In this document: piece after piece, positions 1-64,000 of the stretch
Layout: every line of letters begins with the position of its first letter
Position numbering within the stretch: the stretch's first letter is position 1
Source: Calothrix membranacea FACHB-236
GTDB taxonomy: Bacteria > Cyanobacteriota > Cyanobacteriia > Cyanobacteriales > Nostocaceae
Direction of reading: 5' to 3'
Assembly (NCBI RefSeq): GCF_014696315.1
Contig: NZ_JACJPX010000034.1
Coordinates: 1-64,000, forward strand
Length of the DNA stretch: 64,000 nt
The notes under the pieces: model-generated
Database searches by the model: none
What the model was told of the DNA's origin: nothing
The model's input: only the letters and a program-made list of their open reading frames with translations
Program-made: the position numbers and the translations under genes

Positions 1-54
1 CGTGCCACACCCGGTTCCCTTATTTTCCGCCTAAACTGTTTTGACTCTACTTTC

Positions 55-3000
55 TTAGTTTCTCACAATAATGGTTGGTTTATTTACGCCGTGCTGTACT
101 AGTTGTGCAATTGTATGGTAATCGTCATCTTTTTCATTAACGACCCAAGGAAAGGCACGTATTTCTTCATCCCGCCATCGCTTTGCTTCCACACTCAAAT
201 ATTCTTCAGGAAAAGCAAGTAATAGTTTTAGTCGATGTTGACGATTATATTGCAAAAAACTGAAGCGTAAATCAGCAGATAATTCGTGTTCAATTGTGTA
301 ATGATTATATGTACGAATTGCCTGTTCAATACGAGCTATTTCTTGAGGTTGAATATGTGGACAAACTGCTAATATTAATTGTTTTGTTTCTTTAGAAGAA
401 TTTCTCATATTTCCTAAATTCAAGCGTCTGGAATCTCCGAGTAAGTAATCCAAAACTGCCTGCGGTTCTTGAATCGCTATCTGTGCTAGCCCACGCGCTA
501 GTATACGGTGGACAAGAAGTGATTCTGATTGTTCATTCTGATTAACAAAAATTAAAAAAGCTTGCTTGTCCTGATTTGCTAATTCTAAAATAGCTGATAA
601 TACCGCTTGTATAATTTCACTTTTATCAAAATCTAGACTGTTAATATAGTCTTCGCTATATCTATTTATAGTCTTTATAGTCGAATTATCTTCGCTTACA
701 ATCCTATTTGTGACATCAGTAAACCAAGACCAAATAGTGTCTAAAAAATATTTGGGATTCGCTTTTGCAAGTGTGTCGATATCGTCAAAATCACTTCCTC
801 CTTCAAGTAAATTTTTAAAGTAATTTATGGGATTGTATTTAGAAGCATGAAGGTATCTTTGTGCACCGCCAGCATCTGCTGGTAACTCTGGTATTGGTTT
901 GTTGCTTTCTGCTATAGCTTGTTCCAGTCTATAATCTAAATGGGCGCGTATAATTATTGGTGCTAGTTGAGGTAAAGTTTCAGCTACCTTGTCTGCAATT
1001 GTGGATACGCTATACATATCCAAATTCCAACGTCGAATAATTTGCTGAGTTTGCCATACCCGCTCTGTATTCCACTGTTGAAACTTGAGTATAATCTGCA
1101 TACTTAATGGGTCGTATGCGCTATCGTTCAACCAATACTCTTCAATCAGATTCCATACATTATCGGTTGCAAAGTTAGTTGCAGCAATTAAAATAGGAAG
1201 GCAATAAGACGCTTCGGTTAGTGGTTTTTCTAACCACTGTCTAAATTCAGGGCGATCGCGTAAAATCCTGAACCAGCCTGGACTACCAATCATCGCGTCT
1301 AAAACTTTTGGTGCTTCTGTTTCTAAGTTAAGCAAGGGAATTAGAAGTTCTGCTTCCATTGGTTCGGGGTTTTGTTGCGAACCTACAAACTCAATTAATA
1401 GGGTGTAAATATGGGTTCGCACGTAAATTAGTTGCAGCGATCGCAAAATATCCAAAGCCCAAAGTTGAATTTTGCTGGGTAAATGGTTTAAGTTCTTAAG
1501 AGCTAACTGGGCTATTTTATTTTTGAGTGGGCAATTATTTACTTCCGCATTTTTCAACAAAATTTGTAGTTGCTGTTGATACTCTTTAGGGGCATTACCG
1601 CGTAGATAATTAAGGCTTCTTAAAAGAATAGGTCTGACAAATAAACCATTTTGACGTTCCAGCACCAAGTCAGCCAAACTCTGAGAACCACTGGCAAAAG
1701 CACGGGCTAGGGTATGGTCGTAATAAGTTTGATGACAAAAACCAAAGGTTGAATTATCCCGATTAAGCATCAAAATGTTTGCTTGCTGAAGTTCTTGTCG
1801 TATTTGTGGACAATCATCAGCGACTGAAGTAGGTAACCATAGCGCCTCTTCATCTTTCATGCGTTGTGCGATTTTTTCTAGAAAGGTAACGTACTTTTGT
1901 GCATTTGGTTGATTAAGAATTTTAGTTTCCCACAATCTATCCAGTAATTTTTGGGAAGAATCAAATACTTCGCCTGGTTGGGCGACTTGAAGGAATATCT
2001 TTAAGTTTTGAGGGTTTTGCAGTAGTTCACGTAAGGGTTCGCCCATCAACTCAGGTAGATGTCCCTCATCTTGCAACACAGGAGAAATTTTTTCCCATGT
2101 TGGTAAACTCAAATATAGTTGCTCAAAACCTTCAAGTCGAGAAAACTGGCTGCCGTGGCGAAATTCAAATTCACGACAAGTGGCTACAATATGGATATTC
2201 TTAGTTCCAGCAAGTGATTGGATGAGATTTAGTAAAACGTTTAATCGCCCTGGCTGTCTATCTAGTAATTCTGAAACAGCATCCAACTGGTCTACAAGCA
2301 ATATTACTCGTTCTTTGTTAGCAACCGACTTAATAGCATATAGTAAATCCGTACTCAAATGTAGTTGATCGTCATGCTTTAATTCTTCAAGACTGTTAAC
2401 TTTATTACCTATATAGTCTGCTTTAATTGCTAGGAGAGCGTAACCTTTATCCACTATGCAATGCCCTAGGGCTGATAATAGTGCTGATTTTCCAATACCA
2501 GGTACGCCAAGAACTATTGTGGTTGAGGAATTTTCTGTATCAATTAGATTTAGTAATTTCTCTATCTCTGGGCGTTCAATTTGCTGTTGTTTTTTACCCA
2601 GTGTCCTTGTCCAGTTGAGTAATCCCTGAGAAGCAGCAAGCAGTTCTTCTCGTAAATTGGTGTGTTCGGTTGCGCTGAGAAAAAACTGTTGGCGATCACG
2701 GCGTGGTAATGCTCCAAGACTACCAAGAGGAGGTTTTTGAATCCAAGGTTGGTTTGTGAGGCGACGAAGTAATTTCTCATAGTCCTCTACAATTTCAAGG
2801 TTATAAATGCTAAAACCAGCCAAAACTGTAGGAATATAGCTTAAATCTTGAGAAAAAAAGACGATAGGGATATATTTTGTATTTTTACCTTGAGCCTCAT
2901 AGAGATGTTGGGTAACAATTGCTCCTTCCCAAGCAACGCTTTTACCTGTGCCAATTTCCTCTTGACCTCTAAAGCGTCGATTATATTGCTCGGTACAGAT

Positions 3001-3207
3001 TATCAAGACAAAGTTAGCCACTTCAATTTCATCATTCGCCCAACGGGGCCATCCTTGAGATGGTGATTCTTCGTACTGGTCTATGTTGCAATCAATTCCA
3101 TCTTCTCGCAATTGGTTCGCCAATCGTAAAACTTGGTCTTTATGTTCCGGCGAGTCATAGCTGTAGCTGATGAATACTTTGAGTGAGGTATAACCAGGAT
3201 TAAGCAT
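55..3207 (-). CDS. SEFIR-domain STAND-type ATPase (large)
   Basis: 1050 aa. Residues 8-130 form a SEFIR (TIR-like) domain: the strand VFISYSYDS, the IDQYEESP and GWPRW motifs, then LIICTEQYNRRF. A P-loop follows (GVPGIGKS, 234-241) with a Walker-B-like strand VILLVDQLD (301-309), so this is a signal-transduction ATPase. The roughly 700-residue C-terminal part is helical, has no clear repeat and is probably the sensor. SEFIR domains act by homotypic contact or, in TIR relatives, by NAD cleavage; which applies here cannot be read from the sequence. It is the last gene of a four-gene operon, 21 nt after the DUF218 gene. A phage-sensing STAND role is inferred from family and context. Confidence 0.85.
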   Translation of the reverse strand: MLNPGYTSLKVFISYSYDSPEHKDQVLRLANQLREDGIDCNIDQYEESPSQGWPRWANDEIEVANFVLIICTEQYNRRFRGQEEIGTGKSVAWEGAIVTQHLYEAQGKNTKYIPIVFFSQDLSYIPTVLAGFSIYNLEIVEDYEKLLRRLTNQPWIQKPPLGSLGALPRRDRQQFFLSATEHTNLREELLAASQGLLNWTRTLGKKQQQIERPEIEKLLNLIDTENSSTTIVLGVPGIGKSALLSALGHCIVDKGYALLAIKADYIGNKVNSLEELKHDDQLHLSTDLLYAIKSVANKERVILLVDQLDAVSELLDRQPGRLNVLLNLIQSLAGTKNIHIVATCREFEFRHGSQFSRLEGFEQLYLSLPTWEKISPVLQDEGHLPELMGEPLRELLQNPQNLKIFLQVAQPGEVFDSSQKLLDRLWETKILNQPNAQKYVTFLEKIAQRMKDEEALWLPTSVADDCPQIRQELQQANILMLNRDNSTFGFCHQTYYDHTLARAFASGSQSLADLVLERQNGLFVRPILLRSLNYLRGNAPKEYQQQLQILLKNAEVNNCPLKNKIAQLALKNLNHLPSKIQLWALDILRSLQLIYVRTHIYTLLIEFVGSQQNPEPMEAELLIPLLNLETEAPKVLDAMIGSPGWFRILRDRPEFRQWLEKPLTEASYCLPILIAATNFATDNVWNLIEEYWLNDSAYDPLSMQIILKFQQWNTERVWQTQQIIRRWNLDMYSVSTIADKVAETLPQLAPIIIRAHLDYRLEQAIAESNKPIPELPADAGGAQRYLHASKYNPINYFKNLLEGGSDFDDIDTLAKANPKYFLDTIWSWFTDVTNRIVSEDNSTIKTINRYSEDYINSLDFDKSEIIQAVLSAILELANQDKQAFLIFVNQNEQSESLLVHRILARGLAQIAIQEPQAVLDYLLGDSRRLNLGNMRNSSKETKQLILAVCPHIQPQEIARIEQAIRTYNHYTIEHELSADLRFSFLQYNRQHRLKLLLAFPEEYLSVEAKRWRDEEIRAFPWVVNEKDDDYHTIAQLVQHGVNKPTIIVRN

Positions 3208-3228
3208 TGATTGGCAAATCCATAAAAA

Positions 3229-3765
3229 TTACTTGCTTTGTTTATAGCTATCCATCAATTCATTCCATTTTTGACGGCTAGTTATAATCATTTTTTCCAA
3301 TTCTGGAAATATAACACCTAAAGCTTGAATTATAGTCGATGGTATTTGCATACAATAAATCAGCAAATTTTCCTTACGTTGAAAGTAAATAGTTTCAAAT
3401 GAATAATTGTTAAAAATAATTTTTGAGAGACAAAAAACTTTAAATATTCTCACAGCGTCACAAAAAATATATAGTTTCTCTATTTTTTTATCAAAACTAT
3501 TAATAATTTTTTGAGAATACAGTAGGTTATGTAATGTGGTAATAGATTCTTCCTCCAACACAATTTCTAAATCTAGATTTAGACCTACAAGTATTTGATG
3601 CATTAAACTGGCTTCCGAAATTTTAGAAGATTTTTGAGTTATACCTCCAGTAAGTATTAATTTATTTATATTATTATTTATTGAAAACTCTAAAACAGAG
3701 TTTAAATATCCTTCTATATCGTTATTTAAATCAGTACCATATCCACAAACAATTCCTAATTTCAT
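3229..3765 (-). CDS. DUF218 / YdcF-SanA-ElyC-like protein
   Basis: 178 aa. The fingerprint of the DUF218 fold is visible: an N-terminal strand followed by GYGTD, then LILTGG (about residues 36-41), an SEASLM segment and an EEESITTLHNL segment, matching the family pattern SGG...SEA..M...E..S.tT..N. Many relatives carry an N-terminal membrane helix and act in the cell envelope; this one has none and looks cytosolic. It lies 9 nt after the TPR gene and 21 nt before the large SEFIR ATPase, so it is co-transcribed with them. Substrate unknown. Its place between two SEFIR ATPase genes suggests an accessory or nucleotide-handling role, which is inference only. The gene is AT-rich relative to its neighbours. 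Confidence 0.7.
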   Translation of the reverse strand: MKLGIVCGYGTDLNNDIEGYLNSVLEFSINNNINKLILTGGITQKSSKISEASLMHQILVGLNLDLEIVLEEESITTLHNLLYSQKIINSFDKKIEKLYIFCDAVRIFKVFCLSKIIFNNYSFETIYFQRKENLLIYCMQIPSTIIQALGVIFPELEKMIITSRQKWNELMDSYKQSK

Positions 3766-3774
3766 GTTACTTTT

Positions 3775-5082
3775 TTACATGGCTCCTCTTCTTTTGCCCA
3801 TAGTCCAACCAAAAGATAGTTTAATCATTCTACGAACTCTTGTCATATTTAAAACGCCAAGTTTGTAATACAGGTAAAAACCTCTAAATAGATAGTAAAC
3901 TGCTTTAATAAATCTTCGCTGATGCCATGAAGCCAGCGCTAAATCTAGAACACAACTAGCAGTACCGTGAAGATTACCAAGAGATTGCCTAATGTTCAAT
4001 GCTATTTTAAAATTACTTTCGGCATTCTTAAATCTACTCATAGCTAAGTCGATTAATCCTAATTGTTCATAACAGTCAGATTCTCCCCACTGATTTTTAA
4101 ACTTTTTATGTCCTACAAGCGAATTTATACACAACTCTTCTGCTAAATCAGGTTGTCCTTTATTTAGGTAAACATAAGCTAAATGATGATTAATCCAAAA
4201 AGTTTGACTTTCTATTTCAACTAATTTTGCTATCTCCTTTGCTTTTTCTAGATAATAAAGTGCTTGTTCATATTCACCCATTTTCCTCATGATGATTCCT
4301 AAATGAGCCGAGGGATGGGTTAGCCTATGGGATAAATCCAATTCTGTCCTGATATTTATTACATTTTTATAGAGTTGAATTGCTTCTTGAAAATGACTTG
4401 AGTTCATTTCATAAAAGGCTAGATTCTCCCAAATATCAGTTTTCAATTCTTGAATCTTTTCATTTAATATAAATTTTTCATTATCCTCTATTTTAATTAA
4501 GGCGTACCGGAGATTTTTAATACCTTCTTGATATAATCCTGAGTTGACTTGGCGTATTCCAAGATAAGTAAGAGATTCTAGATTAATTTGTGTATCTTTT
4601 TCTGTATTATGCAATAATTCTTCAAATAATTTTTGAGAATCTTGCAACTTATCAGTCAGAGCCGACATAGCTCTTGCCTTTTGCATTTTGATAAAAGTCA
4701 GATCGTGCGCTGAATCTTCTAAAGAATTGATAATATCTTCAGTGATTGCTAATAACTCTCTAGAAAGTTCTCTAAAAAGTAAGTATTCATACAAAGGTAG
4801 TGAAATATTGAGTGTTGAGGGATTAACAGGAAGAGCTTTACGGAAAACATGCTGTATAGTTATCCATTCCTTCAATTCACTAAGATGATGCAAAACTTCT
4901 ATATAACCTCGTACCTGCTCTAACGTTGAGCTATGAGGTTGAGTTTTATATTTTGTTAGCCAGTTAATGACAGCCTGATAACAGGCACGTTTCCAGGCTG
5001 GTTTTATAAACTTAATTGTAGAAGGGTCAATACCAAACTCAGCTAAAACTGATTTATCTGTTTCTCTAGAAGCATTGATCAT
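3775..5082 (-). CDS. TPR protein coupled to SEFIR/NB-ARC ATPase
   Basis: 435 aa, almost wholly tetratricopeptide-like helical hairpins. Recognisable TPR cores include EALQLYK-type and YEQALYYLEKAKEIA units and a C-terminal FKNAESNFKIALNIRQSLGN unit. The ATG overlaps the TGA of the upstream SEFIR/NB-ARC gene (ATGA, 5079-5082), so the two are translationally coupled. In many cyanobacterial STAND proteins SEFIR, NB-ARC and TPR parts are one polypeptide; here the sensor-like TPR half appears to be a separate protein. The last 35 residues are basic (RVRRMIKLS, MGKRRG). Likely role: ligand or partner recognition for the ATPase. The family assignment is firm, the function inferred. Confidence 0.8.
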   Translation of the reverse strand: MINASRETDKSVLAEFGIDPSTIKFIKPAWKRACYQAVINWLTKYKTQPHSSTLEQVRGYIEVLHHLSELKEWITIQHVFRKALPVNPSTLNISLPLYEYLLFRELSRELLAITEDIINSLEDSAHDLTFIKMQKARAMSALTDKLQDSQKLFEELLHNTEKDTQINLESLTYLGIRQVNSGLYQEGIKNLRYALIKIEDNEKFILNEKIQELKTDIWENLAFYEMNSSHFQEAIQLYKNVINIRTELDLSHRLTHPSAHLGIIMRKMGEYEQALYYLEKAKEIAKLVEIESQTFWINHHLAYVYLNKGQPDLAEELCINSLVGHKKFKNQWGESDCYEQLGLIDLAMSRFKNAESNFKIALNIRQSLGNLHGTASCVLDLALASWHQRRFIKAVYYLFRGFYLYYKLGVLNMTRVRRMIKLSFGWTMGKRRGAM

Positions 5083-6800
5083 GGTTCATCTAACATTTTC
5101 AAATGGTCAAGTGATACGCTACGAACTAAATTATGTTGCCGAAGTAAACATTGATTTGTGTTGTCAGTTAATTCTTCAACCAAATAGCGATCACGCAAAG
5201 TATCCAGAGCTACTATCTGCTCATCCTCATTTCTATCCCAATATTCAAGATGACTCAACCAAAACTCTTCTGAAACTGGGCAACGGTAAACAGAAGCTTC
5301 ACAAAGTAATATATAAGCATATTTGGCTTCTTCCTTCAGACGAATAAAAGCTTTTTCTAAACGAGAACGCACATTTCTTCGCAAGGCACGAGTAAAGCGA
5401 TCCAGTTTCCAGTTATCTTCACTAGATATTTTTCTTTCTTGGGCTTCGGCGATCGCTTTTTCAACCTCCTCTACCTCGTTTGCATATTTATTCCAGTAAG
5501 CAAGGACATTGCCATCAAAAGGTTTATTTTTGATTTCTCCAGCAACAATCCGCAGTGCCAGAGGATGTCCTTCATAAGCAGCCCCAATTCTTTCTAGGTA
5601 TTGTCTACCTATAGCTGCTCGGCTTACGTCCAAGCCAGTCTTAGCAAATAAATCTAAACGCTCAGACATATCTAGCCCACTTAACAATTGAGAGTGCCAA
5701 AAATTACGACAACGAGTGCCAGCTTCCTCTATTTGTTTAGGTAAATCTTGAGAAGTTAAGATAATGCAGCTCAGACAAGATTCTATCTTCAGAAAAGCGT
5801 TAAAAAACTTCACCCACCATTCATCCTTAAAATCACTCCAGCCTTCTTCCTCATTCCCCTGCAAAATTTTCTCCAGAGAATCCATCTGCACTAAATAACA
5901 ATTCTCGCTTAAGTATTTCACTAACCGATTTAATAATCGTTGCGTATCTTTTCGGTCATCTGGCGTAATTAACTCGCCCCATTTCTCTAACCAACGCACT
6001 GCAACACTGCTAAAATCAGCAGCTTGTTCATCGTTGTCAAAATTCTCCTGATGAAAGCGACTCCAGTCTCCATCAAACCAGTCTTGCAATTCTACAGCTA
6101 ACCGTTCAGCAAGTGCTGTTTTACCAATGCCTGCGATCCCAACGAAAATCAGCAAGCGACAGGATGCTTGGACGCGATCGCTCAACTCTTTAATCAACCT
6201 TTCCCTACCAACCCAAGCTTCGTCATAAGCAAAAAAGCTGCGGGTTTTGGAAAAAGTTTGTTTGCGATCGCGTACTGGTAATGGTGGTAATACACGCGGC
6301 GCAAGTTCTACCTTTTCACCAAGTGGCGGTTTTGGGTTCAAGGGTTGATTGGTGAGGCGACGGTAGAAGGCTTGATATCCCTCTTCGGTATACAAATCGT
6401 ACCGACTAAACCCGCGAACCATAATCGGAATAAAATTTCCGTCCTTAGAAGAAAATACAACAGGGACAAACTTTGTGCTTTTGACATGAGAATCGTAAAG
6501 CTCCTGAGAAATAATAGCTCCTTCCCAAGTAACTCCTCGTCCTATACCTGGTTCTTCTCGGCCTCTAAATCGGCGATCGTACTGCTCAGTACAAACTACA
6601 ACTACCAAATCAGCCCATTCCAGTTGATTCATCATCCACCGGGGCCACCCCTCAGCAGGCGACTCTTCGTACTGATCAATGTTACAGTCCACACCTTCAG
6701 CTCGCAAACGGTTAGCAAGGGTTAAAATTCGCTCTTTATGTTCCTGAGAGTCATGGCTATAGCTAATGAAAACTTTTGGGGCATCAGAACCAAAATTCAT
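5079..6800 (-). CDS. SEFIR / NB-ARC ATPase
   Basis: 573 aa. An N-terminal SEFIR domain (residues 8-135: VFISYSHDS, IDQYEESP, GWPRWM, VVVVCTEQYDRRF) is closely similar to that of the protein at 55-3207. After a proline-rich linker comes an NB-ARC-type ATPase with P-loop GIAGIGKT (221-228), an internal ILTSQD sensor-like strand near 340 and a GHPLALRIVAGEI segment typical of the NB-ARC winged-helix side. The protein stops at MLDEP, just where TPRs would be expected to begin, and the TPR gene starts in the overlap. It is the first gene of the operon; 86 nt of AT-rich sequence separate it from the helicase gene upstream. Probable role: nucleotide-driven oligomerisation that brings SEFIR domains together. 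Confidence 0.87.
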   Translation of the reverse strand: MNFGSDAPKVFISYSHDSQEHKERILTLANRLRAEGVDCNIDQYEESPAEGWPRWMMNQLEWADLVVVVCTEQYDRRFRGREEPGIGRGVTWEGAIISQELYDSHVKSTKFVPVVFSSKDGNFIPIMVRGFSRYDLYTEEGYQAFYRRLTNQPLNPKPPLGEKVELAPRVLPPLPVRDRKQTFSKTRSFFAYDEAWVGRERLIKELSDRVQASCRLLIFVGIAGIGKTALAERLAVELQDWFDGDWSRFHQENFDNDEQAADFSSVAVRWLEKWGELITPDDRKDTQRLLNRLVKYLSENCYLVQMDSLEKILQGNEEEGWSDFKDEWWVKFFNAFLKIESCLSCIILTSQDLPKQIEEAGTRCRNFWHSQLLSGLDMSERLDLFAKTGLDVSRAAIGRQYLERIGAAYEGHPLALRIVAGEIKNKPFDGNVLAYWNKYANEVEEVEKAIAEAQERKISSEDNWKLDRFTRALRRNVRSRLEKAFIRLKEEAKYAYILLCEASVYRCPVSEEFWLSHLEYWDRNEDEQIVALDTLRDRYLVEELTDNTNQCLLRQHNLVRSVSLDHLKMLDEP

Positions 6801-6886
6801 GACTTTATTTGCTTAGGTAGAAGAATAGTCAGAAGAAAACAATTTTTTTATGTAGTTCATTATACTTATAATTCAATGCTTGATTG

Positions 6887-9800
6887 TCAAATCAAAACTA
6901 ATTTAAGCAGTTCTTCAAACAAGGGTTCGCCAAAATTCATTAATCGTAGAGAAGGCATTTCATCAAAAACTTTAGGGTAAAAAGTAACTGTGTAATTCTG
7001 TCCTTTATAAGTCAGTTGCCAAATACTCTCAGCCCTTAACTCAAACTGCACACCATTAGCTTTTAAAATTGCTGAGGATGTGAATAACTGCTCAATCATG
7101 TCTGGCGTAAAGGGAGTAGAAGTAATTGGTTTTTGAATCTCTGCTAAATCGGCATCCAAATCCATTGCTACCATTTCCTCAATTGCTAGACGAGGCGGTG
7201 GGGTATCTAATACAGAATCGAATTCAGACATTAAAACATCTTCTTCCTCCGGATCTGCACTCATAGCCGCTTGTTCAATAAACGTAGGGACTTGCGCCAG
7301 AATCGGTTGAAGATTGCCAACAACAGTGGCAAAAGCATTAATGCGATCGCGTAATTTTTTATAAACCTTCGCTTCTACCGTGCCATCATAGTAAAAGTTG
7401 TGGATTCGCACAGTAGAATACCTTTGTCCAATGCGATCAATTCTGCCAATACGCTGTTCTACCCGCATGGGATTCCAAGGCATATCGTAATTAATCAACA
7501 CACCGCAATTTTGTAAGTTCAAACCCTCGGAAGCAGATTCTGTACACAGAAGAATTTTGATTTCATCTTGGTGGAATCGGCGTTTAATTTCTTCCTTGGG
7601 AACTATGCACCACTCCCCATTCTGGTACAGTTCCCCACCGCGCCCAGAATAGCAAGCCACTTGGCTACCGTACAACTCCTGCAAAGTATCCCGCAGATAG
7701 TCCATTGTATCGGTGTATTGGGTGAAAACAATCGCACTTTCCCGTTCAGTTAATTCTTGACGCAAAATTTGAATAAAGCAAGAAAGCTTGGTATCTTCCC
7801 CAGTATTTTCAAACTGGCGTAATAAATCTTCGAGATATTGAACTTCCTGGGGGTCTACTGGTTCAAAGAAAGATTCCAGCCCAGCAATTACTGTATCTTC
7901 CGCATCGTCTATATCTGCTAAATCATCGTCACTTAAAACGCTTCCTTGTTGAGTTAACAGGTAGTCTAAACGGCGTTGCAGAGATGATTTAATGGCATAA
8001 AATGAACTGGTCAAACGTTTGCGGTAAAGCGTCATTAAAAAACCCAAACAGGAACGCTTATCTTTTTGAGCTAGTCGATAAAAGTGACGCACATAATCAC
8101 TGACAGCTACATAAAGCGGTACTTCCCGTTGTGGTTCTAAAGTAATGGCGTTGTCCTGTACAACTCTAGTGGGAATATCTCGTTCTAGCAGTCCCCGGCG
8201 GTAGTATTGTCGTAAAGTGTCGCGGGTGTGGCGAAACATCAAGTCTTTTAGGGGCGTGTTCACTGTCAAGTATTGGCGCGAAGTGGTCATAAATTCTTCA
8301 TCTGCCAATAGTTGTTTATGATTAGAAATTTTCTTACCCCGTTGCCAAGTATCTTGCATTTTATAAGCCAGAATGCGATCGCTCTTGCTCAAAAACTGCT
8401 CTAATCTAGAGCAAGGTTGTCCGCCCTTTTGAAAATAATCACTGGACATGACTTGCCAAAAATTCATTACTTCCTGCTTGACAGCACCTTGTAGGGACGC
8501 GAAATAATAGCAAAAGTTATCGCCGTAACTCCAATGTCCCTGCAATCCCAGCAGGTTTAACAAATCGAAAACTTCTATGGCATCAATTTGCATAGGAGTT
8601 GCTGAGAGGAGAACCAGAGATTTAGTTTTCTCCTTCAACTGTGCCATTAACTCTAACAGGCGATTGGGCGTGTCTTTGCGGTCTTGGGGACTTTTGCGTC
8701 TTGCATGGTGCGCTTCATCTAACACCACTAAATCCCAAGGTTCTGCTTCTAATAGCTGGCGCATTCTCTCAGTTCGGCGTACCAAATGAGAAGAAGCAAG
8801 GATTAAGTCTTGGGTATTCCAAGGGTTAGCTGCTGCTGGGATAGTGCGTTTGTAAGGGTCTTTAAATTCTGTGGATGTGTAACTCCAAAAATGCAGATTG
8901 AATTTTTCTCGCAGTTCTTCTTGCCATTGGGGTTGAACGCTAGCAGGTGCTAATACTAATACCCGCTTCACTTTTTTGGACAACAGCAGATAGCGCAGAA
9001 TTAAACCAGTCTCAATTGTCTTACCTAAACCAACTTCGTCAGCAATGAGAAAACTTTGGGGAAAATTTTGAGCAACGCGACGCAGTATTTTAATTTGGTG
9101 TGGCCAAGGTTGAATAGGAATTGATTTTAAACAAAAATCTAAGCAGCCGGGATGTTCATGAATATTGGCAAGTTGAGTAAATGCCAACCGTTCTTTTTCT
9201 CTATCTTCTGTAGAGATAGTTGATGGTTCTGGTTTGAATTCCCGTTTTGGTTCTGGTTGTACTTCTTGGTCAGTTAATTCTCTTTTTGTTAGGGGTCTAG
9301 AGTCAAATTCTGCCTGGGCATTCCAGTTAGGTTTAGTAGCAGGGGCGTAACGTAACAGCTTTTTCTGTACAGCTTCTGGAACATCAAATACTCGCACGTT
9401 AGGCGATACGTCATACCAAAGTTGCTCAAACCTAGCTACTTCTTCTTCAACTCTATCTAGTTCCCTTCCTCCTTCCCAAGAACAATAAACGTGAAATGAT
9501 TCTAAATTTCTCTCCCAACCGGCTATCGATTCGTTATTAGAGCCGTTAAATGCCAACTTATCGCCCTTGCTATCAGTAAAAATGCCAACTTTTTCGTGAA
9601 ATATATGCTGTGGATCTAGTTGCTGTGTACTGTCTTCCGGTAATCCATTGTCTTTTAGAGGAATAGCGATTTTAATATCGAGATATTGATTTTGAATTAA
9701 CCAGCTAAGAATTTCAAAATGTTTAAGTTGGGCAAAGTTTTCTGGTGGTTTTAAATCTGCGTCTAGCCGAGATAGCAATGCGTCTCGCAGTTCGTATCCC

Positions 9801-10048
9801 TGTTGAATTGCTTGTAAATCCTGTGGGCTAAACTGACAGCCCATAATTAACCGCATTCGCCCCTCGTTGTGCAACATTGCACCCAAACCACGAGCAACTT
9901 TACTCAAGATAGAACTGCTAAAAAAACCAGCTTTGCGATCGTACTGGATAGCACACTCTAAAGCAGGAATGTAGAAATCAGCAATAGTGTTGTGGGTATT
10001 GCTGGAGTAACTAATTTTCCAAGGATATTCGCGTAAAATTTTCGGCAT
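6887..10048 (-). CDS. PLD nuclease - SNF2 helicase fusion (defence)
   Basis: 1053 aa. Residues 1-215 are a phospholipase-D-like nuclease domain with one HxK motif (H151, K153) followed by G169-S170-x-N172. From about 300 there is an SF2/SNF2 helicase: DEVGLGKT (337-344), DEAH (444-447), LLSAT, and a helicase-C region with ASEGLNLQ and RIGRIDRIGQ. One PLD motif implies action as a dimer. Such fusions occur with DUF1156 methyltransferases and DUF499 ATPases, both encoded downstream in the island on the same strand, so DNA restriction or processing in a phage-defence system is the likely role. It lies 35 nt after a toxin gene. Family call firm; system membership by context. Confidence 0.9.
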   Translation of the reverse strand: MPKILREYPWKISYSSNTHNTIADFYIPALECAIQYDRKAGFFSSSILSKVARGLGAMLHNEGRMRLIMGCQFSPQDLQAIQQGYELRDALLSRLDADLKPPENFAQLKHFEILSWLIQNQYLDIKIAIPLKDNGLPEDSTQQLDPQHIFHEKVGIFTDSKGDKLAFNGSNNESIAGWERNLESFHVYCSWEGGRELDRVEEEVARFEQLWYDVSPNVRVFDVPEAVQKKLLRYAPATKPNWNAQAEFDSRPLTKRELTDQEVQPEPKREFKPEPSTISTEDREKERLAFTQLANIHEHPGCLDFCLKSIPIQPWPHQIKILRRVAQNFPQSFLIADEVGLGKTIETGLILRYLLLSKKVKRVLVLAPASVQPQWQEELREKFNLHFWSYTSTEFKDPYKRTIPAAANPWNTQDLILASSHLVRRTERMRQLLEAEPWDLVVLDEAHHARRKSPQDRKDTPNRLLELMAQLKEKTKSLVLLSATPMQIDAIEVFDLLNLLGLQGHWSYGDNFCYYFASLQGAVKQEVMNFWQVMSSDYFQKGGQPCSRLEQFLSKSDRILAYKMQDTWQRGKKISNHKQLLADEEFMTTSRQYLTVNTPLKDLMFRHTRDTLRQYYRRGLLERDIPTRVVQDNAITLEPQREVPLYVAVSDYVRHFYRLAQKDKRSCLGFLMTLYRKRLTSSFYAIKSSLQRRLDYLLTQQGSVLSDDDLADIDDAEDTVIAGLESFFEPVDPQEVQYLEDLLRQFENTGEDTKLSCFIQILRQELTERESAIVFTQYTDTMDYLRDTLQELYGSQVACYSGRGGELYQNGEWCIVPKEEIKRRFHQDEIKILLCTESASEGLNLQNCGVLINYDMPWNPMRVEQRIGRIDRIGQRYSTVRIHNFYYDGTVEAKVYKKLRDRINAFATVVGNLQPILAQVPTFIEQAAMSADPEEEDVLMSEFDSVLDTPPPRLAIEEMVAMDLDADLAEIQKPITSTPFTPDMIEQLFTSSAILKANGVQFELRAESIWQLTYKGQNYTVTFYPKVFDEMPSLRLMNFGEPLFEELLKLVLI

Positions 10049-10083
10049 ATTATGCGGTTGTTTATATCCTTTGAAAATTAATA

Positions 10084-10374
10084 CTAACGAGGTCGATTTT
10101 CTCGTCCGTGGTAGACACGTAAAATAACAACATCATCCTCAAGAATAACGTAGTGAATTATAAAACCGTATTTACCAAAAGAAACTAAAAGTTTTCGTAG
10201 TCCTGCTATTTCATCTACAATTGTTCCTCGACGGGGATTTTGCTGTAAACTCTCGCCTGAAGAGACAATTGCTTGTACTGCACGGGAAGCTGCATCAGGA
10301 TTATTAAGTTTGATAAAATCATAATGACGATTTAAGTCATCAACTGCACTTTCTGTCCAAACTATCTCGGACAT
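10084..10374 (-). CDS. RelE/ParE-type toxin
   Basis: 96 aa, the normal size for the ParE/RelE fold. It opens with VWTESAVDDLNRHYDFI, has the mid-protein NPRRGTIVDEIAGLRKLLV segment and ends with VVILRVYHGRENR, which is the usual VLRVWHGRE-like terminus of ParE/RelE toxins. It starts 5 nt after the stop of the antitoxin gene, the usual antitoxin-first order. ParE members act on DNA gyrase and RelE members cleave ribosome-bound mRNA; the sequence does not decide between them. The pair is inserted between the helicase and methyltransferase genes of the defence system and may stabilise the island. Confidence 0.85.
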   Translation of the reverse strand: MSEIVWTESAVDDLNRHYDFIKLNNPDAASRAVQAIVSSGESLQQNPRRGTIVDEIAGLRKLLVSFGKYGFIIHYVILEDDVVILRVYHGRENRPR

Positions 10375-10379
10375 TGGCG

Positions 10380-10709
10380 TTATTCCTCAGTTCCCAAACT
10401 GTCAGCCCATTCGCGTACACGGCTATGCGTCACTCCTGAACCTGTGCGACGGTAAGCTTCGAGAGCAGATAGACTCTGCTGAACCATTTGGGCTTCAGTA
10501 AGAGGTTGAAAATTTAATGCTGTGTCTATCTCACCTACCTCAAATGATTCTTCTGTTGTTTGAGTAGCTTGATTTACAAGTAACTGCTCAAAATCTTCTA
10601 AATCTCCAGATGAATTAGTCAGCCATGTTAACAGGAGAGTTTTTACCTGTTCTCCTGGTAATGTTTCAAGATGTTCTAAAATTTGCTGTCTAAGATTGCT
10701 TGCTGTCAT
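10380..10709 (-). CDS. antitoxin partner of the ParE/RelE toxin
   Basis: 109 aa, acidic, and directly upstream of the toxin gene with a 5-nt gap. The C-terminal part (MVQQSLSALEAYRRTGSGVTHSRVREWADSLG) resembles cyanobacterial ParE-partner antitoxins in which a RVREWADSLG-like tail closes the protein. The N-terminal 60 residues are helical, with the segment LRQQILEHLETLPGEQVKTLL; no classic ribbon-helix-helix is obvious. It presumably binds the toxin and represses its own promoter upstream of 10,709, within the short tandem repeats. The assignment rests mainly on operon position and tail similarity. Confidence 0.7.
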   Translation of the reverse strand: MTASNLRQQILEHLETLPGEQVKTLLLTWLTNSSGDLEDFEQLLVNQATQTTEESFEVGEIDTALNFQPLTEAQMVQQSLSALEAYRRTGSGVTHSRVREWADSLGTEE

Positions 10710-10725
10710 AAGGTTATTTGTTAAA

Positions 10726-10758
10726 TAATAGTTAACTGTTCGCTGTCAACTGTCAACA
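10726..10758. repeat. short tandem TGTCAACTGT-type repeats
   Basis: The stretch between the Uma2 and antitoxin genes consists of degenerate copies of TTAACTGT/TGTCAAC. The same motif occurs at 11,430-11,486 and 21,474-21,530. This is the kind of short tandemly repeated sequence common between cyanobacterial genes. No gene is seen in it. Confidence 0.6.
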
Positions 10759-10761
10759 AAA

Positions 10762-11424
10762 TTAAAGTTTATTTGGGTCAATTCCTTGCTGTTGTAATAG
10801 AGCTAATAAATTTTGCAATTGTTCTTCTGGGGTTTGGTATCTATTGCCATTTTCGTCATACCAAAACAGCCATTCTCTTGTTCTTCCTTGATAAGTACCC
10901 TGTTCGCGTCCAATACCTAAACCAATTTCGGGCATCCAAATTTTATCCCCTGGTTGTAAAATGTATTTACCTTCAACTAAGCGATAAACTTCTAAACGTT
11001 GGCGTTTACGACGTAACCGGGTTGGTGCATAAATAACATAATACAAAATGCCTAATTCGGCATAATCGATTTTTTTCTGTTCATATTCACCGTTGTAAGT
11101 TTGAGAAACAACTTCCAAAGCTAAAATTGGTGGGATTCCTTCTTCTTCCCAAAAAACGTAGCTGAAACGTCCATTTTCACCTACAAAACGTTCTACGCCC
11201 AAACTCAGGAATCCATCGAGGACTATGGCAGGTTTTAATGGTGAATAATAAATTCCCATGTTGATACCGAAAAACCAGTCATCGCGGTTTTGCCAAATCG
11301 CAGCTAAGATGGCTAACAATAAATTGGGAATTAGTATTTGCAGTTCGTTATCCACAGGGGTATCATCAGAATCGGGTAATTCTGCCGATGAAGGTAGGCA
11401 TTCTAACGGATTGTAGTTATACAT
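10762..11424 (-). CDS. Uma2 family (DUF820) PD-(D/E)XK endonuclease
   Basis: 220 aa, a normal length for Uma2. The nuclease signature is present: an acidic residue in AIVLDGFLSLG, then ILALEVVSQTY with the catalytic E, then the KKIDYAELGILYYVIY segment that supplies the lysine. The C-terminus (TPEEQLQNLLALLQQQGIDP) is the usual coiled tail. Uma2 genes are very numerous in filamentous cyanobacteria and are thought to spread as mobile or selfish genes; none has a well-established cellular role. It is flanked on both sides by TTGACAGTT repeats and interrupts the methyltransferase/helicase array, so it may be a passenger rather than a part of the system. Confidence 0.85.
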   Translation of the reverse strand: MYNYNPLECLPSSAELPDSDDTPVDNELQILIPNLLLAILAAIWQNRDDWFFGINMGIYYSPLKPAIVLDGFLSLGVERFVGENGRFSYVFWEEEGIPPILALEVVSQTYNGEYEQKKIDYAELGILYYVIYAPTRLRRKRQRLEVYRLVEGKYILQPGDKIWMPEIGLGIGREQGTYQGRTREWLFWYDENGNRYQTPEEQLQNLLALLQQQGIDPNKL

Positions 11425-11429
11425 AATAC

Positions 11430-11486
11430 CTTGGTGGTTGACAGTTATCAGTTAACAGTCATCGGTCGTTAGTGAACAGTTATCAA
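11430..11486. repeat. short tandem GTTAACAGT-type repeats
   Basis: Five to six degenerate 9-10 nt units (GTTGACAGT, TATCAGTTAACAGT, GTGAACAGTTATC) fill the 58 nt between the Uma2 and methyltransferase genes. They belong to the same family as the repeats at 10,726 and 21,474. Confidence 0.6.
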
Positions 11487-14365
11487 AACAAGCTCATTTG
11501 TCCCCCTTGATTTAAGGGTAACTCAGTCTGCACGTAAGAGACTTTGGCTTTAATTTCATCCATAGCTAACCACAAATCTAATAAGGCTTTTTCTTCGGGG
11601 ATGCGTTTCTTTTCATCAGTAATGCGGGGTATGACTTTTAACGCTACTTCAAATGTCCGCATGAATAAATCGTTGCTGACTAAGCCTGTGTTTTTCAAAA
11701 ATCTGCGTACTGGTTCTGTATTTCCTTCTTCTTGGTAAAGGGTGATAATTGCGTGGAGTCCATCTACTAAATATCTGGCAGAAAATTCAGTATCGATGAC
11801 GGAGAAAGCGCGTTTTTTTAAGCGTTGTTCTGGGGTGAGTAATTTGCAAGAACCGCTTCCAGAATCAAGTAATTTGTGTTTTTTCACTAAATCGGAAACA
11901 TCAAAACCGCCGACTGCTAGAGCCAGTTGTCTAGCTTCATCAAAGGGGAATTCTCGCGCTTCAAAGGTATCCCATGCTAGGAGATACCATTGGGTTAAGG
12001 GGTCGATACCGTTGAAGTCTTTACCTTCTAATAAATTTTGTAGTCGGTACTCAACAATTGCTTGGCGTACTTCTTCAAATGCAGCTTTGGGTTCAACTGG
12101 ATTCCCTGCACTATCGAGAATGGAACTGTAGCGGGTAAATACGCTTAAAGCACAACCGTAAGCAGTTAAGCACAAATCAATACCAGGGGGTTTAACACGG
12201 CGGTGAGGATCTGCGACTCTATCAGCTGCGGGGCGGGAATCTGCGGTGAGTGATTTTTCGATATCTGGTGCTTTTTCAAAGACGATATTTCGCACATCAA
12301 TACGCACGTCATCCCACCAAGCTTGTCCGGCGTTGGAGTCGCGTTTGCGGCATACTAAAAGCACTGTGCTGGATACGGCGTTTTTCTGGGCTTGGTGTAA
12401 GTTTTGGGGGTTTTCGGTGCTGACTGCCCAAGATGCGGTAATCTCAAAACCAGCATCTATGAGGGATTTTGCTAAGACATCCCACGCGCCGGAGTCTTTA
12501 TGGTTGAATTGTACTGTCATTACGCCGTCGTCGCGGAGGACGCGGTGGTATTCAGCGAATGCCATTGCCATTTTTGCTTCGTAGTCTTGGTTGGCGAGTT
12601 CTTCGGGCGATACTCCCATGTTACGGAAGCGGGAAGGGTTGGCGACAGCTTCGCGGTCTTTGTCGGTGAGTTCTAGGTAGAATAATTCGGGGAAAATATC
12701 GCCGAGGTTGCGTTTTAGCCAGACGTAGAAAAAGTCTGATAGTTCCGCGTATTGAATTGTGGCGTAGTAAGGTGGATCTGTGATAACTGCATCTACAGAG
12801 TTATCAAAAATGTGAGTTAAATTATCGGCTGATGCTAATGCTATTTGAATTGATTTTGAATCGTATTGTTCGATTCCTGGTATACCTGTTGAACCTGGTT
12901 TAGTTCCAAATAATGCACATAATTTATGGTAATCTGATGCAAAAGCATCGGCACATGAATGCCATAAATTACCATTACCATTAATTTCTGGATAATTCCA
13001 CATTAAATTAAGTGAGTGTTGGGCTGAAGCAGCTTTAGAACCTACTCTTGATGCATCCCAATGCCCTAATCGACAATTAACGTCTGCACATCTATCGAAT
13101 ACTAAAGCTAAATAAGTTGAAATTGCTTGTGCTTTTTTCCATTTACACTCAACTTGAATTAGTTCTTTTGCTTCATTGATAATTTCTATATAAGTTACAA
13201 GCGTTAAAAGCTGACGGGGGTTAAAACAGTCCTCATATTTTTGCAAGCCATACTCATAATTACGCGGTGAATCGTGTAAACCCTTACTAGTAGGTTCAGA
13301 TGGAATTAAATTGCTAATACTTAAATCTGAATATTTCTGCTTTAAATAAAATTCAGCGTTTTCAGTACTGTGAAAATCAATTGGCTGGGGTAGTCTAAAC
13401 TCTAATCCTGATTTTCCTTGCTTATAAGCAACTGCATAAATTTGATGACCTAAATTATTAATTGATGAGTACCTCTTTATTGCATCATCTTCAATTACAT
13501 TATTACAATTTAGACATCTACCAACTCCTCTGCTTAAGGTAATTGTAGTATCTGGATCATATTCTTCATCATCTGTTTCAATGGTTGTTCCCTTCCCCTT
13601 CTTCCCCTTAATCAATTCAAAATCAACTCGCTTATTTTCAGGATTAGGAATTGGCTTTACAGCATACCAATCACTTGTAATTTTCCTAGCTTGTCCTTTT
13701 CCTGCATAATTACTAGTACGACTTAACCACCAATTTGGACTCAAAGGAACAACAGACTCACAATTAGGACAAACAACCGTATGCGCCCATAAATAATTCT
13801 GCACAGTTTCCCCTGGTAAAGAAGGGAAAAACTCAGCTAACCTTTTCTCAGCTTCATCCCCTACCCACTTCACCCATTTATCAATATCCTGCTGCAAATC
13901 TGGGCCAAACTTTAGCGGATATTCCATCGCCGCCTTCATCGTCACCACTGCCACAGGATTTAAATCAGAAGCGAGCACATTTAACCCATATCTCGCCGCT
14001 TCAAACGGGATACTTCCACCACCTGCAAACGCATCTAAAACAGTTGGTGTGCGGGTTCCCCAAACTTTTTCACAATAATCCTGCACCTTCTTAATTTGCA
14101 CAGAATTTGGCGGCGTTTTATATAGCTTTACCTCCTTCCCCGATACTAACCCCAGCAAATATTCAAATTCTTGCATTGTGATATCTGCTGGTAATAAAGA
14201 AGCCAACACGCTAGCGCGACTAAAAGACAATGGCTTACGCGAATACCAGCGATGTAATCCTTTAAATGGATTTCCCCCGTGTTCAAAATTAACTTGCTCA
14301 TTTAATACCTGCACAGGCATCATTTTTTCAATAAATACAGAGGGGCGTTTAGTAGGTTTAGGCAT
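11483..14365 (-). CDS. DUF1156 Zn-ribbon DNA methyltransferase
   Basis: 960 aa. The N-terminus (FIEKMMPV, FEHGGNPFKGLHRWYSRKPLS) is the DUF1156 signature. The SAM site is FAGGGS (113-118) followed by SDLNP (133-137), and the catalytic motif is DPPYY (530-534), which fits an amino-methyltransferase (N6-adenine or N4-cytosine; adenine is commonest in this family). A zinc-ribbon is formed by C199xxC202 and C284xxC287. The order SAM motif before DPPY fits the class with a long inserted ribbon. It is encoded on the same strand as the SNF2/PLD helicase and the DUF499 ATPase, a recurrent combination. Expected role: modify host DNA so the system tells self from phage. Not an RM partner in the simple sense, as no dedicated restriction subunit is adjacent. 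Confidence 0.9.
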   Translation of the reverse strand: MPKPTKRPSVFIEKMMPVQVLNEQVNFEHGGNPFKGLHRWYSRKPLSFSRASVLASLLPADITMQEFEYLLGLVSGKEVKLYKTPPNSVQIKKVQDYCEKVWGTRTPTVLDAFAGGGSIPFEAARYGLNVLASDLNPVAVVTMKAAMEYPLKFGPDLQQDIDKWVKWVGDEAEKRLAEFFPSLPGETVQNYLWAHTVVCPNCESVVPLSPNWWLSRTSNYAGKGQARKITSDWYAVKPIPNPENKRVDFELIKGKKGKGTTIETDDEEYDPDTTITLSRGVGRCLNCNNVIEDDAIKRYSSINNLGHQIYAVAYKQGKSGLEFRLPQPIDFHSTENAEFYLKQKYSDLSISNLIPSEPTSKGLHDSPRNYEYGLQKYEDCFNPRQLLTLVTYIEIINEAKELIQVECKWKKAQAISTYLALVFDRCADVNCRLGHWDASRVGSKAASAQHSLNLMWNYPEINGNGNLWHSCADAFASDYHKLCALFGTKPGSTGIPGIEQYDSKSIQIALASADNLTHIFDNSVDAVITDPPYYATIQYAELSDFFYVWLKRNLGDIFPELFYLELTDKDREAVANPSRFRNMGVSPEELANQDYEAKMAMAFAEYHRVLRDDGVMTVQFNHKDSGAWDVLAKSLIDAGFEITASWAVSTENPQNLHQAQKNAVSSTVLLVCRKRDSNAGQAWWDDVRIDVRNIVFEKAPDIEKSLTADSRPAADRVADPHRRVKPPGIDLCLTAYGCALSVFTRYSSILDSAGNPVEPKAAFEEVRQAIVEYRLQNLLEGKDFNGIDPLTQWYLLAWDTFEAREFPFDEARQLALAVGGFDVSDLVKKHKLLDSGSGSCKLLTPEQRLKKRAFSVIDTEFSARYLVDGLHAIITLYQEEGNTEPVRRFLKNTGLVSNDLFMRTFEVALKVIPRITDEKKRIPEEKALLDLWLAMDEIKAKVSYVQTELPLNQGGQMSLF

Positions 14366-14418
14366 AAATTAATAGTTTAAAATAAAAAATAATCTACTTT
14401 AAGTCAGTCTATAAAGGC

Positions 14419-15072
14419 TTACTTAATCAGATTTTTTGTCTGTTGGCGCTGACGTTGTATCTTTCTATGAATTGGTTCGCCGTACATTTGCTCTTCAAGT
14501 TGAAGCCACTTAATATTATTCAAAGAACCAAAAGGGACAAATTCTAGAAATTCTGCCTTCTTCGCTATCCCAGCATAAGAAATTGTTGCTTTCGTTACGT
14601 GCTTCAATCGTACTAAGTCTTCAGGAGCGCATTCACCTTTTTTAACTCCCATCTGAGTCAAATAATCTATAAAATCTCGATCGGGAAATAACATCTCAGC
14701 AGCAAAAACTTCAGCACCAATCTCTATTTCTTCGGTTTGATTGTAGTGAGTACATATAAGGGATTTTAGGTTACGGTCAACGAGATAATGCTTGAATTCA
14801 TGGCACATTGTAAAAAGAGCAGGTGCTTCTGGAAGAGAACGGTTAACCATAATAGTCACACCATCTTCGTCGTTAAAGAAAGCCCCCCGCAATCTTTTGA
14901 GTTTTACTGTGGGGGGCGCACCTTTTACGGGCCATAAATCATACTGAATGCCATGTATCTTATAGATATCTCGTATATCTGACTTTCGTACCTGTGGGGT
15001 AGTCAAGCCATGTTCTAAACGAATTTGGCGTGCTAACGCCTTCATCTCCTCATAGTAATCACTTGGCTTCAT
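14419..15072 (-). CDS. ImmA/IrrE family metallopeptidase
   Basis: 217 aa. The zinc-peptidase motif HEFKH occurs in FTMCHEFKHYLVD (about residues 91-103), followed by an EIGAEVFAAEMLFPDRDF segment that carries the third zinc ligand; this is the ImmA/IrrE (COG2856) arrangement. The family cleaves or derepresses a partner XRE repressor on stress. Its ATG overlaps the TGA of the upstream XRE gene (ATGA, 15,069-15,072), so regulator and protease are translationally coupled. It probably controls the defence genes on one or both sides, including the divergent ubiquitin-like operon. Family call firm; target inferred. Confidence 0.9.
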   Translation of the reverse strand: MKPSDYYEEMKALARQIRLEHGLTTPQVRKSDIRDIYKIHGIQYDLWPVKGAPPTVKLKRLRGAFFNDEDGVTIMVNRSLPEAPALFTMCHEFKHYLVDRNLKSLICTHYNQTEEIEIGAEVFAAEMLFPDRDFIDYLTQMGVKKGECAPEDLVRLKHVTKATISYAGIAKKAEFLEFVPFGSLNNIKWLQLEEQMYGEPIHRKIQRQRQQTKNLIK

Positions 15073-15470
15073 TCAGTTTTCTTCCTCTTACGCCCTGGTT
15101 TTGGTTTATCTCCCTGTTTATGAAAACTTCGGGCTTTACGAAATTCAGCATATTTGCGTAACTCCTCAATGTCTTCAGGAGGCAACTGTTTAGCGGCACG
15201 TAACAATGCAGTCAGCTGGTCATTAACCGGAGTTTCCTCAGCTTGGGTTTCCTTTGGCGGGAAAAAATCTAAAATTGATACTCCAAAAAACCGCGCTAGG
15301 CGTTCAAGGTCTTCAATGCTTGGACGATAAGTAGCAGTTTCCCACCGAGAGATGGTGTTTGCAGCAGTTCCCATTGCTTTGGCTAGTGCCTCCTGGGACA
15401 ACCCCTCACCTCCCCCATAACTCGTCCGTAAATCTCGGATTCGCCCTCCAATGTACTCAATCACACTCAT
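15069..15470 (-). CDS. XRE/HTH regulator partnered with ImmA/IrrE
   Basis: 133 aa. A Cro/C1-type helix-turn-helix occupies residues 8-65 (LSQEALAKAMGTAANTISRWE, YRPSIEDLERLARFFGV). A linker and a basic tail (KPGRKRKKTE) follow. The tail and the LPPEDIEELRKYAEFRK helix may be where the coupled ImmA/IrrE protease acts. It is transcribed divergently from the ubiquitin-like operon; the 207-nt gap contains two near-identical inverted repeats (15,488-15,502 and 15,549-15,563) that are good operator candidates. Likely represses itself and possibly the divergent genes. Confidence 0.9.
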   Translation of the reverse strand: MSVIEYIGGRIRDLRTSYGGGEGLSQEALAKAMGTAANTISRWETATYRPSIEDLERLARFFGVSILDFFPPKETQAEETPVNDQLTALLRAAKQLPPEDIEELRKYAEFRKARSFHKQGDKPKPGRKRKKTE

Positions 15471-15487
15471 TCGTAGTTCCTAGAACT

Positions 15488-15563
15488 ATCCTTCAATAGG
15501 ATATTACTTTCCTTTTTCTGTTGACGCTTCCTTGTATCAAAAGTTATCATCCTTTTATAGGAA
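15488..15563. promoter_or_regulatory. paired operator-like inverted repeats
   Basis: ATCCTTCAATAGGAT (15,488-15,502) and ATCCTTTTATAGGAA (15,549-15,563) share the dyad TCCTT-N2-ATAGGA with centres 61 nt apart, about six helical turns. A half-site, TTCCTATAG, recurs at 15,606. They lie between the divergent XRE gene and the ubiquitin-like operon, so binding by the XRE protein is the natural inference. No binding data can be seen in sequence. Confidence 0.55.
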
Positions 15564-15621
15564 ACGATTTCAACACTAGAAGGATAATAATTGCTAGTTT
15601 TGGCTTTCCTATAGCAACTAT

Positions 15622-15651
15622 CACCCTCAGAAAATCAGTGTCCTGAGGGTG
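15622..15651 (+). promoter_or_regulatory. leader hairpin before the ubiquitin-like operon
   Basis: CACCCTCAG (15,622-15,630) and CTGAGGGTG (15,643-15,651) are perfect 9-nt complementary arms around a 12-nt loop, ending 13 nt before the GAGGAG ribosome-binding site of the Ubl gene. There is no T-tract, so it is more likely a leader structure or operator than a terminator. Confidence 0.45.
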
Positions 15652-15677
15652 TCATTAAAAACGTGAGGAGCATAACC

Positions 15678-15956
15678 ATGCAAATTGAAATCAGTAAAGA
15701 AGCAGATGTACTGTCTAAACACCCAAAAACAATTACTGTGACTGTCAATGAACGCCCAGTAACCTTTTCACAGCAAAAGGCTACTGGCTTAGAAATTAAG
15801 CAGACTGCCATCCAGCAGGGCGTTGCCATCCAGGAAGATTTCGTACTATTCGAGGTCAAAGGTAATTCTCCTCTCAAGCAAGTTGGCGACTGCGAAACCG
15901 TTATCCTGCATGAGGGGCAAAAGTTCCGCGTCACCGCACCGGATGACAACTCATAG
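15678..15956 (+). CDS. ubiquitin-like (multiubiquitin-family) protein
   Basis: 92 aa. The sequence fits a single beta-grasp domain of the prokaryotic multiubiquitin family: ITVTVNERPVTFSQQKATG, EIKQTAIQQGV, FVLFEVKG, then VILHEGQKFRVTAPDDNS. The ATG at 15,678 is chosen because GAGGAG sits 7 nt before it; a GTG at 15,663 would place the Shine-Dalgarno inside the gene. The protein ends in DDNS and has no di-glycine, so it is not directly ready for E1 activation in the classical way. It is the first gene of a three-gene operon with E2-like and JAB-E1 proteins, and probably the protein those enzymes act on. Confidence is high for the family, low for the biochemical role. Confidence 0.85.
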   Translation: MQIEISKEADVLSKHPKTITVTVNERPVTFSQQKATGLEIKQTAIQQGVAIQEDFVLFEVKGNSPLKQVGDCETVILHEGQKFRVTAPDDNS

Positions 15957-15965
15957 GAGATACCA

Positions 15966-16352
15966 ATGACACCTGAAATTGAACAGGCGATCGCAGAAAT
16001 TCAGATCGCCTTTCCTGAGCATCCTATTGGCGTGGAAGCAGAATCACAAGGCGGCGCATACGTCATCGTCAATAATTTGCTAATTGGCGAACAGTATCTG
16101 CCTTCCACTAGCTGGGTAGGCTTTTTAATTACTTTTCAGTATCCTCATGCAGATGTCTACCCACATTTTATAGATGGTCAGTTGCGTCGAGTTGATGGTT
16201 CTTTAATTCAAGGAAATGGATTATCTGGTTCTATGACTTGGCAAGAACGGCAAGCAATTCAAGTATCAAGACGTTCTAACCGATTGAACCCAGCCATCGA
16301 CACAGCTGCAACCAAGTTAGCCAAGGTTCTTACATGGTTAAGGAATCAATGA
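15966..16352 (+). CDS. E2-like (Prok-E2 family) protein without cysteine
   Basis: 128 aa. Position between Ubl and E1 genes and the pattern IAFPEHPIGVEAESQGGAY, LPSTSWVGFLITFQYPHADVYPHFIDG fit the prokaryotic E2/RWD-like fold. Strikingly, the translated protein contains no cysteine at all, so it cannot carry a ubiquitin-like thioester; it may be a scaffold or non-covalent partner, as E2-variant proteins are in eukaryotes. TAGGAGA overlapping the Ubl stop codon is its ribosome-binding site. Its stop overlaps the ATG of the next gene (ATGA at 16,349-16,352). Fold assignment is moderate, because similarity was judged by eye. Confidence 0.7.
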   Translation: MTPEIEQAIAEIQIAFPEHPIGVEAESQGGAYVIVNNLLIGEQYLPSTSWVGFLITFQYPHADVYPHFIDGQLRRVDGSLIQGNGLSGSMTWQERQAIQVSRRSNRLNPAIDTAATKLAKVLTWLRNQ

Positions 16353-17797
16353 CACCTGAAATTGAGTTTAGAATTGATCAGCCACTTTATCAAAAGCTTC
16401 ATCAGCATCTTTTTCCTGGTGATGGTGATGAACATGGGGCGGTGATTGCAGCAGGTATTGTAGAAACTCCTCGTGGTATTCGCCTGCTGGCGCGTGAAGT
16501 GTTTTTAGCGCGAGACGGGATTGACTACGTACCTGGTACTCGCGGCTACCGTGCTTTGACAGCAAAGTTTGTAGCTGAGATATCAGGTTACTGTGCAGAA
16601 CAGAACCTCTGCTACTTCGCCGTACACTGTCATGGTGGTAAAGACGAAGTTTGTTTCTCTGCTGATGATATGGCATCCCACGAACGAGGGTATCCGGCGC
16701 TGCTCGATATTACTCGTGGTGGCCCGGTGGGGGCGCTAGTATTTGCCAAAAACGCCGTAGCAGGGGATATCTGGACTCCCTCTGGTCGCTTTCAACTCGA
16801 CTATATGACCGTCATCGGTTCGCATATCCGGCGACTTTATCCTGCGCCCCAACCCCGACTGTGTGCTGCCAATCCCATGTACGACCGCCACGCACGCTTG
16901 TTTGGCGATGTCGGACAAGAAATTTTCGCCAATTTAAAGGTGGGAATCATCGGACTTGGTGGGGGAGGTTCGTTAATTAACGAATGGTTGTCCCGCTTGG
17001 GAGTTGGACATATCGTTGCCATTGATTTTGACCGCGTTGATTTAACCAATCTCCCCCGAATTGTTGGCACAAATCCAAGGGATGCAATGACTTGGTTAAC
17101 TAAACAACCCATCCCTTGGTTGCAAAAACTTGGTAAGCGGTTAGCTGCTCATAAAGTTCACGTTGCCCGTAGAGTTGCCAAACAAGCTAATCCCTCCATC
17201 CGCTATGATGCGGTTGTGGGAAATATCGTCGATGAAGCGATCGCGCGATTGCTGATAGATGCTGATTTCTTGTTTTTGGCAGCAGATTCGATGCAAAGCC
17301 GTCTAGTTTTTAACGCACTGGTGCATCAATATCTAATTCCAGGGATTCAGATTGGTGCTAAGGTTCCTGTGAATAAGCAAATAAAGCAAGTAGGCGATAT
17401 TTTTACTGCTACTAGACCCGTACTCCCTTACGCTTACGGTGGTTGTCTGCACTGCCATGAATTGATTCCGGCTGGTAGGTTACAACAAGAAGCATTAAGT
17501 GAACAAGAACGGCGAACTCAGCGTTATGTTGAAGATGAAGATATCGCTCAACCCAGCGTCATTACACTCAATGTTAATGCTGCTGACCAAGCCGTGAACG
17601 ATTTTATGATGATGTTCACAGGGCTGTATCAACCAGAAGTCCAACTGTGCCACCAATTAAGGTTTGCGCGAGAACGCAACATTTTCAATGTGGAACCGTG
17701 TGCTAACGATGATTGCTTAGATTGTAGCAGCAGTTCTCGGAGTCGTCGCGCCAGGGGCGATCGCTATCGTCTCCCCTGCCGAATGCCAAATGGGTAG
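16349..17797 (+). CDS. JAB (JAMM) protease - E1-like ThiF fusion
   Basis: 482 aa from the ATG at 16,349, preferred over 16,334 because it forms an ATGA overlap with the E2-like stop and has AAGGA 5-9 nt upstream. Residues 1-150 are a JAB/JAMM metalloprotease: E29, H93-C-H95, S104-A-D-D107. Residues 185-450 are an E1/ThiF adenylation domain with GLGGGGS (202-208) and the acidic strand IVAIDFDRVDLTNLPR. CxxC pairs at C366/C369 and C456/C459 look like a zinc site. The protease can trim or remove the ubiquitin-like protein, and the E1 part adenylates its C-terminus. The gene ends 5 nt from a convergent gene. Confidence 0.9.
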   Translation: MTPEIEFRIDQPLYQKLHQHLFPGDGDEHGAVIAAGIVETPRGIRLLAREVFLARDGIDYVPGTRGYRALTAKFVAEISGYCAEQNLCYFAVHCHGGKDEVCFSADDMASHERGYPALLDITRGGPVGALVFAKNAVAGDIWTPSGRFQLDYMTVIGSHIRRLYPAPQPRLCAANPMYDRHARLFGDVGQEIFANLKVGIIGLGGGGSLINEWLSRLGVGHIVAIDFDRVDLTNLPRIVGTNPRDAMTWLTKQPIPWLQKLGKRLAAHKVHVARRVAKQANPSIRYDAVVGNIVDEAIARLLIDADFLFLAADSMQSRLVFNALVHQYLIPGIQIGAKVPVNKQIKQVGDIFTATRPVLPYAYGGCLHCHELIPAGRLQQEALSEQERRTQRYVEDEDIAQPSVITLNVNAADQAVNDFMMMFTGLYQPEVQLCHQLRFARERNIFNVEPCANDDCLDCSSSSRSRRARGDRYRLPCRMPNG

Positions 17798-17802
17798 CAG
17801 AA

Positions 17803-18231
17803 CTAATCACCAAGCAATACTCGAATTGCTCTTAAAGCCTGATTACGTTTACCATTACTGATTTTGGCAAACCAATAATGTGACTCTTCATAACTCATTG
17901 CTCTAATTCCTTGAGCAATATTAGCAATGCGCTCCAATTTAGAAAGCGGTTGCAAAGTTTGAAACAGCAACGCTAAATTTATCCCTGATTCTTCATTTAA
18001 AACATAGGGAGTTTGGCGATTATGACTTAACGTTTTGGGGTCGTAATTATTTGCTTTCAAACAATCATAAATTGCTTGTTTTACCTGAATTAAAGCATTG
18101 CCCTTGAGTCGCCCAATCCGTTTTGCGGAAGGACGCTTTTTTTCGCCGGCTTTCTTATAAGCACATTGATACAACTCCAGGGCAAAGTTATTGTTATCTG
18201 TGGGAACTACTCGCAATTGAAACTCTTGCAT
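17803..18231 (-). CDS. small partner protein of the DUF499 ATPase
   Basis: 142 aa, unrecognised. It begins with MQEFQLRVVPTD, a strand-like opening, has a basic middle (KKRPSAKRIGRLKG) and a C-terminal helical half (ERIANIAQGIRAMSYEESHYWFAKI, NQALRAIRVLLGD). Its ATG starts 1 nt after the DUF499 stop codon, so the two are coupled and stoichiometric. Small proteins of this size often sit next to DUF499/DUF1156 genes, and it may be the local substitute for such subunits. It is convergent with the JAB-E1 gene with 5 nt between, leaving no room for a conventional terminator. Confidence 0.65.
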   Translation of the reverse strand: MQEFQLRVVPTDNNNFALELYQCAYKKAGEKKRPSAKRIGRLKGNALIQVKQAIYDCLKANNYDPKTLSHNRQTPYVLNEESGINLALLFQTLQPLSKLERIANIAQGIRAMSYEESHYWFAKISNGKRNQALRAIRVLLGD

Positions 18232-18232
18232 C

Positions 18233-21200
18233 TCAGTACGTTACTTTCGCCGTCAAATTCAGCCTATCAACCGGGTTCCGATTTAGGGCTTGTTTGATAT
18301 TACTGATTTCTGCGCCGTTTGGTTGTACTGGAGATGAAAATTTAAATATTAGCTTCAGGGAGACATCAGCTTTTACATCCGCGCTACTGAGTAAGGTGTT
18401 GACAGGCCCCTGAAAACTCTGAAATCCTTTGTATGGCCCTTGATACTCTAAGCGTGTAAACTGTTCACCTATAGTAACAGTTACCGTTTGGTCAATTTCC
18501 AAAGGCAGCTTCATCAACATCGGGAAAGCTGTCATTAACTTGCGGTAGTCCATCACTTGTGCAACGGAAACTTCCAGGGACTCAATACCTTGAACTCCAT
18601 TGTCTTGGATCAAATCGCCTAGTTCATTAAATACCCTGTCAAGTGTCCCTTCCAAGTCAAATTCTTCCGGTTTGGCTTTAAACAGAGGCGAATCTTCCCA
18701 AGAACCGTTTCCATCTTCCCCTGCGCTTGGTGTGCTGGGCGTTCCAGTACCATAAACTAATATCTTCGCTGGGGTTTCCCTCTCTTCTACTTCACCATTA
18801 CCGTAGTCAGCTACAATTTTGAAAATTGTGGTTTTGGCGATCGCTGCTTCGTACTCATCACTAGGACGAAACTGTCCCTCTGTCAAATTTCCATCCTGAT
18901 AAAGCTGAATTGTCAATGCGCCTGCTGCTTTCCACCGCACCCGCACAGGTTTCAGCGTATCGGTACTAGACATAACTTGGGCATTCAGTTCAATTTCTCG
19001 CGGTTTCGGCGGTTCGAGAATTCCCCGGCGGTAAAGTACCATCCGTTCCGAAAATTCAATGGAGTCAGGCAGGGTAATTTTACCGTCATCGGTTTTAATA
19101 TACAGCTTTTCTCCGACTTTCATATCCCAATTGCCAGTTTGCAAACCCTGGCGGATGCTATCTCGCAGCTTTGAGATTTCAGCATCGAGGAGTATATTCA
19201 AACCCAAGTCCTTGGCGAAAGCTTCTTTTAGTGCTTTGGTTGTCCAATAGGTTAACCCAGATGGCCATACCTTCTGCAAAATGTAAGCTGGGGCGTAAGA
19301 TGGTGCATCATCAGGACGAATTTTTTGACAATCTTTCAGTGCTTTTAAAATCACATCTTGTTGATTATTTTTCCCCTTGACATCACTAGCATCCTGTGCA
19401 GATAAAGGATAGTGCATTAAACCTTTGGGCGCTTTTACAGAGTCATTAGCGGGGTAAAATAAATGGCGATAAGCATTAGTTAAAGATACTCTTACACCTA
19501 AATCCAAAGCACCTTTTTTATCTTTGAGTTGTTTCTGCTGATTTTCTGATAAATCTTGCAAGCGGTTAGGAGAATTAAGAATATTTTGAATCGCCCGAAA
19601 CTCCCTAGCATTGTCAATTGCTCGTTCTAATTCTTGTCTATTAGCGACTAAAAATAACAAGCGATTCCTAAATGTGCGAAACTTACCTGACTCGCCTGTA
19701 TCATTAAAAATTCTCTCTACAATTTGCGGTGGCCCTTCGGTAGTTGCAGAAATAGTAGCTTCGTTAAAGTCAATTAAACACAACGCAATGCTATCCGGCG
19801 CATCATCAACATCTGCGGGTGATTCGGGTGCAGAAACTAGTTTGAAGAATTTATCAGCAAAAATGGTATCGCGGCGATTTCGCAAGTCTTCCTTCGCCTC
19901 GCTAATTCCAACTTGACCTTTTTCTTCCGCAATAATTTTATTAATTGATGGTTCTTCCTTGAAACGAGCCAGAGTTGTCATTGGATCGTTTTCTAAGTAC
20001 CAAGCAACTTCACTCAGTCTTTCTAAAGCGGTATCAACAAAACCAATTTCTAGCCCCGGTGTTAGCAAAGATAAATTTAATTCAGCGCGACGAATACCGG
20101 CGGCTGTACCTTGGTTGATGGAATGTAAAAAAATGGTACGTGCTACCCAGGTAGAAAAGGGAGGTTTACCAGCAGCTTTCCATTCTGCATCTTGTGATTG
20201 GGCGTGTCCTTCTCTCCCAGTTGGGTTATAAATATCTGCTTGAATAGCTATACGCATCAAGGAACGTTCTAAACGGGCAGTTAAATCGCTAGTGATTTCT
20301 TCCTCAACACCTACGGGGATGTGGTGAGAATGAATTAGCGGTATCCAGGCAGTAGTATCTGACCACAGATGACGTATAACTCTAGCAAATAACCGCAAAG
20401 CGCCTCTAGTGCGTTGGAAGTTGGGAATAGAAGCGATTTTTTTAGTTAGCAGGTTAAATAATTCGGGGTGGAAGGGATAACTCTGCTCGATGCTTTCCGC
20501 ATAGCGTGCATCTTTACAACCATCTGGTAAGTTAATACGACTAGCTTTATAACTTTGTAAATATTCTCTAGCAGCAGTAGCAGCAGCATCGGCTTGAATA
20601 CTGCTGAATACCCGTTGTTTGACGATATTGTAAATTTCAATATCGGTGCTAGGTTTGAGGATACGTTCTTGACGGGCTGTGGCAGAAATTGCTTCGCGGA
20701 TTTCTGTGGTTTCTTCACCAAAACTGTCGCTAGAAGAAGCCAGGGTATAGACAAACACTAAGTTATTACAAGCTGCGGCTAAGTCCATTAAGGAGAATAA
20801 AAACGCCACAACTTGTTCTGCTAAGTCACTGTTACCAACTATGGTGGCTTTGGCTGCTCGCAAATATCTGGCGATTTCATCCAAGATAACTACAGTGGGT
20901 TCTCCTTGCATAATCCGTTCTAAAACCACTGTTCCTGGACTAACTCGCTGTTCATCAGAACCTTTAAGTAAGCTGTAGCCGGCTACACCGCTAATTTGAT
21001 AGGCAATTTCTCCCCAAAGGGTGTATGTAGTAACACCAGTATCTGCATGATAAACGCCGTTCACTGGGTCGAGGTCTTGACAGGCGATCGCAGCTGCTTG
21101 AATTGGTCGGTCTGGAATTAAATTCAGGTCAGCAAAACGGTCTAGTCCAGAAATCTCTCGTCCATTTTTGGCAATGTGCCATAAAGCAATTTCGTCGTGG

Positions 21201-21466
21201 GTTTTACCACCACCAAAGCTGGTTTCTAGCCGGATAATCGGAGAACCGACAGCTTCCCCAACCAACCGCCCAAACACTTCAGAAATTAGAGTTTTTAAAC
21301 CGTCAGTAGCAAAAGTATTGGCGAAAAATGCTGTCGGGTCTTGGTAGACTTGGGGCGCTTTCCCTTCAACAACCAGTCGCAACTTGGCGGCGAATAATTC
21401 AGGAGAAAGTTCCCCTGCTAAAATTTCTTCTCTAGGAACGCAGGTTTTAAATACTGAGGGAAGCAT
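18233..21466 (-). CDS. DUF499 P-loop ATPase (defence system)
   Basis: 1077 aa, usual for the family. Walker A is SFGGGKTH (83-90) and Walker B is TVVILDEIARYL (about 191-202), the arrangement of DUF499 ATPases. The N-terminal KTCVPREEILAGEL segment is a family landmark. The C-terminal 250 residues (SPLFKAKPEEFDLEGTLDRVFNELGDL onward) look like the regulatory tail. DUF499 proteins resemble the large BREX-type PglY/BrxC ATPases and are repeatedly found with DUF1156 methyltransferases and SNF2/PLD helicases, as here. Expected role: ATP-dependent sensing or loading on phage DNA. The first gene of its transcription unit, preceded by 316 nt with TTGACAGTT repeats. Confidence 0.88.
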   Translation of the reverse strand: MLPSVFKTCVPREEILAGELSPELFAAKLRLVVEGKAPQVYQDPTAFFANTFATDGLKTLISEVFGRLVGEAVGSPIIRLETSFGGGKTHDEIALWHIAKNGREISGLDRFADLNLIPDRPIQAAAIACQDLDPVNGVYHADTGVTTYTLWGEIAYQISGVAGYSLLKGSDEQRVSPGTVVLERIMQGEPTVVILDEIARYLRAAKATIVGNSDLAEQVVAFLFSLMDLAAACNNLVFVYTLASSSDSFGEETTEIREAISATARQERILKPSTDIEIYNIVKQRVFSSIQADAAATAAREYLQSYKASRINLPDGCKDARYAESIEQSYPFHPELFNLLTKKIASIPNFQRTRGALRLFARVIRHLWSDTTAWIPLIHSHHIPVGVEEEITSDLTARLERSLMRIAIQADIYNPTGREGHAQSQDAEWKAAGKPPFSTWVARTIFLHSINQGTAAGIRRAELNLSLLTPGLEIGFVDTALERLSEVAWYLENDPMTTLARFKEEPSINKIIAEEKGQVGISEAKEDLRNRRDTIFADKFFKLVSAPESPADVDDAPDSIALCLIDFNEATISATTEGPPQIVERIFNDTGESGKFRTFRNRLLFLVANRQELERAIDNAREFRAIQNILNSPNRLQDLSENQQKQLKDKKGALDLGVRVSLTNAYRHLFYPANDSVKAPKGLMHYPLSAQDASDVKGKNNQQDVILKALKDCQKIRPDDAPSYAPAYILQKVWPSGLTYWTTKALKEAFAKDLGLNILLDAEISKLRDSIRQGLQTGNWDMKVGEKLYIKTDDGKITLPDSIEFSERMVLYRRGILEPPKPREIELNAQVMSSTDTLKPVRVRWKAAGALTIQLYQDGNLTEGQFRPSDEYEAAIAKTTIFKIVADYGNGEVEERETPAKILVYGTGTPSTPSAGEDGNGSWEDSPLFKAKPEEFDLEGTLDRVFNELGDLIQDNGVQGIESLEVSVAQVMDYRKLMTAFPMLMKLPLEIDQTVTVTIGEQFTRLEYQGPYKGFQSFQGPVNTLLSSADVKADVSLKLIFKFSSPVQPNGAEISNIKQALNRNPVDRLNLTAKVTY

Positions 21467-21473
21467 AGAAATC

Positions 21474-21530
21474 TATTGACAGTTTGTAGTTGACAGTTAA
21501 AAGTTGACAGTCAACACCAACCGTCAACAA
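21474..21530. repeat. short tandem TTGACAGTT repeats
   Basis: Four degenerate units of TTGACAGTT/TTGACAGTCAAC lie just upstream of the DUF499 gene. The rest of the gene-free stretch 21,467-21,782 shows no gene; a small dyad AACTAACCTGTTTAGTT is present near 21,640. Confidence 0.6.
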
Positions 21531-21782
21531 CTTATTGTCTTTAAATATACGTTCTAGACAACTAGATCGATTCTCTACCGCCTTCTCAGGTTTTGACACT
21601 GATCTACGTCACGCATAACATTAATTGTTTCATTAGTGAACTAACCTGTTTAGTTAAATGTTTTAAGAATTCGCCAACGATTTACTTAAGGGGGTGATAT
21701 AAACTCAACTGAGAGTTATATTGCCAACCCAAAGCACTTGGGTCTCTTGATCTACACCATCTGAGAAAATCTTCTGGACAAA

Positions 21783-23942
21783 TCAACCAATCTCAAAAGT
21801 AATTGAGAGAGTAGCTATATCAGAATTACTAACTGGTGTGGCCACAATACCTCCAGCACGTACATCTCTTAAATCGTCCAGTAAATCGCCAATAACATCA
21901 TCTGCGCTTTTAGATTTACCTCTTAATACCAATAAGCCATGAGCGTGCTTTTGTTCTCTAGCTAAAGCTGACATTGTTCTTACTGAATTCTTTAACGGTT
22001 TACGGCTGATAATAATTAACGCTTCTCCAGTACCTTTGTCAATTGCCCGAAATGGATTACCAACATCAATAGATTGGTTTGCTGCTAATAACATTGATTC
22101 CTCAGCATCATTCCATTCATAAGGAAATACCACAAATAAATCACCACTAGAATCAAATATTAAGATAGCAAAATAGACAGGATTTGATTCGTGATTCGTG
22201 ACTCGAAACTGGAAAGTTTTTTGCAAATTTATCTTATGAGAATATTTTTCTTCTAACACCTCACGATGATTATTGCTGCGTCTTGTGGCAGTTCTTGCTA
22301 TAATTTTATCGGGTTGTTCTACTAAATATATTGCAGCTTCTACATCCAGTGCTGAAGAATTAGTATTGAGGGTTTTCTTAACAATACTAGCTGCCAGCAT
22401 GGACTTTAATTTAGGGTTTAAACGTTCGATTGCATCTTTTACTGTTTCTCCTGTTTTACCAAAAGATTCCGATACTAGTTCTAATCCTTCGGTAAATAAA
22501 CCCAAACTGTTAACATCTGGTAAAGCTGCTATCGATTGCTGCTGTAATTTTTGCCGATAAGCAGCTGTCATGCGACTGAAGATGTATTGCACACCGTTGG
22601 GATATGGTGGTTTTTGATTTTGTGCTGTTATTGGTTGAATGCGATTGATAGCTTTTAGTGCTTCTTTAGCTGCATTTATATCTTGACCTAAGGAAGGATC
22701 TAAACCAATATTTAATTTTAAGTCAGCCGGAACTATGCGAGTTGATTCTTGCAGGAGCATTCCCGCTTGGAGAGAATTTATGCTTCCTTTTTTTATGAGT
22801 TTTGCTTCAGCCACTAAGCCACGGCGGGGAGAAATTAACTCCACCTCTCCTGAGATTTTCCCCTCTTTGCTTAGAATTGAAAAAGTAGCTTTTTCTCTAA
22901 ATGTGTCTAAACTTTCTTTATCTACTCCTCCCAACCATAAAGTAGCCTTTTCACCATCACTTTTAATAATGACTGCATCAATTGGAGGAACTTTATTATT
23001 GATAAAATATACTGGCTGCTTTTGTTCTCCGTCTACTTTAGGAACTTGCTGATAAACTGATTTGAGTACGGGGGTAATTTGAGCGATCACGCTTCCTACA
23101 TTACCTGTCTGTTGCCATAAATATTGTGTTAGCAAGTAAGTAAATGCGCCAGCATAAAAATCATCAAAGTTAGCATCAGCAGCCATTTGATCTCCTTGAG
23201 CAGCAGCTAAAACTACTCCCTTACGAATCTTGTCACGCCGTTTTTTAGCAAGTTCTTCTGCATTAATATTCAGCCGTTTCATCCAACTTTTTTGATAAGC
23301 GATTTCTTCTGGAGAGGCTTTTCTGTCATTGTTAAGTGTAGAGCGAATTAATAAATTGCCCCTTGTTCCACCACCAGAGTAACAACTATCTAGTACCACA
23401 GTGACATTTTCTGTATTCAAAGCAGAAACTAGCAAAAACAGAGTCCGTCCCATAATATCCCTAGCAAGAGGGTCATTGCCAACATCTGCTGTAACTAAAG
23501 TACTATTGTAATCATCATTATTTACCTTAATATTGTCAACTTCAGCTAATCGAGAACCATGACCGGAAAAATGAAAAACTACAACATCACCAGGTTTTGC
23601 TTGTTTAATTAAATGTTCTTCAAAGGCTTTTAAAATATTTTGACGAGTAGGTTGTATATCTTTTGGATAACTCGTTAATCTCAAAATATCTGTAGGTTTA
23701 AACCCAAAGCGATGAATTAAAAGTTCTTGCTGTAAATCTACATCGGTAATGCAGCCATTTAGATTATTATCTTCAAGATTGGGATAATTATTAATTCCTA
23801 CTAATAGTGCTAACTTGCGGGGTGTATCTTGAGCCAAAACTTGAGCATAGCGATTTCCTTTATGCCAAATATCAAGTTGGCTCAATCCCAAAGTAGCTAA
23901 AGTTGAAGTAGAGAATTGTAAAAAATGACGACGTTTGACCAT
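21783..23942 (-). CDS. caspase-family peptidase with Tat-like signal
   Basis: 719 aa. The N-terminus MVKRRHFLQFS followed by a hydrophobic stretch is a twin-arginine-type export signal. The caspase p20 fold starts at KLALLVGINNYP (43-54) with the catalytic pair in FHFSGHGS (H128) and VVLDSCYSGGG (C187). The later 450 residues contain a DUF4384-like beta region (SNPVYFAILIFDSSGDLFVVFPYEWN, then IIISRKPL), frequent in cyanobacterial caspase homologues. It follows the DUF928 gene by 91 nt on the same strand and has no copy of the shared TTTACATAAC element of its own, so it is probably the last gene of the CHAT-CHASE2 operon. Metacaspase-like cleavage after basic residues is the family expectation. 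Confidence 0.9.
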   Translation of the reverse strand: MVKRRHFLQFSTSTLATLGLSQLDIWHKGNRYAQVLAQDTPRKLALLVGINNYPNLEDNNLNGCITDVDLQQELLIHRFGFKPTDILRLTSYPKDIQPTRQNILKAFEEHLIKQAKPGDVVVFHFSGHGSRLAEVDNIKVNNDDYNSTLVTADVGNDPLARDIMGRTLFLLVSALNTENVTVVLDSCYSGGGTRGNLLIRSTLNNDRKASPEEIAYQKSWMKRLNINAEELAKKRRDKIRKGVVLAAAQGDQMAADANFDDFYAGAFTYLLTQYLWQQTGNVGSVIAQITPVLKSVYQQVPKVDGEQKQPVYFINNKVPPIDAVIIKSDGEKATLWLGGVDKESLDTFREKATFSILSKEGKISGEVELISPRRGLVAEAKLIKKGSINSLQAGMLLQESTRIVPADLKLNIGLDPSLGQDINAAKEALKAINRIQPITAQNQKPPYPNGVQYIFSRMTAAYRQKLQQQSIAALPDVNSLGLFTEGLELVSESFGKTGETVKDAIERLNPKLKSMLAASIVKKTLNTNSSALDVEAAIYLVEQPDKIIARTATRRSNNHREVLEEKYSHKINLQKTFQFRVTNHESNPVYFAILIFDSSGDLFVVFPYEWNDAEESMLLAANQSIDVGNPFRAIDKGTGEALIIISRKPLKNSVRTMSALAREQKHAHGLLVLRGKSKSADDVIGDLLDDLRDVRAGGIVATPVSNSDIATLSITFEIG

Positions 23943-24033
23943 AAATATGTTATATTTTCAGTGCTATTTGTTAGATATTTATCAGAGCGCAGTAAGACAC
24001 CTACATGATTTAAATATTTGTCGCTGGGGTATC

Positions 24034-24780
24034 CTAATCCTTGGTTTGGCAATATTCAAAAGATAGGAGTTGCTGCTGAATCTTTTTGAACTCTGGCGAA
24101 GGATTCGTTACTGCAAAGATTTCTCGTAGTGCATCCGACCATAAGTTTTTCTTTACAAATAAATCTACTTTCTCTAATGTAATCGTCTCTGCACTAGCTC
24201 CTTGTTGGTTGAGCCGTGCTTCTATTTGTTTCAATTCATTTGTAATCTCATTACGCTTTTTCTCTTCCATAATTTGAAACGATGGTTGTTCTATCGGGAA
24301 GGGAATATGTAAACGCCAATGGTATAACTGACCAGGTTGTAGTGGTTCACCATCATAAATAATGCTGGTTTGACCTAGTGCAATTTCCCCGTTCCCCTTC
24401 CATAAGTCATTATTACTACCATCTTTAAATAACTGAATTTGCTTGACCGTTCCTTGTTTTATTTTCCATAGGAATAAGGGTTTTAAGCTCCAAATCTCAA
24501 CAGGTATATTGTTTTTTGTACTACTTGATGAACCTGGTTCTACTAGTTTCTGGGGAGCGAGTGCACATATGTCTCCTCTCCCTCCTGCTGGAACTTTTTG
24601 ACGGCGAAATATGGTTAATAAATCACTCAATAATAATGATATATATGTATTATTTGTATTGAGCAGTAAATTTTGAAGATATTGTTTTTTAACCGTGGCT
24701 TCGCTTGGTATTGCTATACATAAATTAGCTATTAATACATTTATTAACACAATAAATCTTAATAATCTGGCTTTATTCAC
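24034..24780 (-). CDS. DUF928 domain protein, exported
   Basis: 248 aa with a GTG start that overlaps the CHAT-CHASE2 stop by 8 nt. Residues 1-28 form a signal peptide (LLRFIVLINVLIANLCIA, then PSEA). The DUF928 hallmark PAGGRGDICAL (about 62-72) is followed by the WSLKPLFLWKI and GEPLQPGQLYHWRL segments that recur in the family. DUF928 is largely restricted to cyanobacteria and its function is not known; it is regularly encoded beside CHASE2, CHAT and DUF1822 proteins. It presumably acts outside the cytoplasm with the CHASE2 sensor domain of its upstream partner. Confidence 0.82.
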   Translation of the reverse strand: MNKARLLRFIVLINVLIANLCIAIPSEATVKKQYLQNLLLNTNNTYISLLLSDLLTIFRRQKVPAGGRGDICALAPQKLVEPGSSSSTKNNIPVEIWSLKPLFLWKIKQGTVKQIQLFKDGSNNDLWKGNGEIALGQTSIIYDGEPLQPGQLYHWRLHIPFPIEQPSFQIMEEKKRNEITNELKQIEARLNQQGASAETITLEKVDLFVKKNLWSDALREIFAVTNPSPEFKKIQQQLLSFEYCQTKD

Positions 24781-27295
24781 GAACGTTTCTCCTTGTTGTA
24801 ATTCGGATGTAATTCCACAAAGTTACTGATGGAAAAAAACAGGGAAGTAAAATCGCTGCGGAGGTGTAAATCTGTAATGAAATTATAAGATAAATAACTA
24901 AAACGCCCCAGAATCTCTTGAATATTTTTGGTTTATTAGGCGAATTTTCTAACATTCTAACAGTAAGTGCTTTTCCTAAAAAAGCACTTAATAAAATTAT
25001 GAAAAAATCTGGTATAGGTACTACTAATCTTTGTTTTAGTAAATGGTGAACCATGTATGCATGGGCTGCACTTCGAGAAAATATCCCTTCACCCCATCCG
25101 TTCCAGAAAGAAATTGCTGAAGGTATAGTTTCATTATCTTCACCCTTACCTTTAATACCAGCTTCTTCATATCCTGCTGGTACTATCATGACTACTTTAT
25201 TCTTCAGGTTATTGGGGATTTTGATTTCTGACTCGCAAGAACCAAGTAACTCACAAGCAGATACACTTTTGTAAATTTGCGTAGGAGGAATTGAAAAATC
25301 CAGAATCGGTTGAAAAAACTGTTGAAAATTAAATAATGGATGTAAGCGTAAGTTTTGCAAAAAATTATATCTTGTATTTTGTGAAATTATAGATTTGATA
25401 ATAGCATCACGAAAATCATTTTGGTTGGACAATTTAGGTTTTGGTAAATTAGGAGGCAATGACTTTTGATGCTGCAAAAAATAAGATAAAGCTAAAAGGT
25501 AACTAAAAGGACAACTATGAGAACAATTGGTATTACTTGGTAATTCAACATACCATTTAGTAATATTTATATCACCTGCTATACTCCAATTCAAGTTAGC
25601 AATATCAGCAGTTACAGTTTCTTTACTATTTTCAATTAAGCTGGTTTCATCTTGAGGATATAAAGCACCGAATACAAACCAGCTTTCTTGTGATACAGCA
25701 GCACGAATGGCTTGATTGAGTTTTTTGGATTTCTGTTTCTGCTGCTCACCTTGATCTAAAATATAATCGACACCAATTAGTTTAGAGTTTGCCTGAGAAA
25801 GTTTTTGAATTATATTTGCTAAATAACCATAATCTAATGGGTAAGGCTGTTTAATTTTATCTTGATTAATAGACTTATTATCAATTTTAACTAAAAATAA
25901 AGGAGACTCATCCTTTGGAATTTGATAGGTAAATTGGCGATAAAAAGCTTGCAGCCAAATCCGCTTATCTAACAAAAAATCTTGAACATTAGGTAATAAA
26001 CTAATAAGTAAAAGCAATAATAACCAACTCTCATTTTTAGGTTTTGGTAACCACTTTTTAATGGAATTCCAAAACCCAAAAGATTTCAAGCGAAATAGTT
26101 CTGCATCTGGATGACGATATAGTGAAGGGACAAGATAAGCGGAAGGGTAAGAAAAACGCGTTACTTGTTGTTTGAGGTATTGACAAGCATCTAACAAAGC
26201 CTGATGGACATCTTTGTATCCAACCAAACTCCGAAGAAACTGCACTAAAAATTTTCGTGCGACTTGATTGTGTATTGGTTCTCGCATCACTACTACCTGG
26301 CTCAAACCCAGGTTAATCAGCGATTCAGCAATATTTATGCCACTACAAGAATTGAAAATTGCAAACTGAAGTCCTCTAGTTTGTGCTTTTTTGAGTACTT
26401 CTTCAATATCTTGAATGGCTAGAGAAACATTGGGTGCAACTCCTAATTCTCCACCAGTTAAAATAGTTTCATTACTGTGTCCAGCAAAAAACAAAATATC
26501 CCAACCACGTTCGTCATTAATTGCATGAAATATTTGAGTTTTTAATTCTGTTGCATTTTCTGGATTTAGTACTTTAGTTGTTTTTGTATTCCAGCCAACA
26601 AACTCCACTTCTGCTATTGACTTAAGCGATTCGACTTCTTGCTGATCAGCTTCAAAATTTAAACTTGTATCATAACCAATGATGGCCAAAATTCTGGCTT
26701 TACGTTGCAGAGGACGGACTGGTTGATTACGAATGGTAGCTGGGGTACGATAAATTTGTATTTTTTCTGGGATACCTAAATCTGTACCAATTTCCCAAGT
26801 TTCCCAAGGTAATCGTGCTATTTCTATAGGGTTACAAGTTAAAAAAACCTCAACTGACTGTTGCTCATCGGAGAGTTTTCTAGCAGCATTAGCAATTTCA
26901 CGGCGAATATTTACCAAATCAGGACTCAGTAACCAGCGATGAAATTCATCTAACAATTGAGCTTCTGCATCTTTAAGTTGTTTGTTGCGGTCAACAGTAA
27001 TTTTACCAACGCCACTGATTACTTTTCTACCGCGCAGATTTTTATTGATTACTTTCCATCCACGCAAGTGGATATTGGTTAATTCTTGCTTTTGCAAATG
27101 ATTGATGGTCTTGCGTCCGCGTAGATGTTGATAGTAATCTAAATAAGCTTTCTGCCAATCTTCATAATTTTGAGTTAAGGATAAAGGATAATCAACTTGC
27201 TCAGTAATCTTCTGTCCTTGTCCTTGTAATTCAAATTGGCACACTGACTGGATGCGAGTCACTGTCAGATAAAAAAATGTTCGCGTTGTCGTCAT
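24773..27295 (-). CDS. CHAT-CHASE2 membrane protein
   Basis: 840 aa. The N-terminal half is a CHAT (caspase-fold) domain: LACNPIE-like opening, IARLPWETWEIG, then the catalytic pair in FFAGHSN (H273) and FNSCSG (C317). A transmembrane helix lies at about 423-440, a CHASE2 sensor domain at about 460-745 (LFLVKIDNKSI, IGVDYILDQG), and two C-terminal membrane helices at about 765-830. Topology suggests the sensor is extracytoplasmic and CHAT cytoplasmic. Three repeats of LRG-R/W-K-T/V-I lie at residues 58-95. It is the first gene of an operon with DUF928 and probably the caspase, and has the shared element at 27,446-27,478 upstream. A stimulus-gated protease is the working idea. Confidence 0.9.
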   Translation of the reverse strand: MTTTRTFFYLTVTRIQSVCQFELQGQGQKITEQVDYPLSLTQNYEDWQKAYLDYYQHLRGRKTINHLQKQELTNIHLRGWKVINKNLRGRKVISGVGKITVDRNKQLKDAEAQLLDEFHRWLLSPDLVNIRREIANAARKLSDEQQSVEVFLTCNPIEIARLPWETWEIGTDLGIPEKIQIYRTPATIRNQPVRPLQRKARILAIIGYDTSLNFEADQQEVESLKSIAEVEFVGWNTKTTKVLNPENATELKTQIFHAINDERGWDILFFAGHSNETILTGGELGVAPNVSLAIQDIEEVLKKAQTRGLQFAIFNSCSGINIAESLINLGLSQVVVMREPIHNQVARKFLVQFLRSLVGYKDVHQALLDACQYLKQQVTRFSYPSAYLVPSLYRHPDAELFRLKSFGFWNSIKKWLPKPKNESWLLLLLLISLLPNVQDFLLDKRIWLQAFYRQFTYQIPKDESPLFLVKIDNKSINQDKIKQPYPLDYGYLANIIQKLSQANSKLIGVDYILDQGEQQKQKSKKLNQAIRAAVSQESWFVFGALYPQDETSLIENSKETVTADIANLNWSIAGDINITKWYVELPSNTNCSHSCPFSYLLALSYFLQHQKSLPPNLPKPKLSNQNDFRDAIIKSIISQNTRYNFLQNLRLHPLFNFQQFFQPILDFSIPPTQIYKSVSACELLGSCESEIKIPNNLKNKVVMIVPAGYEEAGIKGKGEDNETIPSAISFWNGWGEGIFSRSAAHAYMVHHLLKQRLVVPIPDFFIILLSAFLGKALTVRMLENSPNKPKIFKRFWGVLVIYLIISLQIYTSAAILLPCFFPSVTLWNYIRITTRRNVRE

Positions 27296-27445
27296 AATAT
27301 TTGATTTCTGAGATTTTATCTAGAACTACTCCCAATACCAGCATTCCTAACCCAATTACTCCTAATCAATGCAGAGCAGATAACAACTACAGTCCATCAG
27401 TGCATTTAGCTAATATGATGACGAGATAGATTATCTACTCAAACT

Positions 27446-27478
27446 CACATATCTCTCAGGAGAGGGAGGATATGTAGA
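27446..27478 (-). promoter_or_regulatory. shared bipartite element, copy E (CHAT-CHASE2)
   Basis: Read on the minus strand: TCTACATATC, 15 nt, GATATGTG, preceded by TTCCGTAAAT. The spacing is the same as in copies A-D and the element ends 150 nt before the CHAT-CHASE2 start codon. Three mismatches to the consensus make it the most divergent copy. The rest of the gene-free stretch 27,296-27,611 shows no gene. Confidence 0.7.
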
Positions 27479-27611
27479 AATTTACGGAAGAATAATGATT
27501 TTGGAAGCTCTATTTTAATTTTTCTTAATAATTAATGCTAAAAAAGCTGGTAATTATCTAGCAAATATCAATTTGGCTAACATTAGTGTGCGATCGCTGT
27601 CTCAAATTTTG

Positions 27612-28862
27612 CTATTCTCTAGTGAATTCCAATGGTGGCAATGTTTGCGTTTGTCCATTAGTGGATGTAATATTTACTAAAAACTGATCGTCGTAACTTC
27701 CCTCGATCAGAGTAAATATATATTCTTGTTGATGATTAGTTTGCAGTTCTTCTTCTACCAAAATCTCTGTTTTATCACTTACTCGCAATGTAAATCCAGA
27801 GCTAGAAGAGTTACTAGCCATATTTTTCAATATTAGCAGTAAATTCCATCCTGGGTTTTCATCAGGTAATGACCAAGTAACAGCATACAATCTTAGCGGA
27901 TTTTCTAGTTTTATCTCTTGATAGGCACGACCTGCTAATTTGGGAATATCTATTTTATATGTATGCTGAATGTTGGTGAGAATATTTTCTAACTCTTGCT
28001 CAGGGGTTTGCTTGATTCTCAGTAATGGTGATAATGGTGCTAATACCTGCCAAGAAAATTCTGGTATTACCTCATGTAATTGATGATGTAACCAAGACCT
28101 GACATTGACTGTTGGCTGAGTCAAAATCTGCAATAAATCTGGTGTTGTTAGTATTGCTACTCCTTGTTCCCAAGTCAAAACCAGCCAGAGAGGAGATTTA
28201 TGTAGTTGGGGTAATAAATTTAATAGTTCTGGCTGAATGGTGGTTACAAGATTTTGGCGCTCGCTCGGAATTTCTGGTAAAGTAATTGCTGTTGGTGATA
28301 AACATTGCAAATAAAGCAATAGTTCATTTACTTCGCTATTAAAACAAGTCAGCGGTAAGCAATAATTCCAATCTAATTCAGGTTGTAGTCCTGGTTGATA
28401 TTTAATGAGTTGGTCATAACGTAAAAATCCCCTGATACTAGCTAACTCTAGTTCTTCCGCGAGAGAAATTACTACATAAAAGTGGGCATTAAATTCTGGT
28501 AAATCTACTAATGCTCTGGGTATGATAACTTCTTCAGCGCTGAATGTAATAGTAGGAATAAGACAAACTTTAAATTTTCCGATAGATATATTAAATGCAG
28601 TATCAATTACATTAGAATATTGAGATTGCCAAGCTAGAAGTTCGGCTTTACTAATTGCAAGAGTAGGCTCCCGTTGCTCTAACCAAGCATGACAGGCAAA
28701 AAATGCTAAATATTGTAAATAAATCTGCCATTGTCTAGATTTATTGAGAGAATTTTGACTAAATTTTATAGCTTCAGTCAAATATTCTGATTCTAGGGTA
28801 ATTATTTCTGAAAATTGACTAAATTCAAAATAATCATCGGTTGTATCATTTTGTAAATACAT
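27612..28862 (-). CDS. DUF1822 family protein
   Basis: 416 aa. The N-terminal ITLESEYLTEAIKFSQ segment, a central strand-rich region (PRALVDLPEFNAHFYVVISLAEELELASIRGFLRYDQL) and the C-terminal LRLYAVTWSLPDENPGWNLLLILKN segment match the cyanobacterial DUF1822 family. There is no signal peptide or membrane helix. The gene starts 4 nt after the sigma-like gene and is co-transcribed with it. DUF1822 genes are habitually adjacent to such sigma-like genes and to CHASE2/DUF928/CHAT clusters. The function is unknown; a role in holding or gating the sigma-like factor is plausible but is inference. Confidence 0.8.
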   Translation of the reverse strand: MYLQNDTTDDYFEFSQFSEIITLESEYLTEAIKFSQNSLNKSRQWQIYLQYLAFFACHAWLEQREPTLAISKAELLAWQSQYSNVIDTAFNISIGKFKVCLIPTITFSAEEVIIPRALVDLPEFNAHFYVVISLAEELELASIRGFLRYDQLIKYQPGLQPELDWNYCLPLTCFNSEVNELLLYLQCLSPTAITLPEIPSERQNLVTTIQPELLNLLPQLHKSPLWLVLTWEQGVAILTTPDLLQILTQPTVNVRSWLHHQLHEVIPEFSWQVLAPLSPLLRIKQTPEQELENILTNIQHTYKIDIPKLAGRAYQEIKLENPLRLYAVTWSLPDENPGWNLLLILKNMASNSSSSGFTLRVSDKTEILVEEELQTNHQQEYIFTLIEGSYDDQFLVNITSTNGQTQTLPPLEFTRE

Positions 28863-28866
28863 AACA

Positions 28867-30261
28867 CTACGTCCTTTCTCTGATTTCCATTCGCGTGCAG
28901 AGATATCGGCAAATAGCTTGAGCTAACTGGTTTTTAATTACTTGCTGTGCCCCAGTACTTGCATCTATTCTTGCTTGCTCAATTACAGTTTGAATTTCCT
29001 CTTCCAAGATAGCTTGTATTTTTGACTCTAAGTCTAGCAGTTTATAGGGAGTAACATATTCTTGAGATATTTCCATAACACACTTAAGTAAACAGGATAA
29101 AGTGTTGCGTCCAATATCATTGCGTAAATTTTTTAGTTCTAATAGTCGGCTCACTTCTGGTTGATCTGTTAAATCTAATTGTTTGGCTATTTCTGTCATC
29201 GAAACCCCACAACAATGAAACAAATGAAGGGCTTTAATATATTTTTTTGCCTTTTTTAGCGACCTGATGCTGTTTTTACCTTGTAAATATTCAAATCGAG
29301 CTTGAATTACCAAATCTGCAGATTTAAATAGACATTGATCAAATTTCTGCTGATAATCTGCTAAAAACTCTGATGTTTTATCATATTTTTGTGGAACTAT
29401 AATTTTGTTGTCATCTGTCAAAGGCTGTAAACGAGGTAAGCCTTTCTTAGCACGAATACGTTCTTCTCTGAGTAACCTGGCAAGATTTTGCAGATGTTCT
29501 CGAATTTCTTCAGGAGATGTGATTTGTTGACATAAATCTCCTATTTGACGCAATTGTTCAAAAGTTGGCTCTGGATATCTACTTTTAGCGCCAGTTCTAC
29601 GAATTTGTAAAAGATGGGTGCGATAAACTTGGTGATAGCTATCGAGTAATTGGAGTGCTTGGTCAATTTCGATTTGTGTGTGCTGGTAATCTGACAAGAT
29701 CCGAGCTAAGTTTCCTGCTGTGGTGTAGTTGAGAATCATCCAGTCAGTAACTTGTTCTATACCGTGTTCTAGTAAAAACTGTTTGACTGTGCGATCGCTT
29801 TTGAGTATCCTGTTTGTCCAAGTTGATAAATTACTTTTTTCTGGGTCAAAAGTCTCTAAAATCTTTGTGGTTAAAGATTGGGTCTGGGAGAAGGGAATTT
29901 GATGGCTATCGAGCACCAGTGGTAAAATTTCTTCAATAGTAAAGTCATGTGTTTTACCAAACTTCTGGGTTAGTGCTTCGCCAATGGTTTTAATTTCATT
30001 GGAGATAAAACAACGCAGACAACCAAGAGCTAATTGCTGAAGATTAACATCATGGCTATATAACTGCATGAGTTGGCGTTGAATATCTCGCTCAGGTATA
30101 TTTTCTTGCTCAACAAATCCTGGAAACTGCTGCAAGAAAAACTCTTTGCTCTCGGTGAGTTCATCACAACACCTTTTACCAACACTATTGATGCTGATTA
30201 AGAGCCAATATTTCGATGCTCTATCCATCCCGACTTGATTTAGATACTTTTTGGCTACCAT
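28867..30261 (-). CDS. sigma-70-family-like transcription factor
   Basis: 464 aa. A helical N-terminal part is followed by a region-2/3-like section (FDPEKSNLSTWTNRILKSDRTVKQFLLEHGIEQVTDWMIL, 138-177) and a region-4-like helix-turn-helix (HCCGVSMTEIAKQLDLTDQPEVSRLLELKNL, about 349-379). This is the layout of the divergent cyanobacterial sigma-70 proteins encoded next to DUF1822. The protein lacks the canonical region 2.4 of housekeeping sigma factors, so the call is by architecture and neighbourhood. A copy of the shared element lies 139 nt before its ATG, consistent with autoregulation. Alternative: another DNA-binding regulator of the same fold. Confidence 0.68.
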   Translation of the reverse strand: MVAKKYLNQVGMDRASKYWLLISINSVGKRCCDELTESKEFFLQQFPGFVEQENIPERDIQRQLMQLYSHDVNLQQLALGCLRCFISNEIKTIGEALTQKFGKTHDFTIEEILPLVLDSHQIPFSQTQSLTTKILETFDPEKSNLSTWTNRILKSDRTVKQFLLEHGIEQVTDWMILNYTTAGNLARILSDYQHTQIEIDQALQLLDSYHQVYRTHLLQIRRTGAKSRYPEPTFEQLRQIGDLCQQITSPEEIREHLQNLARLLREERIRAKKGLPRLQPLTDDNKIIVPQKYDKTSEFLADYQQKFDQCLFKSADLVIQARFEYLQGKNSIRSLKKAKKYIKALHLFHCCGVSMTEIAKQLDLTDQPEVSRLLELKNLRNDIGRNTLSCLLKCVMEISQEYVTPYKLLDLESKIQAILEEEIQTVIEQARIDASTGAQQVIKNQLAQAICRYLCTRMEIRERT

Positions 30262-30400
30262 AAATGATAGATTTTTAGTGTCTTCCCTAGTGATAGTGAG
30301 ATAGGTTTGATAAATCGCACCTAGCTCTCCTAAACAACAGTATTTTGCAAAATTTATGAATATACATTACCTTTTAATAGACTCCAGCACTCTCTACTTA

Positions 30401-30433
30401 GCTATATCTTTGGAAAATTTGAAGTTATGTATT
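30401..30433 (-). promoter_or_regulatory. shared bipartite element, copy D (sigma-like gene)
   Basis: On the minus strand: AATACATAAC, 15 nt, GATATAGC. It ends 139 nt before the start codon of the sigma-like gene, so the predicted regulator would control itself. The remainder of 30,262-30,803 is AT-rich and shows no gene. Confidence 0.72.
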
Positions 30434-30803
30434 TTTTTAGTGAACAATTTTTGAGTCGATTTACCTAGATAGAGAGAACAGTCTGAGGGGTAAAAGCTAC
30501 CGATTCAGATATTTGTGACTGGTTTATCTTAAGTAGTATTAATTAATTTTTACTTTTTTAATCAGTGATAACTCTGAAAATATTAGCTACAAATTTAGAT
30601 ATTTAATATATTTAACTGTAAATTTATCAAACTTAAATCAATGCCAATATGTATGGTTCATATCTGATTTTTGAAATAAACATTGGGTGCATTATTGCTG
30701 AAGGTACAACACTGTCCGAAACCTGCGGTGCTGTAATTCCGACGATAATACACCATACATCTACTTAGATTCAAAAAAAATCTAATTGGATTGCTATAGA
30801 TTA

Positions 30804-31307
30804 CTATCTTTGAAGCATCTCGATTAGTCTCTGTATTCTTTTATAAGCATCAGAATTAGTCTCTCCCTGCTCTTGAAGTAAATTCTCTGCCTTTTGCAAG
30901 TTTAGCAATGCATCTTGCTTATGACCTTGTTTTATTTGAATCAAACCCCGGAATGCATAAGCTAGCGCAAAATTAGGCTGTAATTTAATTACTTCGCTAA
31001 AAGCCGTATCTGCAACGAAATAGTTTTCTTTTTGATATGCCTCTATTCCTTGTTGCATTAGTTGTTTAATATCTGTTGAGTTAGTTATAGGTCTTGAATT
31101 CGAGCTAGAGTTAGAGTCATTAGAGTCAGGAAAGAATCTTTTACATCTGGGTTCATCTCTCAAGTTATTTTTTAGACATACCTCCCGTTCTATAGCATAG
31201 AGATTTATGGGAGTGGGATCGATGAATTGTGCGTTTACTTTCCTACCAAAACTTACTAGCGTTGCCAAAGTTCCTAAGATAATACCAGCAGACTTAAGTT
31301 TATTCAT
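30804..31307 (-). CDS. exported TPR protein
   Basis: 167 aa. A signal peptide spans residues 1-27 (KSAGIILGTLATLVSFG, cleavage near VNAQ). A serine/asparagine-rich linker (SNDSNSSSNS) follows, then about two TPR units (MQQGIEAYQKENYFVADTAFSEVIKLQP, FALAYAFRGLIQIKQGHKQDALLNLQKAENLL). A copy of the shared element lies 61 nt upstream, in the intergenic region it shares divergently with the TPR-CHAT gene. It probably serves as an extracytoplasmic adaptor in the same regulon. The protein is small and specific function cannot be read. Confidence 0.78.
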   Translation of the reverse strand: MNKLKSAGIILGTLATLVSFGRKVNAQFIDPTPINLYAIEREVCLKNNLRDEPRCKRFFPDSNDSNSSSNSRPITNSTDIKQLMQQGIEAYQKENYFVADTAFSEVIKLQPNFALAYAFRGLIQIKQGHKQDALLNLQKAENLLQEQGETNSDAYKRIQRLIEMLQR

Positions 31308-31368
31308 GATTTGTTCGCTATTTTATAGCAGGATATTGTGGTAACCATATCGGTTGTTCCTTTAACCG

Positions 31369-31401
31369 CATATATCTTTTGGTAAATAAAGGTTATGTAA
31401 A
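31369..31401 (-). promoter_or_regulatory. shared bipartite element, copy C (TPR gene)
   Basis: On the minus strand: TTTACATAAC, 15 nt, GATATATG: an exact match to both halves of the consensus. It ends 61 nt before the ATG of the exported TPR gene. The remaining part of 31,308-31,615 has no gene; copy A stands on the other strand. Confidence 0.78.
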
Positions 31402-31550
31402 AAAATCACAAGAAAATCAAGTTAGTTGCTTGGTATTAATAGTTCATTTAAATATTTGATAGATAATTTACTATGTTTTTAGAAAAATCATCAAAAAACA
31501 AATAGTAAAAAAGCCTAAAATCCGTAGTTTCCGCAGATATTTACATAACT

Positions 31551-31583
31551 TTTACATAACCTCTCACCAATCAAAGATATATG
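31551..31583 (+). promoter_or_regulatory. shared bipartite element, copy A (TPR-CHAT gene)
   Basis: TTTACATAAC (31,551-31,560), 15 nt, GATATATG (31,576-31,583), then TAAG. A second TTTACATAAC half lies at 31,540-31,549, 11 nt upstream, and TTTCCGCAGAT precedes both. The element ends 32 nt before the ATG, which fits a promoter with a short leader. Confidence 0.8.
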
Positions 31584-31615
31584 TAAGTAATTCTAAGCAT
31601 ATTTACACTTCACCT

Positions 31616-34600
31616 ATGCGTCGTAGTCTTTATCGCCCAATAGCTCAACCTCTGCAACGCCTCACCCTTACCTCTTTGGCGCTTTACCTGATATTTCCCT
31701 TGGGAGCTTTGGAACTAGTACCATTGAGAACATCACAAGTATTAGCCCAAAGCGCAAATGCTCGTAAAACCGAAGCAGATAGACTGCTCAAACAAGGTAA
31801 TGAACTGTTCGATAGCGATCAAAATCAAGCTGCGTTAAAGCTTTTTCAGCAGACTTTAGGAATTTACCGTCAAATTAAAGATCGCCAGGGAGAAAGTACC
31901 GCGCTCAGAAAAATTGGCACTGTTTACGATTATTTGGGTGAGTCCAAGCAGGCGATTACTTACTATAAACAAGCTTTAGACATTGCTGAAGCTATTAATG
32001 ATACTGATTCAACATCAAGAGTGTTGAGTAATTGGGGACTTGCTTACTTACATTTGGGAAATACTCAGCGCACAAATGAATATTGTCAAAAAGCTTTAGC
32101 GGTAGCTCAAGAAAGTCAAAACTATGAAACCGAAGCATTGGCATTAAAATGTATATCTGCTTTTTACTTAACGACTCAAAGCCTTGACAAAGGAATTGAT
32201 TTTATAGGACAAGCTTTGGAAGCTATACGCAAAGCTAACGGTACTCCTAATGACAAACTGCGCCAACGCCAACTCGAAATTAGTCTTTTAAATAGTCGTA
32301 GCGACCTTTATCATGCACTTGGTACATACAAACTTGTAAACAAGGATAAAACTGGTTATCAATTATTGAATCAGTCACTACAAGATCGGCAACAAGCTTT
32401 AACAATTGCTAAACAAATAGGCGATACCCGCAGACAGGGAAAAGCACTCTTGGGAATGGGGGACACATACTCTATCCAAAACCAGTACTCCAAAGCTGTA
32501 GAAACATTCAAGCAAGCTTTACAGCTTTTCCAAGGTGATAAAAATTCTCGGTCTCAATTACGAGAAACTTATACCAAGTTGGGTGATGCTTACAAGGAAT
32601 GGGATAAGAAAGAGCAAGGATTGATATCTTATCAAGAAGCTCTGAAAATTATCAAGACAGAAGTGCCTAATTCTCCTGGAGACAAGCTATTTCAGGATAC
32701 AGATCAAGGATGGCTTTTAGTAAACATTGGCAATATTTATTTTGATACAACTGAGTATGAGAAAGCAGTCAATTCTTACGAAGATGCATTAAAAATATTG
32801 CTTTCATCCCTCGCTCAAGTAAAAAAGACTACTAATCCCATTACAAAGACTAAAGAGACAGTAATCAACAATGGAATTCAATTGAGTTATTTGCGGATGT
32901 GTCTCGCATACAAATTTCTAGGTCGATATGAAGAAGGAAACAAAGCTTGTCAGGCTGCTGGGAATGCGAAAGAAGGTTCAAACAATTCTAATTTGCTAAA
33001 AAATTTATCTTCAGACAAGCTTAAATCAACTCACTCTACTAAATCTCCCGAAAAGATAGCCAAGGCAGAAAAAGATTTAAAGGAAGCTGAAGAAAGTTTA
33101 GAACAAGCACGAGCATTTCAAAATACAAGTTTGGAAGCATATGCCCTTGCTAAGATTGGTAATGCTTACACTGATTTAGGAAACTATCAGGAAGCTGAGA
33201 CATATTTTAAACAGGCTATAGAACTTAGCAAGAGTGTTGAAAGTTATCAATATAAACCAGTTATATTTTTCCTGGCTGGAGAGTTTTATAGGAAGCAGAA
33301 AAAATATGATGAAGCAATTCAATATTACAAACAAGGTGGAGATTATGCCAAAGAAACTGGGTATCAACTACAAGAGGCGAATATCTTTGCCCAGAGTGGC
33401 ATAACTAGTTATCTAGCAAATAAGCTACCGGAAGCTACTAATGCTTTATATAGAGCAGTGAATGTTTTTGATGCGATGCGCGATAAATTAGTAATAGACG
33501 GTAATCGGATTGCCATTTTTGAAACCCAGGCTAGATACTATAGTCTGTTGCAAAAAGTTTTAATAGATCAGAAGAAATTTTCAGAAGCATTAGAAGTAGC
33601 TGAACGCAGTAGAGCTAGGGCATTTATTAACTTACTAGCATCACGGTTATCAGCAAAAAGTAATGATAAATTGACGACTAACTTATCTCAAATTTCATCT
33701 CCAAAAATTCAACAGCTTCAGGAAATCGCTAAACAACAAAATGCCACAATTGTAGAATATGCAGTACCAAATCCTCCTAACTATGATGATGGTACTCATG
33801 ATGAGGATCAGCTAGTATGGGATGGTGCCGAAATTTATATTTGGGTAGTTAAACCAACTGGAGAAGTAGCATTTAAACTCCAAAAACTCAATACACCTTT
33901 AAAAGATTTAGTTGCAGCAAGTCGTAGAGCTATTGGAGTGTATGATAATCGTGGCATTGTTGAACCAGTAAATCCAGTTAACGACAAGATACAGCTTGAA
34001 GATGTAGAAAAGCTATATCAAAAGCTATATCAATTGTTAATTCAACCAATCGCTCAATATTTACCCAAAAACCCCAATGAGCGAGTTATCTTCATTCCAC
34101 AAAATGAATTATTTCTAGTTGCTTTCCCTGCACTTAAAGACGAGCAAAATAAATATCTGATTGAAAAACACACTGTTCTCACCGCACCTGCAATTCAGGT
34201 ATTGGAACTTACACATCAACAACGACAAAAAGTTGCAGGAAATGGGGCTTTAGTTGTAGGTAACCCCAATATGCCAAGCATTACTCTCAAGAAAGGAGAA
34301 GCGCCTGAAAAGTTGAACCCCTTAAAAAATGCAGAGAAGGAAGCTCGTGAGATTGCTCAGATTCTCAACACTAAATCTCTAGTTGGTAACCAAGCTACTA
34401 AATCCACTGTCAAGCAACAGATGGTGAATGCAAGAATTATTCACCTAGCAACTCACGGACTACTTAATGATTTTGGCTTTGGTGTACCAGGAGCGATTGC
34501 TCTGGCACCTGATAATCTTCCGAAAGGAGAAAAAAAAGAGAATAATGGTTTGTTGACTGCTAGTGAAATTTTTGACATGAAATTAAAAGCCGAACTAGTA

Positions 34601-34879
34601 GTATTAAGTGCTTGTCAAACAGGACAGGGCGATATTAAAGGTGATGGAGTTATTGGACTTTCTCGCTCTTTAATTGCAGCGGGTGTTCCCAGTGTAGTTG
34701 TGTCTTTGTGGAGTGTACCAGATGACTCGACAAAGTTATTAATGACAGAGTTTTATCGGCAAATGCAGCAGACATCTGATAAAGCTCAAGCGCTGCGTCA
34801 GGCGATGTTAATAACTATGAAACAATACTCCGATCCGAGAGCTTGGGCAGGGTTTACTTTGATTGGAGAATCAAGGTAA
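31616..34879 (+). CDS. exported TPR-CHAT peptidase
   Basis: 1087 aa. A signal peptide covers about residues 1-45 (LTLTSLALYLIFPLGALEL, cleavage near VLAQS). Residues 50-640 are TPR repeats, many of the TPR_12 kind (AITYYKQALDIAEAINDTDS, AVETFKQALQLFQGDKN, AETYFKQAIELSKSV). The C-terminal CHAT domain has its histidine in LATHGL (H947) and its cysteine in VVLSACQTGQG (C1000), and ends WAGFTLIGES as usual. Both catalytic residues are intact. It stands alone on the plus strand behind copy A of the shared element. Family: TPR-CHAT caspase-like protease; unlike the CRISPR-linked type it has a signal peptide and no CRISPR nearby. Confidence 0.92.
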   Translation: MRRSLYRPIAQPLQRLTLTSLALYLIFPLGALELVPLRTSQVLAQSANARKTEADRLLKQGNELFDSDQNQAALKLFQQTLGIYRQIKDRQGESTALRKIGTVYDYLGESKQAITYYKQALDIAEAINDTDSTSRVLSNWGLAYLHLGNTQRTNEYCQKALAVAQESQNYETEALALKCISAFYLTTQSLDKGIDFIGQALEAIRKANGTPNDKLRQRQLEISLLNSRSDLYHALGTYKLVNKDKTGYQLLNQSLQDRQQALTIAKQIGDTRRQGKALLGMGDTYSIQNQYSKAVETFKQALQLFQGDKNSRSQLRETYTKLGDAYKEWDKKEQGLISYQEALKIIKTEVPNSPGDKLFQDTDQGWLLVNIGNIYFDTTEYEKAVNSYEDALKILLSSLAQVKKTTNPITKTKETVINNGIQLSYLRMCLAYKFLGRYEEGNKACQAAGNAKEGSNNSNLLKNLSSDKLKSTHSTKSPEKIAKAEKDLKEAEESLEQARAFQNTSLEAYALAKIGNAYTDLGNYQEAETYFKQAIELSKSVESYQYKPVIFFLAGEFYRKQKKYDEAIQYYKQGGDYAKETGYQLQEANIFAQSGITSYLANKLPEATNALYRAVNVFDAMRDKLVIDGNRIAIFETQARYYSLLQKVLIDQKKFSEALEVAERSRARAFINLLASRLSAKSNDKLTTNLSQISSPKIQQLQEIAKQQNATIVEYAVPNPPNYDDGTHDEDQLVWDGAEIYIWVVKPTGEVAFKLQKLNTPLKDLVAASRRAIGVYDNRGIVEPVNPVNDKIQLEDVEKLYQKLYQLLIQPIAQYLPKNPNERVIFIPQNELFLVAFPALKDEQNKYLIEKHTVLTAPAIQVLELTHQQRQKVAGNGALVVGNPNMPSITLKKGEAPEKLNPLKNAEKEAREIAQILNTKSLVGNQATKSTVKQQMVNARIIHLATHGLLNDFGFGVPGAIALAPDNLPKGEKKENNGLLTASEIFDMKLKAELVVLSACQTGQGDIKGDGVIGLSRSLIAAGVPSVVVSLWSVPDDSTKLLMTEFYRQMQQTSDKAQALRQAMLITMKQYSDPRAWAGFTLIGESR

Positions 34880-35055
34880 ATTTTCAACTAAACAATTACA
34901 GCAGATTATAGTTGGTGAAGTACAGATAATTATAAGTTCACGGCAGTGTAGTACTCAGAAGCGCGTACCTCATTTATCTGAAATACGCTGTATTTATTCT
35001 CGATATTCTCCAACATCAATAAAAGCTTTTCTTCTACTTTTTTTAGGTTTTTTGT

Positions 35056-35700
35056 ATGAAATTACATCAACTCAGAAAATTTTTCTGTTATTCATTCTCC
35101 ATCAGCATTGCTGTGTTTATAACTCAAGGAGCTCATGCACAAAGAACTGCGGTACCACTTAAGGAACCACCACCAGCTGCTGTTTACAATTGTGCTGGAT
35201 ATGATTCTGTATTTAGTGTTGCACCTAGCATTTTGGGAGAAATACAGCTTGATGGTAACGGAAATTATTCTTCTCCATCTTATGGGGAAGGACAATATAT
35301 TTTTGACCCGGAAACTAGCAGGGTGAGATTAATCAGTGGTACACTCGCTGGTTGGGTTGGTGCTTGGGAGATTCGTGGCGGAGATAAGCGAATTCGGTTT
35401 CCGCAAACACCAAATACCCGCCTCAAGCCAGATACCTCTGTGAAAGATACTGTCTGTTATCCCAAAAAAGGCACGGTTCGTAAAGAGTATACGCGGAGCG
35501 AGATACAAAAGATTGCGGATAAGATAAGAAATATGGCTAATACGGATGCAGGAAGGAGTTTGCCGCAGAAGTTCGATATCATGTCTGCCATATGCAACGG
35601 TGAAGCGCCTAAAATTAATGGTCGTGTTTTGAATGCTAATGAAACGGCTATGTTGCGGGAAGAGTTAGGTTGTCAAAATATTCCTGCGCCAGACAGATAG
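35056..35700 (+). CDS. exported beta-domain protein, paralogue 1
   Basis: 214 aa. The signal peptide is residues 1-29 (FFCYSFSISIAVFITQGAHA). Residues 30-135 form a predicted beta-rich domain: AVYNCAGYD, ILGEIQLDGNGNYSS, YGEGQYIFDPETSRVRLISG, WVGAWEIRGGDKRIRFP, then DTVCYPKKG; two cysteines flank it and may form a disulfide. The family is not one I recognise by name. The same domain opens the protein at 38,557-39,456 and, more distantly, closes that at 36,771-37,652. The leader and first codons match those of 38,557 closely, so duplication included the 5' region. Function unknown, probably extracytoplasmic. Confidence 0.7.
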   Translation: MKLHQLRKFFCYSFSISIAVFITQGAHAQRTAVPLKEPPPAAVYNCAGYDSVFSVAPSILGEIQLDGNGNYSSPSYGEGQYIFDPETSRVRLISGTLAGWVGAWEIRGGDKRIRFPQTPNTRLKPDTSVKDTVCYPKKGTVRKEYTRSEIQKIADKIRNMANTDAGRSLPQKFDIMSAICNGEAPKINGRVLNANETAMLREELGCQNIPAPDR

Positions 35701-35919
35701 AACTAGTATCGCTTACCTTGGAAGTCAAAAGTTAAAATTCACAAGACTTACATAATATGTTTATTTAGACAGTGGGGTACTAATAAGCATATAGGTACAC
35801 AGCATGGCAATTTTTTAGGCTGCGATCGCAGATAGATTTTGCATAATTACATTGAGTTTATAGGCGATCGCTTTTTATCCTTTTCTGCAATTAACGATAA
35901 ATAAGAAAGAGTTAAAAGT

Positions 35920-36700
35920 ATGAACCGTTTAATCTGGAAAACTCTCAGAAGTTGTATAACCTTAACCGCACTCACTGCTACCTCTATTCCTGTTAATGCA
36001 CAAACCAGTTCTGAAATCAATATTTTGACTGTTTGCAGCAAAGAATTGCTAACAACTTCTTCGACAGCAGATGAAATTATAAAAGCCAATGAAGAAATGG
36101 CGATCAGTGGTGCTCTTATGGCGGCAAGAGTACAAGCACAAGTATCAAGATTAGAAAATTCTGCTGGAAAGAATACATCATCAGAATCAGCAGTTGAAAA
36201 AGCTCGTGATGCATTACAAAAATTTAATCTGTATAACATCAAAAAGGGGTTTCAAGAATTAGAAAATAAACACCATAGCACAGCAATGTGTTTTTTTAAT
36301 AAAATAATAGTATTAAATGCTCCTAGTAAATATGCTGGTGCCTACCTTGGTAGAGGACTCACCTATGTTGAACAAGGAGATAAACAAAGTGGTCTTGCAG
36401 ATTTAAGAGAAGCAGCGGAACTGTTTAAAAGCCAAAATGAGCAAGAATTGTTTCAAAAAGTCACAAGAATAATTAAAAAATTAACAAATAACACTTCTAC
36501 GACAGTTTGCATAAGCAGCGTACACCTATGTTCAAATTACCGAAGCAATCAATAACAGGAACTTACGGTGAATGCTTTTACATGAGTTACCTTACACCTG
36601 TGCCTGGAGGGGCAGGAAAATGGCAGGTTTAGTAGGAAAATATGAGATACCTAAAAAAGGTAGATCGGTAATTCTTTTTTATCCCCAATCTAAGCTTATC
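35920..36700 (+). pseudogene. frameshifted exported TPR/beta-domain paralogue
   Basis: The open part (35,920-36,555, 211 aa) has a signal peptide ending near VNAQ, a helical stretch and one TPR-like unit (YLGRGLTYVEQGDKQSGLADLREAAELF), almost collinear with the protein at 36,771. After a frameshift near 36,510-36,545 the sequence resumes in another frame with SITGTYGEC (36,547-36,573) and LTPVPGG, matching the beta domain of the downstream paralogue. It then lacks the following roughly 45 residues and ends with a KYEIPKKGRSVILFY remnant near 36,640-36,690. The gene has therefore lost its beta domain by frameshift plus internal deletion; the truncated protein may still be made. Confidence 0.72.
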
Positions 36701-36770
36701 CTAGTTTTGTTTTATTCCTCTTGTGTTACCTGAAAATATTAAATACAACAAGCAAAAATCAGTTAAAATT

Positions 36771-37652
36771 ATGAACCCTTCAATAAAGCAAACGTTCGGA
36801 AGCTGTATAGCTTTAACTGCTTTAACTTTTGCGTCTATTCCGGCTTACGGACAAAATAACTTTAAAGATATCTTTCATAATCTTGCAGATATTCAACGTG
36901 AAGCGATGAGATGTTTACAACAAACGTCCGAATCTTCAACAGCAGACGAACTTATTCAAGACACAGGAGAAATCGCAGAAGCTAGTGCTGCTGTTGAAGT
37001 TACGGCAGGGGATGGTGTTGCAAAGTTACTTAAATTTTTTATAAAAAAGGGTTTTCAAAAATTAGAAAACAAAAATTATGCTGGAGCGCTATGTTATTTT
37101 AACCAAGTAATAGAAAAAGATGTGTCTAGTAAATATGTATCTACTGCCTACCTTGGACGAGGTCTCACCTACATTGAACAAGGAGATAAACAAAAAGGTA
37201 TTGCAGATTTAAAAGAAGCATCTCGACTTTTTAAAAGTCAAGGTGATAAAAAAAATTTTCAAAAAGTTACGAGAATAATTCAACAATTCACAAATAATGG
37301 TTCTGTTACAGCCTATGCACAAAGTACTGAAGCATCAATAACAGGAACTTACGGAGAGTGCTTGCTTTTGGGACACCTTACTCCTACACCTAGTGGGTTA
37401 GGACAATTTACCCTTGATGGTAAAGGTAATTATTCTTCTACTATGTTTGGCAAGGGGCATTACGTGTTTAATCCAGAAGAGAACACAGTACATTTTATAG
37501 ACGGCAAAATGAAAGATTTACTTGGGATTTATTCAGTAGATAAAAAAGGCAGATCAGCAGTCCGGTTTTATATAGATAAAGAAGGTAATTTTTATAGAGA
37601 ATCTAATTCTAATGTAACTACCGGCATGACTTGCCCAAATCAGAACAATTAA
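36771..37652 (+). CDS. exported TPR + beta-domain protein
   Basis: 293 aa from the ATG at 36,771; a GTG at 36,723 would put charged residues before the signal peptide (TFGSCIALTALTFASIPAYGQ), so the ATG is preferred. A helical segment and a TPR-like unit (AYLGRGLTYIEQGDKQKGIADLKEASRLF) follow. The C-terminal 100 residues are the beta domain (TGTYGECLLLGHLTPTPSG, FTLDGKGNYSSTMFGKGHYVF, RSAVRFYIDKEG) ending at a cysteine. It is the intact form of the damaged gene upstream. The pattern LDG-GNYSS-x-G-Y-F links it to the 35,056 and 38,557 proteins. Confidence 0.72.
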   Translation: MNPSIKQTFGSCIALTALTFASIPAYGQNNFKDIFHNLADIQREAMRCLQQTSESSTADELIQDTGEIAEASAAVEVTAGDGVAKLLKFFIKKGFQKLENKNYAGALCYFNQVIEKDVSSKYVSTAYLGRGLTYIEQGDKQKGIADLKEASRLFKSQGDKKNFQKVTRIIQQFTNNGSVTAYAQSTEASITGTYGECLLLGHLTPTPSGLGQFTLDGKGNYSSTMFGKGHYVFNPEENTVHFIDGKMKDLLGIYSVDKKGRSAVRFYIDKEGNFYRESNSNVTTGMTCPNQNN

Positions 37653-37702
37653 CATAATTCTAAATATACAGCTTCAAAAACTTGACGCAATTTCCGCAAA
37701 TT

Positions 37703-37735
37703 TTTACATAACCTCCTGATTATGGGAGATATATG
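37703..37735 (+). promoter_or_regulatory. shared bipartite element, copy B
   Basis: TTTACATAAC (37,703-37,712), 15 nt, GATATATG (37,728-37,735), then TAAG, preceded by TTTCCGCAAAT: a perfect match to the consensus. It ends 36 nt before a short, truncated secreted-protein ORF, so the promoter has outlived its gene; it could also feed the TPR gene at 37,979. Confidence 0.78.
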
Positions 37736-37771
37736 TAAGCAACAAGACAACATGGAAAAGGAATCAAAAAC

Positions 37772-37843
37772 ATGAACCGTTTCACAAAGCTTATCTGCAT
37801 AATTGTTTCTTTTGCATTACCTATCCCTCTTTTGTCAGAGTGA
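37772..37843 (+). pseudogene. truncated signal-peptide ORF
   Basis: 23 codons that read as a signal peptide only (MNRFTKLICIIVSFALP, then a stop). The start resembles that of the 35,920 gene (MNRLIWK...). It stands 36 nt after copy B of the shared element at the spacing of the TPR-CHAT gene. No downstream continuation in any frame was found up to 37,978. Best read as the leftover 5' end of a member of the secreted family. Confidence 0.5.
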
Positions 37844-37978
37844 GAGAATCCAAGGGAGCAACAAATATTACATGACGCTATTCTACAGCTATCGTGTAGC
37901 TTGCTTACCGCATAGTAAATAACTACCTATCAATGTAGAAGTTTCCAACCTTTGAGTTTCCAATCATCAATTCTAACT

Positions 37979-38449
37979 ATGAACAAAATCATCAAACGCT
38001 TCGCCAATTTATCTGTCAGCTTGGTATCTTTCGCATCTTTAGTAGGGTTAGGTGTTAATGTACAAGCACAGTGGGTCAATCCAGACATCATACCTGGCGC
38101 ACCAAATCTTCCAATCATACCTGGTGCACCAGATTCTGATCAAACAAACAATACGAATGTTCCCCGTTCAACTATTAATCCTCAACTTGCGACCACCTAT
38201 CTCGAACAGGGTTTTCAATATTATCAAAACGGGGAATACCAGAGTGCGATCGCAGCCTATAATTCATCGCTTGCGAACAATCCCAGTTATGCTGCTGCTT
38301 ATCTTGCTCGTGCTATGGCGTTACACAAATTAGGAGACAGATACAATGCCTATTTAGATGCGCGAAGGGCAGCTTATTGGTCTCGCCAACAAAACAATCA
38401 GAAAATCTATAATGCAGCGCAAAAATTCAAGCGTGCAATCTATCGATAA
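37979..38449 (+). CDS. exported TPR protein
   Basis: 156 aa from the ATG at 37,979. An upstream in-frame ATG at 37,952 would add MSFQSSILT before the signal peptide, which is less likely. The signal peptide is about residues 1-31 (LSVSLVSFASLVGLGVNVQAQ). A short proline-rich duplication, IIPGAP twice, follows, then two TPR units (TTYLEQGFQYYQNGEYQSAIAAYNSSL, PSYAAAYLARAMALHKLGDRYNAYLDARRA). Similar in layout to the protein at 30,804. It may be read from copy B of the shared element 240 nt upstream. Confidence 0.75.
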   Translation: MNKIIKRFANLSVSLVSFASLVGLGVNVQAQWVNPDIIPGAPNLPIIPGAPDSDQTNNTNVPRSTINPQLATTYLEQGFQYYQNGEYQSAIAAYNSSLANNPSYAAAYLARAMALHKLGDRYNAYLDARRAAYWSRQQNNQKIYNAAQKFKRAIYR

Positions 38450-38556
38450 GAATTTGAACAAGCGATCGCGCTTACGTTCCTAAATTCAGTCCTTTTTGTT
38501 ACAACCGTCAATCATTTCAAACATGCAATCTACGGTAATTTTTTAGGGTCTTTTGC

Positions 38557-39456
38557 ATGAGAATACATCACATCAGAAAATTTTTCTTTTACCCATTCTG
38601 CATAGGCATTGCTGTGTTTATAACTGAACGAGCTAATGCTCAAAGAACTGCTGTTCCTCTTGATTACCCACCACCTGCTGCTGTTTACAATTGTGCTGGT
38701 TATAATCCTGTGTTTCCAACTGTTGCTCCCTCTAGCATTTTGGGAGAGATAGAGCTTGATGGTAACGGAACTTATTCTTCTAAAAGCTATGGAGAAGGAG
38801 AATACCTTTTTGAGCCTGAAACTAGCAGGGTAAGATTCATCAGTGGTCAACTCTCTAGTTGGGTTGGCGTTTGGGAAATTCGAGGAGGAGATGTACGGAT
38901 TCGTTTTCCCCAAACACCAGATACCCCCATCAAGCCAGACACCTCTGTAAACGATACTGTCTGTTATCCGGAAAAAGCCAAACGTCGTGCAGGGTTAACA
39001 CGAAGACAGATACAAAAGCTGGCGGACAGGGTCAGAAAGATGTCCGGTTCCGACGCGGCAAGGAATCTGCCTAATAATGTAGATTTAATATATGCTCCTG
39101 GTTACGCTTTTCGGGGAGCGCTTAAAAGAAGGCTCAAAGATTTTCGAGGTGCGATCGCTGACACAAATCAAGCGATCAAACTAAATCGAGAATATCCCGC
39201 TTCCTACGTGACACGAGGAGTTTCACGCGCCAGACTCAAGGACTTTCAAGGCGCACTCAGTGATCTCAATCAAGCCATTAAACTTGAGCCGAAATCAGCC
39301 AGCACCTACTACTATCGAGGTTTGGTGCGTCATTTACAAGGAGATAAGCAGGAAGCAATCTCTGACTATGAGCGAGCAGTGCAAATATCGCCAGAATTAG
39401 TTAAGCATTTGGAGCAAGAAACATTTGATAACTACATTCTCGCTGCTCGTCGTTGA
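38557..39456 (+). CDS. exported beta-domain/TPR fusion, paralogue 2
   Basis: 299 aa. The signal peptide (FFFYPFCIGIAVFITERANA) and beta domain (residues 30-140: AVYNCAGYN, ILGEIELDGNGTYSS, YGEGEYLFEPETSRVRFISG, WVGVWEIRGGD) are near-copies of the 35,056 protein. From about 175 it continues with three TPR units (DFRGAIADTNQAIKLNREYPASYVTRG, DFQGALSDLNQAIKLEPKSASTYYYRG, DKQEAISDYERAVQISP). It thus combines the two modules found separately in neighbours. The sequence TTTTTTAGG-N(8)-ATG before it is shared with 35,056, indicating a recent duplication. Confidence 0.75.
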   Translation: MRIHHIRKFFFYPFCIGIAVFITERANAQRTAVPLDYPPPAAVYNCAGYNPVFPTVAPSSILGEIELDGNGTYSSKSYGEGEYLFEPETSRVRFISGQLSSWVGVWEIRGGDVRIRFPQTPDTPIKPDTSVNDTVCYPEKAKRRAGLTRRQIQKLADRVRKMSGSDAARNLPNNVDLIYAPGYAFRGALKRRLKDFRGAIADTNQAIKLNREYPASYVTRGVSRARLKDFQGALSDLNQAIKLEPKSASTYYYRGLVRHLQGDKQEAISDYERAVQISPELVKHLEQETFDNYILAARR

Positions 39457-39697
39457 CGAGTTTATTTTATTGCTGAAGTAAATCAGTAATAAAATACTTA
39501 ATTTTTATTTAATTGAGTAACTTTCAGCAGTTGTTTTGGTCTCCTCGCACTCCTCAACGGCACCCTTTCTGTGGTTTTACCCAAAACTTGGACAAAAAGG
39601 ACAGAATATAGTTCACAAAGAATGCCCCCTACTCTGTTAGGGTCTGTCATGGAACTTCTGCGATAATGAGGCTGTTGTTACCTTTACGACAGCAGCG

Positions 39698-40339
39698 GTG
39701 AAGATAGATCGGCACGGCAAAGCTAAGGTTCTCAAACAAGAAGAAATTCAACGCCTGTTCACCGAGGGGCTTGTAAGCCTGCGAGATCGCACATTATGCG
39801 CGGTGATGCTGTACACAGCTTGCCGCGTCAAGGAATGTGTCACCTTGAAAATCAGGGATGTGTACGACAGCAAGGGGCGGGTGAGGCCGGAGTTGATTTT
39901 CCGCAAAGGCAACACCAAGGGTAAACTGGCTACCCGGACTATCCCGGTGCTGGACGATTTGCGCCGTCACCTGAAACTCTACAAACCCAAAACTTCCCAC
40001 GATGGTTACCTCTTCCCCGGACGCTGGGGGCGGGGGCATTTGCATGAAGACTATGCGGCACTGATTTTCCGGAAGGGGTGCGAACAGGTTGACATCGAGG
40101 GGGCCTCGACTCATAGCTGCCGACGCACGGCCCTGACTCTCATGCACCGTAATGGCGTACCCCTGCGGGTGATTCAGGAAATCAGCGGCCATCGCAGCCT
40201 GGAACAACTGCAACGGTATTTGGAAGTCGAGTCCGACCAGATTCGTGGCGCGATCGCGATGTTGAGTATGCTCTCTCCCATAGAGACACAAGGAAGTGGG
40301 GAGGCAAGCCCTGATAGCGAACAATACCAGACCTTTTAG
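39698..40339 (+). CDS. tyrosine recombinase (catalytic domain only)
   Basis: 213 aa from a GTG. The tyrosine-recombinase residues are visible: R in YTACRVKECVTL, the HSCRR box (H-x-x-R), GHRS with the second histidine and the tyrosine in QRYLEVE. There is no N-terminal core-binding domain, so it is one of the small catalytic-only integrases common in cyanobacteria, or a truncated one. The GC content is visibly higher than in the DNA before it, and it marks the beginning of the plasmid-like segment. A 13-nt inverted repeat overlaps its stop. It may have integrated the segment to its right. Confidence 0.85.
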   Translation: MKIDRHGKAKVLKQEEIQRLFTEGLVSLRDRTLCAVMLYTACRVKECVTLKIRDVYDSKGRVRPELIFRKGNTKGKLATRTIPVLDDLRRHLKLYKPKTSHDGYLFPGRWGRGHLHEDYAALIFRKGCEQVDIEGASTHSCRRTALTLMHRNGVPLRVIQEISGHRSLEQLQRYLEVESDQIRGAIAMLSMLSPIETQGSGEASPDSEQYQTF

Positions 40340-40367
40340 ATCGGGATATACCCCTATCCCGATCTAA
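40336..40367. repeat. 13-nt perfect inverted repeat at recombinase stop
   Basis: TTAGATCGGGATA (40,336-40,348) and TATCCCGATCTAA (40,355-40,367) pair exactly around a 6-nt loop. It overlaps the recombinase stop codon. There is no T-run, so it is a weak terminator candidate; a recombination site is an alternative. Confidence 0.6.
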
Positions 40368-40489
40368 CCCACTACAGCCTAAATTCAACCACTCTCAGTC
40401 ACGATTCTCACTTACCATCTAGGACAACTGATCCAAAAGGGCGATTCTCGCTTTGACAATCATTTGACTCTGAGCGTGTCACGCTCTAT

Positions 40490-40798
40490 CTACTCCCCCA
40501 CACTCTGTTCCCACGGCGCTTTTTTAGCGAGCAAGTTCCGCAGGTTGGCATTCGTGGCTGGTGGCCGATCCAGTAGCTCGACAAATTGCTGAAATTTTTC
40601 CTCATCCACCATAAACAGCCGCCGATCTAGCAAGACTGCTTCTGCTTCTCGACAGGCGGTCTCCAGCATGAAATCGGAACGGTTCTTGCCCAGGGCTTCT
40701 GCTGCCCGGTCAATTAAATCCCGTTGTCCCTGGTGCGCCCTGATGTTGATAGTGACATCACGGTTTTGATGGTCGGACGATCCTGTTTGGGGCTGCAT
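40490..40798 (-). CDS. orphan DUF1778 (TacA-type) antitoxin
   Basis: 102 aa. The ribbon-helix-helix opening (INIRAHQGQRDLIDRAAEALGKNRSDFMLETACREAEAVL) and tail (LFMVDEEKFQQFVELLDRPP) are typical of DUF1778 antitoxins that pair with a GNAT acetyltransferase toxin. That toxin is normally encoded immediately downstream; here the 150 nt down to the recombinase contain no such gene, so this is an orphan. It directly abuts the fragment of a PIN toxin gene. Confidence 0.85.
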   Translation of the reverse strand: MQPQTGSSDHQNRDVTINIRAHQGQRDLIDRAAEALGKNRSDFMLETACREAEAVLLDRRLFMVDEEKFQQFVELLDRPPATNANLRNLLAKKAPWEQSVGE

Positions 40799-40810
40799 AA
40801 ATTACTTGAT

Positions 40811-40920
40811 TTTTTGTCCTGTTCAGGAATTATGATTCTGCCAAAAACAGCCTGTAGTAAGTCTAATTTACCAATTTTAGAAAATTCGCTTAATGAGGTT
40901 GTATCTGGGACAATAATCAT
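40811..40920 (-). pseudogene. truncated PIN-domain toxin (5' fragment)
   Basis: The first ~35 codons read MIIVPDTTSLSEFSKIGKLD, then LLQAVFGRIIIP, the start of a VapC-like PIN toxin with its first aspartate. Homology ends near 40,815, where the DUF1778 gene begins; the rest of the PIN gene, with the other acidic residues, is absent. Its ATG overlaps the antitoxin stop (40,917-40,920), so the pair was once intact. Confidence 0.7.
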
Positions 40921-41195
40921 AAATTATTGGCTGGTAATTTCTTTTTTACCTGATTTATCTCTTGTTGAAATTCTTCTAAAGTCATACTGTCGTCAAATAG
41001 AGATATTTCGTATTTCGACATTAAATCTATTACATCTAAGCGAGAAATTTCTAGTAATTGGCTAGCCTTCCCACTGCTAATTTCTCCATGTTTAAGTAGA
41101 GTCATAACATAAGCTTCTTTGGCTTTAGTTTCGGCTTCTTCTCTGATGGTATCTTTGACAGAATGAATGGGGATGGTAAATTCTACTTTAGCCAT
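40917..41195 (-). CDS. UPF0175 antitoxin
   Basis: 92 aa. The UPF0175 pattern is clear: a helical start, AYVMTLLKHGEISSGKASQLLEISRLDVIDLMSKYEISLFD, then a helix. UPF0175 proteins act as antitoxins to PIN-type (DUF3368) toxins, and the remnant of such a toxin follows with the usual ATGA overlap. Without a whole toxin the gene is probably a relic, though the reading frame is intact. Confidence 0.85.
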   Translation of the reverse strand: MAKVEFTIPIHSVKDTIREEAETKAKEAYVMTLLKHGEISSGKASQLLEISRLDVIDLMSKYEISLFDDSMTLEEFQQEINQVKKKLPANNL

Positions 41196-41251
41196 AAAAT
41201 CACAATTTTCCTGTGTAACTTTTCATTTTCAACAAGGAGGATAATTTTATT

Positions 41252-43768
41252 CTATCGTGGTAAAACTTGGGATAAATATAGCGAAGAAAAATGCGTCAGC
41301 AGTTCCTCACTGGGCGGATTTTCAACCAACCACTGCTCGGCCTCCTGCTGAAGAATTGGGGAACTGGACTCCCGCATCAGCAGCCGTTGGGCAAGCTGCT
41401 CCATTTTTTGGCGAAGCATCGGGGGCAAGTGCAGTCCTTCTGCCATGCAGTATGTTTTAACCCAGTGTTTCGCTTGGGCGATCGTCTGGAGTTTCAGGCG
41501 GGCTGCCTCTCGATGCTGCTCTGGGGTGAAGTTTGGCGTACTGATAGCAGGATTGCTATCAACACCGTCAAGCACAGCTGACGATGATTCCGGTTCCTCT
41601 GAAGAAGAAACATCAGGGGGAGAGGCAGCTGCGTGGGAAGTGATAGAGGCATCTGGTGCTGATAAGCCTGCATCGCTGACACCTGGATGTATAGAAACGG
41701 GTACAGAAAAGGGTATAGAACCTGGTGGAGAGATTGGTGTAGAAGCTGGTATAGAAATTGGTGCTGACTGGAGATTGATAACAATTTCGCGATCAGCCGA
41801 TCTGGCAGGTTCTGTGATATTTTGGCTCTGGATGGGTGTCCCGATTGTTTCAATGATTGATAAGTCTGATTTATCAAACTTTTGACAGTCGCCGGAATTT
41901 GAAAGACATTGGCTTTGCTTATGAATCACTGAAGAATCACAATCGGATTGTTGATTGTGAGAATTAAATTCTGGATTTTTAAATCGTTGATTTTCAAATT
42001 GTCGATTTACAGTTTCAAGTAAAATCTCATCTTGAGTAAATTGGGAATTGTGAGAATTAGATTCTTGATTTTCAAATCCCTGGAAATCACATTGTTGATT
42101 AACAGCTGACTTATTTACGGTTTGAAGTGAAATCTCATCTTGAAGAAATTGGGGATTATGAGAATTAGGTTCTTGGTTTTCAGGTGACTGATTCTCACAG
42201 GGCCGATTTTCAGCTGTATTAAGAATCTCACTTTGAGAGCTAATGGCGGGCTGACGGCTAACGCCGTTGCCCGCATCAGCCGGAGGTAGAAAAAAAACCT
42301 TCATTAAGGGGGGGGGTGTGTAAATCTGCTGAGTCTGCTGCTGTAGCAAGGGTTCCGGGTTTTCATCAGCCAGCCACGGATCTGGTAATTTTGGGTATTT
42401 TTCGGGCTGTAAGGTGGCTACAACTGGCTCTGGCGAAGCATTTACATGCTGTTTAGGGGTGGGGGTGTTTTCTAGCCCTTCATGCAAAGGATGCCACAAC
42501 CACAGGTATTCTGGCTTATGGAGTGTGGTTTGGCTTGTCCCTTTCCCGTATTGCTGTTTGGAAGCAGCAATGATTGCTTTGGCACGTTCGCTAGCGGTAG
42601 CAGGAAATTTCCCTTGCCCTTTGAGGTTAGCCACAACAGCAGTAATTCGTTCCAAGGTCTCCTGTTGGCGTTGCTGGTTGGGGTGCGGGAAGGCAATCAG
42701 GTTGTTATTGCCATAACTAGCAGCAAAGTGTTCGCGGTAACTGGCCGAGCGGTTGGGGTAGGAGGGATACGGTGTATAAAATCCTTCACAGCACTTTGCC
42801 CATTCGGCGGCACGTCGTTCAATTTCATGCTGGTGGCGGCAATACTGGTGGTAGCCGGGAGCAGCCAGGGCGGTTGTGACAATGTAGTCAATCAGTTTTA
42901 GCCCGCTAAAATTACCAAAGACAATACCATAGCAAGCGATGTCCTTGAGCAGGTCATTGGTCTGGTGATAATCTGTCCAGCCTTCCCTGATCCGTTCCAG
43001 CAGATCTTGCTGCCACAGAAAGACGGCATTGCTCATGCCGTTGTCTGACCAAAACATTTTCTGTTTGCTGGCGGCGGCGATCGCCTGCTGTAATCCCAGA
43101 TCGTCTTGTCCTTGAGCTGACCAATTGGCAGCCCGTAGGAATTTCTCCAGGTCATTACTTTCGATTTGCCAGTCCGCATCTAATATATATGAACCTGCTT
43201 GCAGGGGCAGGCGATGGGCTTTGAAACTCGTGGGCTTGTCTTTACTATAAGGTTTGGGATTGGGGAAGATTTCTAACTGCCCGCCTTTGGTCGTGAGTCT
43301 GGCTTCTTTCAGGGCCAGCCACACCGCACAGGACAGAGAAAAGGAATGTATTTCTGAGCCGAAAAAATAATAAATATGAATACCGCCACTGTCACTGCTT
43401 TGGATTACCACAGGACGGCATAAGCCGATTTTCTCCAGGGCGGCCAGCACTTTGCCATAGGCTTGAGGGTTGTTATAAGGATGGTATTGGCTGTTACGGT
43501 CAATGTCGAGCATGAGATAGCGCGTCCATTTACCAAACTTCAGGCCCAGCAACACATCCGGGTTCAAATACTGACTCCAGAGGTTTCGCGGCTGGATGGG
43601 ATAGCGGCTTTCTGTCTGCCAGGCGGGACGCTCACCATTACCTGGTACTGGTGCGTAAATAAACCCCCAAGGATGGTAAAAATACTGGAGGAATTTTTGA
43701 CCCAATATATCTTCTGGTAACAGTCCCTCAAGGGAACTGTATCCTTTTTTCTTCTTTTCTGGCTGCAT
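41252..43768 (-). CDS. primase-polymerase-like replication protein
   Basis: 838 aa from the ATG at 43,768; the frame is open to a TTG at 43,807, but the ATG is more plausible. Residues 70-230 have features of an archaeo-eukaryotic-primase-like domain: a D-x-D pair (LMLDID, D88/D90), SSDSGGIHIYYFF (124-136) with its histidine, and GGQLEIFPN. A middle, low-complexity stretch (about 470-720) has repeated ENQE-NSHN-QF-DEI-L-TVN units and proline/serine runs. The C-terminus is helical. Such proteins start replication or repair in plasmids and integrative elements. The catalytic reading is by motif and is moderate; no helicase domain is seen. Confidence 0.6.
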   Translation of the reverse strand: MQPEKKKKGYSSLEGLLPEDILGQKFLQYFYHPWGFIYAPVPGNGERPAWQTESRYPIQPRNLWSQYLNPDVLLGLKFGKWTRYLMLDIDRNSQYHPYNNPQAYGKVLAALEKIGLCRPVVIQSSDSGGIHIYYFFGSEIHSFSLSCAVWLALKEARLTTKGGQLEIFPNPKPYSKDKPTSFKAHRLPLQAGSYILDADWQIESNDLEKFLRAANWSAQGQDDLGLQQAIAAASKQKMFWSDNGMSNAVFLWQQDLLERIREGWTDYHQTNDLLKDIACYGIVFGNFSGLKLIDYIVTTALAAPGYHQYCRHQHEIERRAAEWAKCCEGFYTPYPSYPNRSASYREHFAASYGNNNLIAFPHPNQQRQQETLERITAVVANLKGQGKFPATASERAKAIIAASKQQYGKGTSQTTLHKPEYLWLWHPLHEGLENTPTPKQHVNASPEPVVATLQPEKYPKLPDPWLADENPEPLLQQQTQQIYTPPPLMKVFFLPPADAGNGVSRQPAISSQSEILNTAENRPCENQSPENQEPNSHNPQFLQDEISLQTVNKSAVNQQCDFQGFENQESNSHNSQFTQDEILLETVNRQFENQRFKNPEFNSHNQQSDCDSSVIHKQSQCLSNSGDCQKFDKSDLSIIETIGTPIQSQNITEPARSADREIVINLQSAPISIPASTPISPPGSIPFSVPVSIHPGVSDAGLSAPDASITSHAAASPPDVSSSEEPESSSAVLDGVDSNPAISTPNFTPEQHREAARLKLQTIAQAKHWVKTYCMAEGLHLPPMLRQKMEQLAQRLLMRESSSPILQQEAEQWLVENPPSEELLTHFSSLYLSQVLPR

Positions 43769-44207
43769 GACAAAAAATTTCCCATGAAAATTTTTCACCA
43801 GCAGCAAGCACTGGAAACAGCGTTGTGATAAACTAATGGCAATGGGAAGGCCGGACTGACTATTAACGTCAGCCTGCTTAAAAAGCAGAATGGACTTTTC
43901 AGCTTGGTTAGCCGTTATCAGGCTGTTTTATCAGCAGGATCTACCAGAGTCAAACCGAGGCATTGATAATGCCGTTTTAAGTTTTCCTGGGGGATAAGCA
44001 TAAAACATAGTCTGCTCGCGGTATATCAGGGACTAAAGAAGGCACCCTCAGTGTGGAATACAAATCTCTCCTGCTGTATGTGCCTGCTGCGATTCGGGAA
44101 AGCACGCGGGAATTGTGTTCAGTCGCCAAACCTAGGCAATTTCCGTGGCAAAATCCCATCAGACAAACAAAAATCTATATGAAATTTATTTGCCTTTTAA
44201 TAAGGAT

Positions 44208-44238
44208 ACTCCCTGACAGAGCTTTTTTATCAGGGAGT
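44208..44238. terminator. hairpin ACTCCCTGA / TCAGGGAGT
   Basis: Perfect 9-nt arms (44,208-44,216 and 44,230-44,238) around a 13-nt loop, followed by TTTGCCTT. It could end transcription on either strand, but the T-run is short, so terminator is a guarded call. Confidence 0.4.
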
Positions 44239-44615
44239 TTTGCCTTGTTAAATTTTCTTCAAAAAAATCCTCCTAGAGAAGGATCTCTGATTTTTTAGTC
44301 GAATAGAGGCCAGGGTGGTAATAGAGAGAGTTAGCATTGTTCTCGCTGCCATAGATTTTTGCTGACGCTTCATCTCTCTTCTCTCCTCTTGTTTATGGGT
44401 GTATGTCTGTGCTGATTCAGGTTGAGTCGGTTTAGGACAGACTATAGCAGGTATCTTTGTTTGAGGCTGTCAGAGATAGGCTTTCTCTGTGGCGACTACA
44501 GCCTGTCATCCCTTGCCGTGGTCTGCCTTGGCCTGCCTGGAGAGAGCAGGGGGAGATGGGGAGGCTGGGGGAGAAAAACACTTTCATGCAACGCTGGTGA
44601 AACTTGTTCATGGGG

Positions 44616-44795
44616 GCTGCCTTGTTTTTGACCACAGCGTGCGTAAATGCCGTAATTAAGGCAGTGGCCCCGCAAGCCGTATCCCCCTGCCGTGGCTGCC
44701 TTGTTTGCAGTGTCAGGGTTGCCTTGTTTCTGCCCTACTGCCGTGGTGTGGGGGAGAGCAGGGTTTTTGCTGGCTGTTACGGCAACAAGGCAGTG
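44616..44795. repeat. clustered GCTGCCTTGTTT repeats
   Basis: GCTGCCTTGTTT occurs at 44,616-44,627 and 44,695-44,706, GTTGCCTTGTTT at 44,718-44,729, and an inverted form (GGCAACAAGGCAGTG) at 44,781-44,795. TGCCGTGG recurs three times nearby (about 44,515, 44,688 and 44,740). Iteron-like, but the copy number is low. Confidence 0.5.
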
Positions 44796-44802
44796 CGGCG
44801 GT

Positions 44803-46824
44803 TTACCAGTCGGCTTTGCACCAGCTATCTGCCCCATCAAAAATCAGCGTTCCGGCTGCCACTAATTCTGCTAGAGCGTGAAAAATCTGCGCGTCCGTGT
44901 AACCGGACAAGCGACTGGCTTTTTTCATGTCCCGCAAGGTTTTGGGGGATTGGGCTTTGACTGCATCGAAAAAAGCCAGAACATCTCTAGCACTGGGGGA
45001 CAGTTCGGTTGACTGTTCCGCCTGCCTACTCGATTGCACTTTGGCGATCGCGTTTGTGAGTTCCTGCCTTTCAACTATGTTTAAGGAATCCTGGGGAAGT
45101 GTTGGTTGATGGCTGGGGTGGTTAGCATCAGTTAACTCCGGAAAGAAAGTCAGCAGGGTGCGGGCGGGGTCTGGCTGGCCCGTGAACGGGTTGGTTTCGG
45201 TTTTCAGCCACGCCGGGATGGTGCCGATTTCGCCTCTGGGTAAGGGAGTTGCGAAGCTTTCTGGGTCTGCCAGAAAATAGGTTCCGGTGGCCACAGCAAT
45301 GGAACGGAGAGTGCCAACTTTTTTGGAAGTCGATTCGCAGCCAATAAAGGTAACATCGGCTTTGAAGGTGCTGCTGAGTCCGCTGGTGTTGCCTGTACCT
45401 ACCCAAGAAGTCAGGTTTTGACCGTGTAGCACCACGAAAATTTGTGCGCCCTTTTTGCTGGCGCGGGACAGTAGGAACCGGATCATCCATTGCTTTTGTT
45501 CCGCTTCCAAGTAATCTGACAAGGCGACAGCTTCATCAATGACAATGATGCGGTCGGCGTAGGCCCCTACCGCCGCCTTGTCCATCTCCCGCAAGTAGCG
45601 GTACAGTTCCGCCGCGACGGATTTATCTGGTTCATCCTTTTCGGGGAAACTGTAGGCGCAGATTAGGCGATCGCAGTGAAAGGGATACAAGTCTTTTCCA
45701 GCAGTAAAATAGTGAACTTTTAGGTCGGGAGATAAGGCACTCTCAAGGATGGCGAGGATTGCCATCAGGGTTCCCTTCCCGCCGCGCTGGTTGCCGCAGA
45801 TGACGGTAATCTGTCTGTCAACGCATTTTGCTAGGTCGAATCCTGCCTGGTGCAACAATTTGATAATCTGTTCGGCGCGTTGGTTGAGTGGTAAGGCTAG
45901 GAGCGAATTTACATTAATAGGAGTTGAGGGCGTGGATTGCTTGGGAGATAACGGGGTATCTATTCGCCTTGTTGTGCCATCTGTTACACCAGGAGGGCTA
46001 TCTTTGAGGTTAACAGTTGGTGGTTCAGGGAGAGACACCGTTGTTGGTGGTGGCAGGGAGATGATTTTGGGTTGTGGGAGTGCAGTTCTTTGCGCTTGCT
46101 GCTCTTGCAGTGCCTGCACAGTGCGGTAATTCAGCTGTGGGTCAAGGGAGACTGAGGCAAGATGTTGATTTAAACTGGCTTGGTCGGGCAATGCCCCTTT
46201 GTAATCTATGTAACGGTCAAGCAGCCAACGATACGCATAAAACCGTTTCCCGGTTTCTACCTGGTCAAGATAGGCACTGAGAGGGGTGTTGAACTCGCGG
46301 AGCATGGCAAACTCGTAGCGTTCATATAAATCGAGGTGGAACATTAGGTCTGCCAGCTCGTTTTTCTGACTAAACCAGTCTATCCGCGCTTCGCTGTCCC
46401 CCATTGCTGCCAAGAATTCAAAGAAATTGCCGCGTAAAAAGGGAAGGGGGGCGAAGCAGTGCGAATCGTTTAAATCCTGGCCCACCGACCATACATAGCC
46501 TACGCCAGCAATCAACGCCCCAATCGGAGCTAAGGGACTGGTGGCGTAACAGACTGCCCCAACAGCAGTTCCGGCCAGGGTAATCAGTTTGGCAACGTTC
46601 ATCTGTGCCCGTCCCCGTTGTCCTCGGTACAGTAACTGGTCTTGGCGTTCCACCAGCCAGGAGGCGGCATTTCCAGCTTCTAAATGTTCAATGCTGGGGT
46701 AATTGTCCCTGAGTCGTGCGGTTTCTCTGGTGGTCAGGGTGGGCAAGGGTTGAGGTGGATTTACTGATTGGGGTGCAATCGGGGTTGAGGGTTCTGGTGG
46801 GTGTTGATCATGAAAGAAGTTCAT
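44803..46824 (-). CDS. P-loop ATPase with winged-helix tail
   Basis: 673 aa. Residues 80-130 hold hydrophobic segments (LITLAGTAVGAVCYATSPLAPIGALIAGVGYVWSVG), so it is probably membrane-anchored. The ATPase has Walker A ICGNQRGGKGT (about 340-350) and Walker B RIIVIDEAVAL (about 425-435). The last 75 residues (SPSARDVLAFFDAVKAQSPKTLRDMKKASRLSGYTDAQIFHALAELV) look like a winged helix. Related by layout to FtsK/VirD4-type DNA-pumping or coupling ATPases, but I do not recognise a named family. It is the last gene of an operon that starts with the actin-like ATPase; a role in DNA movement or segregation is inferred. Confidence 0.6.
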   Translation of the reverse strand: MNFFHDQHPPEPSTPIAPQSVNPPQPLPTLTTRETARLRDNYPSIEHLEAGNAASWLVERQDQLLYRGQRGRAQMNVAKLITLAGTAVGAVCYATSPLAPIGALIAGVGYVWSVGQDLNDSHCFAPLPFLRGNFFEFLAAMGDSEARIDWFSQKNELADLMFHLDLYERYEFAMLREFNTPLSAYLDQVETGKRFYAYRWLLDRYIDYKGALPDQASLNQHLASVSLDPQLNYRTVQALQEQQAQRTALPQPKIISLPPPTTVSLPEPPTVNLKDSPPGVTDGTTRRIDTPLSPKQSTPSTPINVNSLLALPLNQRAEQIIKLLHQAGFDLAKCVDRQITVICGNQRGGKGTLMAILAILESALSPDLKVHYFTAGKDLYPFHCDRLICAYSFPEKDEPDKSVAAELYRYLREMDKAAVGAYADRIIVIDEAVALSDYLEAEQKQWMIRFLLSRASKKGAQIFVVLHGQNLTSWVGTGNTSGLSSTFKADVTFIGCESTSKKVGTLRSIAVATGTYFLADPESFATPLPRGEIGTIPAWLKTETNPFTGQPDPARTLLTFFPELTDANHPSHQPTLPQDSLNIVERQELTNAIAKVQSSRQAEQSTELSPSARDVLAFFDAVKAQSPKTLRDMKKASRLSGYTDAQIFHALAELVAAGTLIFDGADSWCKADW

Positions 46825-46890
46825 AGTGATTTACTTCCCCAAGTAGACGCTTAGTAACCTCAGTAAAGGTAGCTATTGAGGTATGAAATT

Positions 46891-47598
46891 TTACTTGCTG
46901 GTTAATTTCCAAATGCTGTATCCCACCTCGCCGGCGCACATAGTAGCGATGTTATAGGCGAGACAGGCAATAATCTGCCCTGGGTTGGTGTAACGGAAGG
47001 GGTTGCGTCCAGCAAAGGTTGTCACAATATCAAACACCCAGAAGAAAAGGGCGATCGCTCCTCCGGTATGTCTTTCCCGCATCCCGGCGCGCTTATAATC
47101 ACCCCACAAGGCTTGAGATAAATCAATCTTGCCTGTGGGTTTGGCGGGCAGGTTGTACTGGGTGCTTGCTTCAAATTCTACTTTGGCTTGGTCAGGACGC
47201 TTGCCGCGTAGGGTTCTGGCTTCCATAATTTGTACGAGGGCGCTGATGCCCACTGATAGCCAGAACAAGGGATTAAAGGGTAAGGTCAGCCATCCAAGCC
47301 AGCCGATCCAGGTGCTTTCAAACCACGGTAGTAAAGGTGTTCCTTGAAACATTACCTGCCAGATGCCATCCGTACTCAGCAGGGTGCCGATGAAAAATCC
47401 CAGTGCGCCTAAAATTTTTGAGCCGCTTGAGCCTGGGGTAACGAATTGCGCCAGGATGTAGGAAACAAAGCTCACGGGGATGGAGATGATATTTACCAGC
47501 CACTGGGCAACAATTTCTACATAGTTAATGACGGATTTTTGCCGTTGTTGCTGTCGGTTGGATGTCGTTTCCTTAGTATCTTTATCAAGCAATGTCAT
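46891..47598 (-). CDS. integral membrane protein of the ParM-like operon
   Basis: 235 aa. Four or so membrane helices are visible: WLVNIISIPVSFVSYILAQFV (about 33-53), ILGALGFFIGTLLSTDGIWQV, WIGWLGWLTLPFNPLFWLSVGISALV, and IALFFWVFDIVTTFAG, with a further C-terminal one. The N-terminus (about 25 residues) is charged. Unrecognised family. It lies 66 nt upstream of the ATPase gene in the same operon, so a membrane partner for that ATPase is the natural inference. Confidence 0.65.
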   Translation of the reverse strand: MTLLDKDTKETTSNRQQQRQKSVINYVEIVAQWLVNIISIPVSFVSYILAQFVTPGSSGSKILGALGFFIGTLLSTDGIWQVMFQGTPLLPWFESTWIGWLGWLTLPFNPLFWLSVGISALVQIMEARTLRGKRPDQAKVEFEASTQYNLPAKPTGKIDLSQALWGDYKRAGMRERHTGGAIALFFWVFDIVTTFAGRNPFRYTNPGQIIACLAYNIATMCAGEVGYSIWKLTSK

Positions 47599-47681
47599 AA
47601 TTGCTACCTCGTTTAAATTTAAGCAAAAAGAAGGGCTGGAGAAGCCAGGGTAGAGAGAGTGCAGGGGGAACGAAGAAGTAA

Positions 47682-47775
47682 TACCAATTCAAAATTCGCG
47701 CATTCAAAATTAAGAACCCATACAGGGCGAGGGTTTGGGGCTATGTATCTGTCGCCTTCTTCTTTAAAATTGGTA
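47682..47775. mobile_element. MITE, TACCAATT family (94 bp)
   Basis: Ends TACCAATTC and AATTGGTA are inverted, flanked by TAA on both sides (47,679-47,681 and 47,776-47,778), a 3-bp target duplication. Read from the right end its first 29 nt closely match the element at 63,652-63,749. It sits within the ParM-like operon, between the membrane-protein and 143-aa genes, in noncoding DNA. Confidence 0.75.
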
Positions 47776-47794
47776 TAACAATTAACAATTCTCT

Positions 47795-47836
47795 TACCTC
47801 CCCTGCCTCCCCTGCCTCCTCTGCTCCCCCTGCTCT
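47795..47836. repeat. CTCCCCTGC low-complexity tract
   Basis: Four to five units of CCTCCCCTGC/CTCTGCTCCCCC in tandem, a pyrimidine-rich microsatellite just downstream of the 143-aa gene; similar G-rich units lie at 44,548-44,575. Confidence 0.55.
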
Positions 47837-47837
47837 C

Positions 47838-48269
47838 TTACAGGACAGGGGCGTTGTTACAGACATTCTGGTAGTAGTGTTTCCACAACCACTGACGGTT
47901 GCGAATTTGACCGATACATGCACCAGCAGCGTCATAGACAAACACTTCCTCATCCGCTAGCCAGCCGGTGGTGTCTGGTTTGGGGTTGCGTCGGGGGGTA
48001 TCATAGTAACCGCGAATCTTCAGCTTCTGTCCGTTCGGCAGAACACCCGTTTGCGCTAGTTTGTCGGCGGTTTGTTTACGCTGCTCAATTCTGCTGCGTT
48101 CCAATTCTTCGCTGTTGCGTAGTTGTGCTTGCTCTAGGAGGTTTTGGGCTTCCAGTTGGGAACTGGCGTTAAACGCCTTGAACTGTGATGGCAGTTTGAA
48201 GATTAAGGGGGAAGCGACACACAGCAATCCCAACAGCCCAAAGGTGGCTGGTATTTGATAGCGTGTCAT
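47838..48269 (-). CDS. small exported or membrane-anchored protein
   Basis: 143 aa. The N-terminal hydrophobic stretch (FGLLGLLCVASPLIFKLP) is a signal or anchor. Residues 35-70 form a charged coil (SSQLEAQNLLEQAQLRNSEELERSRIEQRKQTADKL). The C-terminal half holds a beta segment with GYYDTPRRNP, DEEVFVYDAAGACIGQIRN and a final cysteine. Unrecognised. It is encoded 82 nt after the 90-aa gene in the ParM-like operon. Confidence 0.6.
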   Translation of the reverse strand: MTRYQIPATFGLLGLLCVASPLIFKLPSQFKAFNASSQLEAQNLLEQAQLRNSEELERSRIEQRKQTADKLAQTGVLPNGQKLKIRGYYDTPRRNPKPDTTGWLADEEVFVYDAAGACIGQIRNRQWLWKHYYQNVCNNAPVL

Positions 48270-48351
48270 GGGTTGGTGGAAAAGGTTATGGAATGTTCAG
48301 GGGCTGGGTGTTGACCCAGCCTTCAGTTATTGCTTGCTGTCCCTGTGAATG

Positions 48352-48624
48352 CTATGCAGGAGATTTTGCTTGATTGACTAAGGCTTCGATGAGGCCCAGC
48401 TTGTCACTGGCGGAAAGTTCATCGAGCCGTATCATCGCCTCTTCTACGCTGGCTCTAATGTTATCTTCCTGTTCAGCACAGACATCTTCTGCCAATTTCA
48501 CGATCATCCAGAGGCGTTCGGTGTTGTTGAGTTTTTGAAACTGCGCTCCCCACGCTTCTTGCATTTCTGCCAGTAATCCTTCGTCCCCTGGGGTGTATGC
48601 GGTGTAGTAGCCAATTGGTTTCAT
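48352..48624 (-). CDS. small acidic protein (90 aa)
   Basis: 90 aa, helical and acidic; unrecognised. Features are YTAYTPGDEGLLAEMQEAWGAQFQKLNNTERLWMIVKLAEDV, then a DELSASDKLGLIEALVNQ segment near the end. Its ATG overlaps by one base the stop codon of the 52-aa gene upstream (TGATG), indicating translational coupling within the ParM-like operon. Confidence 0.65.
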   Translation of the reverse strand: MKPIGYYTAYTPGDEGLLAEMQEAWGAQFQKLNNTERLWMIVKLAEDVCAEQEDNIRASVEEAMIRLDELSASDKLGLIEALVNQAKSPA

Positions 48625-48782
48625 CAGACTGTCCTCCCCTGTTCTACGGCAATTGGGGACAATTGATTGAGCAACAAGTCCAGCAGGTAGTTGATGTGTT
48701 GTGAATGCTGGTAGACAATCTGCTGATAGCTGGACAAACTATTCTGTTGCCCCTGATTTAGGGCAGTTACATTTTGTCGCAT
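48624..48782 (-). CDS. tiny helical protein (52 aa)
   Basis: 52 aa, glutamine-rich and amphipathic (MRQNVTALNQGQQ, then YQQIVYQHSQHINYLLDLLLNQL). Below the usual size cut-off, but it fills the gap between neighbouring genes, its TGA overlaps the next ATG by one base, and codon use matches. Probably a real operon member; no function can be named. Confidence 0.5.
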   Translation of the reverse strand: MRQNVTALNQGQQNSLSSYQQIVYQHSQHINYLLDLLLNQLSPIAVEQGRTV

Positions 48783-48806
48783 AATAAAAAGATGTCCTTA
48801 TAGTTC

Positions 48807-49115
48807 TTATGCTTGATGAATCTGTAAGGAGACCAGTACCCCTGATTTGGTAGCCAGCCTGGGCAGGGGTGCTATATTCCTTTGCTCAAATTCGCTCAGG
48901 GCGTATGCCAATTCATCCAATGCTTGGATAGCATCTCCCATGCGTAAATCTGGGTTATATGTGCCGGAACAAACTAGTTCTAGCACTGCTGAGTCTTGCG
49001 CTAAATCGTTGATGGATTGGCGAATGTCGGCAATCCGAGCTAAGACATTTGCAGGTGATGGTTGCGGTGTTTGTGCGATCGCTGGTTCTTTCCTGCTGCT
49101 GTTGTTGGGGATCAT
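48807..49115 (-). CDS. small helical protein (102 aa)
   Basis: 102 aa, unrecognised. It has a helical core (VLARIADIRQSINDLAQDSAVLELVCSG and MGDAIQALDELAYALSEFEQRN). Its ATG overlaps the stop of the upstream 113-aa gene (ATGA, 49,112-49,115). Position in the ParM-like operon is its only functional clue. Confidence 0.65.
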   Translation of the reverse strand: MIPNNSSRKEPAIAQTPQPSPANVLARIADIRQSINDLAQDSAVLELVCSGTYNPDLRMGDAIQALDELAYALSEFEQRNIAPLPRLATKSGVLVSLQIHQA

Positions 49116-49453
49116 GCTGCCTCCTGTTCAAATAATTCTCCTAATTGATAATCCAGACTGAAATCATCAACTTCTGCGGCAGCTGCTACAGACTCCCCTG
49201 CTCTACCCTGCGGTATGAAGGAAAAGTTCCGGGCAGAGGGCGAGAAACTCAGCAGCCAGTCCACCAGCCGTCCCAAAGGCATTTTGCGGGTAATACCGTG
49301 GGCCAGTTTGTGTTCGTAAAGGGCGCGGTTGACTAAGGTTGAGTAATCTATTGGGGTCAATGTCTCTGGGGTTTTTCCTAAAATTCGCTCTGCCTGGGTT
49401 TCTAGATATTGTTGTAAATCTTCTTCCAGGCGTACCCGTTTTAGTTCTGCCAT
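49112..49453 (-). CDS. small protein following the ParM-like gene
   Basis: 113 aa from the ATG at 49,453, which begins directly before the ParM-like stop codon region (1 nt apart); an open frame to 49,615 lies inside the ParM-like gene and is not used. The protein starts MAELKRVRLEEDLQQYLETQAERILGK with the look of a short strand and helices, then ALYEHKLAHGITRKM. In actin-type segregation systems the gene after parM is the DNA-binding adaptor parR, and this is its positional equivalent; no sequence similarity is claimed. Confidence 0.6.
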   Translation of the reverse strand: MAELKRVRLEEDLQQYLETQAERILGKTPETLTPIDYSTLVNRALYEHKLAHGITRKMPLGRLVDWLLSFSPSARNFSFIPQGRAGESVAAAAEVDDFSLDYQLGELFEQEAA

Positions 49454-49454
49454 G

Positions 49455-50531
49455 TTATTTACCTCGCTGGTAACGACCTTCGGCAATCCGTTGTAAGCCC
49501 AAAGCGTTTGCCCAGCAAGCTTCTGGGATGGGGGTAATGCCTGCTTTCTGAAATTTCTCTTGGGCGAAAGGCAAGGCTGCGCCACCACCCCAGGCGACGA
49601 GACTTTGAGCTGCATCCCGCCATTCTTCTACTTCTGCCAAAGCCAAGCGGATGCGGTCATCGAGCCAGGTTTTGAGATGGCGGGTGTAGAGATGTTGAAA
49701 ACTGAAGTTGCGGGTGCCGTACTTCAAACTGTGGTTTTCAATCGCTTGGCGGATTAGTTCGGTGTTACCCGCTTTACCTGTGCCGAGGTCTTTCACCAGT
49801 TCGACATCGGCGGCGATGGACTCCAGCAAATCGACACATCCCCCCACTGCTAGCACATTGCGGTGAATAATCTTGCCACTGGGAGCAAACACTGTGGGAA
49901 TAACAGTGGATGTGCCAAAGTCCAGGGCGATGACATGACCTGCGATGTCAATTAGGGGGTCTGGTTTGTAGGCGGCACAAAAGGCATAGCTGCCAGCTCC
50001 TTCAGGCACTACAAGGGAGACTGTGAGAACAACCTGGGTTTTTGGTTTGTCTCGACCGCCAAAACTTACAGTATGGGTGCCACTGGTTTTGGTGGTGACC
50101 AGTTCTCGGAACACTTGTGTGTTGTGGCTGCTGAGAACTAGGTGCAGATTCCAGTTTTCTTGAGGGTGTAAGGTTGCCAAAGCACCCAATATCATGTGCA
50201 AGACGTATTCGGCTTTGAGCGCTGGGTTATCGCTGAGTTTGATATGGGAGGTGGGGGCTTTCCAGGCGGCAAGGCTTCCTGTTAAATACTCTCTGCCTTT
50301 CAAATCTTGGCGGCTGCCATCGTGATAGAAAAAATGTCCGCCTTCGGGTGAGGTCAATTCGTCGTGGAGTTCTTCGCGGACTTCGACAATTTTGGCGGGG
50401 GTGCGGACACGCTGTTGTGCTGTGCCAGTGCCGAGGGCGAGTTTTAGTAAGCCAGCGCCGGTATCAACGCCGGTGGCGATAGTTGAGCTGGCTTGTCCGT
50501 TTGCAGCTTTCTTTGGCTGCATCAATATCAT
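49455..50531 (-). CDS. actin-like ATPase (ParM/Alp-like)
   Basis: 358 aa. The actin-fold motifs are present: phosphate 1 in IATGVDTGAGLLKLAL (about 18-33), phosphate 2 in VIALDFGTSTVIPTVF (about 203-218), and an adenosine-type glycine motif in LVAWGGGAALP (about 315-325). The ATG at 50,531 has AGGAGA 7 nt upstream. It heads an operon of seven further genes and is divergent from two RHH-type genes. ParM-like proteins polymerise to push plasmid copies apart. Its neighbours differ from the usual parMR layout, so the role in segregation is likely but not certain. Confidence 0.82.
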   Translation of the reverse strand: MILMQPKKAANGQASSTIATGVDTGAGLLKLALGTGTAQQRVRTPAKIVEVREELHDELTSPEGGHFFYHDGSRQDLKGREYLTGSLAAWKAPTSHIKLSDNPALKAEYVLHMILGALATLHPQENWNLHLVLSSHNTQVFRELVTTKTSGTHTVSFGGRDKPKTQVVLTVSLVVPEGAGSYAFCAAYKPDPLIDIAGHVIALDFGTSTVIPTVFAPSGKIIHRNVLAVGGCVDLLESIAADVELVKDLGTGKAGNTELIRQAIENHSLKYGTRNFSFQHLYTRHLKTWLDDRIRLALAEVEEWRDAAQSLVAWGGGAALPFAQEKFQKAGITPIPEACWANALGLQRIAEGRYQRGK

Positions 50532-50767
50532 GGTTGTCTCTCCTAATTTTTTTGAATTCTTAAGCGCAATAGGCTGTTCACCACGCCTGAATTAGTCTTT
50601 CCTCACTCTTGCGTTATTTGGCGTGGGTTACTTTGGTCTGCATAATATTCAGATTAAATAATTTGATGCAATTTATGCAAATAGCATATTTTACTGCATT
50701 ATCCTTTATATTTCACGAAAAGCTAAAATTAGATAAGATATCTGCCGATTGCTTCACTTTATGCAAA

Positions 50768-51079
50768 ATGCCGCAACCTCAAAAACGCTTTACTGTTTCG
50801 CTATCTAAAAATCTTTATGACTTCCTTGAGCAATGGGCAGATAAGGAAGGGAGAAACGCTTCAAACCTTGCAGCTTTTGTGATTTCTGAAAGCATTCGTG
50901 AAAAACAGGGCGATCCTAGTAGGGTAACAGTTGACCTTTCTACCGTTAGTGAAAAAATAGAAGGTTTACGCAACGATTCCGCCTGGAAAGCCTTACCTCT
51001 GGCATCAAAAGTAATCCTCTTACTACAGGAATATCTTGACCTGCTTGAAAAGCAGAAGGACGAACAAGGCGATCGCTAA
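50768..51079 (+). CDS. ribbon-helix-helix protein with AWKAL motif
   Basis: 103 aa from the ATG at 50,768 (MPQPQKRFTVSLSKNLYDFLEQWA); the open frame extends upstream to 50,609 but that part lacks protein character. The first 45 residues are an RHH/CopG-like DNA-binding fold (strand FTVSLS, then two helices with NASNLAAFVISESI). The second half contains RNDSAWKALPLASKVILLLQEYLDLLEKQ, also found twice in the next protein. Divergent from the ParM-like gene, so it may be the autoregulator of that operon. Confidence 0.65.
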   Translation: MPQPQKRFTVSLSKNLYDFLEQWADKEGRNASNLAAFVISESIREKQGDPSRVTVDLSTVSEKIEGLRNDSAWKALPLASKVILLLQEYLDLLEKQKDEQGDR

Positions 51080-51132
51080 TTTCATCGCAACGTTAAAACG
51101 CTATTATCCTTGCATTTCTTGATCATGGGGCA

Positions 51133-51438
51133 ATGAACAATTCCCGGAAACGCACTACTATTGACCTTTTTGTTGTTGGCGATCGCGTTGAGCAGCTTCG
51201 CCAAGACTCTGCATGGAAAGCTTTAACCCTATCAAAAAAAGTTATAGTTCTTTTGAATGAATATTTTGATTTTCTTGAAAAACAAGAGCATCAGGCACTT
51301 GAAGAAAAATTACAAAATCTTCGGCCTGATGCTGCTTGGAAAGCTATGCCGCTAACACAGAAAATTATGGTGTTGGTTGAAGAATATCTGAACGTGATTA
51401 AGGAACAGGGAAAGCAGGAAAAAGAAAGAAAATCGTAA
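51133..51438 (+). CDS. AWKAL-repeat small protein
   Basis: 101 aa. It carries two copies of the motif DSAWKALTLSKKVIVLLNEYFDFLEKQ / DAAWKAMPLTQKIMVLVEEYLNVIKEQ, at about residues 22-48 and 61-88. The upstream protein has one copy. There is no RHH domain in this second protein. The shared motif suggests that the two interact or bind a common partner. It lies 53 nt after the first gene. The 243 nt after it, to 51,681, show nothing. Confidence 0.55.
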   Translation: MNNSRKRTTIDLFVVGDRVEQLRQDSAWKALTLSKKVIVLLNEYFDFLEKQEHQALEEKLQNLRPDAAWKAMPLTQKIMVLVEEYLNVIKEQGKQEKERKS

Positions 51439-51681
51439 GCTTTTACACAGCAATCCGGAGAAGAAAATAATGGCTGCTATAATCACCACACATCAAGATT
51501 TTTGCGCTTACCAATAAAAAATAGTTCTTAAACACTACTTAAATTTATCTATCTTAATTAAGTTTTGTATACTAGGGTGAAAATTATGAACTGAGTTATC
51601 TTAATCACAATCTTATACTCTGTATATTTACTCCATAAGCCATAATAAAGTGGTATAAAGTAGTAACTTTGAGAAATTGAG

Positions 51682-52095
51682 ATGACTGATCCAGTAACTA
51701 CGATCGCAGCAGGGGCAATTCTTAACCTCGCATTTCAGGAATTTGCTAAGTCGGGGGCTGGGGAAGTAGCGAAGAAGACTGTGGGTGGGGCGATATCTTT
51801 AGCAAAGGGGCTGAGGGATAAAATCACTACTAAGTTTAAAGGAAATGCGAAAGCGGAAGCGGCGATCACAGCAGTGGAAACCGACTATTCCCCAGCAGCA
51901 CTAAGCAAGTTGGAAGTCTACTTGGATGATGCGATGACCGATGATGCTGTATTTGCGACAGAGCTAAGGCAGGTGGCACAGCAGATTATCAATATTCAAA
52001 ATCAGACCACCTCGAGTCGTGAGTATAAAAACTACGGGCGCGACCAAATCAATATTGAAAAAATTGAAGGTAATCCCAAAATTGGTGGGTCGTAG
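51682..52095 (+). CDS. small partner protein of NACHT-TPR ATPase
   Basis: 137 aa. The N-terminal MTDPVTTIAAGAILNLAFQEFAKSGAGEVAKKTVGGA is a hydrophobic, helical segment typical of small proteins encoded before cyanobacterial STAND genes. The C-terminus carries NYGRDQINIEKIEGN, repeated almost exactly in the NACHT protein (GRDQINIERVNGD). The NACHT gene begins 2 nt after its stop, so both are translated together. Probably an effector or membrane-targeting subunit linked to the NACHT through the shared short beta motif. Function inferred. Confidence 0.65.
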   Translation: MTDPVTTIAAGAILNLAFQEFAKSGAGEVAKKTVGGAISLAKGLRDKITTKFKGNAKAEAAITAVETDYSPAALSKLEVYLDDAMTDDAVFATELRQVAQQIINIQNQTTSSREYKNYGRDQINIEKIEGNPKIGGS

Positions 52096-52097
52096 GC

Positions 52098-55000
52098 ATG
52101 GGAAAACGGGGTAGGCGGGGGTATGGCAACCAGGGACGCGACCAAATTAATATCGAGCGGGTGAATGGCGATGTATTGCTCAAGCCGCAGGAGACGCTAC
52201 GCCCTAACGCCGAAAAGGATTTGCTGGCAACAGTCAAGCAATGGGTTGAATCTAGACTTGAGGGACAACTGCACCATGCCATCAGGCTGAATTTGCAAAA
52301 AGAGACTCAGCCGCAACAGGTTCGTCCTTGGGGTATGGAGATGAAGGTAGCCATCGCTCAACCGAGTCAGCTATTGTCGCCGGAGACGACTATCGGGCAG
52401 GTATTTGACCAATGTGCGGGGCGGTTACTAATTTTGGGTGAACCGGGGGCGGGTAAAACAACGAGCTTGCTAGACTTAGCTCTAGAACTCGTGAAAAGGG
52501 CAGAAGATGATCCGCAGCAGCGCATCCCCGTTGTAATTGATCTTTCTGATTGGCAACCGACTACATCTCAATCAAATTCCAAGCGAAGTCAGGGTACATC
52601 TAGATTACCGGGCTTTTCCAAGAAAAATCTTTCTGAGTCTCTTCCTGAACAAGCGCCTGTCTGGTCGATCACCAATTGGCTGGCTGTCAAGGTGCGAGAG
52701 AGATATGGCTGTTTGCCGCAGCAAATTAAGCAATGGCTAGAGGAGAAAAGGTTAATACCCTTGCTGGATGGATTGGATGAGGTGCGCCCAGAGTATCAGC
52801 AGGATTGTGTGCAGGCAATTAACCAGTGGTTAAAATCGGATTTGCGTCCGAGGCAGGTAGCGTTGTGCTGTCGGGGGGAGCAGTATAAAACTTATACTCA
52901 AAAGCTGGAACTCGATGGAGCCGTTTATCTCCAAGACTTGACGGATGAACAAATCCAGACTTTTCTGACAGAAACAAACCGAGATGAACTCAAAAAAAGC
53001 TTGGTAGCAGATGAGAATTTCCTGGCGCTGATTCGCAGACCGTTGTTGCTGTCGATAGCGGTACTTGCCTATAAGGAGCTAGATCCAACCCAGTGGCAAC
53101 GGGCGACTTCAGCAGGCGATCGCTTAAATCTACTTTTAGATGCCTATGTGCGACGAATGCTGACGCAGGATACCTCTAGCCGCGCCTATCGCAACCGAAA
53201 GATTCCTAGCCCCGAACAGAGTCAGAAGTGGTTGGAAATTCTGGCCTTAGAGCTTTTGCAAGAGTCAGAAACCGAGTTTTTGATTGAGCAAATTGGAACA
53301 ACATGGCTGTCAACACCCGTTCAAAAGTGGCTATTTACTTTTTTTGCCGTAATTGCTTGGGGGCTAATCGTTGCTGTAATTTTTTGGGCGCTGTTCTCTA
53401 GGTTGATCAATCTACCTCGGATTGGGTTAAGCTCTCGTTTGTGGCTCGGATTGATGATTGGCTCCTTGTATGGCTTGAAGCAGGGAATAGATGTCTTAAT
53501 GAATTTGCCACAGATAGAATCAGTTGTGCGAGGCATCCAATCTCCATTCTCAAGTCTCAAACGACAAAAAATATTACGCAAGCTGTCATCTTGGAAGACT
53601 ATATTAGTCCCTACTCAAATTAGCCTACTAATTAATAAATTCAATGAATTAAATATTCCAACATTGGACTTCACCTTTAATATTCCAAGATGGGGCTTCG
53701 ACTTTGAACAGTGGCGCTTCAAAATTAAAACTCTATCAGTGCCAAATCAGGGAATTAAAAACTTGTGGCGAAATGCAATCCTGATTACGATAATATTTGT
53801 GCCTTTGGATACCTTAATACTTTATCTTGTATTACGTTCGACGATATCTGTTAACACTATACTAATTTCCCTGCCCATAGCTCTCCTACTATGGATTGGG
53901 TTTGGAGGAGGATATGTCTGCATCAATCATGTTCTAGTACGTTTATCTTTGTATTACACTCACTCTATCCCTTGGGACTATGCTCGTTTTCTCAACTATG
54001 CTACAGAACGGCTATTGCTCCAGCGTGTTGGTGGTCGCTATCGCTTTATACATGACTTGTTAAGGCAGTCTCTTGCTCAACTTAGAATCGACACCCATCC
54101 ACACCTAATTAGTTCTCAAGTTTTCTTTCGTTGCGCCGAAGGCTACCGCTCGATGAACGAGTATGATAAAGCATTGCAGAACTTTGATCGTGCCATTGAA
54201 CTTTACCCCCGATATGTTGAGGCAATAGTAGGTCGAGGCCGTACCTATTCTTTAATAAGACGCGACGAGGAAGCGCTGCAAGACTTCAACCGCGCTATTG
54301 AACTTGACCCCAAAGAGGAATGGGCGATCCGTCGAGGTATTACGTACCACTTGATGAAACGCTATGACGAAGCCCTGCAAGATTTCAATCACGCCATTGA
54401 ACTTAACCCCAAAGGGGAATGGGCGATCGCAAATCGTGGCATTACCTACCGCACGATGGAACGCTATGACGCAGCCCTGCAAGATTTCAATCGCGCCATT
54501 GAACTTGACCCCAAAGGGGAATGGCCGATCACAAATCGTGGCATTACCTACCGCACGATGGAACGCTATGACGAAGCGCTGCAAGATTTCAATCGCGCCA
54601 TTGAACTTAACCCCAAAGGGGAATGGGTGATCGCAAATCGTGGCATTACCTACCGCACGATGGAACGCTATGACGAAGCGCTGCAAGATTTCAATCGCGC
54701 CATTGAACTTAACCCCAAAGGGGAATGGCCGATCGCAATTCGTGGCGAGACCTATCGGTTAATGGAACGCTACGAGGAAGCCCTGCAAGACTTCAATCGT
54801 GCCATTCAACTTAACTCCCAAAATGATTGGGCGATCGCACATCGTGGCATTACCTATCACTTGATGGAACGCTACGACCAAGCGCTGCAAGACTTCAATC
54901 GTGCCATTGAACTTGACTCTAAAGATGATTGGGCGATCGCACATCGAGGCCATACTTATTTCTTGACGGAACGCTACGACCAAGCGCTGCAAGACTTCAA

Positions 55001-55367
55001 TCGTGCCATTGAACTTGACTCTAAAGATGATTTCCACCGATATCTTCGCGCTCTTGTCTACCTCGCCCTCCAGCAAGCTGATTCCGCCGAAGCTGATTTA
55101 AACATTGCCATCGAAATCGCCCAGCAAAAACACACTGAAAAACCTGACAATTACGAAAACACCTTCGACCTAGCACTGTATCATCTCGTTGCAGGCAATC
55201 TCTCAACTGCCCAAGAGTTATATCAGACTACACTTGAGCAGAACACTGTCCAAACTAAGTTCCGAGATGCCATTCAGAATCTGAAGGATTTGCTGCGGGT
55301 GTTTCCTGAAAATACTCCTGCCCAGCAAATGAAAGCAATGCTGGAGAAGAAGCTAAAATTTAATTAA
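52098..55367 (+). CDS. NACHT-TPR STAND ATPase with membrane segments
   Basis: 1089 aa. The GRDQINIE motif lies at residues 13-20. The NACHT domain has GEPGAGKT (114-121), PVVIDLSDW (144-152) and LLDGLDEV (222-229). Hydrophobic segments near 410-435 and 575-620 look like membrane helices. From about 670 there are about nine TPR units, the central five almost identical and including the phrase DEALQDFNRAIEL; their DNA repeats at 102 bp. The C-terminal 90 residues are helical. Likely a membrane-associated NLR-like sensor whose TPRs bind a trigger. Translational coupling with the small protein upstream (2 nt). Confidence 0.88.
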   Translation: MGKRGRRGYGNQGRDQINIERVNGDVLLKPQETLRPNAEKDLLATVKQWVESRLEGQLHHAIRLNLQKETQPQQVRPWGMEMKVAIAQPSQLLSPETTIGQVFDQCAGRLLILGEPGAGKTTSLLDLALELVKRAEDDPQQRIPVVIDLSDWQPTTSQSNSKRSQGTSRLPGFSKKNLSESLPEQAPVWSITNWLAVKVRERYGCLPQQIKQWLEEKRLIPLLDGLDEVRPEYQQDCVQAINQWLKSDLRPRQVALCCRGEQYKTYTQKLELDGAVYLQDLTDEQIQTFLTETNRDELKKSLVADENFLALIRRPLLLSIAVLAYKELDPTQWQRATSAGDRLNLLLDAYVRRMLTQDTSSRAYRNRKIPSPEQSQKWLEILALELLQESETEFLIEQIGTTWLSTPVQKWLFTFFAVIAWGLIVAVIFWALFSRLINLPRIGLSSRLWLGLMIGSLYGLKQGIDVLMNLPQIESVVRGIQSPFSSLKRQKILRKLSSWKTILVPTQISLLINKFNELNIPTLDFTFNIPRWGFDFEQWRFKIKTLSVPNQGIKNLWRNAILITIIFVPLDTLILYLVLRSTISVNTILISLPIALLLWIGFGGGYVCINHVLVRLSLYYTHSIPWDYARFLNYATERLLLQRVGGRYRFIHDLLRQSLAQLRIDTHPHLISSQVFFRCAEGYRSMNEYDKALQNFDRAIELYPRYVEAIVGRGRTYSLIRRDEEALQDFNRAIELDPKEEWAIRRGITYHLMKRYDEALQDFNHAIELNPKGEWAIANRGITYRTMERYDAALQDFNRAIELDPKGEWPITNRGITYRTMERYDEALQDFNRAIELNPKGEWVIANRGITYRTMERYDEALQDFNRAIELNPKGEWPIAIRGETYRLMERYEEALQDFNRAIQLNSQNDWAIAHRGITYHLMERYDQALQDFNRAIELDSKDDWAIAHRGHTYFLTERYDQALQDFNRAIELDSKDDFHRYLRALVYLALQQADSAEADLNIAIEIAQQKHTEKPDNYENTFDLALYHLVAGNLSTAQELYQTTLEQNTVQTKFRDAIQNLKDLLRVFPENTPAQQMKAMLEKKLKFN
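54160..55035 (+). repeat. 102-bp tandem DNA repeats encoding TPRs
   Basis: About 8.5 units of 102 bp in the NACHT-TPR gene. The central units share long identical runs (e.g. TGGAACGCTATGACGAAGC, repeated at 102-bp intervals from about 54,456), which indicates recent unequal exchange or gene conversion. One unit near 54,320 lacks a codon but stays in frame. Confidence 0.85.
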
Positions 55368-55997
55368 GTGAATGCCTGTTGCGTTGGATACTTGAATCTG
55401 CGTCTATAATTATGAATCGCCATTTTATCTGACTCACGTTCCATCAAGGTAACCAATTTGTAACATAGGATTCCCAAGTCATTTTCTCCAAAAAAGCCAG
55501 AACCTACTCTACAACAGTCATTTCCTTGGGCATAACGTTATGCCCTCCTTTATCTGCCGCGTACTTCATTTAAAACAAGCCATGAAAGCCCGCCAATCAA
55601 TTTAAAAAAGCATCCATTGATACTGGAAGAACAATGGAAGATATTGCAGCAGATTTGATTCAAGACTGGCTTGATGAACAGAATATCTCTCAATAAAATA
55701 TTTCAAATCGTAATCATGACCTCGTAGCTACTATATTTTTGACCATGCTGCTAATGACAATTGAAGCAGAATTGCTGCATTATTTGTATAAGAAATTGTT
55801 CAACAATATCCCCACAACTGATACAAATAAAGCCTGATGTGTTTATGGTTATTTCATGAGTTGCTAATTAAAGAGAAAACGCATGAAATTTAGCGCCTAG
55901 AATCTCTACAAGCAGTAAAAAACTACCACTTTAAAATGTGCAGCAGCCTCTATTATTTGAACCAGGATTGGCAACACTACCACGAAATATTCACAAA
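55368..55997. other. 630-nt gene-free interval
   Basis: It contains ParB fragment copy 1 (55,445-55,617). The rest has short broken frames and no supported gene; MEDIAADLIQDWLDEQNI (from about 55,631) reads as a short ORF on the plus strand but has no family features. Confidence 0.5.
55445..55617 (-). pseudogene. ParB-family gene fragment, copy 1
   Basis: Read on the minus strand, it covers the region equivalent to GHNVMPKEMTVVEQV up to the TWESYVKN segment of ParB-like proteins, with mutations. It includes GGGCATAACGTTATGCCC at 55,528-55,545. Its right flank (TTTAAAACAAGC...AATTTAAAAAAGCATCC) is shared with copy 4. Confidence 0.65.
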
Positions 55998-58361
55998 CTA
56001 TTTATTGCTTGAATCAATTGGCATTCGAGCAAAGTGTTCCATCAATAATCTATGAATAAATGTATAAGATCCACCAACTTTTTGTAGGAAAATACGCTCA
56101 GTCGCCCAGTCTAAAAAACGAGCATAGTTCCAAGGAATAAAACCCTTTTGATAAAGTAGAATACGTAATGCAAAATGTTGAATACAAGCTTTGCCACCGT
56201 AATTTAGCCCAGTAATAAATCCAAACAATAGTGTAGTAATTATTCCAGCAACTAACGCTCCTATTAGTCCGCTATTCGGTATATTGATAAACATTTCACC
56301 AACTAATGATCTCATTAGTTTGCTAGTCTGTATATTGCCAAGCAGTCCCACAACAAACCCAACAATTACTCCAGTGATTAATCCAACAATCATTCCCACA
56401 GTCAAAGAGTTAAAAGCCGATTTATATATACCTTGATTTGGATATACTTTTGTTTGGAGTTCAGCAATATCCAAACCTTCAATTGTCTGACCACTCAATA
56501 CTTCAGTCAAACCAACAATTGCTCCGCTCATCATTCCACCAATTGTTCCAATAATCAGACCAGTCACTCCACCAGTTAACCAAAAAAACAGTCCACTAAT
56601 TACTCCAAACAATCCAATAAATGCTATTTCTATTAGTATAATGTTTTTTATATCTATCCAAGACAATACGAGATTTTCAACTGTTTTAATCTTTTCTTTA
56701 GTAATAAGCAAATTACTTATTTGAAATAAAACTCCAGTAATTAATCCAGCTATTAGTCCAAAAATTGTTCCAGTCAATAACCCACTGAACAATCCCTTAA
56801 ATACACCATCAAGTAACCCAAAAAACAACCCGACAACTAAGGCAACAATCAGCCCTCCAATTAAAGAAACGTAAATTTTATATATTTTTCTATCGCGCTG
56901 ACTTTTTAAATATGTGGGCTGCATGTATTCAATTAAAAAAAATGTTTGAGAATTTGAAATCATCTGTTGAGCCAATGAAATAAGCCATTGTGTTGCGTGC
57001 TTGCGTAAGTAGGTTTTAGATTTTTGTAAATTTCTGCGTGCGTCATCTTCACCAGGGCCGCTAAAGTGCAAAGCGTAAGCCAAAGCCCGTGATTTCTCAA
57101 ACATACGATTAATATAATCATTAAAAAGTCGTTTTTGTCGTTCTTGTAATGTACCTGATCTATTACCTAGCTCTTCTTCTCTAAGACCTCCGTAAGCCAG
57201 TACCATCATGTTGAGTCTTAATGGAGATTGAGCTAGTTCTTGCAAATATGTATCATATGCTAGAAGCTTTTTTAAAGCCCTCAAATCAAAGCTGCTACTG
57301 AGACTATTGAGATAATGCTGTACTTGCTTTAAAGTAAGGGGACGTAGATAAACTGCTCGTTGAACATTAAGGCGATTAGATAGACTTTGGTAATCCCTGA
57401 CACGACAGCATACTACCATTTCTGTCCCATTTTCTCTTTGGAAAAGATTGAGAGCTTTAACACAAGCATTCTGAGATTCTCTATGCACTTCATCTAAACC
57501 ATCTAAAAGTAGAAGAAGTTGGTGTTGTTCAATTAGAGAACGCGAAATTCTCTTAGATATTTGATATAAATTCCCATGCAGCTCTTCTATTAACCAATCT
57601 TCAATAGATTGTTCTTTCAACGCCCATGAAGAGAGGTTTAAAACAACCGGAACAGGAGAATCCACATTCTCCTCTGCACGAGCAATCAAGTCTTTTGCGA
57701 GATGTAGCAATGAAATAGTTTTACCAGATCCTGGATCACCTAAAATCAGCAATGTACGCCCTACACCAATTTTGTCAAAGACTGAAATAACCGAAGTTCC
57801 TTCAAGAAAATCTTGAGGCATTTGATCTGTGGTACCCGCTGTCCAATTCCACGGGTAAGCTACGGTATCTTGACGATTTTGTAAGCCAAGGGCGATTGGT
57901 ACCTGCTGATGCAAGGACGTTTCCAACACACCTTTAACCCAAAAATTCTTCACCTTAGCCAATAAAACTTGACGAATGCGGCGATTGCTCTTTGCCCCAT
58001 CCCGTTGTGCTGGCTCCTTTGAAAAGTTTAAGGTGGAATTTACAAAAGTATTACCTTGGAAAACTGCTTTAATTTCCTGAATCTCTTCAGCTAATTTGTC
58101 GAAGTTCTGAATAGTAGAAGGTTGTGTTTGTTGTAAAACAGCAAAGCTTCGTATAGCAGCGGCAAGTCTTGAATCAGATTGAATGACTGCTACTACTTCA
58201 TGAACTGCTTCCATTAATTCCAAATCTTTTTGGATAGTTGTCTCTAATTCCAAGACTGCTTGTTTATAGTCCACAGGCTGATCTGCTTGTAGAATAGCCT
58301 CCGTCCTCATTAAAGTTTTGGCTTTCACAAGTTGTACGAAATGTTCAACTTGTTTACTCAC
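55998..58361 (-). CDS. NACHT ATPase with multi-helix membrane tail
   Basis: 787 aa from the GTG at 58,361. The frame is homologous to the small protein at 58,803 up to 58,451, where ATC stands in the expected start position. The first 115 residues resemble that protein (YKQAVLELETTIQ, FDKLAEEIQEIKAVFQGNTF). NACHT motifs: GDPGSGKT (208-215), PVVLNLSSWA, LLLLLDGLDEV (282-292). About nine glycine-rich membrane helices follow at about 495-745 (SLIGGLIVALVVGLFFGLLDGVF and similar), unusual for a STAND protein. The C-terminal WATERIFLQKVGGSYTFIHRLLMEHFA is the post-NACHT signature. Likely a membrane-inserting or membrane-gated effector; the mechanism is inferred. Confidence 0.85.
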   Translation of the reverse strand: MSKQVEHFVQLVKAKTLMRTEAILQADQPVDYKQAVLELETTIQKDLELMEAVHEVVAVIQSDSRLAAAIRSFAVLQQTQPSTIQNFDKLAEEIQEIKAVFQGNTFVNSTLNFSKEPAQRDGAKSNRRIRQVLLAKVKNFWVKGVLETSLHQQVPIALGLQNRQDTVAYPWNWTAGTTDQMPQDFLEGTSVISVFDKIGVGRTLLILGDPGSGKTISLLHLAKDLIARAEENVDSPVPVVLNLSSWALKEQSIEDWLIEELHGNLYQISKRISRSLIEQHQLLLLLDGLDEVHRESQNACVKALNLFQRENGTEMVVCCRVRDYQSLSNRLNVQRAVYLRPLTLKQVQHYLNSLSSSFDLRALKKLLAYDTYLQELAQSPLRLNMMVLAYGGLREEELGNRSGTLQERQKRLFNDYINRMFEKSRALAYALHFSGPGEDDARRNLQKSKTYLRKHATQWLISLAQQMISNSQTFFLIEYMQPTYLKSQRDRKIYKIYVSLIGGLIVALVVGLFFGLLDGVFKGLFSGLLTGTIFGLIAGLITGVLFQISNLLITKEKIKTVENLVLSWIDIKNIILIEIAFIGLFGVISGLFFWLTGGVTGLIIGTIGGMMSGAIVGLTEVLSGQTIEGLDIAELQTKVYPNQGIYKSAFNSLTVGMIVGLITGVIVGFVVGLLGNIQTSKLMRSLVGEMFINIPNSGLIGALVAGIITTLLFGFITGLNYGGKACIQHFALRILLYQKGFIPWNYARFLDWATERIFLQKVGGSYTFIHRLLMEHFARMPIDSSNK

Positions 58362-58451
58362 TACTTCTCCAATATTTTCACCTGTTTTTTCAAAGTATCT
58401 GGTGAAAATTAGTATGGCAACTGCAATTGCGGCAGGACTGATATTCTCGAT

Positions 58452-58802
58452 ATGTCTCTCCTGAAGTAATTATTAATTGTAAATAGAATGTTTATGTATA
58501 AATTACGTTTAATGTAATTTAAGCTTTGAAACCCTTAAAATTTCGTAGGTAGTTCCGAAACCATGATTTTGAATGAATCTTGAAACCCTTATGAGATAAG
58601 AGGCATTTCTAATTCACATCAGGCGTAAATTACAGTTTAGTATACTGATGCTAGCAATAAAACAACAAGCTAACAATTAAAAACTTATTTATAACTGTTG
58701 TAAAATAAATTAAACATTTCCGTCAAACGAAATTGACAGAACAGCAATAGAGGATTGAATTTGGTGAAGTTTATTTTGTCATTACTGTTCAGTAGACTCT
58801 AG
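58452..58802. other. 351-nt gene-free interval
   Basis: AT-rich; contains TTGAAACCCTTA twice (about 58,526 and 58,580). No gene or clear promoter was recognised. It would hold the promoter for the NACHT gene if that is not read from the 58,803 gene. Confidence 0.4.
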
Positions 58803-59237
58803 TCAGAAGTTAAAATCTCCATAAAAAGTTCCTCCCTGGAATACTGTTTTGAGGTTTGGTAGTGACTCTGCCAACTTCCCATAGTTGTGAACCGTTAATG
58901 ATTGAGATTTAATCGCGCTTTCCAATTTTTCTATTGCTTGTAAATAATTTGGCTCAGCTTTGACCACAGCTTCTACGTCTTTGATTGCTTTATTAATATC
59001 CGGATCTGCCTGTGCCGCTGCTTTTACTTCCTCAAGTACAGCTTCACCATAATTTAATGGTTGTTGTTGAGCTAATTCTATTGCATTCGCTGTACTTGGT
59101 TTCTTCTCTTTTAGCTTTGATAACAGCTTTTCACCTTCCTCAAGTACCTTTTCCCCTAGTTTTTCTCCAGTCTTCTCGAAAGCTTTTGTGATAACTAGAG
59201 TTGCAATTGCTGCGGCTGTAAGTGATACTGGTTCCAT
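58803..59237 (-). CDS. small partner protein of the NACHT/membrane ATPase
   Basis: 144 aa. It opens MEPVSLTAAAIATLVITKAFEKTGEKLGE, a hydrophobic helix then charged helices, and ends HNYGKLAESLPNLKTVFQGGTFYGDFNF. Both the opening and the ending have counterparts in the N-terminal part of the NACHT protein at 55,998, so it is a paralogue of that domain rather than an unrelated gene. It lies 351 nt upstream on the same strand. Likely a decoy or oligomerisation partner. Function inferred. Confidence 0.7.
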   Translation of the reverse strand: MEPVSLTAAAIATLVITKAFEKTGEKLGEKVLEEGEKLLSKLKEKKPSTANAIELAQQQPLNYGEAVLEEVKAAAQADPDINKAIKDVEAVVKAEPNYLQAIEKLESAIKSQSLTVHNYGKLAESLPNLKTVFQGGTFYGDFNF

Positions 59238-59443
59238 AAATAAATCATCTGTCTGAAATTATATTATTGTACTCGGGAGTATATACGTAATATTGGTTAA
59301 ACATTAGAATACATCTATAAATTCTTTGAGTAAAGTCTCAATATCAGGAATGCGACGCTCTAAGAGAATGTTTGGAAAGTCAAAAAAAGCTCTAGTAACG
59401 GTAATCTGTCAGTAGATAAAAATGCGACAGTGTTACAAGAGCC

Positions 59444-59951
59444 ATGTCTAAATCATACCCAACAGACCTTACAGATGAGCAATGGGAATTGTTATCATCT
59501 CTCATTCCAGAGGAAAATCAAGGTTGCCGTCCTCGTTGTGTTGACTTACGTGCTGTCATGAATGCCATGTTTTACATTCTGTATGCAGGTTGTGCATGGC
59601 GTATGTTGCTTCATGACTTCCTCAAATGGCAAACGGTGTATTATTACTTCAGAAAATGGCGTATGGATGGCACATGGGAACGTATCAGCCGTAAACTTCA
59701 ACAATGGGTACGTGTGGTAGAAGACCGTGAACCAAATCCAAGTGCAGCAATTGTTGATTGTCAATCTGTAGAAAATGGAACAATGGTATCCCAAGCTGTT
59801 GGTTTTGATTTGGGAAAACTCGTTAAGGGTCGTAAACGGCATCTACTTTTTGACACTCTTGGATTAGTTTTGATGGTTGTGGTGACATCAGCCTATGAGT
59901 CTGACTCTTCAGGCGCAAAAAAACTATTTGCATCCGCACGCCAAATAATTA
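59444..59951 (+). pseudogene. IS5-family transposase, 3'-truncated
   Basis: The first ~170 codons read as the N-terminal part of an IS5-type DDE transposase: YPTDLTDEQWELLSSLIP, a WRMLLHDFLKWQTVYYYFRKW segment, then AIVDCQSVENG with the first catalytic aspartate. At about 59,951 the sequence passes into ParB fragment copy 2, which contributes the final codons and stop at 59,983. The second half with the later D and E is absent, so it is inactive. A GCTCTAGTAACGGTAATCTG end-like sequence lies at about 59,389-59,408. Confidence 0.85.
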
Positions 59952-60140
59952 GCGATCGCCTTGGCTTTTGTATATTCGATTGAGCCTTGTTCTAAGCCTT
60001 GCAGAAGCTCTTTTAGCAGATTCAGTAAAGGTAGCCAATTTTTCACATAGGATTCCCAACTCATTTTGACCAAAGAAGCCAGAACCTGCTCTACAATAGT
60101 CATTTCCTTGGGCATAACGTTATGCCCACATTTATCTGCC
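59952..60140 (-). pseudogene. ParB-family gene fragment, copy 2
   Basis: On the minus strand it encodes HNVMPKEMTIVEQVLASLV, then WESYVKNWLPLLNL and GSIEYTKAKAIA, the mid-part of cyanobacterial ParB-like proteins, and joins a truncated transposase at its 3' end. Palindrome at 60,110-60,127. First of three tandem units with a period of about 305-310 bp. Confidence 0.75.
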
Positions 60141-60233
60141 GCGTGCAGCACTGCGATCGCCTAAGTCAGTTTTCCCCAGAACTAAACCAACTATCCCTCT
60201 GTCTCCCTATTCCCTGTACTGAATCAGTGCGAT

Positions 60234-60465
60234 CGCTACTTTTCATCCTTAATCCGCGCGATCGCTCTGGCTTTTGAATATTCGATTGAACTTTGTTCTA
60301 AGACTTGCAGAAGCTCTTTTGGCAGATTCAGTAAAGGTAGCCGATTTTCAAATAGGATTACCAAGTCATTTTGACCAAAGAAGCCAGAACCTGCTCTACA
60401 ACAGTCATTTTCTTGGGCATAACGTTATGCCCAGATAGATTTATCTGCCTCATGCAGCGCTGCGA
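60234..60465 (-). pseudogene. ParB-family gene fragment, copy 3
   Basis: A second tandem unit on the minus strand from the D-x-KQ segment back to HNVMPKK. It has a stop or frame changes (TTGAATATTCG) within the KAR-AIA region. Palindrome at 60,415-60,432. The linker AAGTCAGTTTTCCCC to its right is shared with copy 2. Confidence 0.75.
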
Positions 60466-60541
60466 TCGCCTAAGTCAGTTTTCCCCAAAACTAAACCAAC
60501 TATCCCTATGTCTTTCTGTTCACTGTACTGAATCAGTGCGA

Positions 60542-60830
60542 TTACTGCTTTTCACCCTTAATCCGCGCGATCGTCCTGGCTTTTGTATATTCAATTAAGC
60601 ATTGTTCTAAAGCGAAGAGAAGCTCTTTTGGCAGATTCAGCAAAGGTAGCCGATTTTTCACATAGGATTCCCAGGTCATTTTGACCAAAGAAGCCAGAAC
60701 CTGCTCTACAACAGTCATTTTCTTGAGCATAACGTTATGCCCAGATAGATTTATCTGCCGCGTGCTTTATTTAAAACAAGCAATGAAAGCCCGCCAATCA
60801 ATTTAAAAAAGCATCCATTACCTTGCAAGA
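60542..60830 (-). pseudogene. ParB-family gene fragment, copy 4
   Basis: A third unit: MTVVEQVLASLVKMTWESYV, RLPLLNLPKELLFALEQ, IEYTKARTIARIKGEKQ read openly for 62 codons. The palindrome at 60,725-60,742 has one mismatch (GAGCATAACGTTATGCCC). The right flank matches copy 1. Confidence 0.78.
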
Positions 60831-60985
60831 TAAGTTTAAAACCAATACAAAAGTACCTCTATCTTTGGGTATAAATATAAAATTTTTTGCGTAAATTATG
60901 ATTACCCGATGGTTATGTTATTAATCCTTGCCAAAAAAAGTCAAAAATGACTATTTTAGCTGTTAAAAATTATTGAGGATTATCT

Positions 60986-61080
60986 ATGGAACCTATTTCT
61001 ATGATTATTGCGGCTTTAGTGCTGGTGCGATCGCAGATGCTAAGGATACCGCAGGAACCCGCTCGTACCATTCCAGTTCA
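60986..61080 (+). pseudogene. remnant of a STAND small-partner gene
   Basis: MEPISMIIAAL in one frame continues as GFSAGAIADAKDTAGT in another, resembling the hydrophobic N-terminus of small proteins such as those at 51,682 and 58,803 (MEPVSLTAAAIATLV). A frameshift near 61,015 breaks it. No continuation was found, so it is a 5' relic. The rest of the gene-free stretch to 61,307 shows nothing supported. Confidence 0.5.
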
Positions 61081-61307
61081 ATAACTTCCTTGTTTTGTAA
61101 CAAAGGACGTAGATAAAACTCCCAAAGAACGGGGCAACAAGCTGGATGGTTTTGACGATTTTCTGATATTTTGCTGGATAGCTATCACGCAATAAATATA
61201 CAGGAAAGCTGCAAGATTTCGCGTATAACTTCTACGACAGTAGAAACTTTAAAACAGTGTTCCCAGCTTTCAGCATCAGTAATTTAGTCATCAAGGAAGC
61301 AAAAAAC

Positions 61308-62015
61308 ATGGCAACTAACTACACCAATGAAGCTATCCGTAATATCTTAATTGGTTTCGGATATTTAGCTCCTGATAGTAAGGTTCCTGGTAACAGTCCT
61401 CCCTGGAAGACAAATAACAACCCTTTGACAGATGAACCAACCGTCACAGCAATTAAAAAATTTCAGCAAGATTATCCACCCCTAAAAGCTGATGGCGATG
61501 CTGGCGAACAAACCAAGAAAGTCTTGTACGATACAATTGTCAGCCTTCAGAAAAATTTGAAACGTCACGGTTTCGCTACTGAAGCTCAAATACCTTCAGA
61601 CAAACCGTTTTATGGGCCAGAAACTTATAAAGCGGTAGAGAGATTTGAGCAAAAACAGGGTTTGACGGTAAATGGTATTGCTGACAAGGAAGCACGCATA
61701 CGTCTAAACCAAACAAGTTTACCAACGAATAACGTTAAGCTAATAGATGTGTGCATTCAATTCAAATCGAATCCGAAAAAGTCTAGTTATCTCGAAGCAC
61801 TAAATTATTTAGAAAATCAGTTAAGTCCAGACATTTTAAAGAATTTTACCAACAAGTGGCGACAAACCAATGATGTCAATCCTGTAATAGTTAAGCTGAC
61901 AGATGTGTGCAATTCTTATGAGGCAAAACCGCATCAAAATCAAGCACTCAATTACTTACAAGATCAGATATCTCCAGATGTATATAAGAAATTTACTGAA
62001 CTTTGGAAGAAGTAG
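61308..62015 (+). CDS. peptidoglycan-binding-like protein with repeats
   Basis: 235 aa from the ATG at 61,308 (MATNYTNEAIRNIL), preceded by AAGGAAG at 8 nt; an in-frame start at 61,257 is less likely. Residues 5-80 and 85-135 resemble peptidoglycan-binding (PG_binding_1-like) units: TVTAIKKFQQDYPPLKADGDAGEQT and GPETYKAVERFEQKQGLTVNGIADKEAR. The last 80 residues contain two copies of a ~40-residue repeat (KLIDVCIQF...ALNYLENQLSPDILKNFTNKW and KLTDVCNSY...ALNYLQDQISPDVYKKFTELW). No signal peptide, so it is cytoplasmic or exported by another route. Role unknown. Confidence 0.7.
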   Translation: MATNYTNEAIRNILIGFGYLAPDSKVPGNSPPWKTNNNPLTDEPTVTAIKKFQQDYPPLKADGDAGEQTKKVLYDTIVSLQKNLKRHGFATEAQIPSDKPFYGPETYKAVERFEQKQGLTVNGIADKEARIRLNQTSLPTNNVKLIDVCIQFKSNPKKSSYLEALNYLENQLSPDILKNFTNKWRQTNDVNPVIVKLTDVCNSYEAKPHQNQALNYLQDQISPDVYKKFTELWKK

Positions 62016-62187
62016 TAATTCCTGAAAGTGAAATTTGATATCAAAGAAAATTTTGCTTGAAGTCCTGCACTAGTTAACTTCCCACTCCGAGTGGCAGATC
62101 GTATCAGCTTGGCTACTTTTCCAAGAGAAGCAAGACAGACGACGAGCTTCGATCGCCTAAGATGCGCGGTCGAACCTACTGCGATCG

Positions 62188-62450
62188 CTGCTTTTCATCC
62201 TTAATCCGCGCGATCGCCTTGGCTTTTGTATATTCGATTGAGCCTTGTTCTAAAACTTTTGGCAGATTCAGTAAAGGTAGCCGATTTTCAAATAGGATTA
62301 CCAAGTCATTTTGACCAAAGAAGCCAGAACCTGCTCTATAACAGTCATTTCCTTGGGCATAACGTTATGCCCAAATTTATCTGCCGCGTGCAGATTATAG
62401 TCCTGTGGCAAGGAATATTTGGTTGTATGACACGTTAAAATGGGGTTTCT
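62188..62450 (-). pseudogene. ParB-family gene fragment, copy 5
   Basis: On the minus strand, the same ParB mid-region with a 12-nt deletion near 62,260 and palindrome at 62,355-62,372. The right flank GATTATAGT-CTGT-CAAGGAATATTTGG is shared with copy 6. The other parts of the gene-free stretch 62,016-62,663 show no gene. Confidence 0.7.
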
Positions 62451-62663
62451 CAGTCTCGTATTTTATTCATGAATCGGTGTTCTAGAACATCGAAGCAAAA
62501 CACAATTGGCATCCAATTACTATGGTTAGTTTAGTGAAAGTTAGCAGCGCTCCTGAGAGAATTAACGGTAAAAGTAAGAACAAGCATTAACCTGTACTGG
62601 GGTGCCAAACTAATTAGTCCTGACACTGGCAATGGTAAAGTCAAAACAAGCGGAGGTTTTGAT

Positions 62664-63281
62664 ATGGCTCAAGCTTTACCTAAACTATTGACTTTTGAAG
62701 AATTTATTGAATGGTTGCCTGAAAACACCGGAAAACGCTACGAATTACACGATGGGATAATTGTAGAAATGTCTCAACCGAGTGGAAAGCATGAAAAAGT
62801 TATGGGATTTTTAGCAGGAGAAATTACCGTTGAATATAAACGCTTGAAATTGCCATACTTTATCCCCAACACAGCTTTAGTAAAACCACCGAGAAAATCA
62901 TCGGGTTACTTGCCAGATATCGTATTAATCAACGATGCTAATTTGCAAAATGAGGAATTGTGGGAAAAAGAATCTACTGTGACTCAAAGTGAATCAATTC
63001 CTTTGATCGTTGAGGTTGTTAGTACCAACTGGGAAGATGATTACTACACCAAATTGGGGAATTACGAAGCAATGAAGATTCCTGAATATTGGATCGTTGA
63101 TTATGCAGCTTTAGGAGCCAGAAAGTTTATTGGTAACCCCAAACAACCAACCATTTCTATTTATCATCTAGTTGATGAAGAATATCAAGTTGCTCAATTT
63201 AGGAATTCGGAACGAATTATATCCCCTACTTTTCCAAATTTAAACCTGACTGCTAATCAGATTTTTAATGGTGCTTTGTAG
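62664..63281 (+). CDS. Uma2 family (DUF820) PD-(D/E)XK endonuclease
   Basis: 205 aa, normal length. It opens TFEEFIEWLPENTGKRYELHDGIIVEMSQPSGKHEKV, the classical Uma2 start, with SSGYLPDIVLIND (the D of PD), IPLIVEVVSTNW (the E) and YYTKLGNYEAMKIPEYWIVDY (the K). All three nuclease residues are in place. It stands alone between two ParB fragments. Distinct from the other Uma2 at 10,762 (220 aa), from which it differs strongly, so this is not a recent copy. Confidence 0.88.
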   Translation: MAQALPKLLTFEEFIEWLPENTGKRYELHDGIIVEMSQPSGKHEKVMGFLAGEITVEYKRLKLPYFIPNTALVKPPRKSSGYLPDIVLINDANLQNEELWEKESTVTQSESIPLIVEVVSTNWEDDYYTKLGNYEAMKIPEYWIVDYAALGARKFIGNPKQPTISIYHLVDEEYQVAQFRNSERIISPTFPNLNLTANQIFNGAL

Positions 63282-63309
63282 GGTCGCAAAGAACATGGAA
63301 ACCATAATT

Positions 63310-63472
63310 GCAAAGGTAGCCGATTTTCAAATAGGATTCCCAAGTTATTTTCCCCAAAGAAGCCAGAACCTGCTCTACAACAGTCATTTCCTTGGGCATA
63401 ACGTTATGCCCAGATTTATCTGCGGCGTGCAGATTATAGTGCTGTAACAAGGAATATTTGGTTGTATGACAC
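63310..63472 (-). pseudogene. ParB-family gene fragment, copy 6
   Basis: On the minus strand: HNVMPKEMTVVEQVLASLGK with ITWESYLK following, the same region as the other copies; palindrome at 63,394-63,411. The homology stops at GCTACCTTTGC. It is 15-20 nt from the end of the Uma2 gene. Confidence 0.75.
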
Positions 63473-63563
63473 CTCTAATAACAAAGATACTGCTTCTGTC
63501 ATCAAAGTTATTCTTTACACAAATAACAGCATGAAATAAGATCAAAAATTAACTATAAAATTT

Positions 63564-63988
63564 CTACAACAGCTTCTCAAGTTTCTCTAACAACGCTTCA
63601 AACTCTTGCTGTTTTTCCAGATCATCCCAGGATTTAACTTTCTTCGCCTTATACCAATTTAAAAAAAGAATGCGACAGATGGTAGGGGCATGGCATTGCC
63701 TTGCCCTCTAGAATATATTGATGTGTCGCAAACATTATTTGATTTGGTATTAGTATAAATTTCTTTCAGTCTCTGCGGATATGTAGCTTTCTTATCCGTT
63801 CTACCTTTATTCCCTTGTACTTCTGCGGCTTTCAGTTTGGCAATTTTTTCTTTAATTTGAGTCAGAGATAAATCTTGAGCTATGGCTGCCTTCAGTAGAG
63901 ACTTGCGCTGCTTTTCATCCTTAATCCGCGCGATCGCTCTAGCTTTTGTATATTCAATTGAGCCTTGTTCTAAGGCGAAGAGAAGCTA
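63564..63988 (-). pseudogene. ParB-family gene, C-terminal part, MITE-split
   Basis: On the minus strand: LLFALEQGSIEYTKARAIAR, then KDEKQRKSLLKAAIAQ, QIKEKIAKLKAAE, a basic linker and a C-terminal helix ending EKLEKLL before the TAG at 63,564-63,566. Homology fits the C-terminal half of cyanobacterial ParB-like proteins. A 98-bp MITE interrupts the frame after codon Y-T; removing it and one TTA joins the two parts in frame. The N-terminal part is lost near 63,988, where the sequence stops matching. Confidence 0.78.
63652..63749. mobile_element. MITE, TACCAATT family (98 bp)
   Basis: Ends TACCAATTT and TTTGGTA are imperfect inverted repeats flanked by TTA on both sides (63,649-63,651 and 63,750-63,752), a 3-bp target duplication. 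Same family as the element at 47,682-47,775. The inside includes GGGGCATGGCATTGCC, a repeat common in cyanobacterial intergenic DNA. Confidence 0.8.
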
Positions 63989-64000
63989 TGAACGGTAGAT

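Follow-up and report, generated by a model that had tools for sequence, protein, structure and literature searches.

What reads the two-part, promoter-like element that occurs five times in the window (the whole 64,000-nt stretch of Calothrix membranacea FACHB-236 DNA analyzed here), and which genes does it serve? The first-pass annotation had described five copies of TTTACATAAC-N15-GATATATG with invariant spacing. Three are exact, at 31551-31583 (+) upstream of a TPR-CHAT gene, at 37703-37735 (+) before a signal-peptide remnant (start 37772) and a TPR gene (start 37980), and at 31369-31401 (-) upstream of a gene for a small TPR protein; the copies upstream of a CHAT-CHASE2 gene (27446-27478, -) and of the gene for a sigma-like protein (30401-30433, -) carry three and four mismatches, respectively, so that the architecture and the spacing stand for all five copies and the exact sequence for three only. 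The 15-nt gap is the same in every copy and its sequence differs, as had been stated (spacers are pairwise identical at just 4-9 of 15 positions, the halves at 12-18 of 18), and the hexamers CATAAC and TATATG are separated by 17 bp in five of five, as in a sigma-70 promoter. Each copy had been said to stand upstream of a gene, and all five do face one, with start codons at 32-150 nt (32 for TPR-CHAT, 61 for TPR, 139 for sigma and 150 for CHAT-CHASE2; the 37703 element lies 36 nt from the 23-codon signal-peptide remnant and 244 nt from the next TPR gene). The shared left flank noticed earlier, a TTCCGCAAAT-like sequence, was found 5' of three of the five (31551, 37703 and 27446), and a second TTTACATAAC lies immediately 5' of the 31551 element, at 31540-31549. 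Calothrix brevissima has a near-identical counterpart of the 37703 element, with the same spacer, 5' of an intact secreted-protein gene.

The element is rare. At up to three mismatches the window holds four matches, whereas 100 dinucleotide shuffles averaged 0.09 and none reached four, and a matrix scan of positions 14001-48000 returned exactly the five sites. The 8.8-Mb genome, scanned with TNYACATAASCYC-N9-RRAGATATA at up to two mismatches, gave five matches, which are the five window sites (the reversed pattern gave one); this is the opposite of the random placement that the first-pass annotation had named as counting against it. An earlier, different pattern with equal spacing, also at up to two mismatches, recovered four of the five sites and four weak matches elsewhere (control two). 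A chance origin was rejected because of the excess over shuffles and the five matches in 8.8 Mb, a coding artefact because every site falls between the genes described here, and a purely local repeat family because unlinked copies are present in three relatives. The matrix scan also covered loci of three right-half classes, skipping those of unclear class or shorter than 9 kb, and 22 of the 72 sites listed had no gene start under a crude assignment rule.

The sigma-like gene (28867-30261, -) heads a cyanobacterial cluster of sigma, DUF1822, CHAT/CHASE2 and DUF928 genes. The DUF1822 gene (27612-28862, -) begins 4 nt past the sigma stop codon and is followed by a gene whose CHAT domain carries His and Cys motifs and whose product also has a CHASE2 domain and apparent membrane segments (24773-27295, -), and by a DUF928 gene (24034-24780, -), the usual last member. 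Around them are the TPR-CHAT gene (31616-34879, +), whose product has His/Cys CHAT motifs and what appears to be a signal peptide, and two genes for small TPR proteins, one at 30804-31307 (-), whose TPR_2 match is slightly under the Pfam cut-off, and one at 37952-38449 (+; likely start ATG 37980), apparently exported. Two overlapping sets, of 60 and 80 loci, were compared: DUF1822 lies within 1 kb after the sigma gene in 58 and 77 of them, respectively, and CHAT-CHASE2 follows further downstream in 52 and 59, although contig ends truncate some of the loci. Since sigma, DUF1822 and CHAT-CHASE2 travel together, co-occurrence alone cannot identify the reader of the element. DUF1822 is a candidate sigma partner or anti-sigma; Pfam gives DUF1822 only, its model has a beta-rich C-terminus, and the best 50 rows of a fold search held no anti-sigma but sandwich folds, Ig-like and similar, spanning about 100 residues; that a family is missing from such fold lists carries no weight.

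The 464-aa protein is, by homology over regions 2 and 4, a member of the sigma-70 family. One sequence set (A3) excludes two loci whose reading frames contain stops. When 75 homologues were aligned by hhalign to sigma proteins from seven of the 13 sigma loci of the same genome, the E-value was 6.7e-11 (probability 97.3), and the DUF1822 family, as control, gave 0.7 and 0.1. By HMM, the window protein matched no sigma family, none of the 11 homologues listed in full matched a Pfam sigma domain (one family listing gave the best 25 of 43 matched families), and curated cut-offs were unreached wherever scores were seen. Among sigma models, TIGR02937 (sigma70-ECF) had the most matching members (12 of 75, best 3.3e-5), and a type III-E sigma model matched one of 75 (E 0.049). 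A PDB sequence search of the protein returned no sigma chain in five rows (best DMAP6, E 0.0023). The AlphaFold model (pLDDT 87) retrieved RNA-polymerase or sigma entries in all of the best 50 rows by VIA-align, with Z below 8, a level common for helical models; by Foldseek, the top three rows were sigma chains at a weak E of 0.23-0.25, with an unrelated flippase also at 0.25; the part beyond residue 396 was barely covered in these comparisons. ECF (group IV) sigma factors are compact two-domain proteins with regions 2 and 4 only. The protein shares with them two recognition regions and a putative bipartite promoter of fixed spacing, present at the sigma gene itself, but differs in its length, in the lack of a Pfam sigma match (among the 11 members listed in full) and in its companion, which is DUF1822 and not a known anti-sigma. 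At 464 aa, its model has helical segments between and after regions 2 and 4, and TIGR02937 is the most-matched sigma model; we call it ECF-like.

The same bipartite element was recovered blindly. Sigma-upstream regions sharing at least 12% of their 10-mers with a kept region were dropped (140 reduced to 84), and a two-block EM on the 84 non-redundant regions reached a log-likelihood of 716, with a single gap length taking 82% of the weight, against 84 and 89 on two shuffles at equal effort (the first shuffles had been run with fewer restarts); the 696 obtained on reverse-complemented regions is no control, because it is identical DNA in the opposite reading. In a held-out test, 71 of 84 regions, but only 10 of 84 on the reverse strand, scored above the 99% point of shuffles, which places the element 5' of the sigma gene itself, an autoregulatory-type position; 13 of 84 had no site. 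Across homologues the left half is nearly constant (TRCATAAS), whereas the right half tracks the sigma clade in GATATA, GAAATATAA or GARTTAAGA forms, with six changes on a tree with 50 labelled rows (a quick-method tree; the count leaves aside 12 rows whose right-half class was unclear and 13 unlabelled ones).

Genome scans extended this to target genes. Six genomes gave 39 matches at spacing 15 (four for the reversed pattern) and two at spacing 16 (control one). Among 145 family genomes, the GATATA pattern at up to one mismatch had 33 matches (control two). Of these, 32 fall in genomes that have a sigma homologue (11 of the 77 such genomes) and one in the 68 that lack it. Downstream of the 33 are CHAT genes (11), TPR genes (9), sigma genes (3), other small exported proteins (4) and other or no genes (6: VWA, Mur-ligase-like, a short ORF then a subtilase, a nuclease-like lipoprotein 503 nt from the element, a contig end, and none). 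Sixteen of these matches are not independent, since the pattern was composed after viewing the window sites and some other loci; the 17 unseen at that time comprise CHAT (5), TPR (6), sigma (1) and other or none (5), i.e., 12 of 17 in the expected classes. At four of seven unlinked two-mismatch sites nothing recognisably relevant lies downstream, as judged by reading and not by Pfam. No GATATA match was found in 66 of the 77 sigma-bearing genomes, as expected if other clades have other right halves, of which one alternative form was checked: GARTTAAGA gave 23 matches in the 145 genomes (control one), 18 at sigma genes, partly built in because the pattern was derived from sigma-upstream sites, so that the informative part is just the five of 23 elsewhere. 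Unlinked copies were found at TPR-CHAT and TPR genes in relatives. The regulon proposed in the first-pass annotation is supported, with its scope corrected: it appears to be local in this genome and dispersed in the three relatives examined (G108, G078 and G033).

The first-pass idea of a regulon marked by a bipartite recognition site for a sigma factor or regulator has held up; it draws support from the fixed spacing across species and the blind recovery upstream of sigma homologues, and from the clade-tracking right half, the unlinked TPR-CHAT and TPR copies and the family of the protein. Very probably, as judged from sequence, the element is a promoter read by RNA polymerase with the product of the 28867-30261 gene as its sigma factor, which would be autoregulated and govern a protease regulon. 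The best surviving alternative, which we consider improbable, is that the element serves as operator for some other DNA-binding protein, activating or repressing, with the sigma-like protein a mere neighbour; dimeric regulators also use bipartite sites of fixed spacing, and the flanks at 31551 and 37703 are partly palindromic (TTACATA...TATGTAA), but in other clades neither an inverted nor a direct repeat relates the two halves (TGCATAAG paired with GAAATATAA or GARTTAAGA), the 17-bp hexamer spacing and gene-facing orientation suit a promoter, the right half varies with the sigma clade while the left stays constant, and the sigma protein is the only constant DNA-binding protein that came to notice beside the element. 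Ordinary SigA-type promoters, alike through homologous or duplicated upstream regions, are a still poorer account: TATATG and TATAAG do resemble a -10 box at 17-bp spacing and orthology links some of the sites (C. brevissima has the same 37703 spacer), yet the window spacers share just 4-9 of 15 positions, the conserved left half is unlike TTGACA, the genome holds five matches and not hundreds, and enrichment is lost when the spacing shifts by one base. It is hardly credible that the element is transcribed and works at the mRNA level, as an RNA motif or hairpin (CTCC...GGAG), for the short inverted repeats in some spacers (e.g., CCTCC-N7-GGGAG at 37703) have no clear equivalent at 31551, at several unlinked sites or, on reading, in the GAAATATAA and GARTTAAGA forms.

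On the promoter reading, the left half (TRCATAAS) would be the -35 box contacted by sigma region 4, and the right half (GATATA) the -10 box contacted by region 2. The sigma factor presumably binds the element directly, with transcription probably starting about 7 nt past TATATG. The sigma factor would turn on its own operon, first sigma-DUF1822 and then, from the second element copy, CHAT-CHASE2-DUF928, a likely positive feedback; its other targets would be the TPR-CHAT gene and the small TPR genes, which encode mostly exported-looking products, giving a positive-feedback protease regulon. More speculatively, CHASE2 may sense something beyond the cytoplasmic membrane; the CHAT domain joined to it on the cytoplasmic side may turn into an active protease, and the sigma factor may be released when DUF1822 (or the sigma factor itself) is cut.

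The gene neighbourhood itself is already known. Neighbourhoods of EACC2-caspase/CHASE2, ECF sigma and DUF1822 were published by Kaur et al. (2021, eLife, PMC8195603), whose text on them already proposed the sigma factor as mediator of a transcriptional response; the arrangement they describe, a caspase-like protein with a variable C-terminus (here CHASE2) adjacent to sigma and DUF1822, is found in the window. Unlike the present analysis, section 9 of that paper is silent on a promoter element, on target genes and on clade specificity, and its account calls DUF1822 a TPR protein, whereas here Pfam gives DUF1822 only and the modelled C-terminus is beta-rich. No description of the element was recognised in the open-licence PubMed Central literature searched (the portions of PMC9679502 and PMC9284123 searched by term held nothing relevant). 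The type III-E CRISPR system with CASP-sigma, Csx30 and Csx29, as outlined in PMC10028731, likewise has a TPR-CHAT protease, a sigma factor, a sigma inhibitor (here a candidate) and sigma motifs in the same locus, but here TPR-CHAT looks exported and the membrane CHAT-CHASE2 is the candidate activating protease; no CRISPR effector, Cas7-11 or Csx30, was found among nine cluster proteins scanned with Pfam. It is conceivable, though we hold it rather doubtful, that the whole forms a widespread CRISPR-free cyanobacterial cascade. In it, the membrane-bound, caspase-like CHAT-CHASE2 protease would detect a signal that is foreign or comes from the envelope, and would destroy DUF1822, the inhibitor; the sigma factor thus released, from a lineage missed by Pfam-based censuses, would induce exported TPR-CHAT proteases and its own operon, and parallel paralogues within one genome would be insulated by different -10 codes.

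The sigma lineage is expected to escape the sigma census of PMC11119718, because that census, by its description, requires Pfam sigma domains. Cyanobacteria encode dozens of CHAT (caspase-like) proteins (58, 78 and 33 CHAT matches in three genomes), and for a defined subset of them the element offers a promoter code that can be read; with the factor expected to read it now named, regulation of these genes becomes directly testable. C. brevissima has three sigma genes with different -10 forms, and such paralogues may be natural insulated sigma-promoter pairs.

The bipartite promoter-like element TTTACATAAC-N15-GATATATG occurs five times in the window; the first-pass annotation had taken all five copies as one sequence with one spacing, and of this the 15-nt gap stood in 5/5 while the exact sequence is present in only three. 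The exact copies lie at 31551 (+), with the TPR-CHAT gene 32 nt downstream, at 37703 (+), with a signal-peptide remnant of 23 codons starting 36 nt and a TPR gene 244 nt downstream, and at 31369-31401 (-), with a small TPR gene 61 nt downstream. The copy at 27446-27478 (-) has 3 mismatches (CHAT-CHASE2 150 nt downstream), that at 30401-30433 (-) has 4 (sigma gene 139 nt downstream). As first described, every copy is oriented toward a gene, and the gap sequence varies (4-9 of 15 positions identical pairwise) between conserved halves (12-18 of 18). The end hexamers of the halves (CATAAC/CATATC; TATATG/TATAGC/TATGTG) are 17 bp apart in all copies, the classical sigma-70 hexamer spacing. At up to 3 mismatches the window holds 4 matches, compared to a shuffle mean of 0.09. 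That the element is confined to these places was borne out by a scan of the 8.8-Mb genome (relaxed pattern, up to 2 mismatches), whose 5 matches are the five sites (reversed-pattern control 1), and a matrix scan of window 14001-48000 found the same five and nothing else; an earlier, different pattern gave four of the five plus 4 weak matches elsewhere (control 2).

The minus-strand genes encode the 464-aa sigma-like protein (28867..30261), DUF1822 (starting 4 nt past the sigma stop), CHAT-CHASE2 and DUF928. This four-gene order was found in 48 of the 60 loci fetched around homologues and in 51 of the 80 named ones, and DUF1822 follows sigma within 1 kb in 58/60 and 77/80. The two sets share loci, and contig ends truncate some of them; the 80 were retained from 107 relatives and have titles read as cyanobacterial. 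TPR-CHAT genes are frequent near the cluster, in some loci between DUF1822 and CHAT-CHASE2. A sigma homologue is present in 77 of 145 genomes from the window's family. Two further sigma-like genes of the same genome as the window (L214 7057-8978; L215 8241-10029), above the TIGR02937 cut-off, each have a DUF1822 match (24% identity) 3' of them, so that the sigma-DUF1822 pairing seems to extend past the present sigma lineage.

The window protein matched none of the sigma models of Pfam or NCBIfam; ten further members matched no Pfam sigma model at E ≤1, and none was among the 25 families listed of 43 for 38 members. TIGR02937 (sigma70-ECF) matched 12 of 75 members at E ≤0.1 (best 3.3e-5), the three scores examined lying far under the curated cut-off. 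Aligned profile to profile with seven sigma proteins encoded in the same genome, the members reached probability 97.3 (E 6.7e-11); FDPEKSN-LSTW fell opposite FDHEKGYKFSTY in region 2, and the C-terminal HTH opposite region 4. A DUF1822 profile, as control, reached 0.1 (E 0.7). An AlphaFold model (pLDDT 87, pTM 0.59) retrieved sigma chains in the top three Foldseek rows, with weak E values (0.23-0.25; next a flippase, 0.25), and the best 50 VIA-align rows, from candidates pre-selected by Foldseek, were all RNA-polymerase or sigma entries (Z 6.1-7.9), many covering both domains. We conclude that the protein is a divergent member of the sigma-70 family, here termed ECF-like. The caspase/CHASE2-ECF-DUF1822 neighbourhood was described, and a transcriptional role suggested, by Kaur et al. 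2021 (PMC8195603), section 9 of which gives neither promoter nor targets. The 2024 cyanobacterial sigma factor census (PMC11119718) probably missed this lineage, because its selection demanded Pfam sigma domains. For the element itself, no published description was found in the open-access literature searched.

Blind motif searches upstream of sigma genes recovered a bipartite site. In 47 non-redundant regions around sigma starts, one-block EM gave upstream sites resembling TGCATAAG...GAAtTAA in the majority (log-likelihood 580; one shuffle, run with fewer restarts, reached 125). Two-block EM, its spacing left free, was run on 84 non-redundant regions and gave AAcTGCATAAGc-N9-ccAGAaaTA, with 82% of the weight on one gap length and a log-likelihood of 716; three lighter shuffles reached 73-94, and two of equal effort 84 and 89. 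In-sample, 71 of the 84 regions exceeded the 99% point of the shuffles (median 98.5 nt to the sigma start) and 13 were without a site; in two-fold cross-validation 36/42 and 35/42 passed, compared to 6/42 and 4/42 on the reverse strand, which includes at least some divergent CHAT promoters (e.g., at locus L039).

Across clades the left half is near-invariant. In the right half, the window's clade has GATATA, and other clades have GAAATATAA or GARTTAAGA besides further variants. The right-half class changes 6 times on a quick tree of 75 sigma proteins (50 rows labelled). The GARTTAAGA form has 23 matches in the 145 genomes (control 1), 18 of them directly 5' of a sigma homologue; since the pattern was derived from sigma-upstream sites, its rarity elsewhere is the informative part. 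Of the remainder, one lies 5' of CHAT-CHASE2 in Calothrix brevissima (G108), one in G088 is likely its counterpart, and three are outside these contexts. Each of three sigma genes in C. brevissima has a right half of its own form, and the genome has at least one further sigma homologue. Co-diverging sigma-promoter pairs would give such a pattern, to which shared descent of the locus also contributes.

To look for a regulon beyond the locus, six genomes were scanned with the GATATA pattern, which gave 39 matches at spacing 15 (reversed control 4) and 2 at spacing 16 (control 1). The 145 family genomes, at up to one mismatch, gave 33 matches over 12 genomes (control 2). A sigma homologue is present in 11 of the 12; in the twelfth (G094), no ORF was found downstream of the single match. 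The genes that follow are CHAT (11), TPR (9), sigma (3), other small exported (4) and other or none (6), some classes being set by similarity to window genes or an orthologue and export judged from the N-terminus by eye. Sixteen of the 33 came from loci read before the GATATA pattern was written; the other 17 precede CHAT (5), TPR (6), sigma (1) and other or none (5). Pfam on 10 proteins from a list of 16 encoded downstream gave CHAT 6, TPR 3 and subtilase 1. Four of seven unlinked two-mismatch sites had no recognisably relevant gene downstream, as judged by reading. CHAT matches number 58 in genome G000, 78 in C. brevissima and 33 in G033, so the element stands on only a small subset of CHAT genes. 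Two of the one-mismatch copies precede genes that do not belong to the usual target classes, one Mur-ligase-like (L220 6656) and one for a VWA/DUF1194 protein (L218 5539). In G104, one of the 11 genomes, the element stands just 5' of a sigma fragment only (L219 6641-7354; ORF of 188 aa). Neither DUF1822 nor CHAT-CHASE2 was matched within the 13 kb retrieved there, and the locus may be a decayed one that has retained its promoter.

The CHAT-CHASE2 protein carries FFAGHS and FNSCSG, which we take to be the CHAT His and Cys motifs, followed by apparent membrane segments around CHASE2; the TPR-CHAT protein carries HLATHG and LSACQTG and an apparent signal peptide. In the simplest working model, a signal would act on CHASE2, CHAT would then cleave a sigma inhibitor, for which DUF1822 is the most constant candidate, and the freed sigma would drive its own operon and the TPR-CHAT proteases. 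All steps ahead of free sigma are drawn by analogy with CASP-sigma/Csx30/Csx29, as presented in PMC10028731, and with RseA/DegS, named there.

Downstream of 37703, the signal-peptide ORF remnant spans window 37772-37843. A near-identical orthologous element in C. brevissima lies upstream of an intact secreted-protein gene (86% identity to the window gene at 35056); in the window, then, the promoter at 37703 seems to have survived its first gene or to have lost it. At window 31540-31560, TTTACATAAC is tandemly duplicated with a step of 11 nt, and the second of the two copies forms the left half of the element at 31551; in C. brevissima the extra copy is similar but altered. A TTTCCGCAAATT-like sequence, also remarked on in the first-pass annotation, lies shortly 5' of the left half at 31551, 37703 and 27446 and is absent before the window's sigma gene; it may be a further regulator site or an UP-like element. 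It likewise precedes the left half at L039 5288, L039 11665 and L041 4286, so that a subset of the sites has it.
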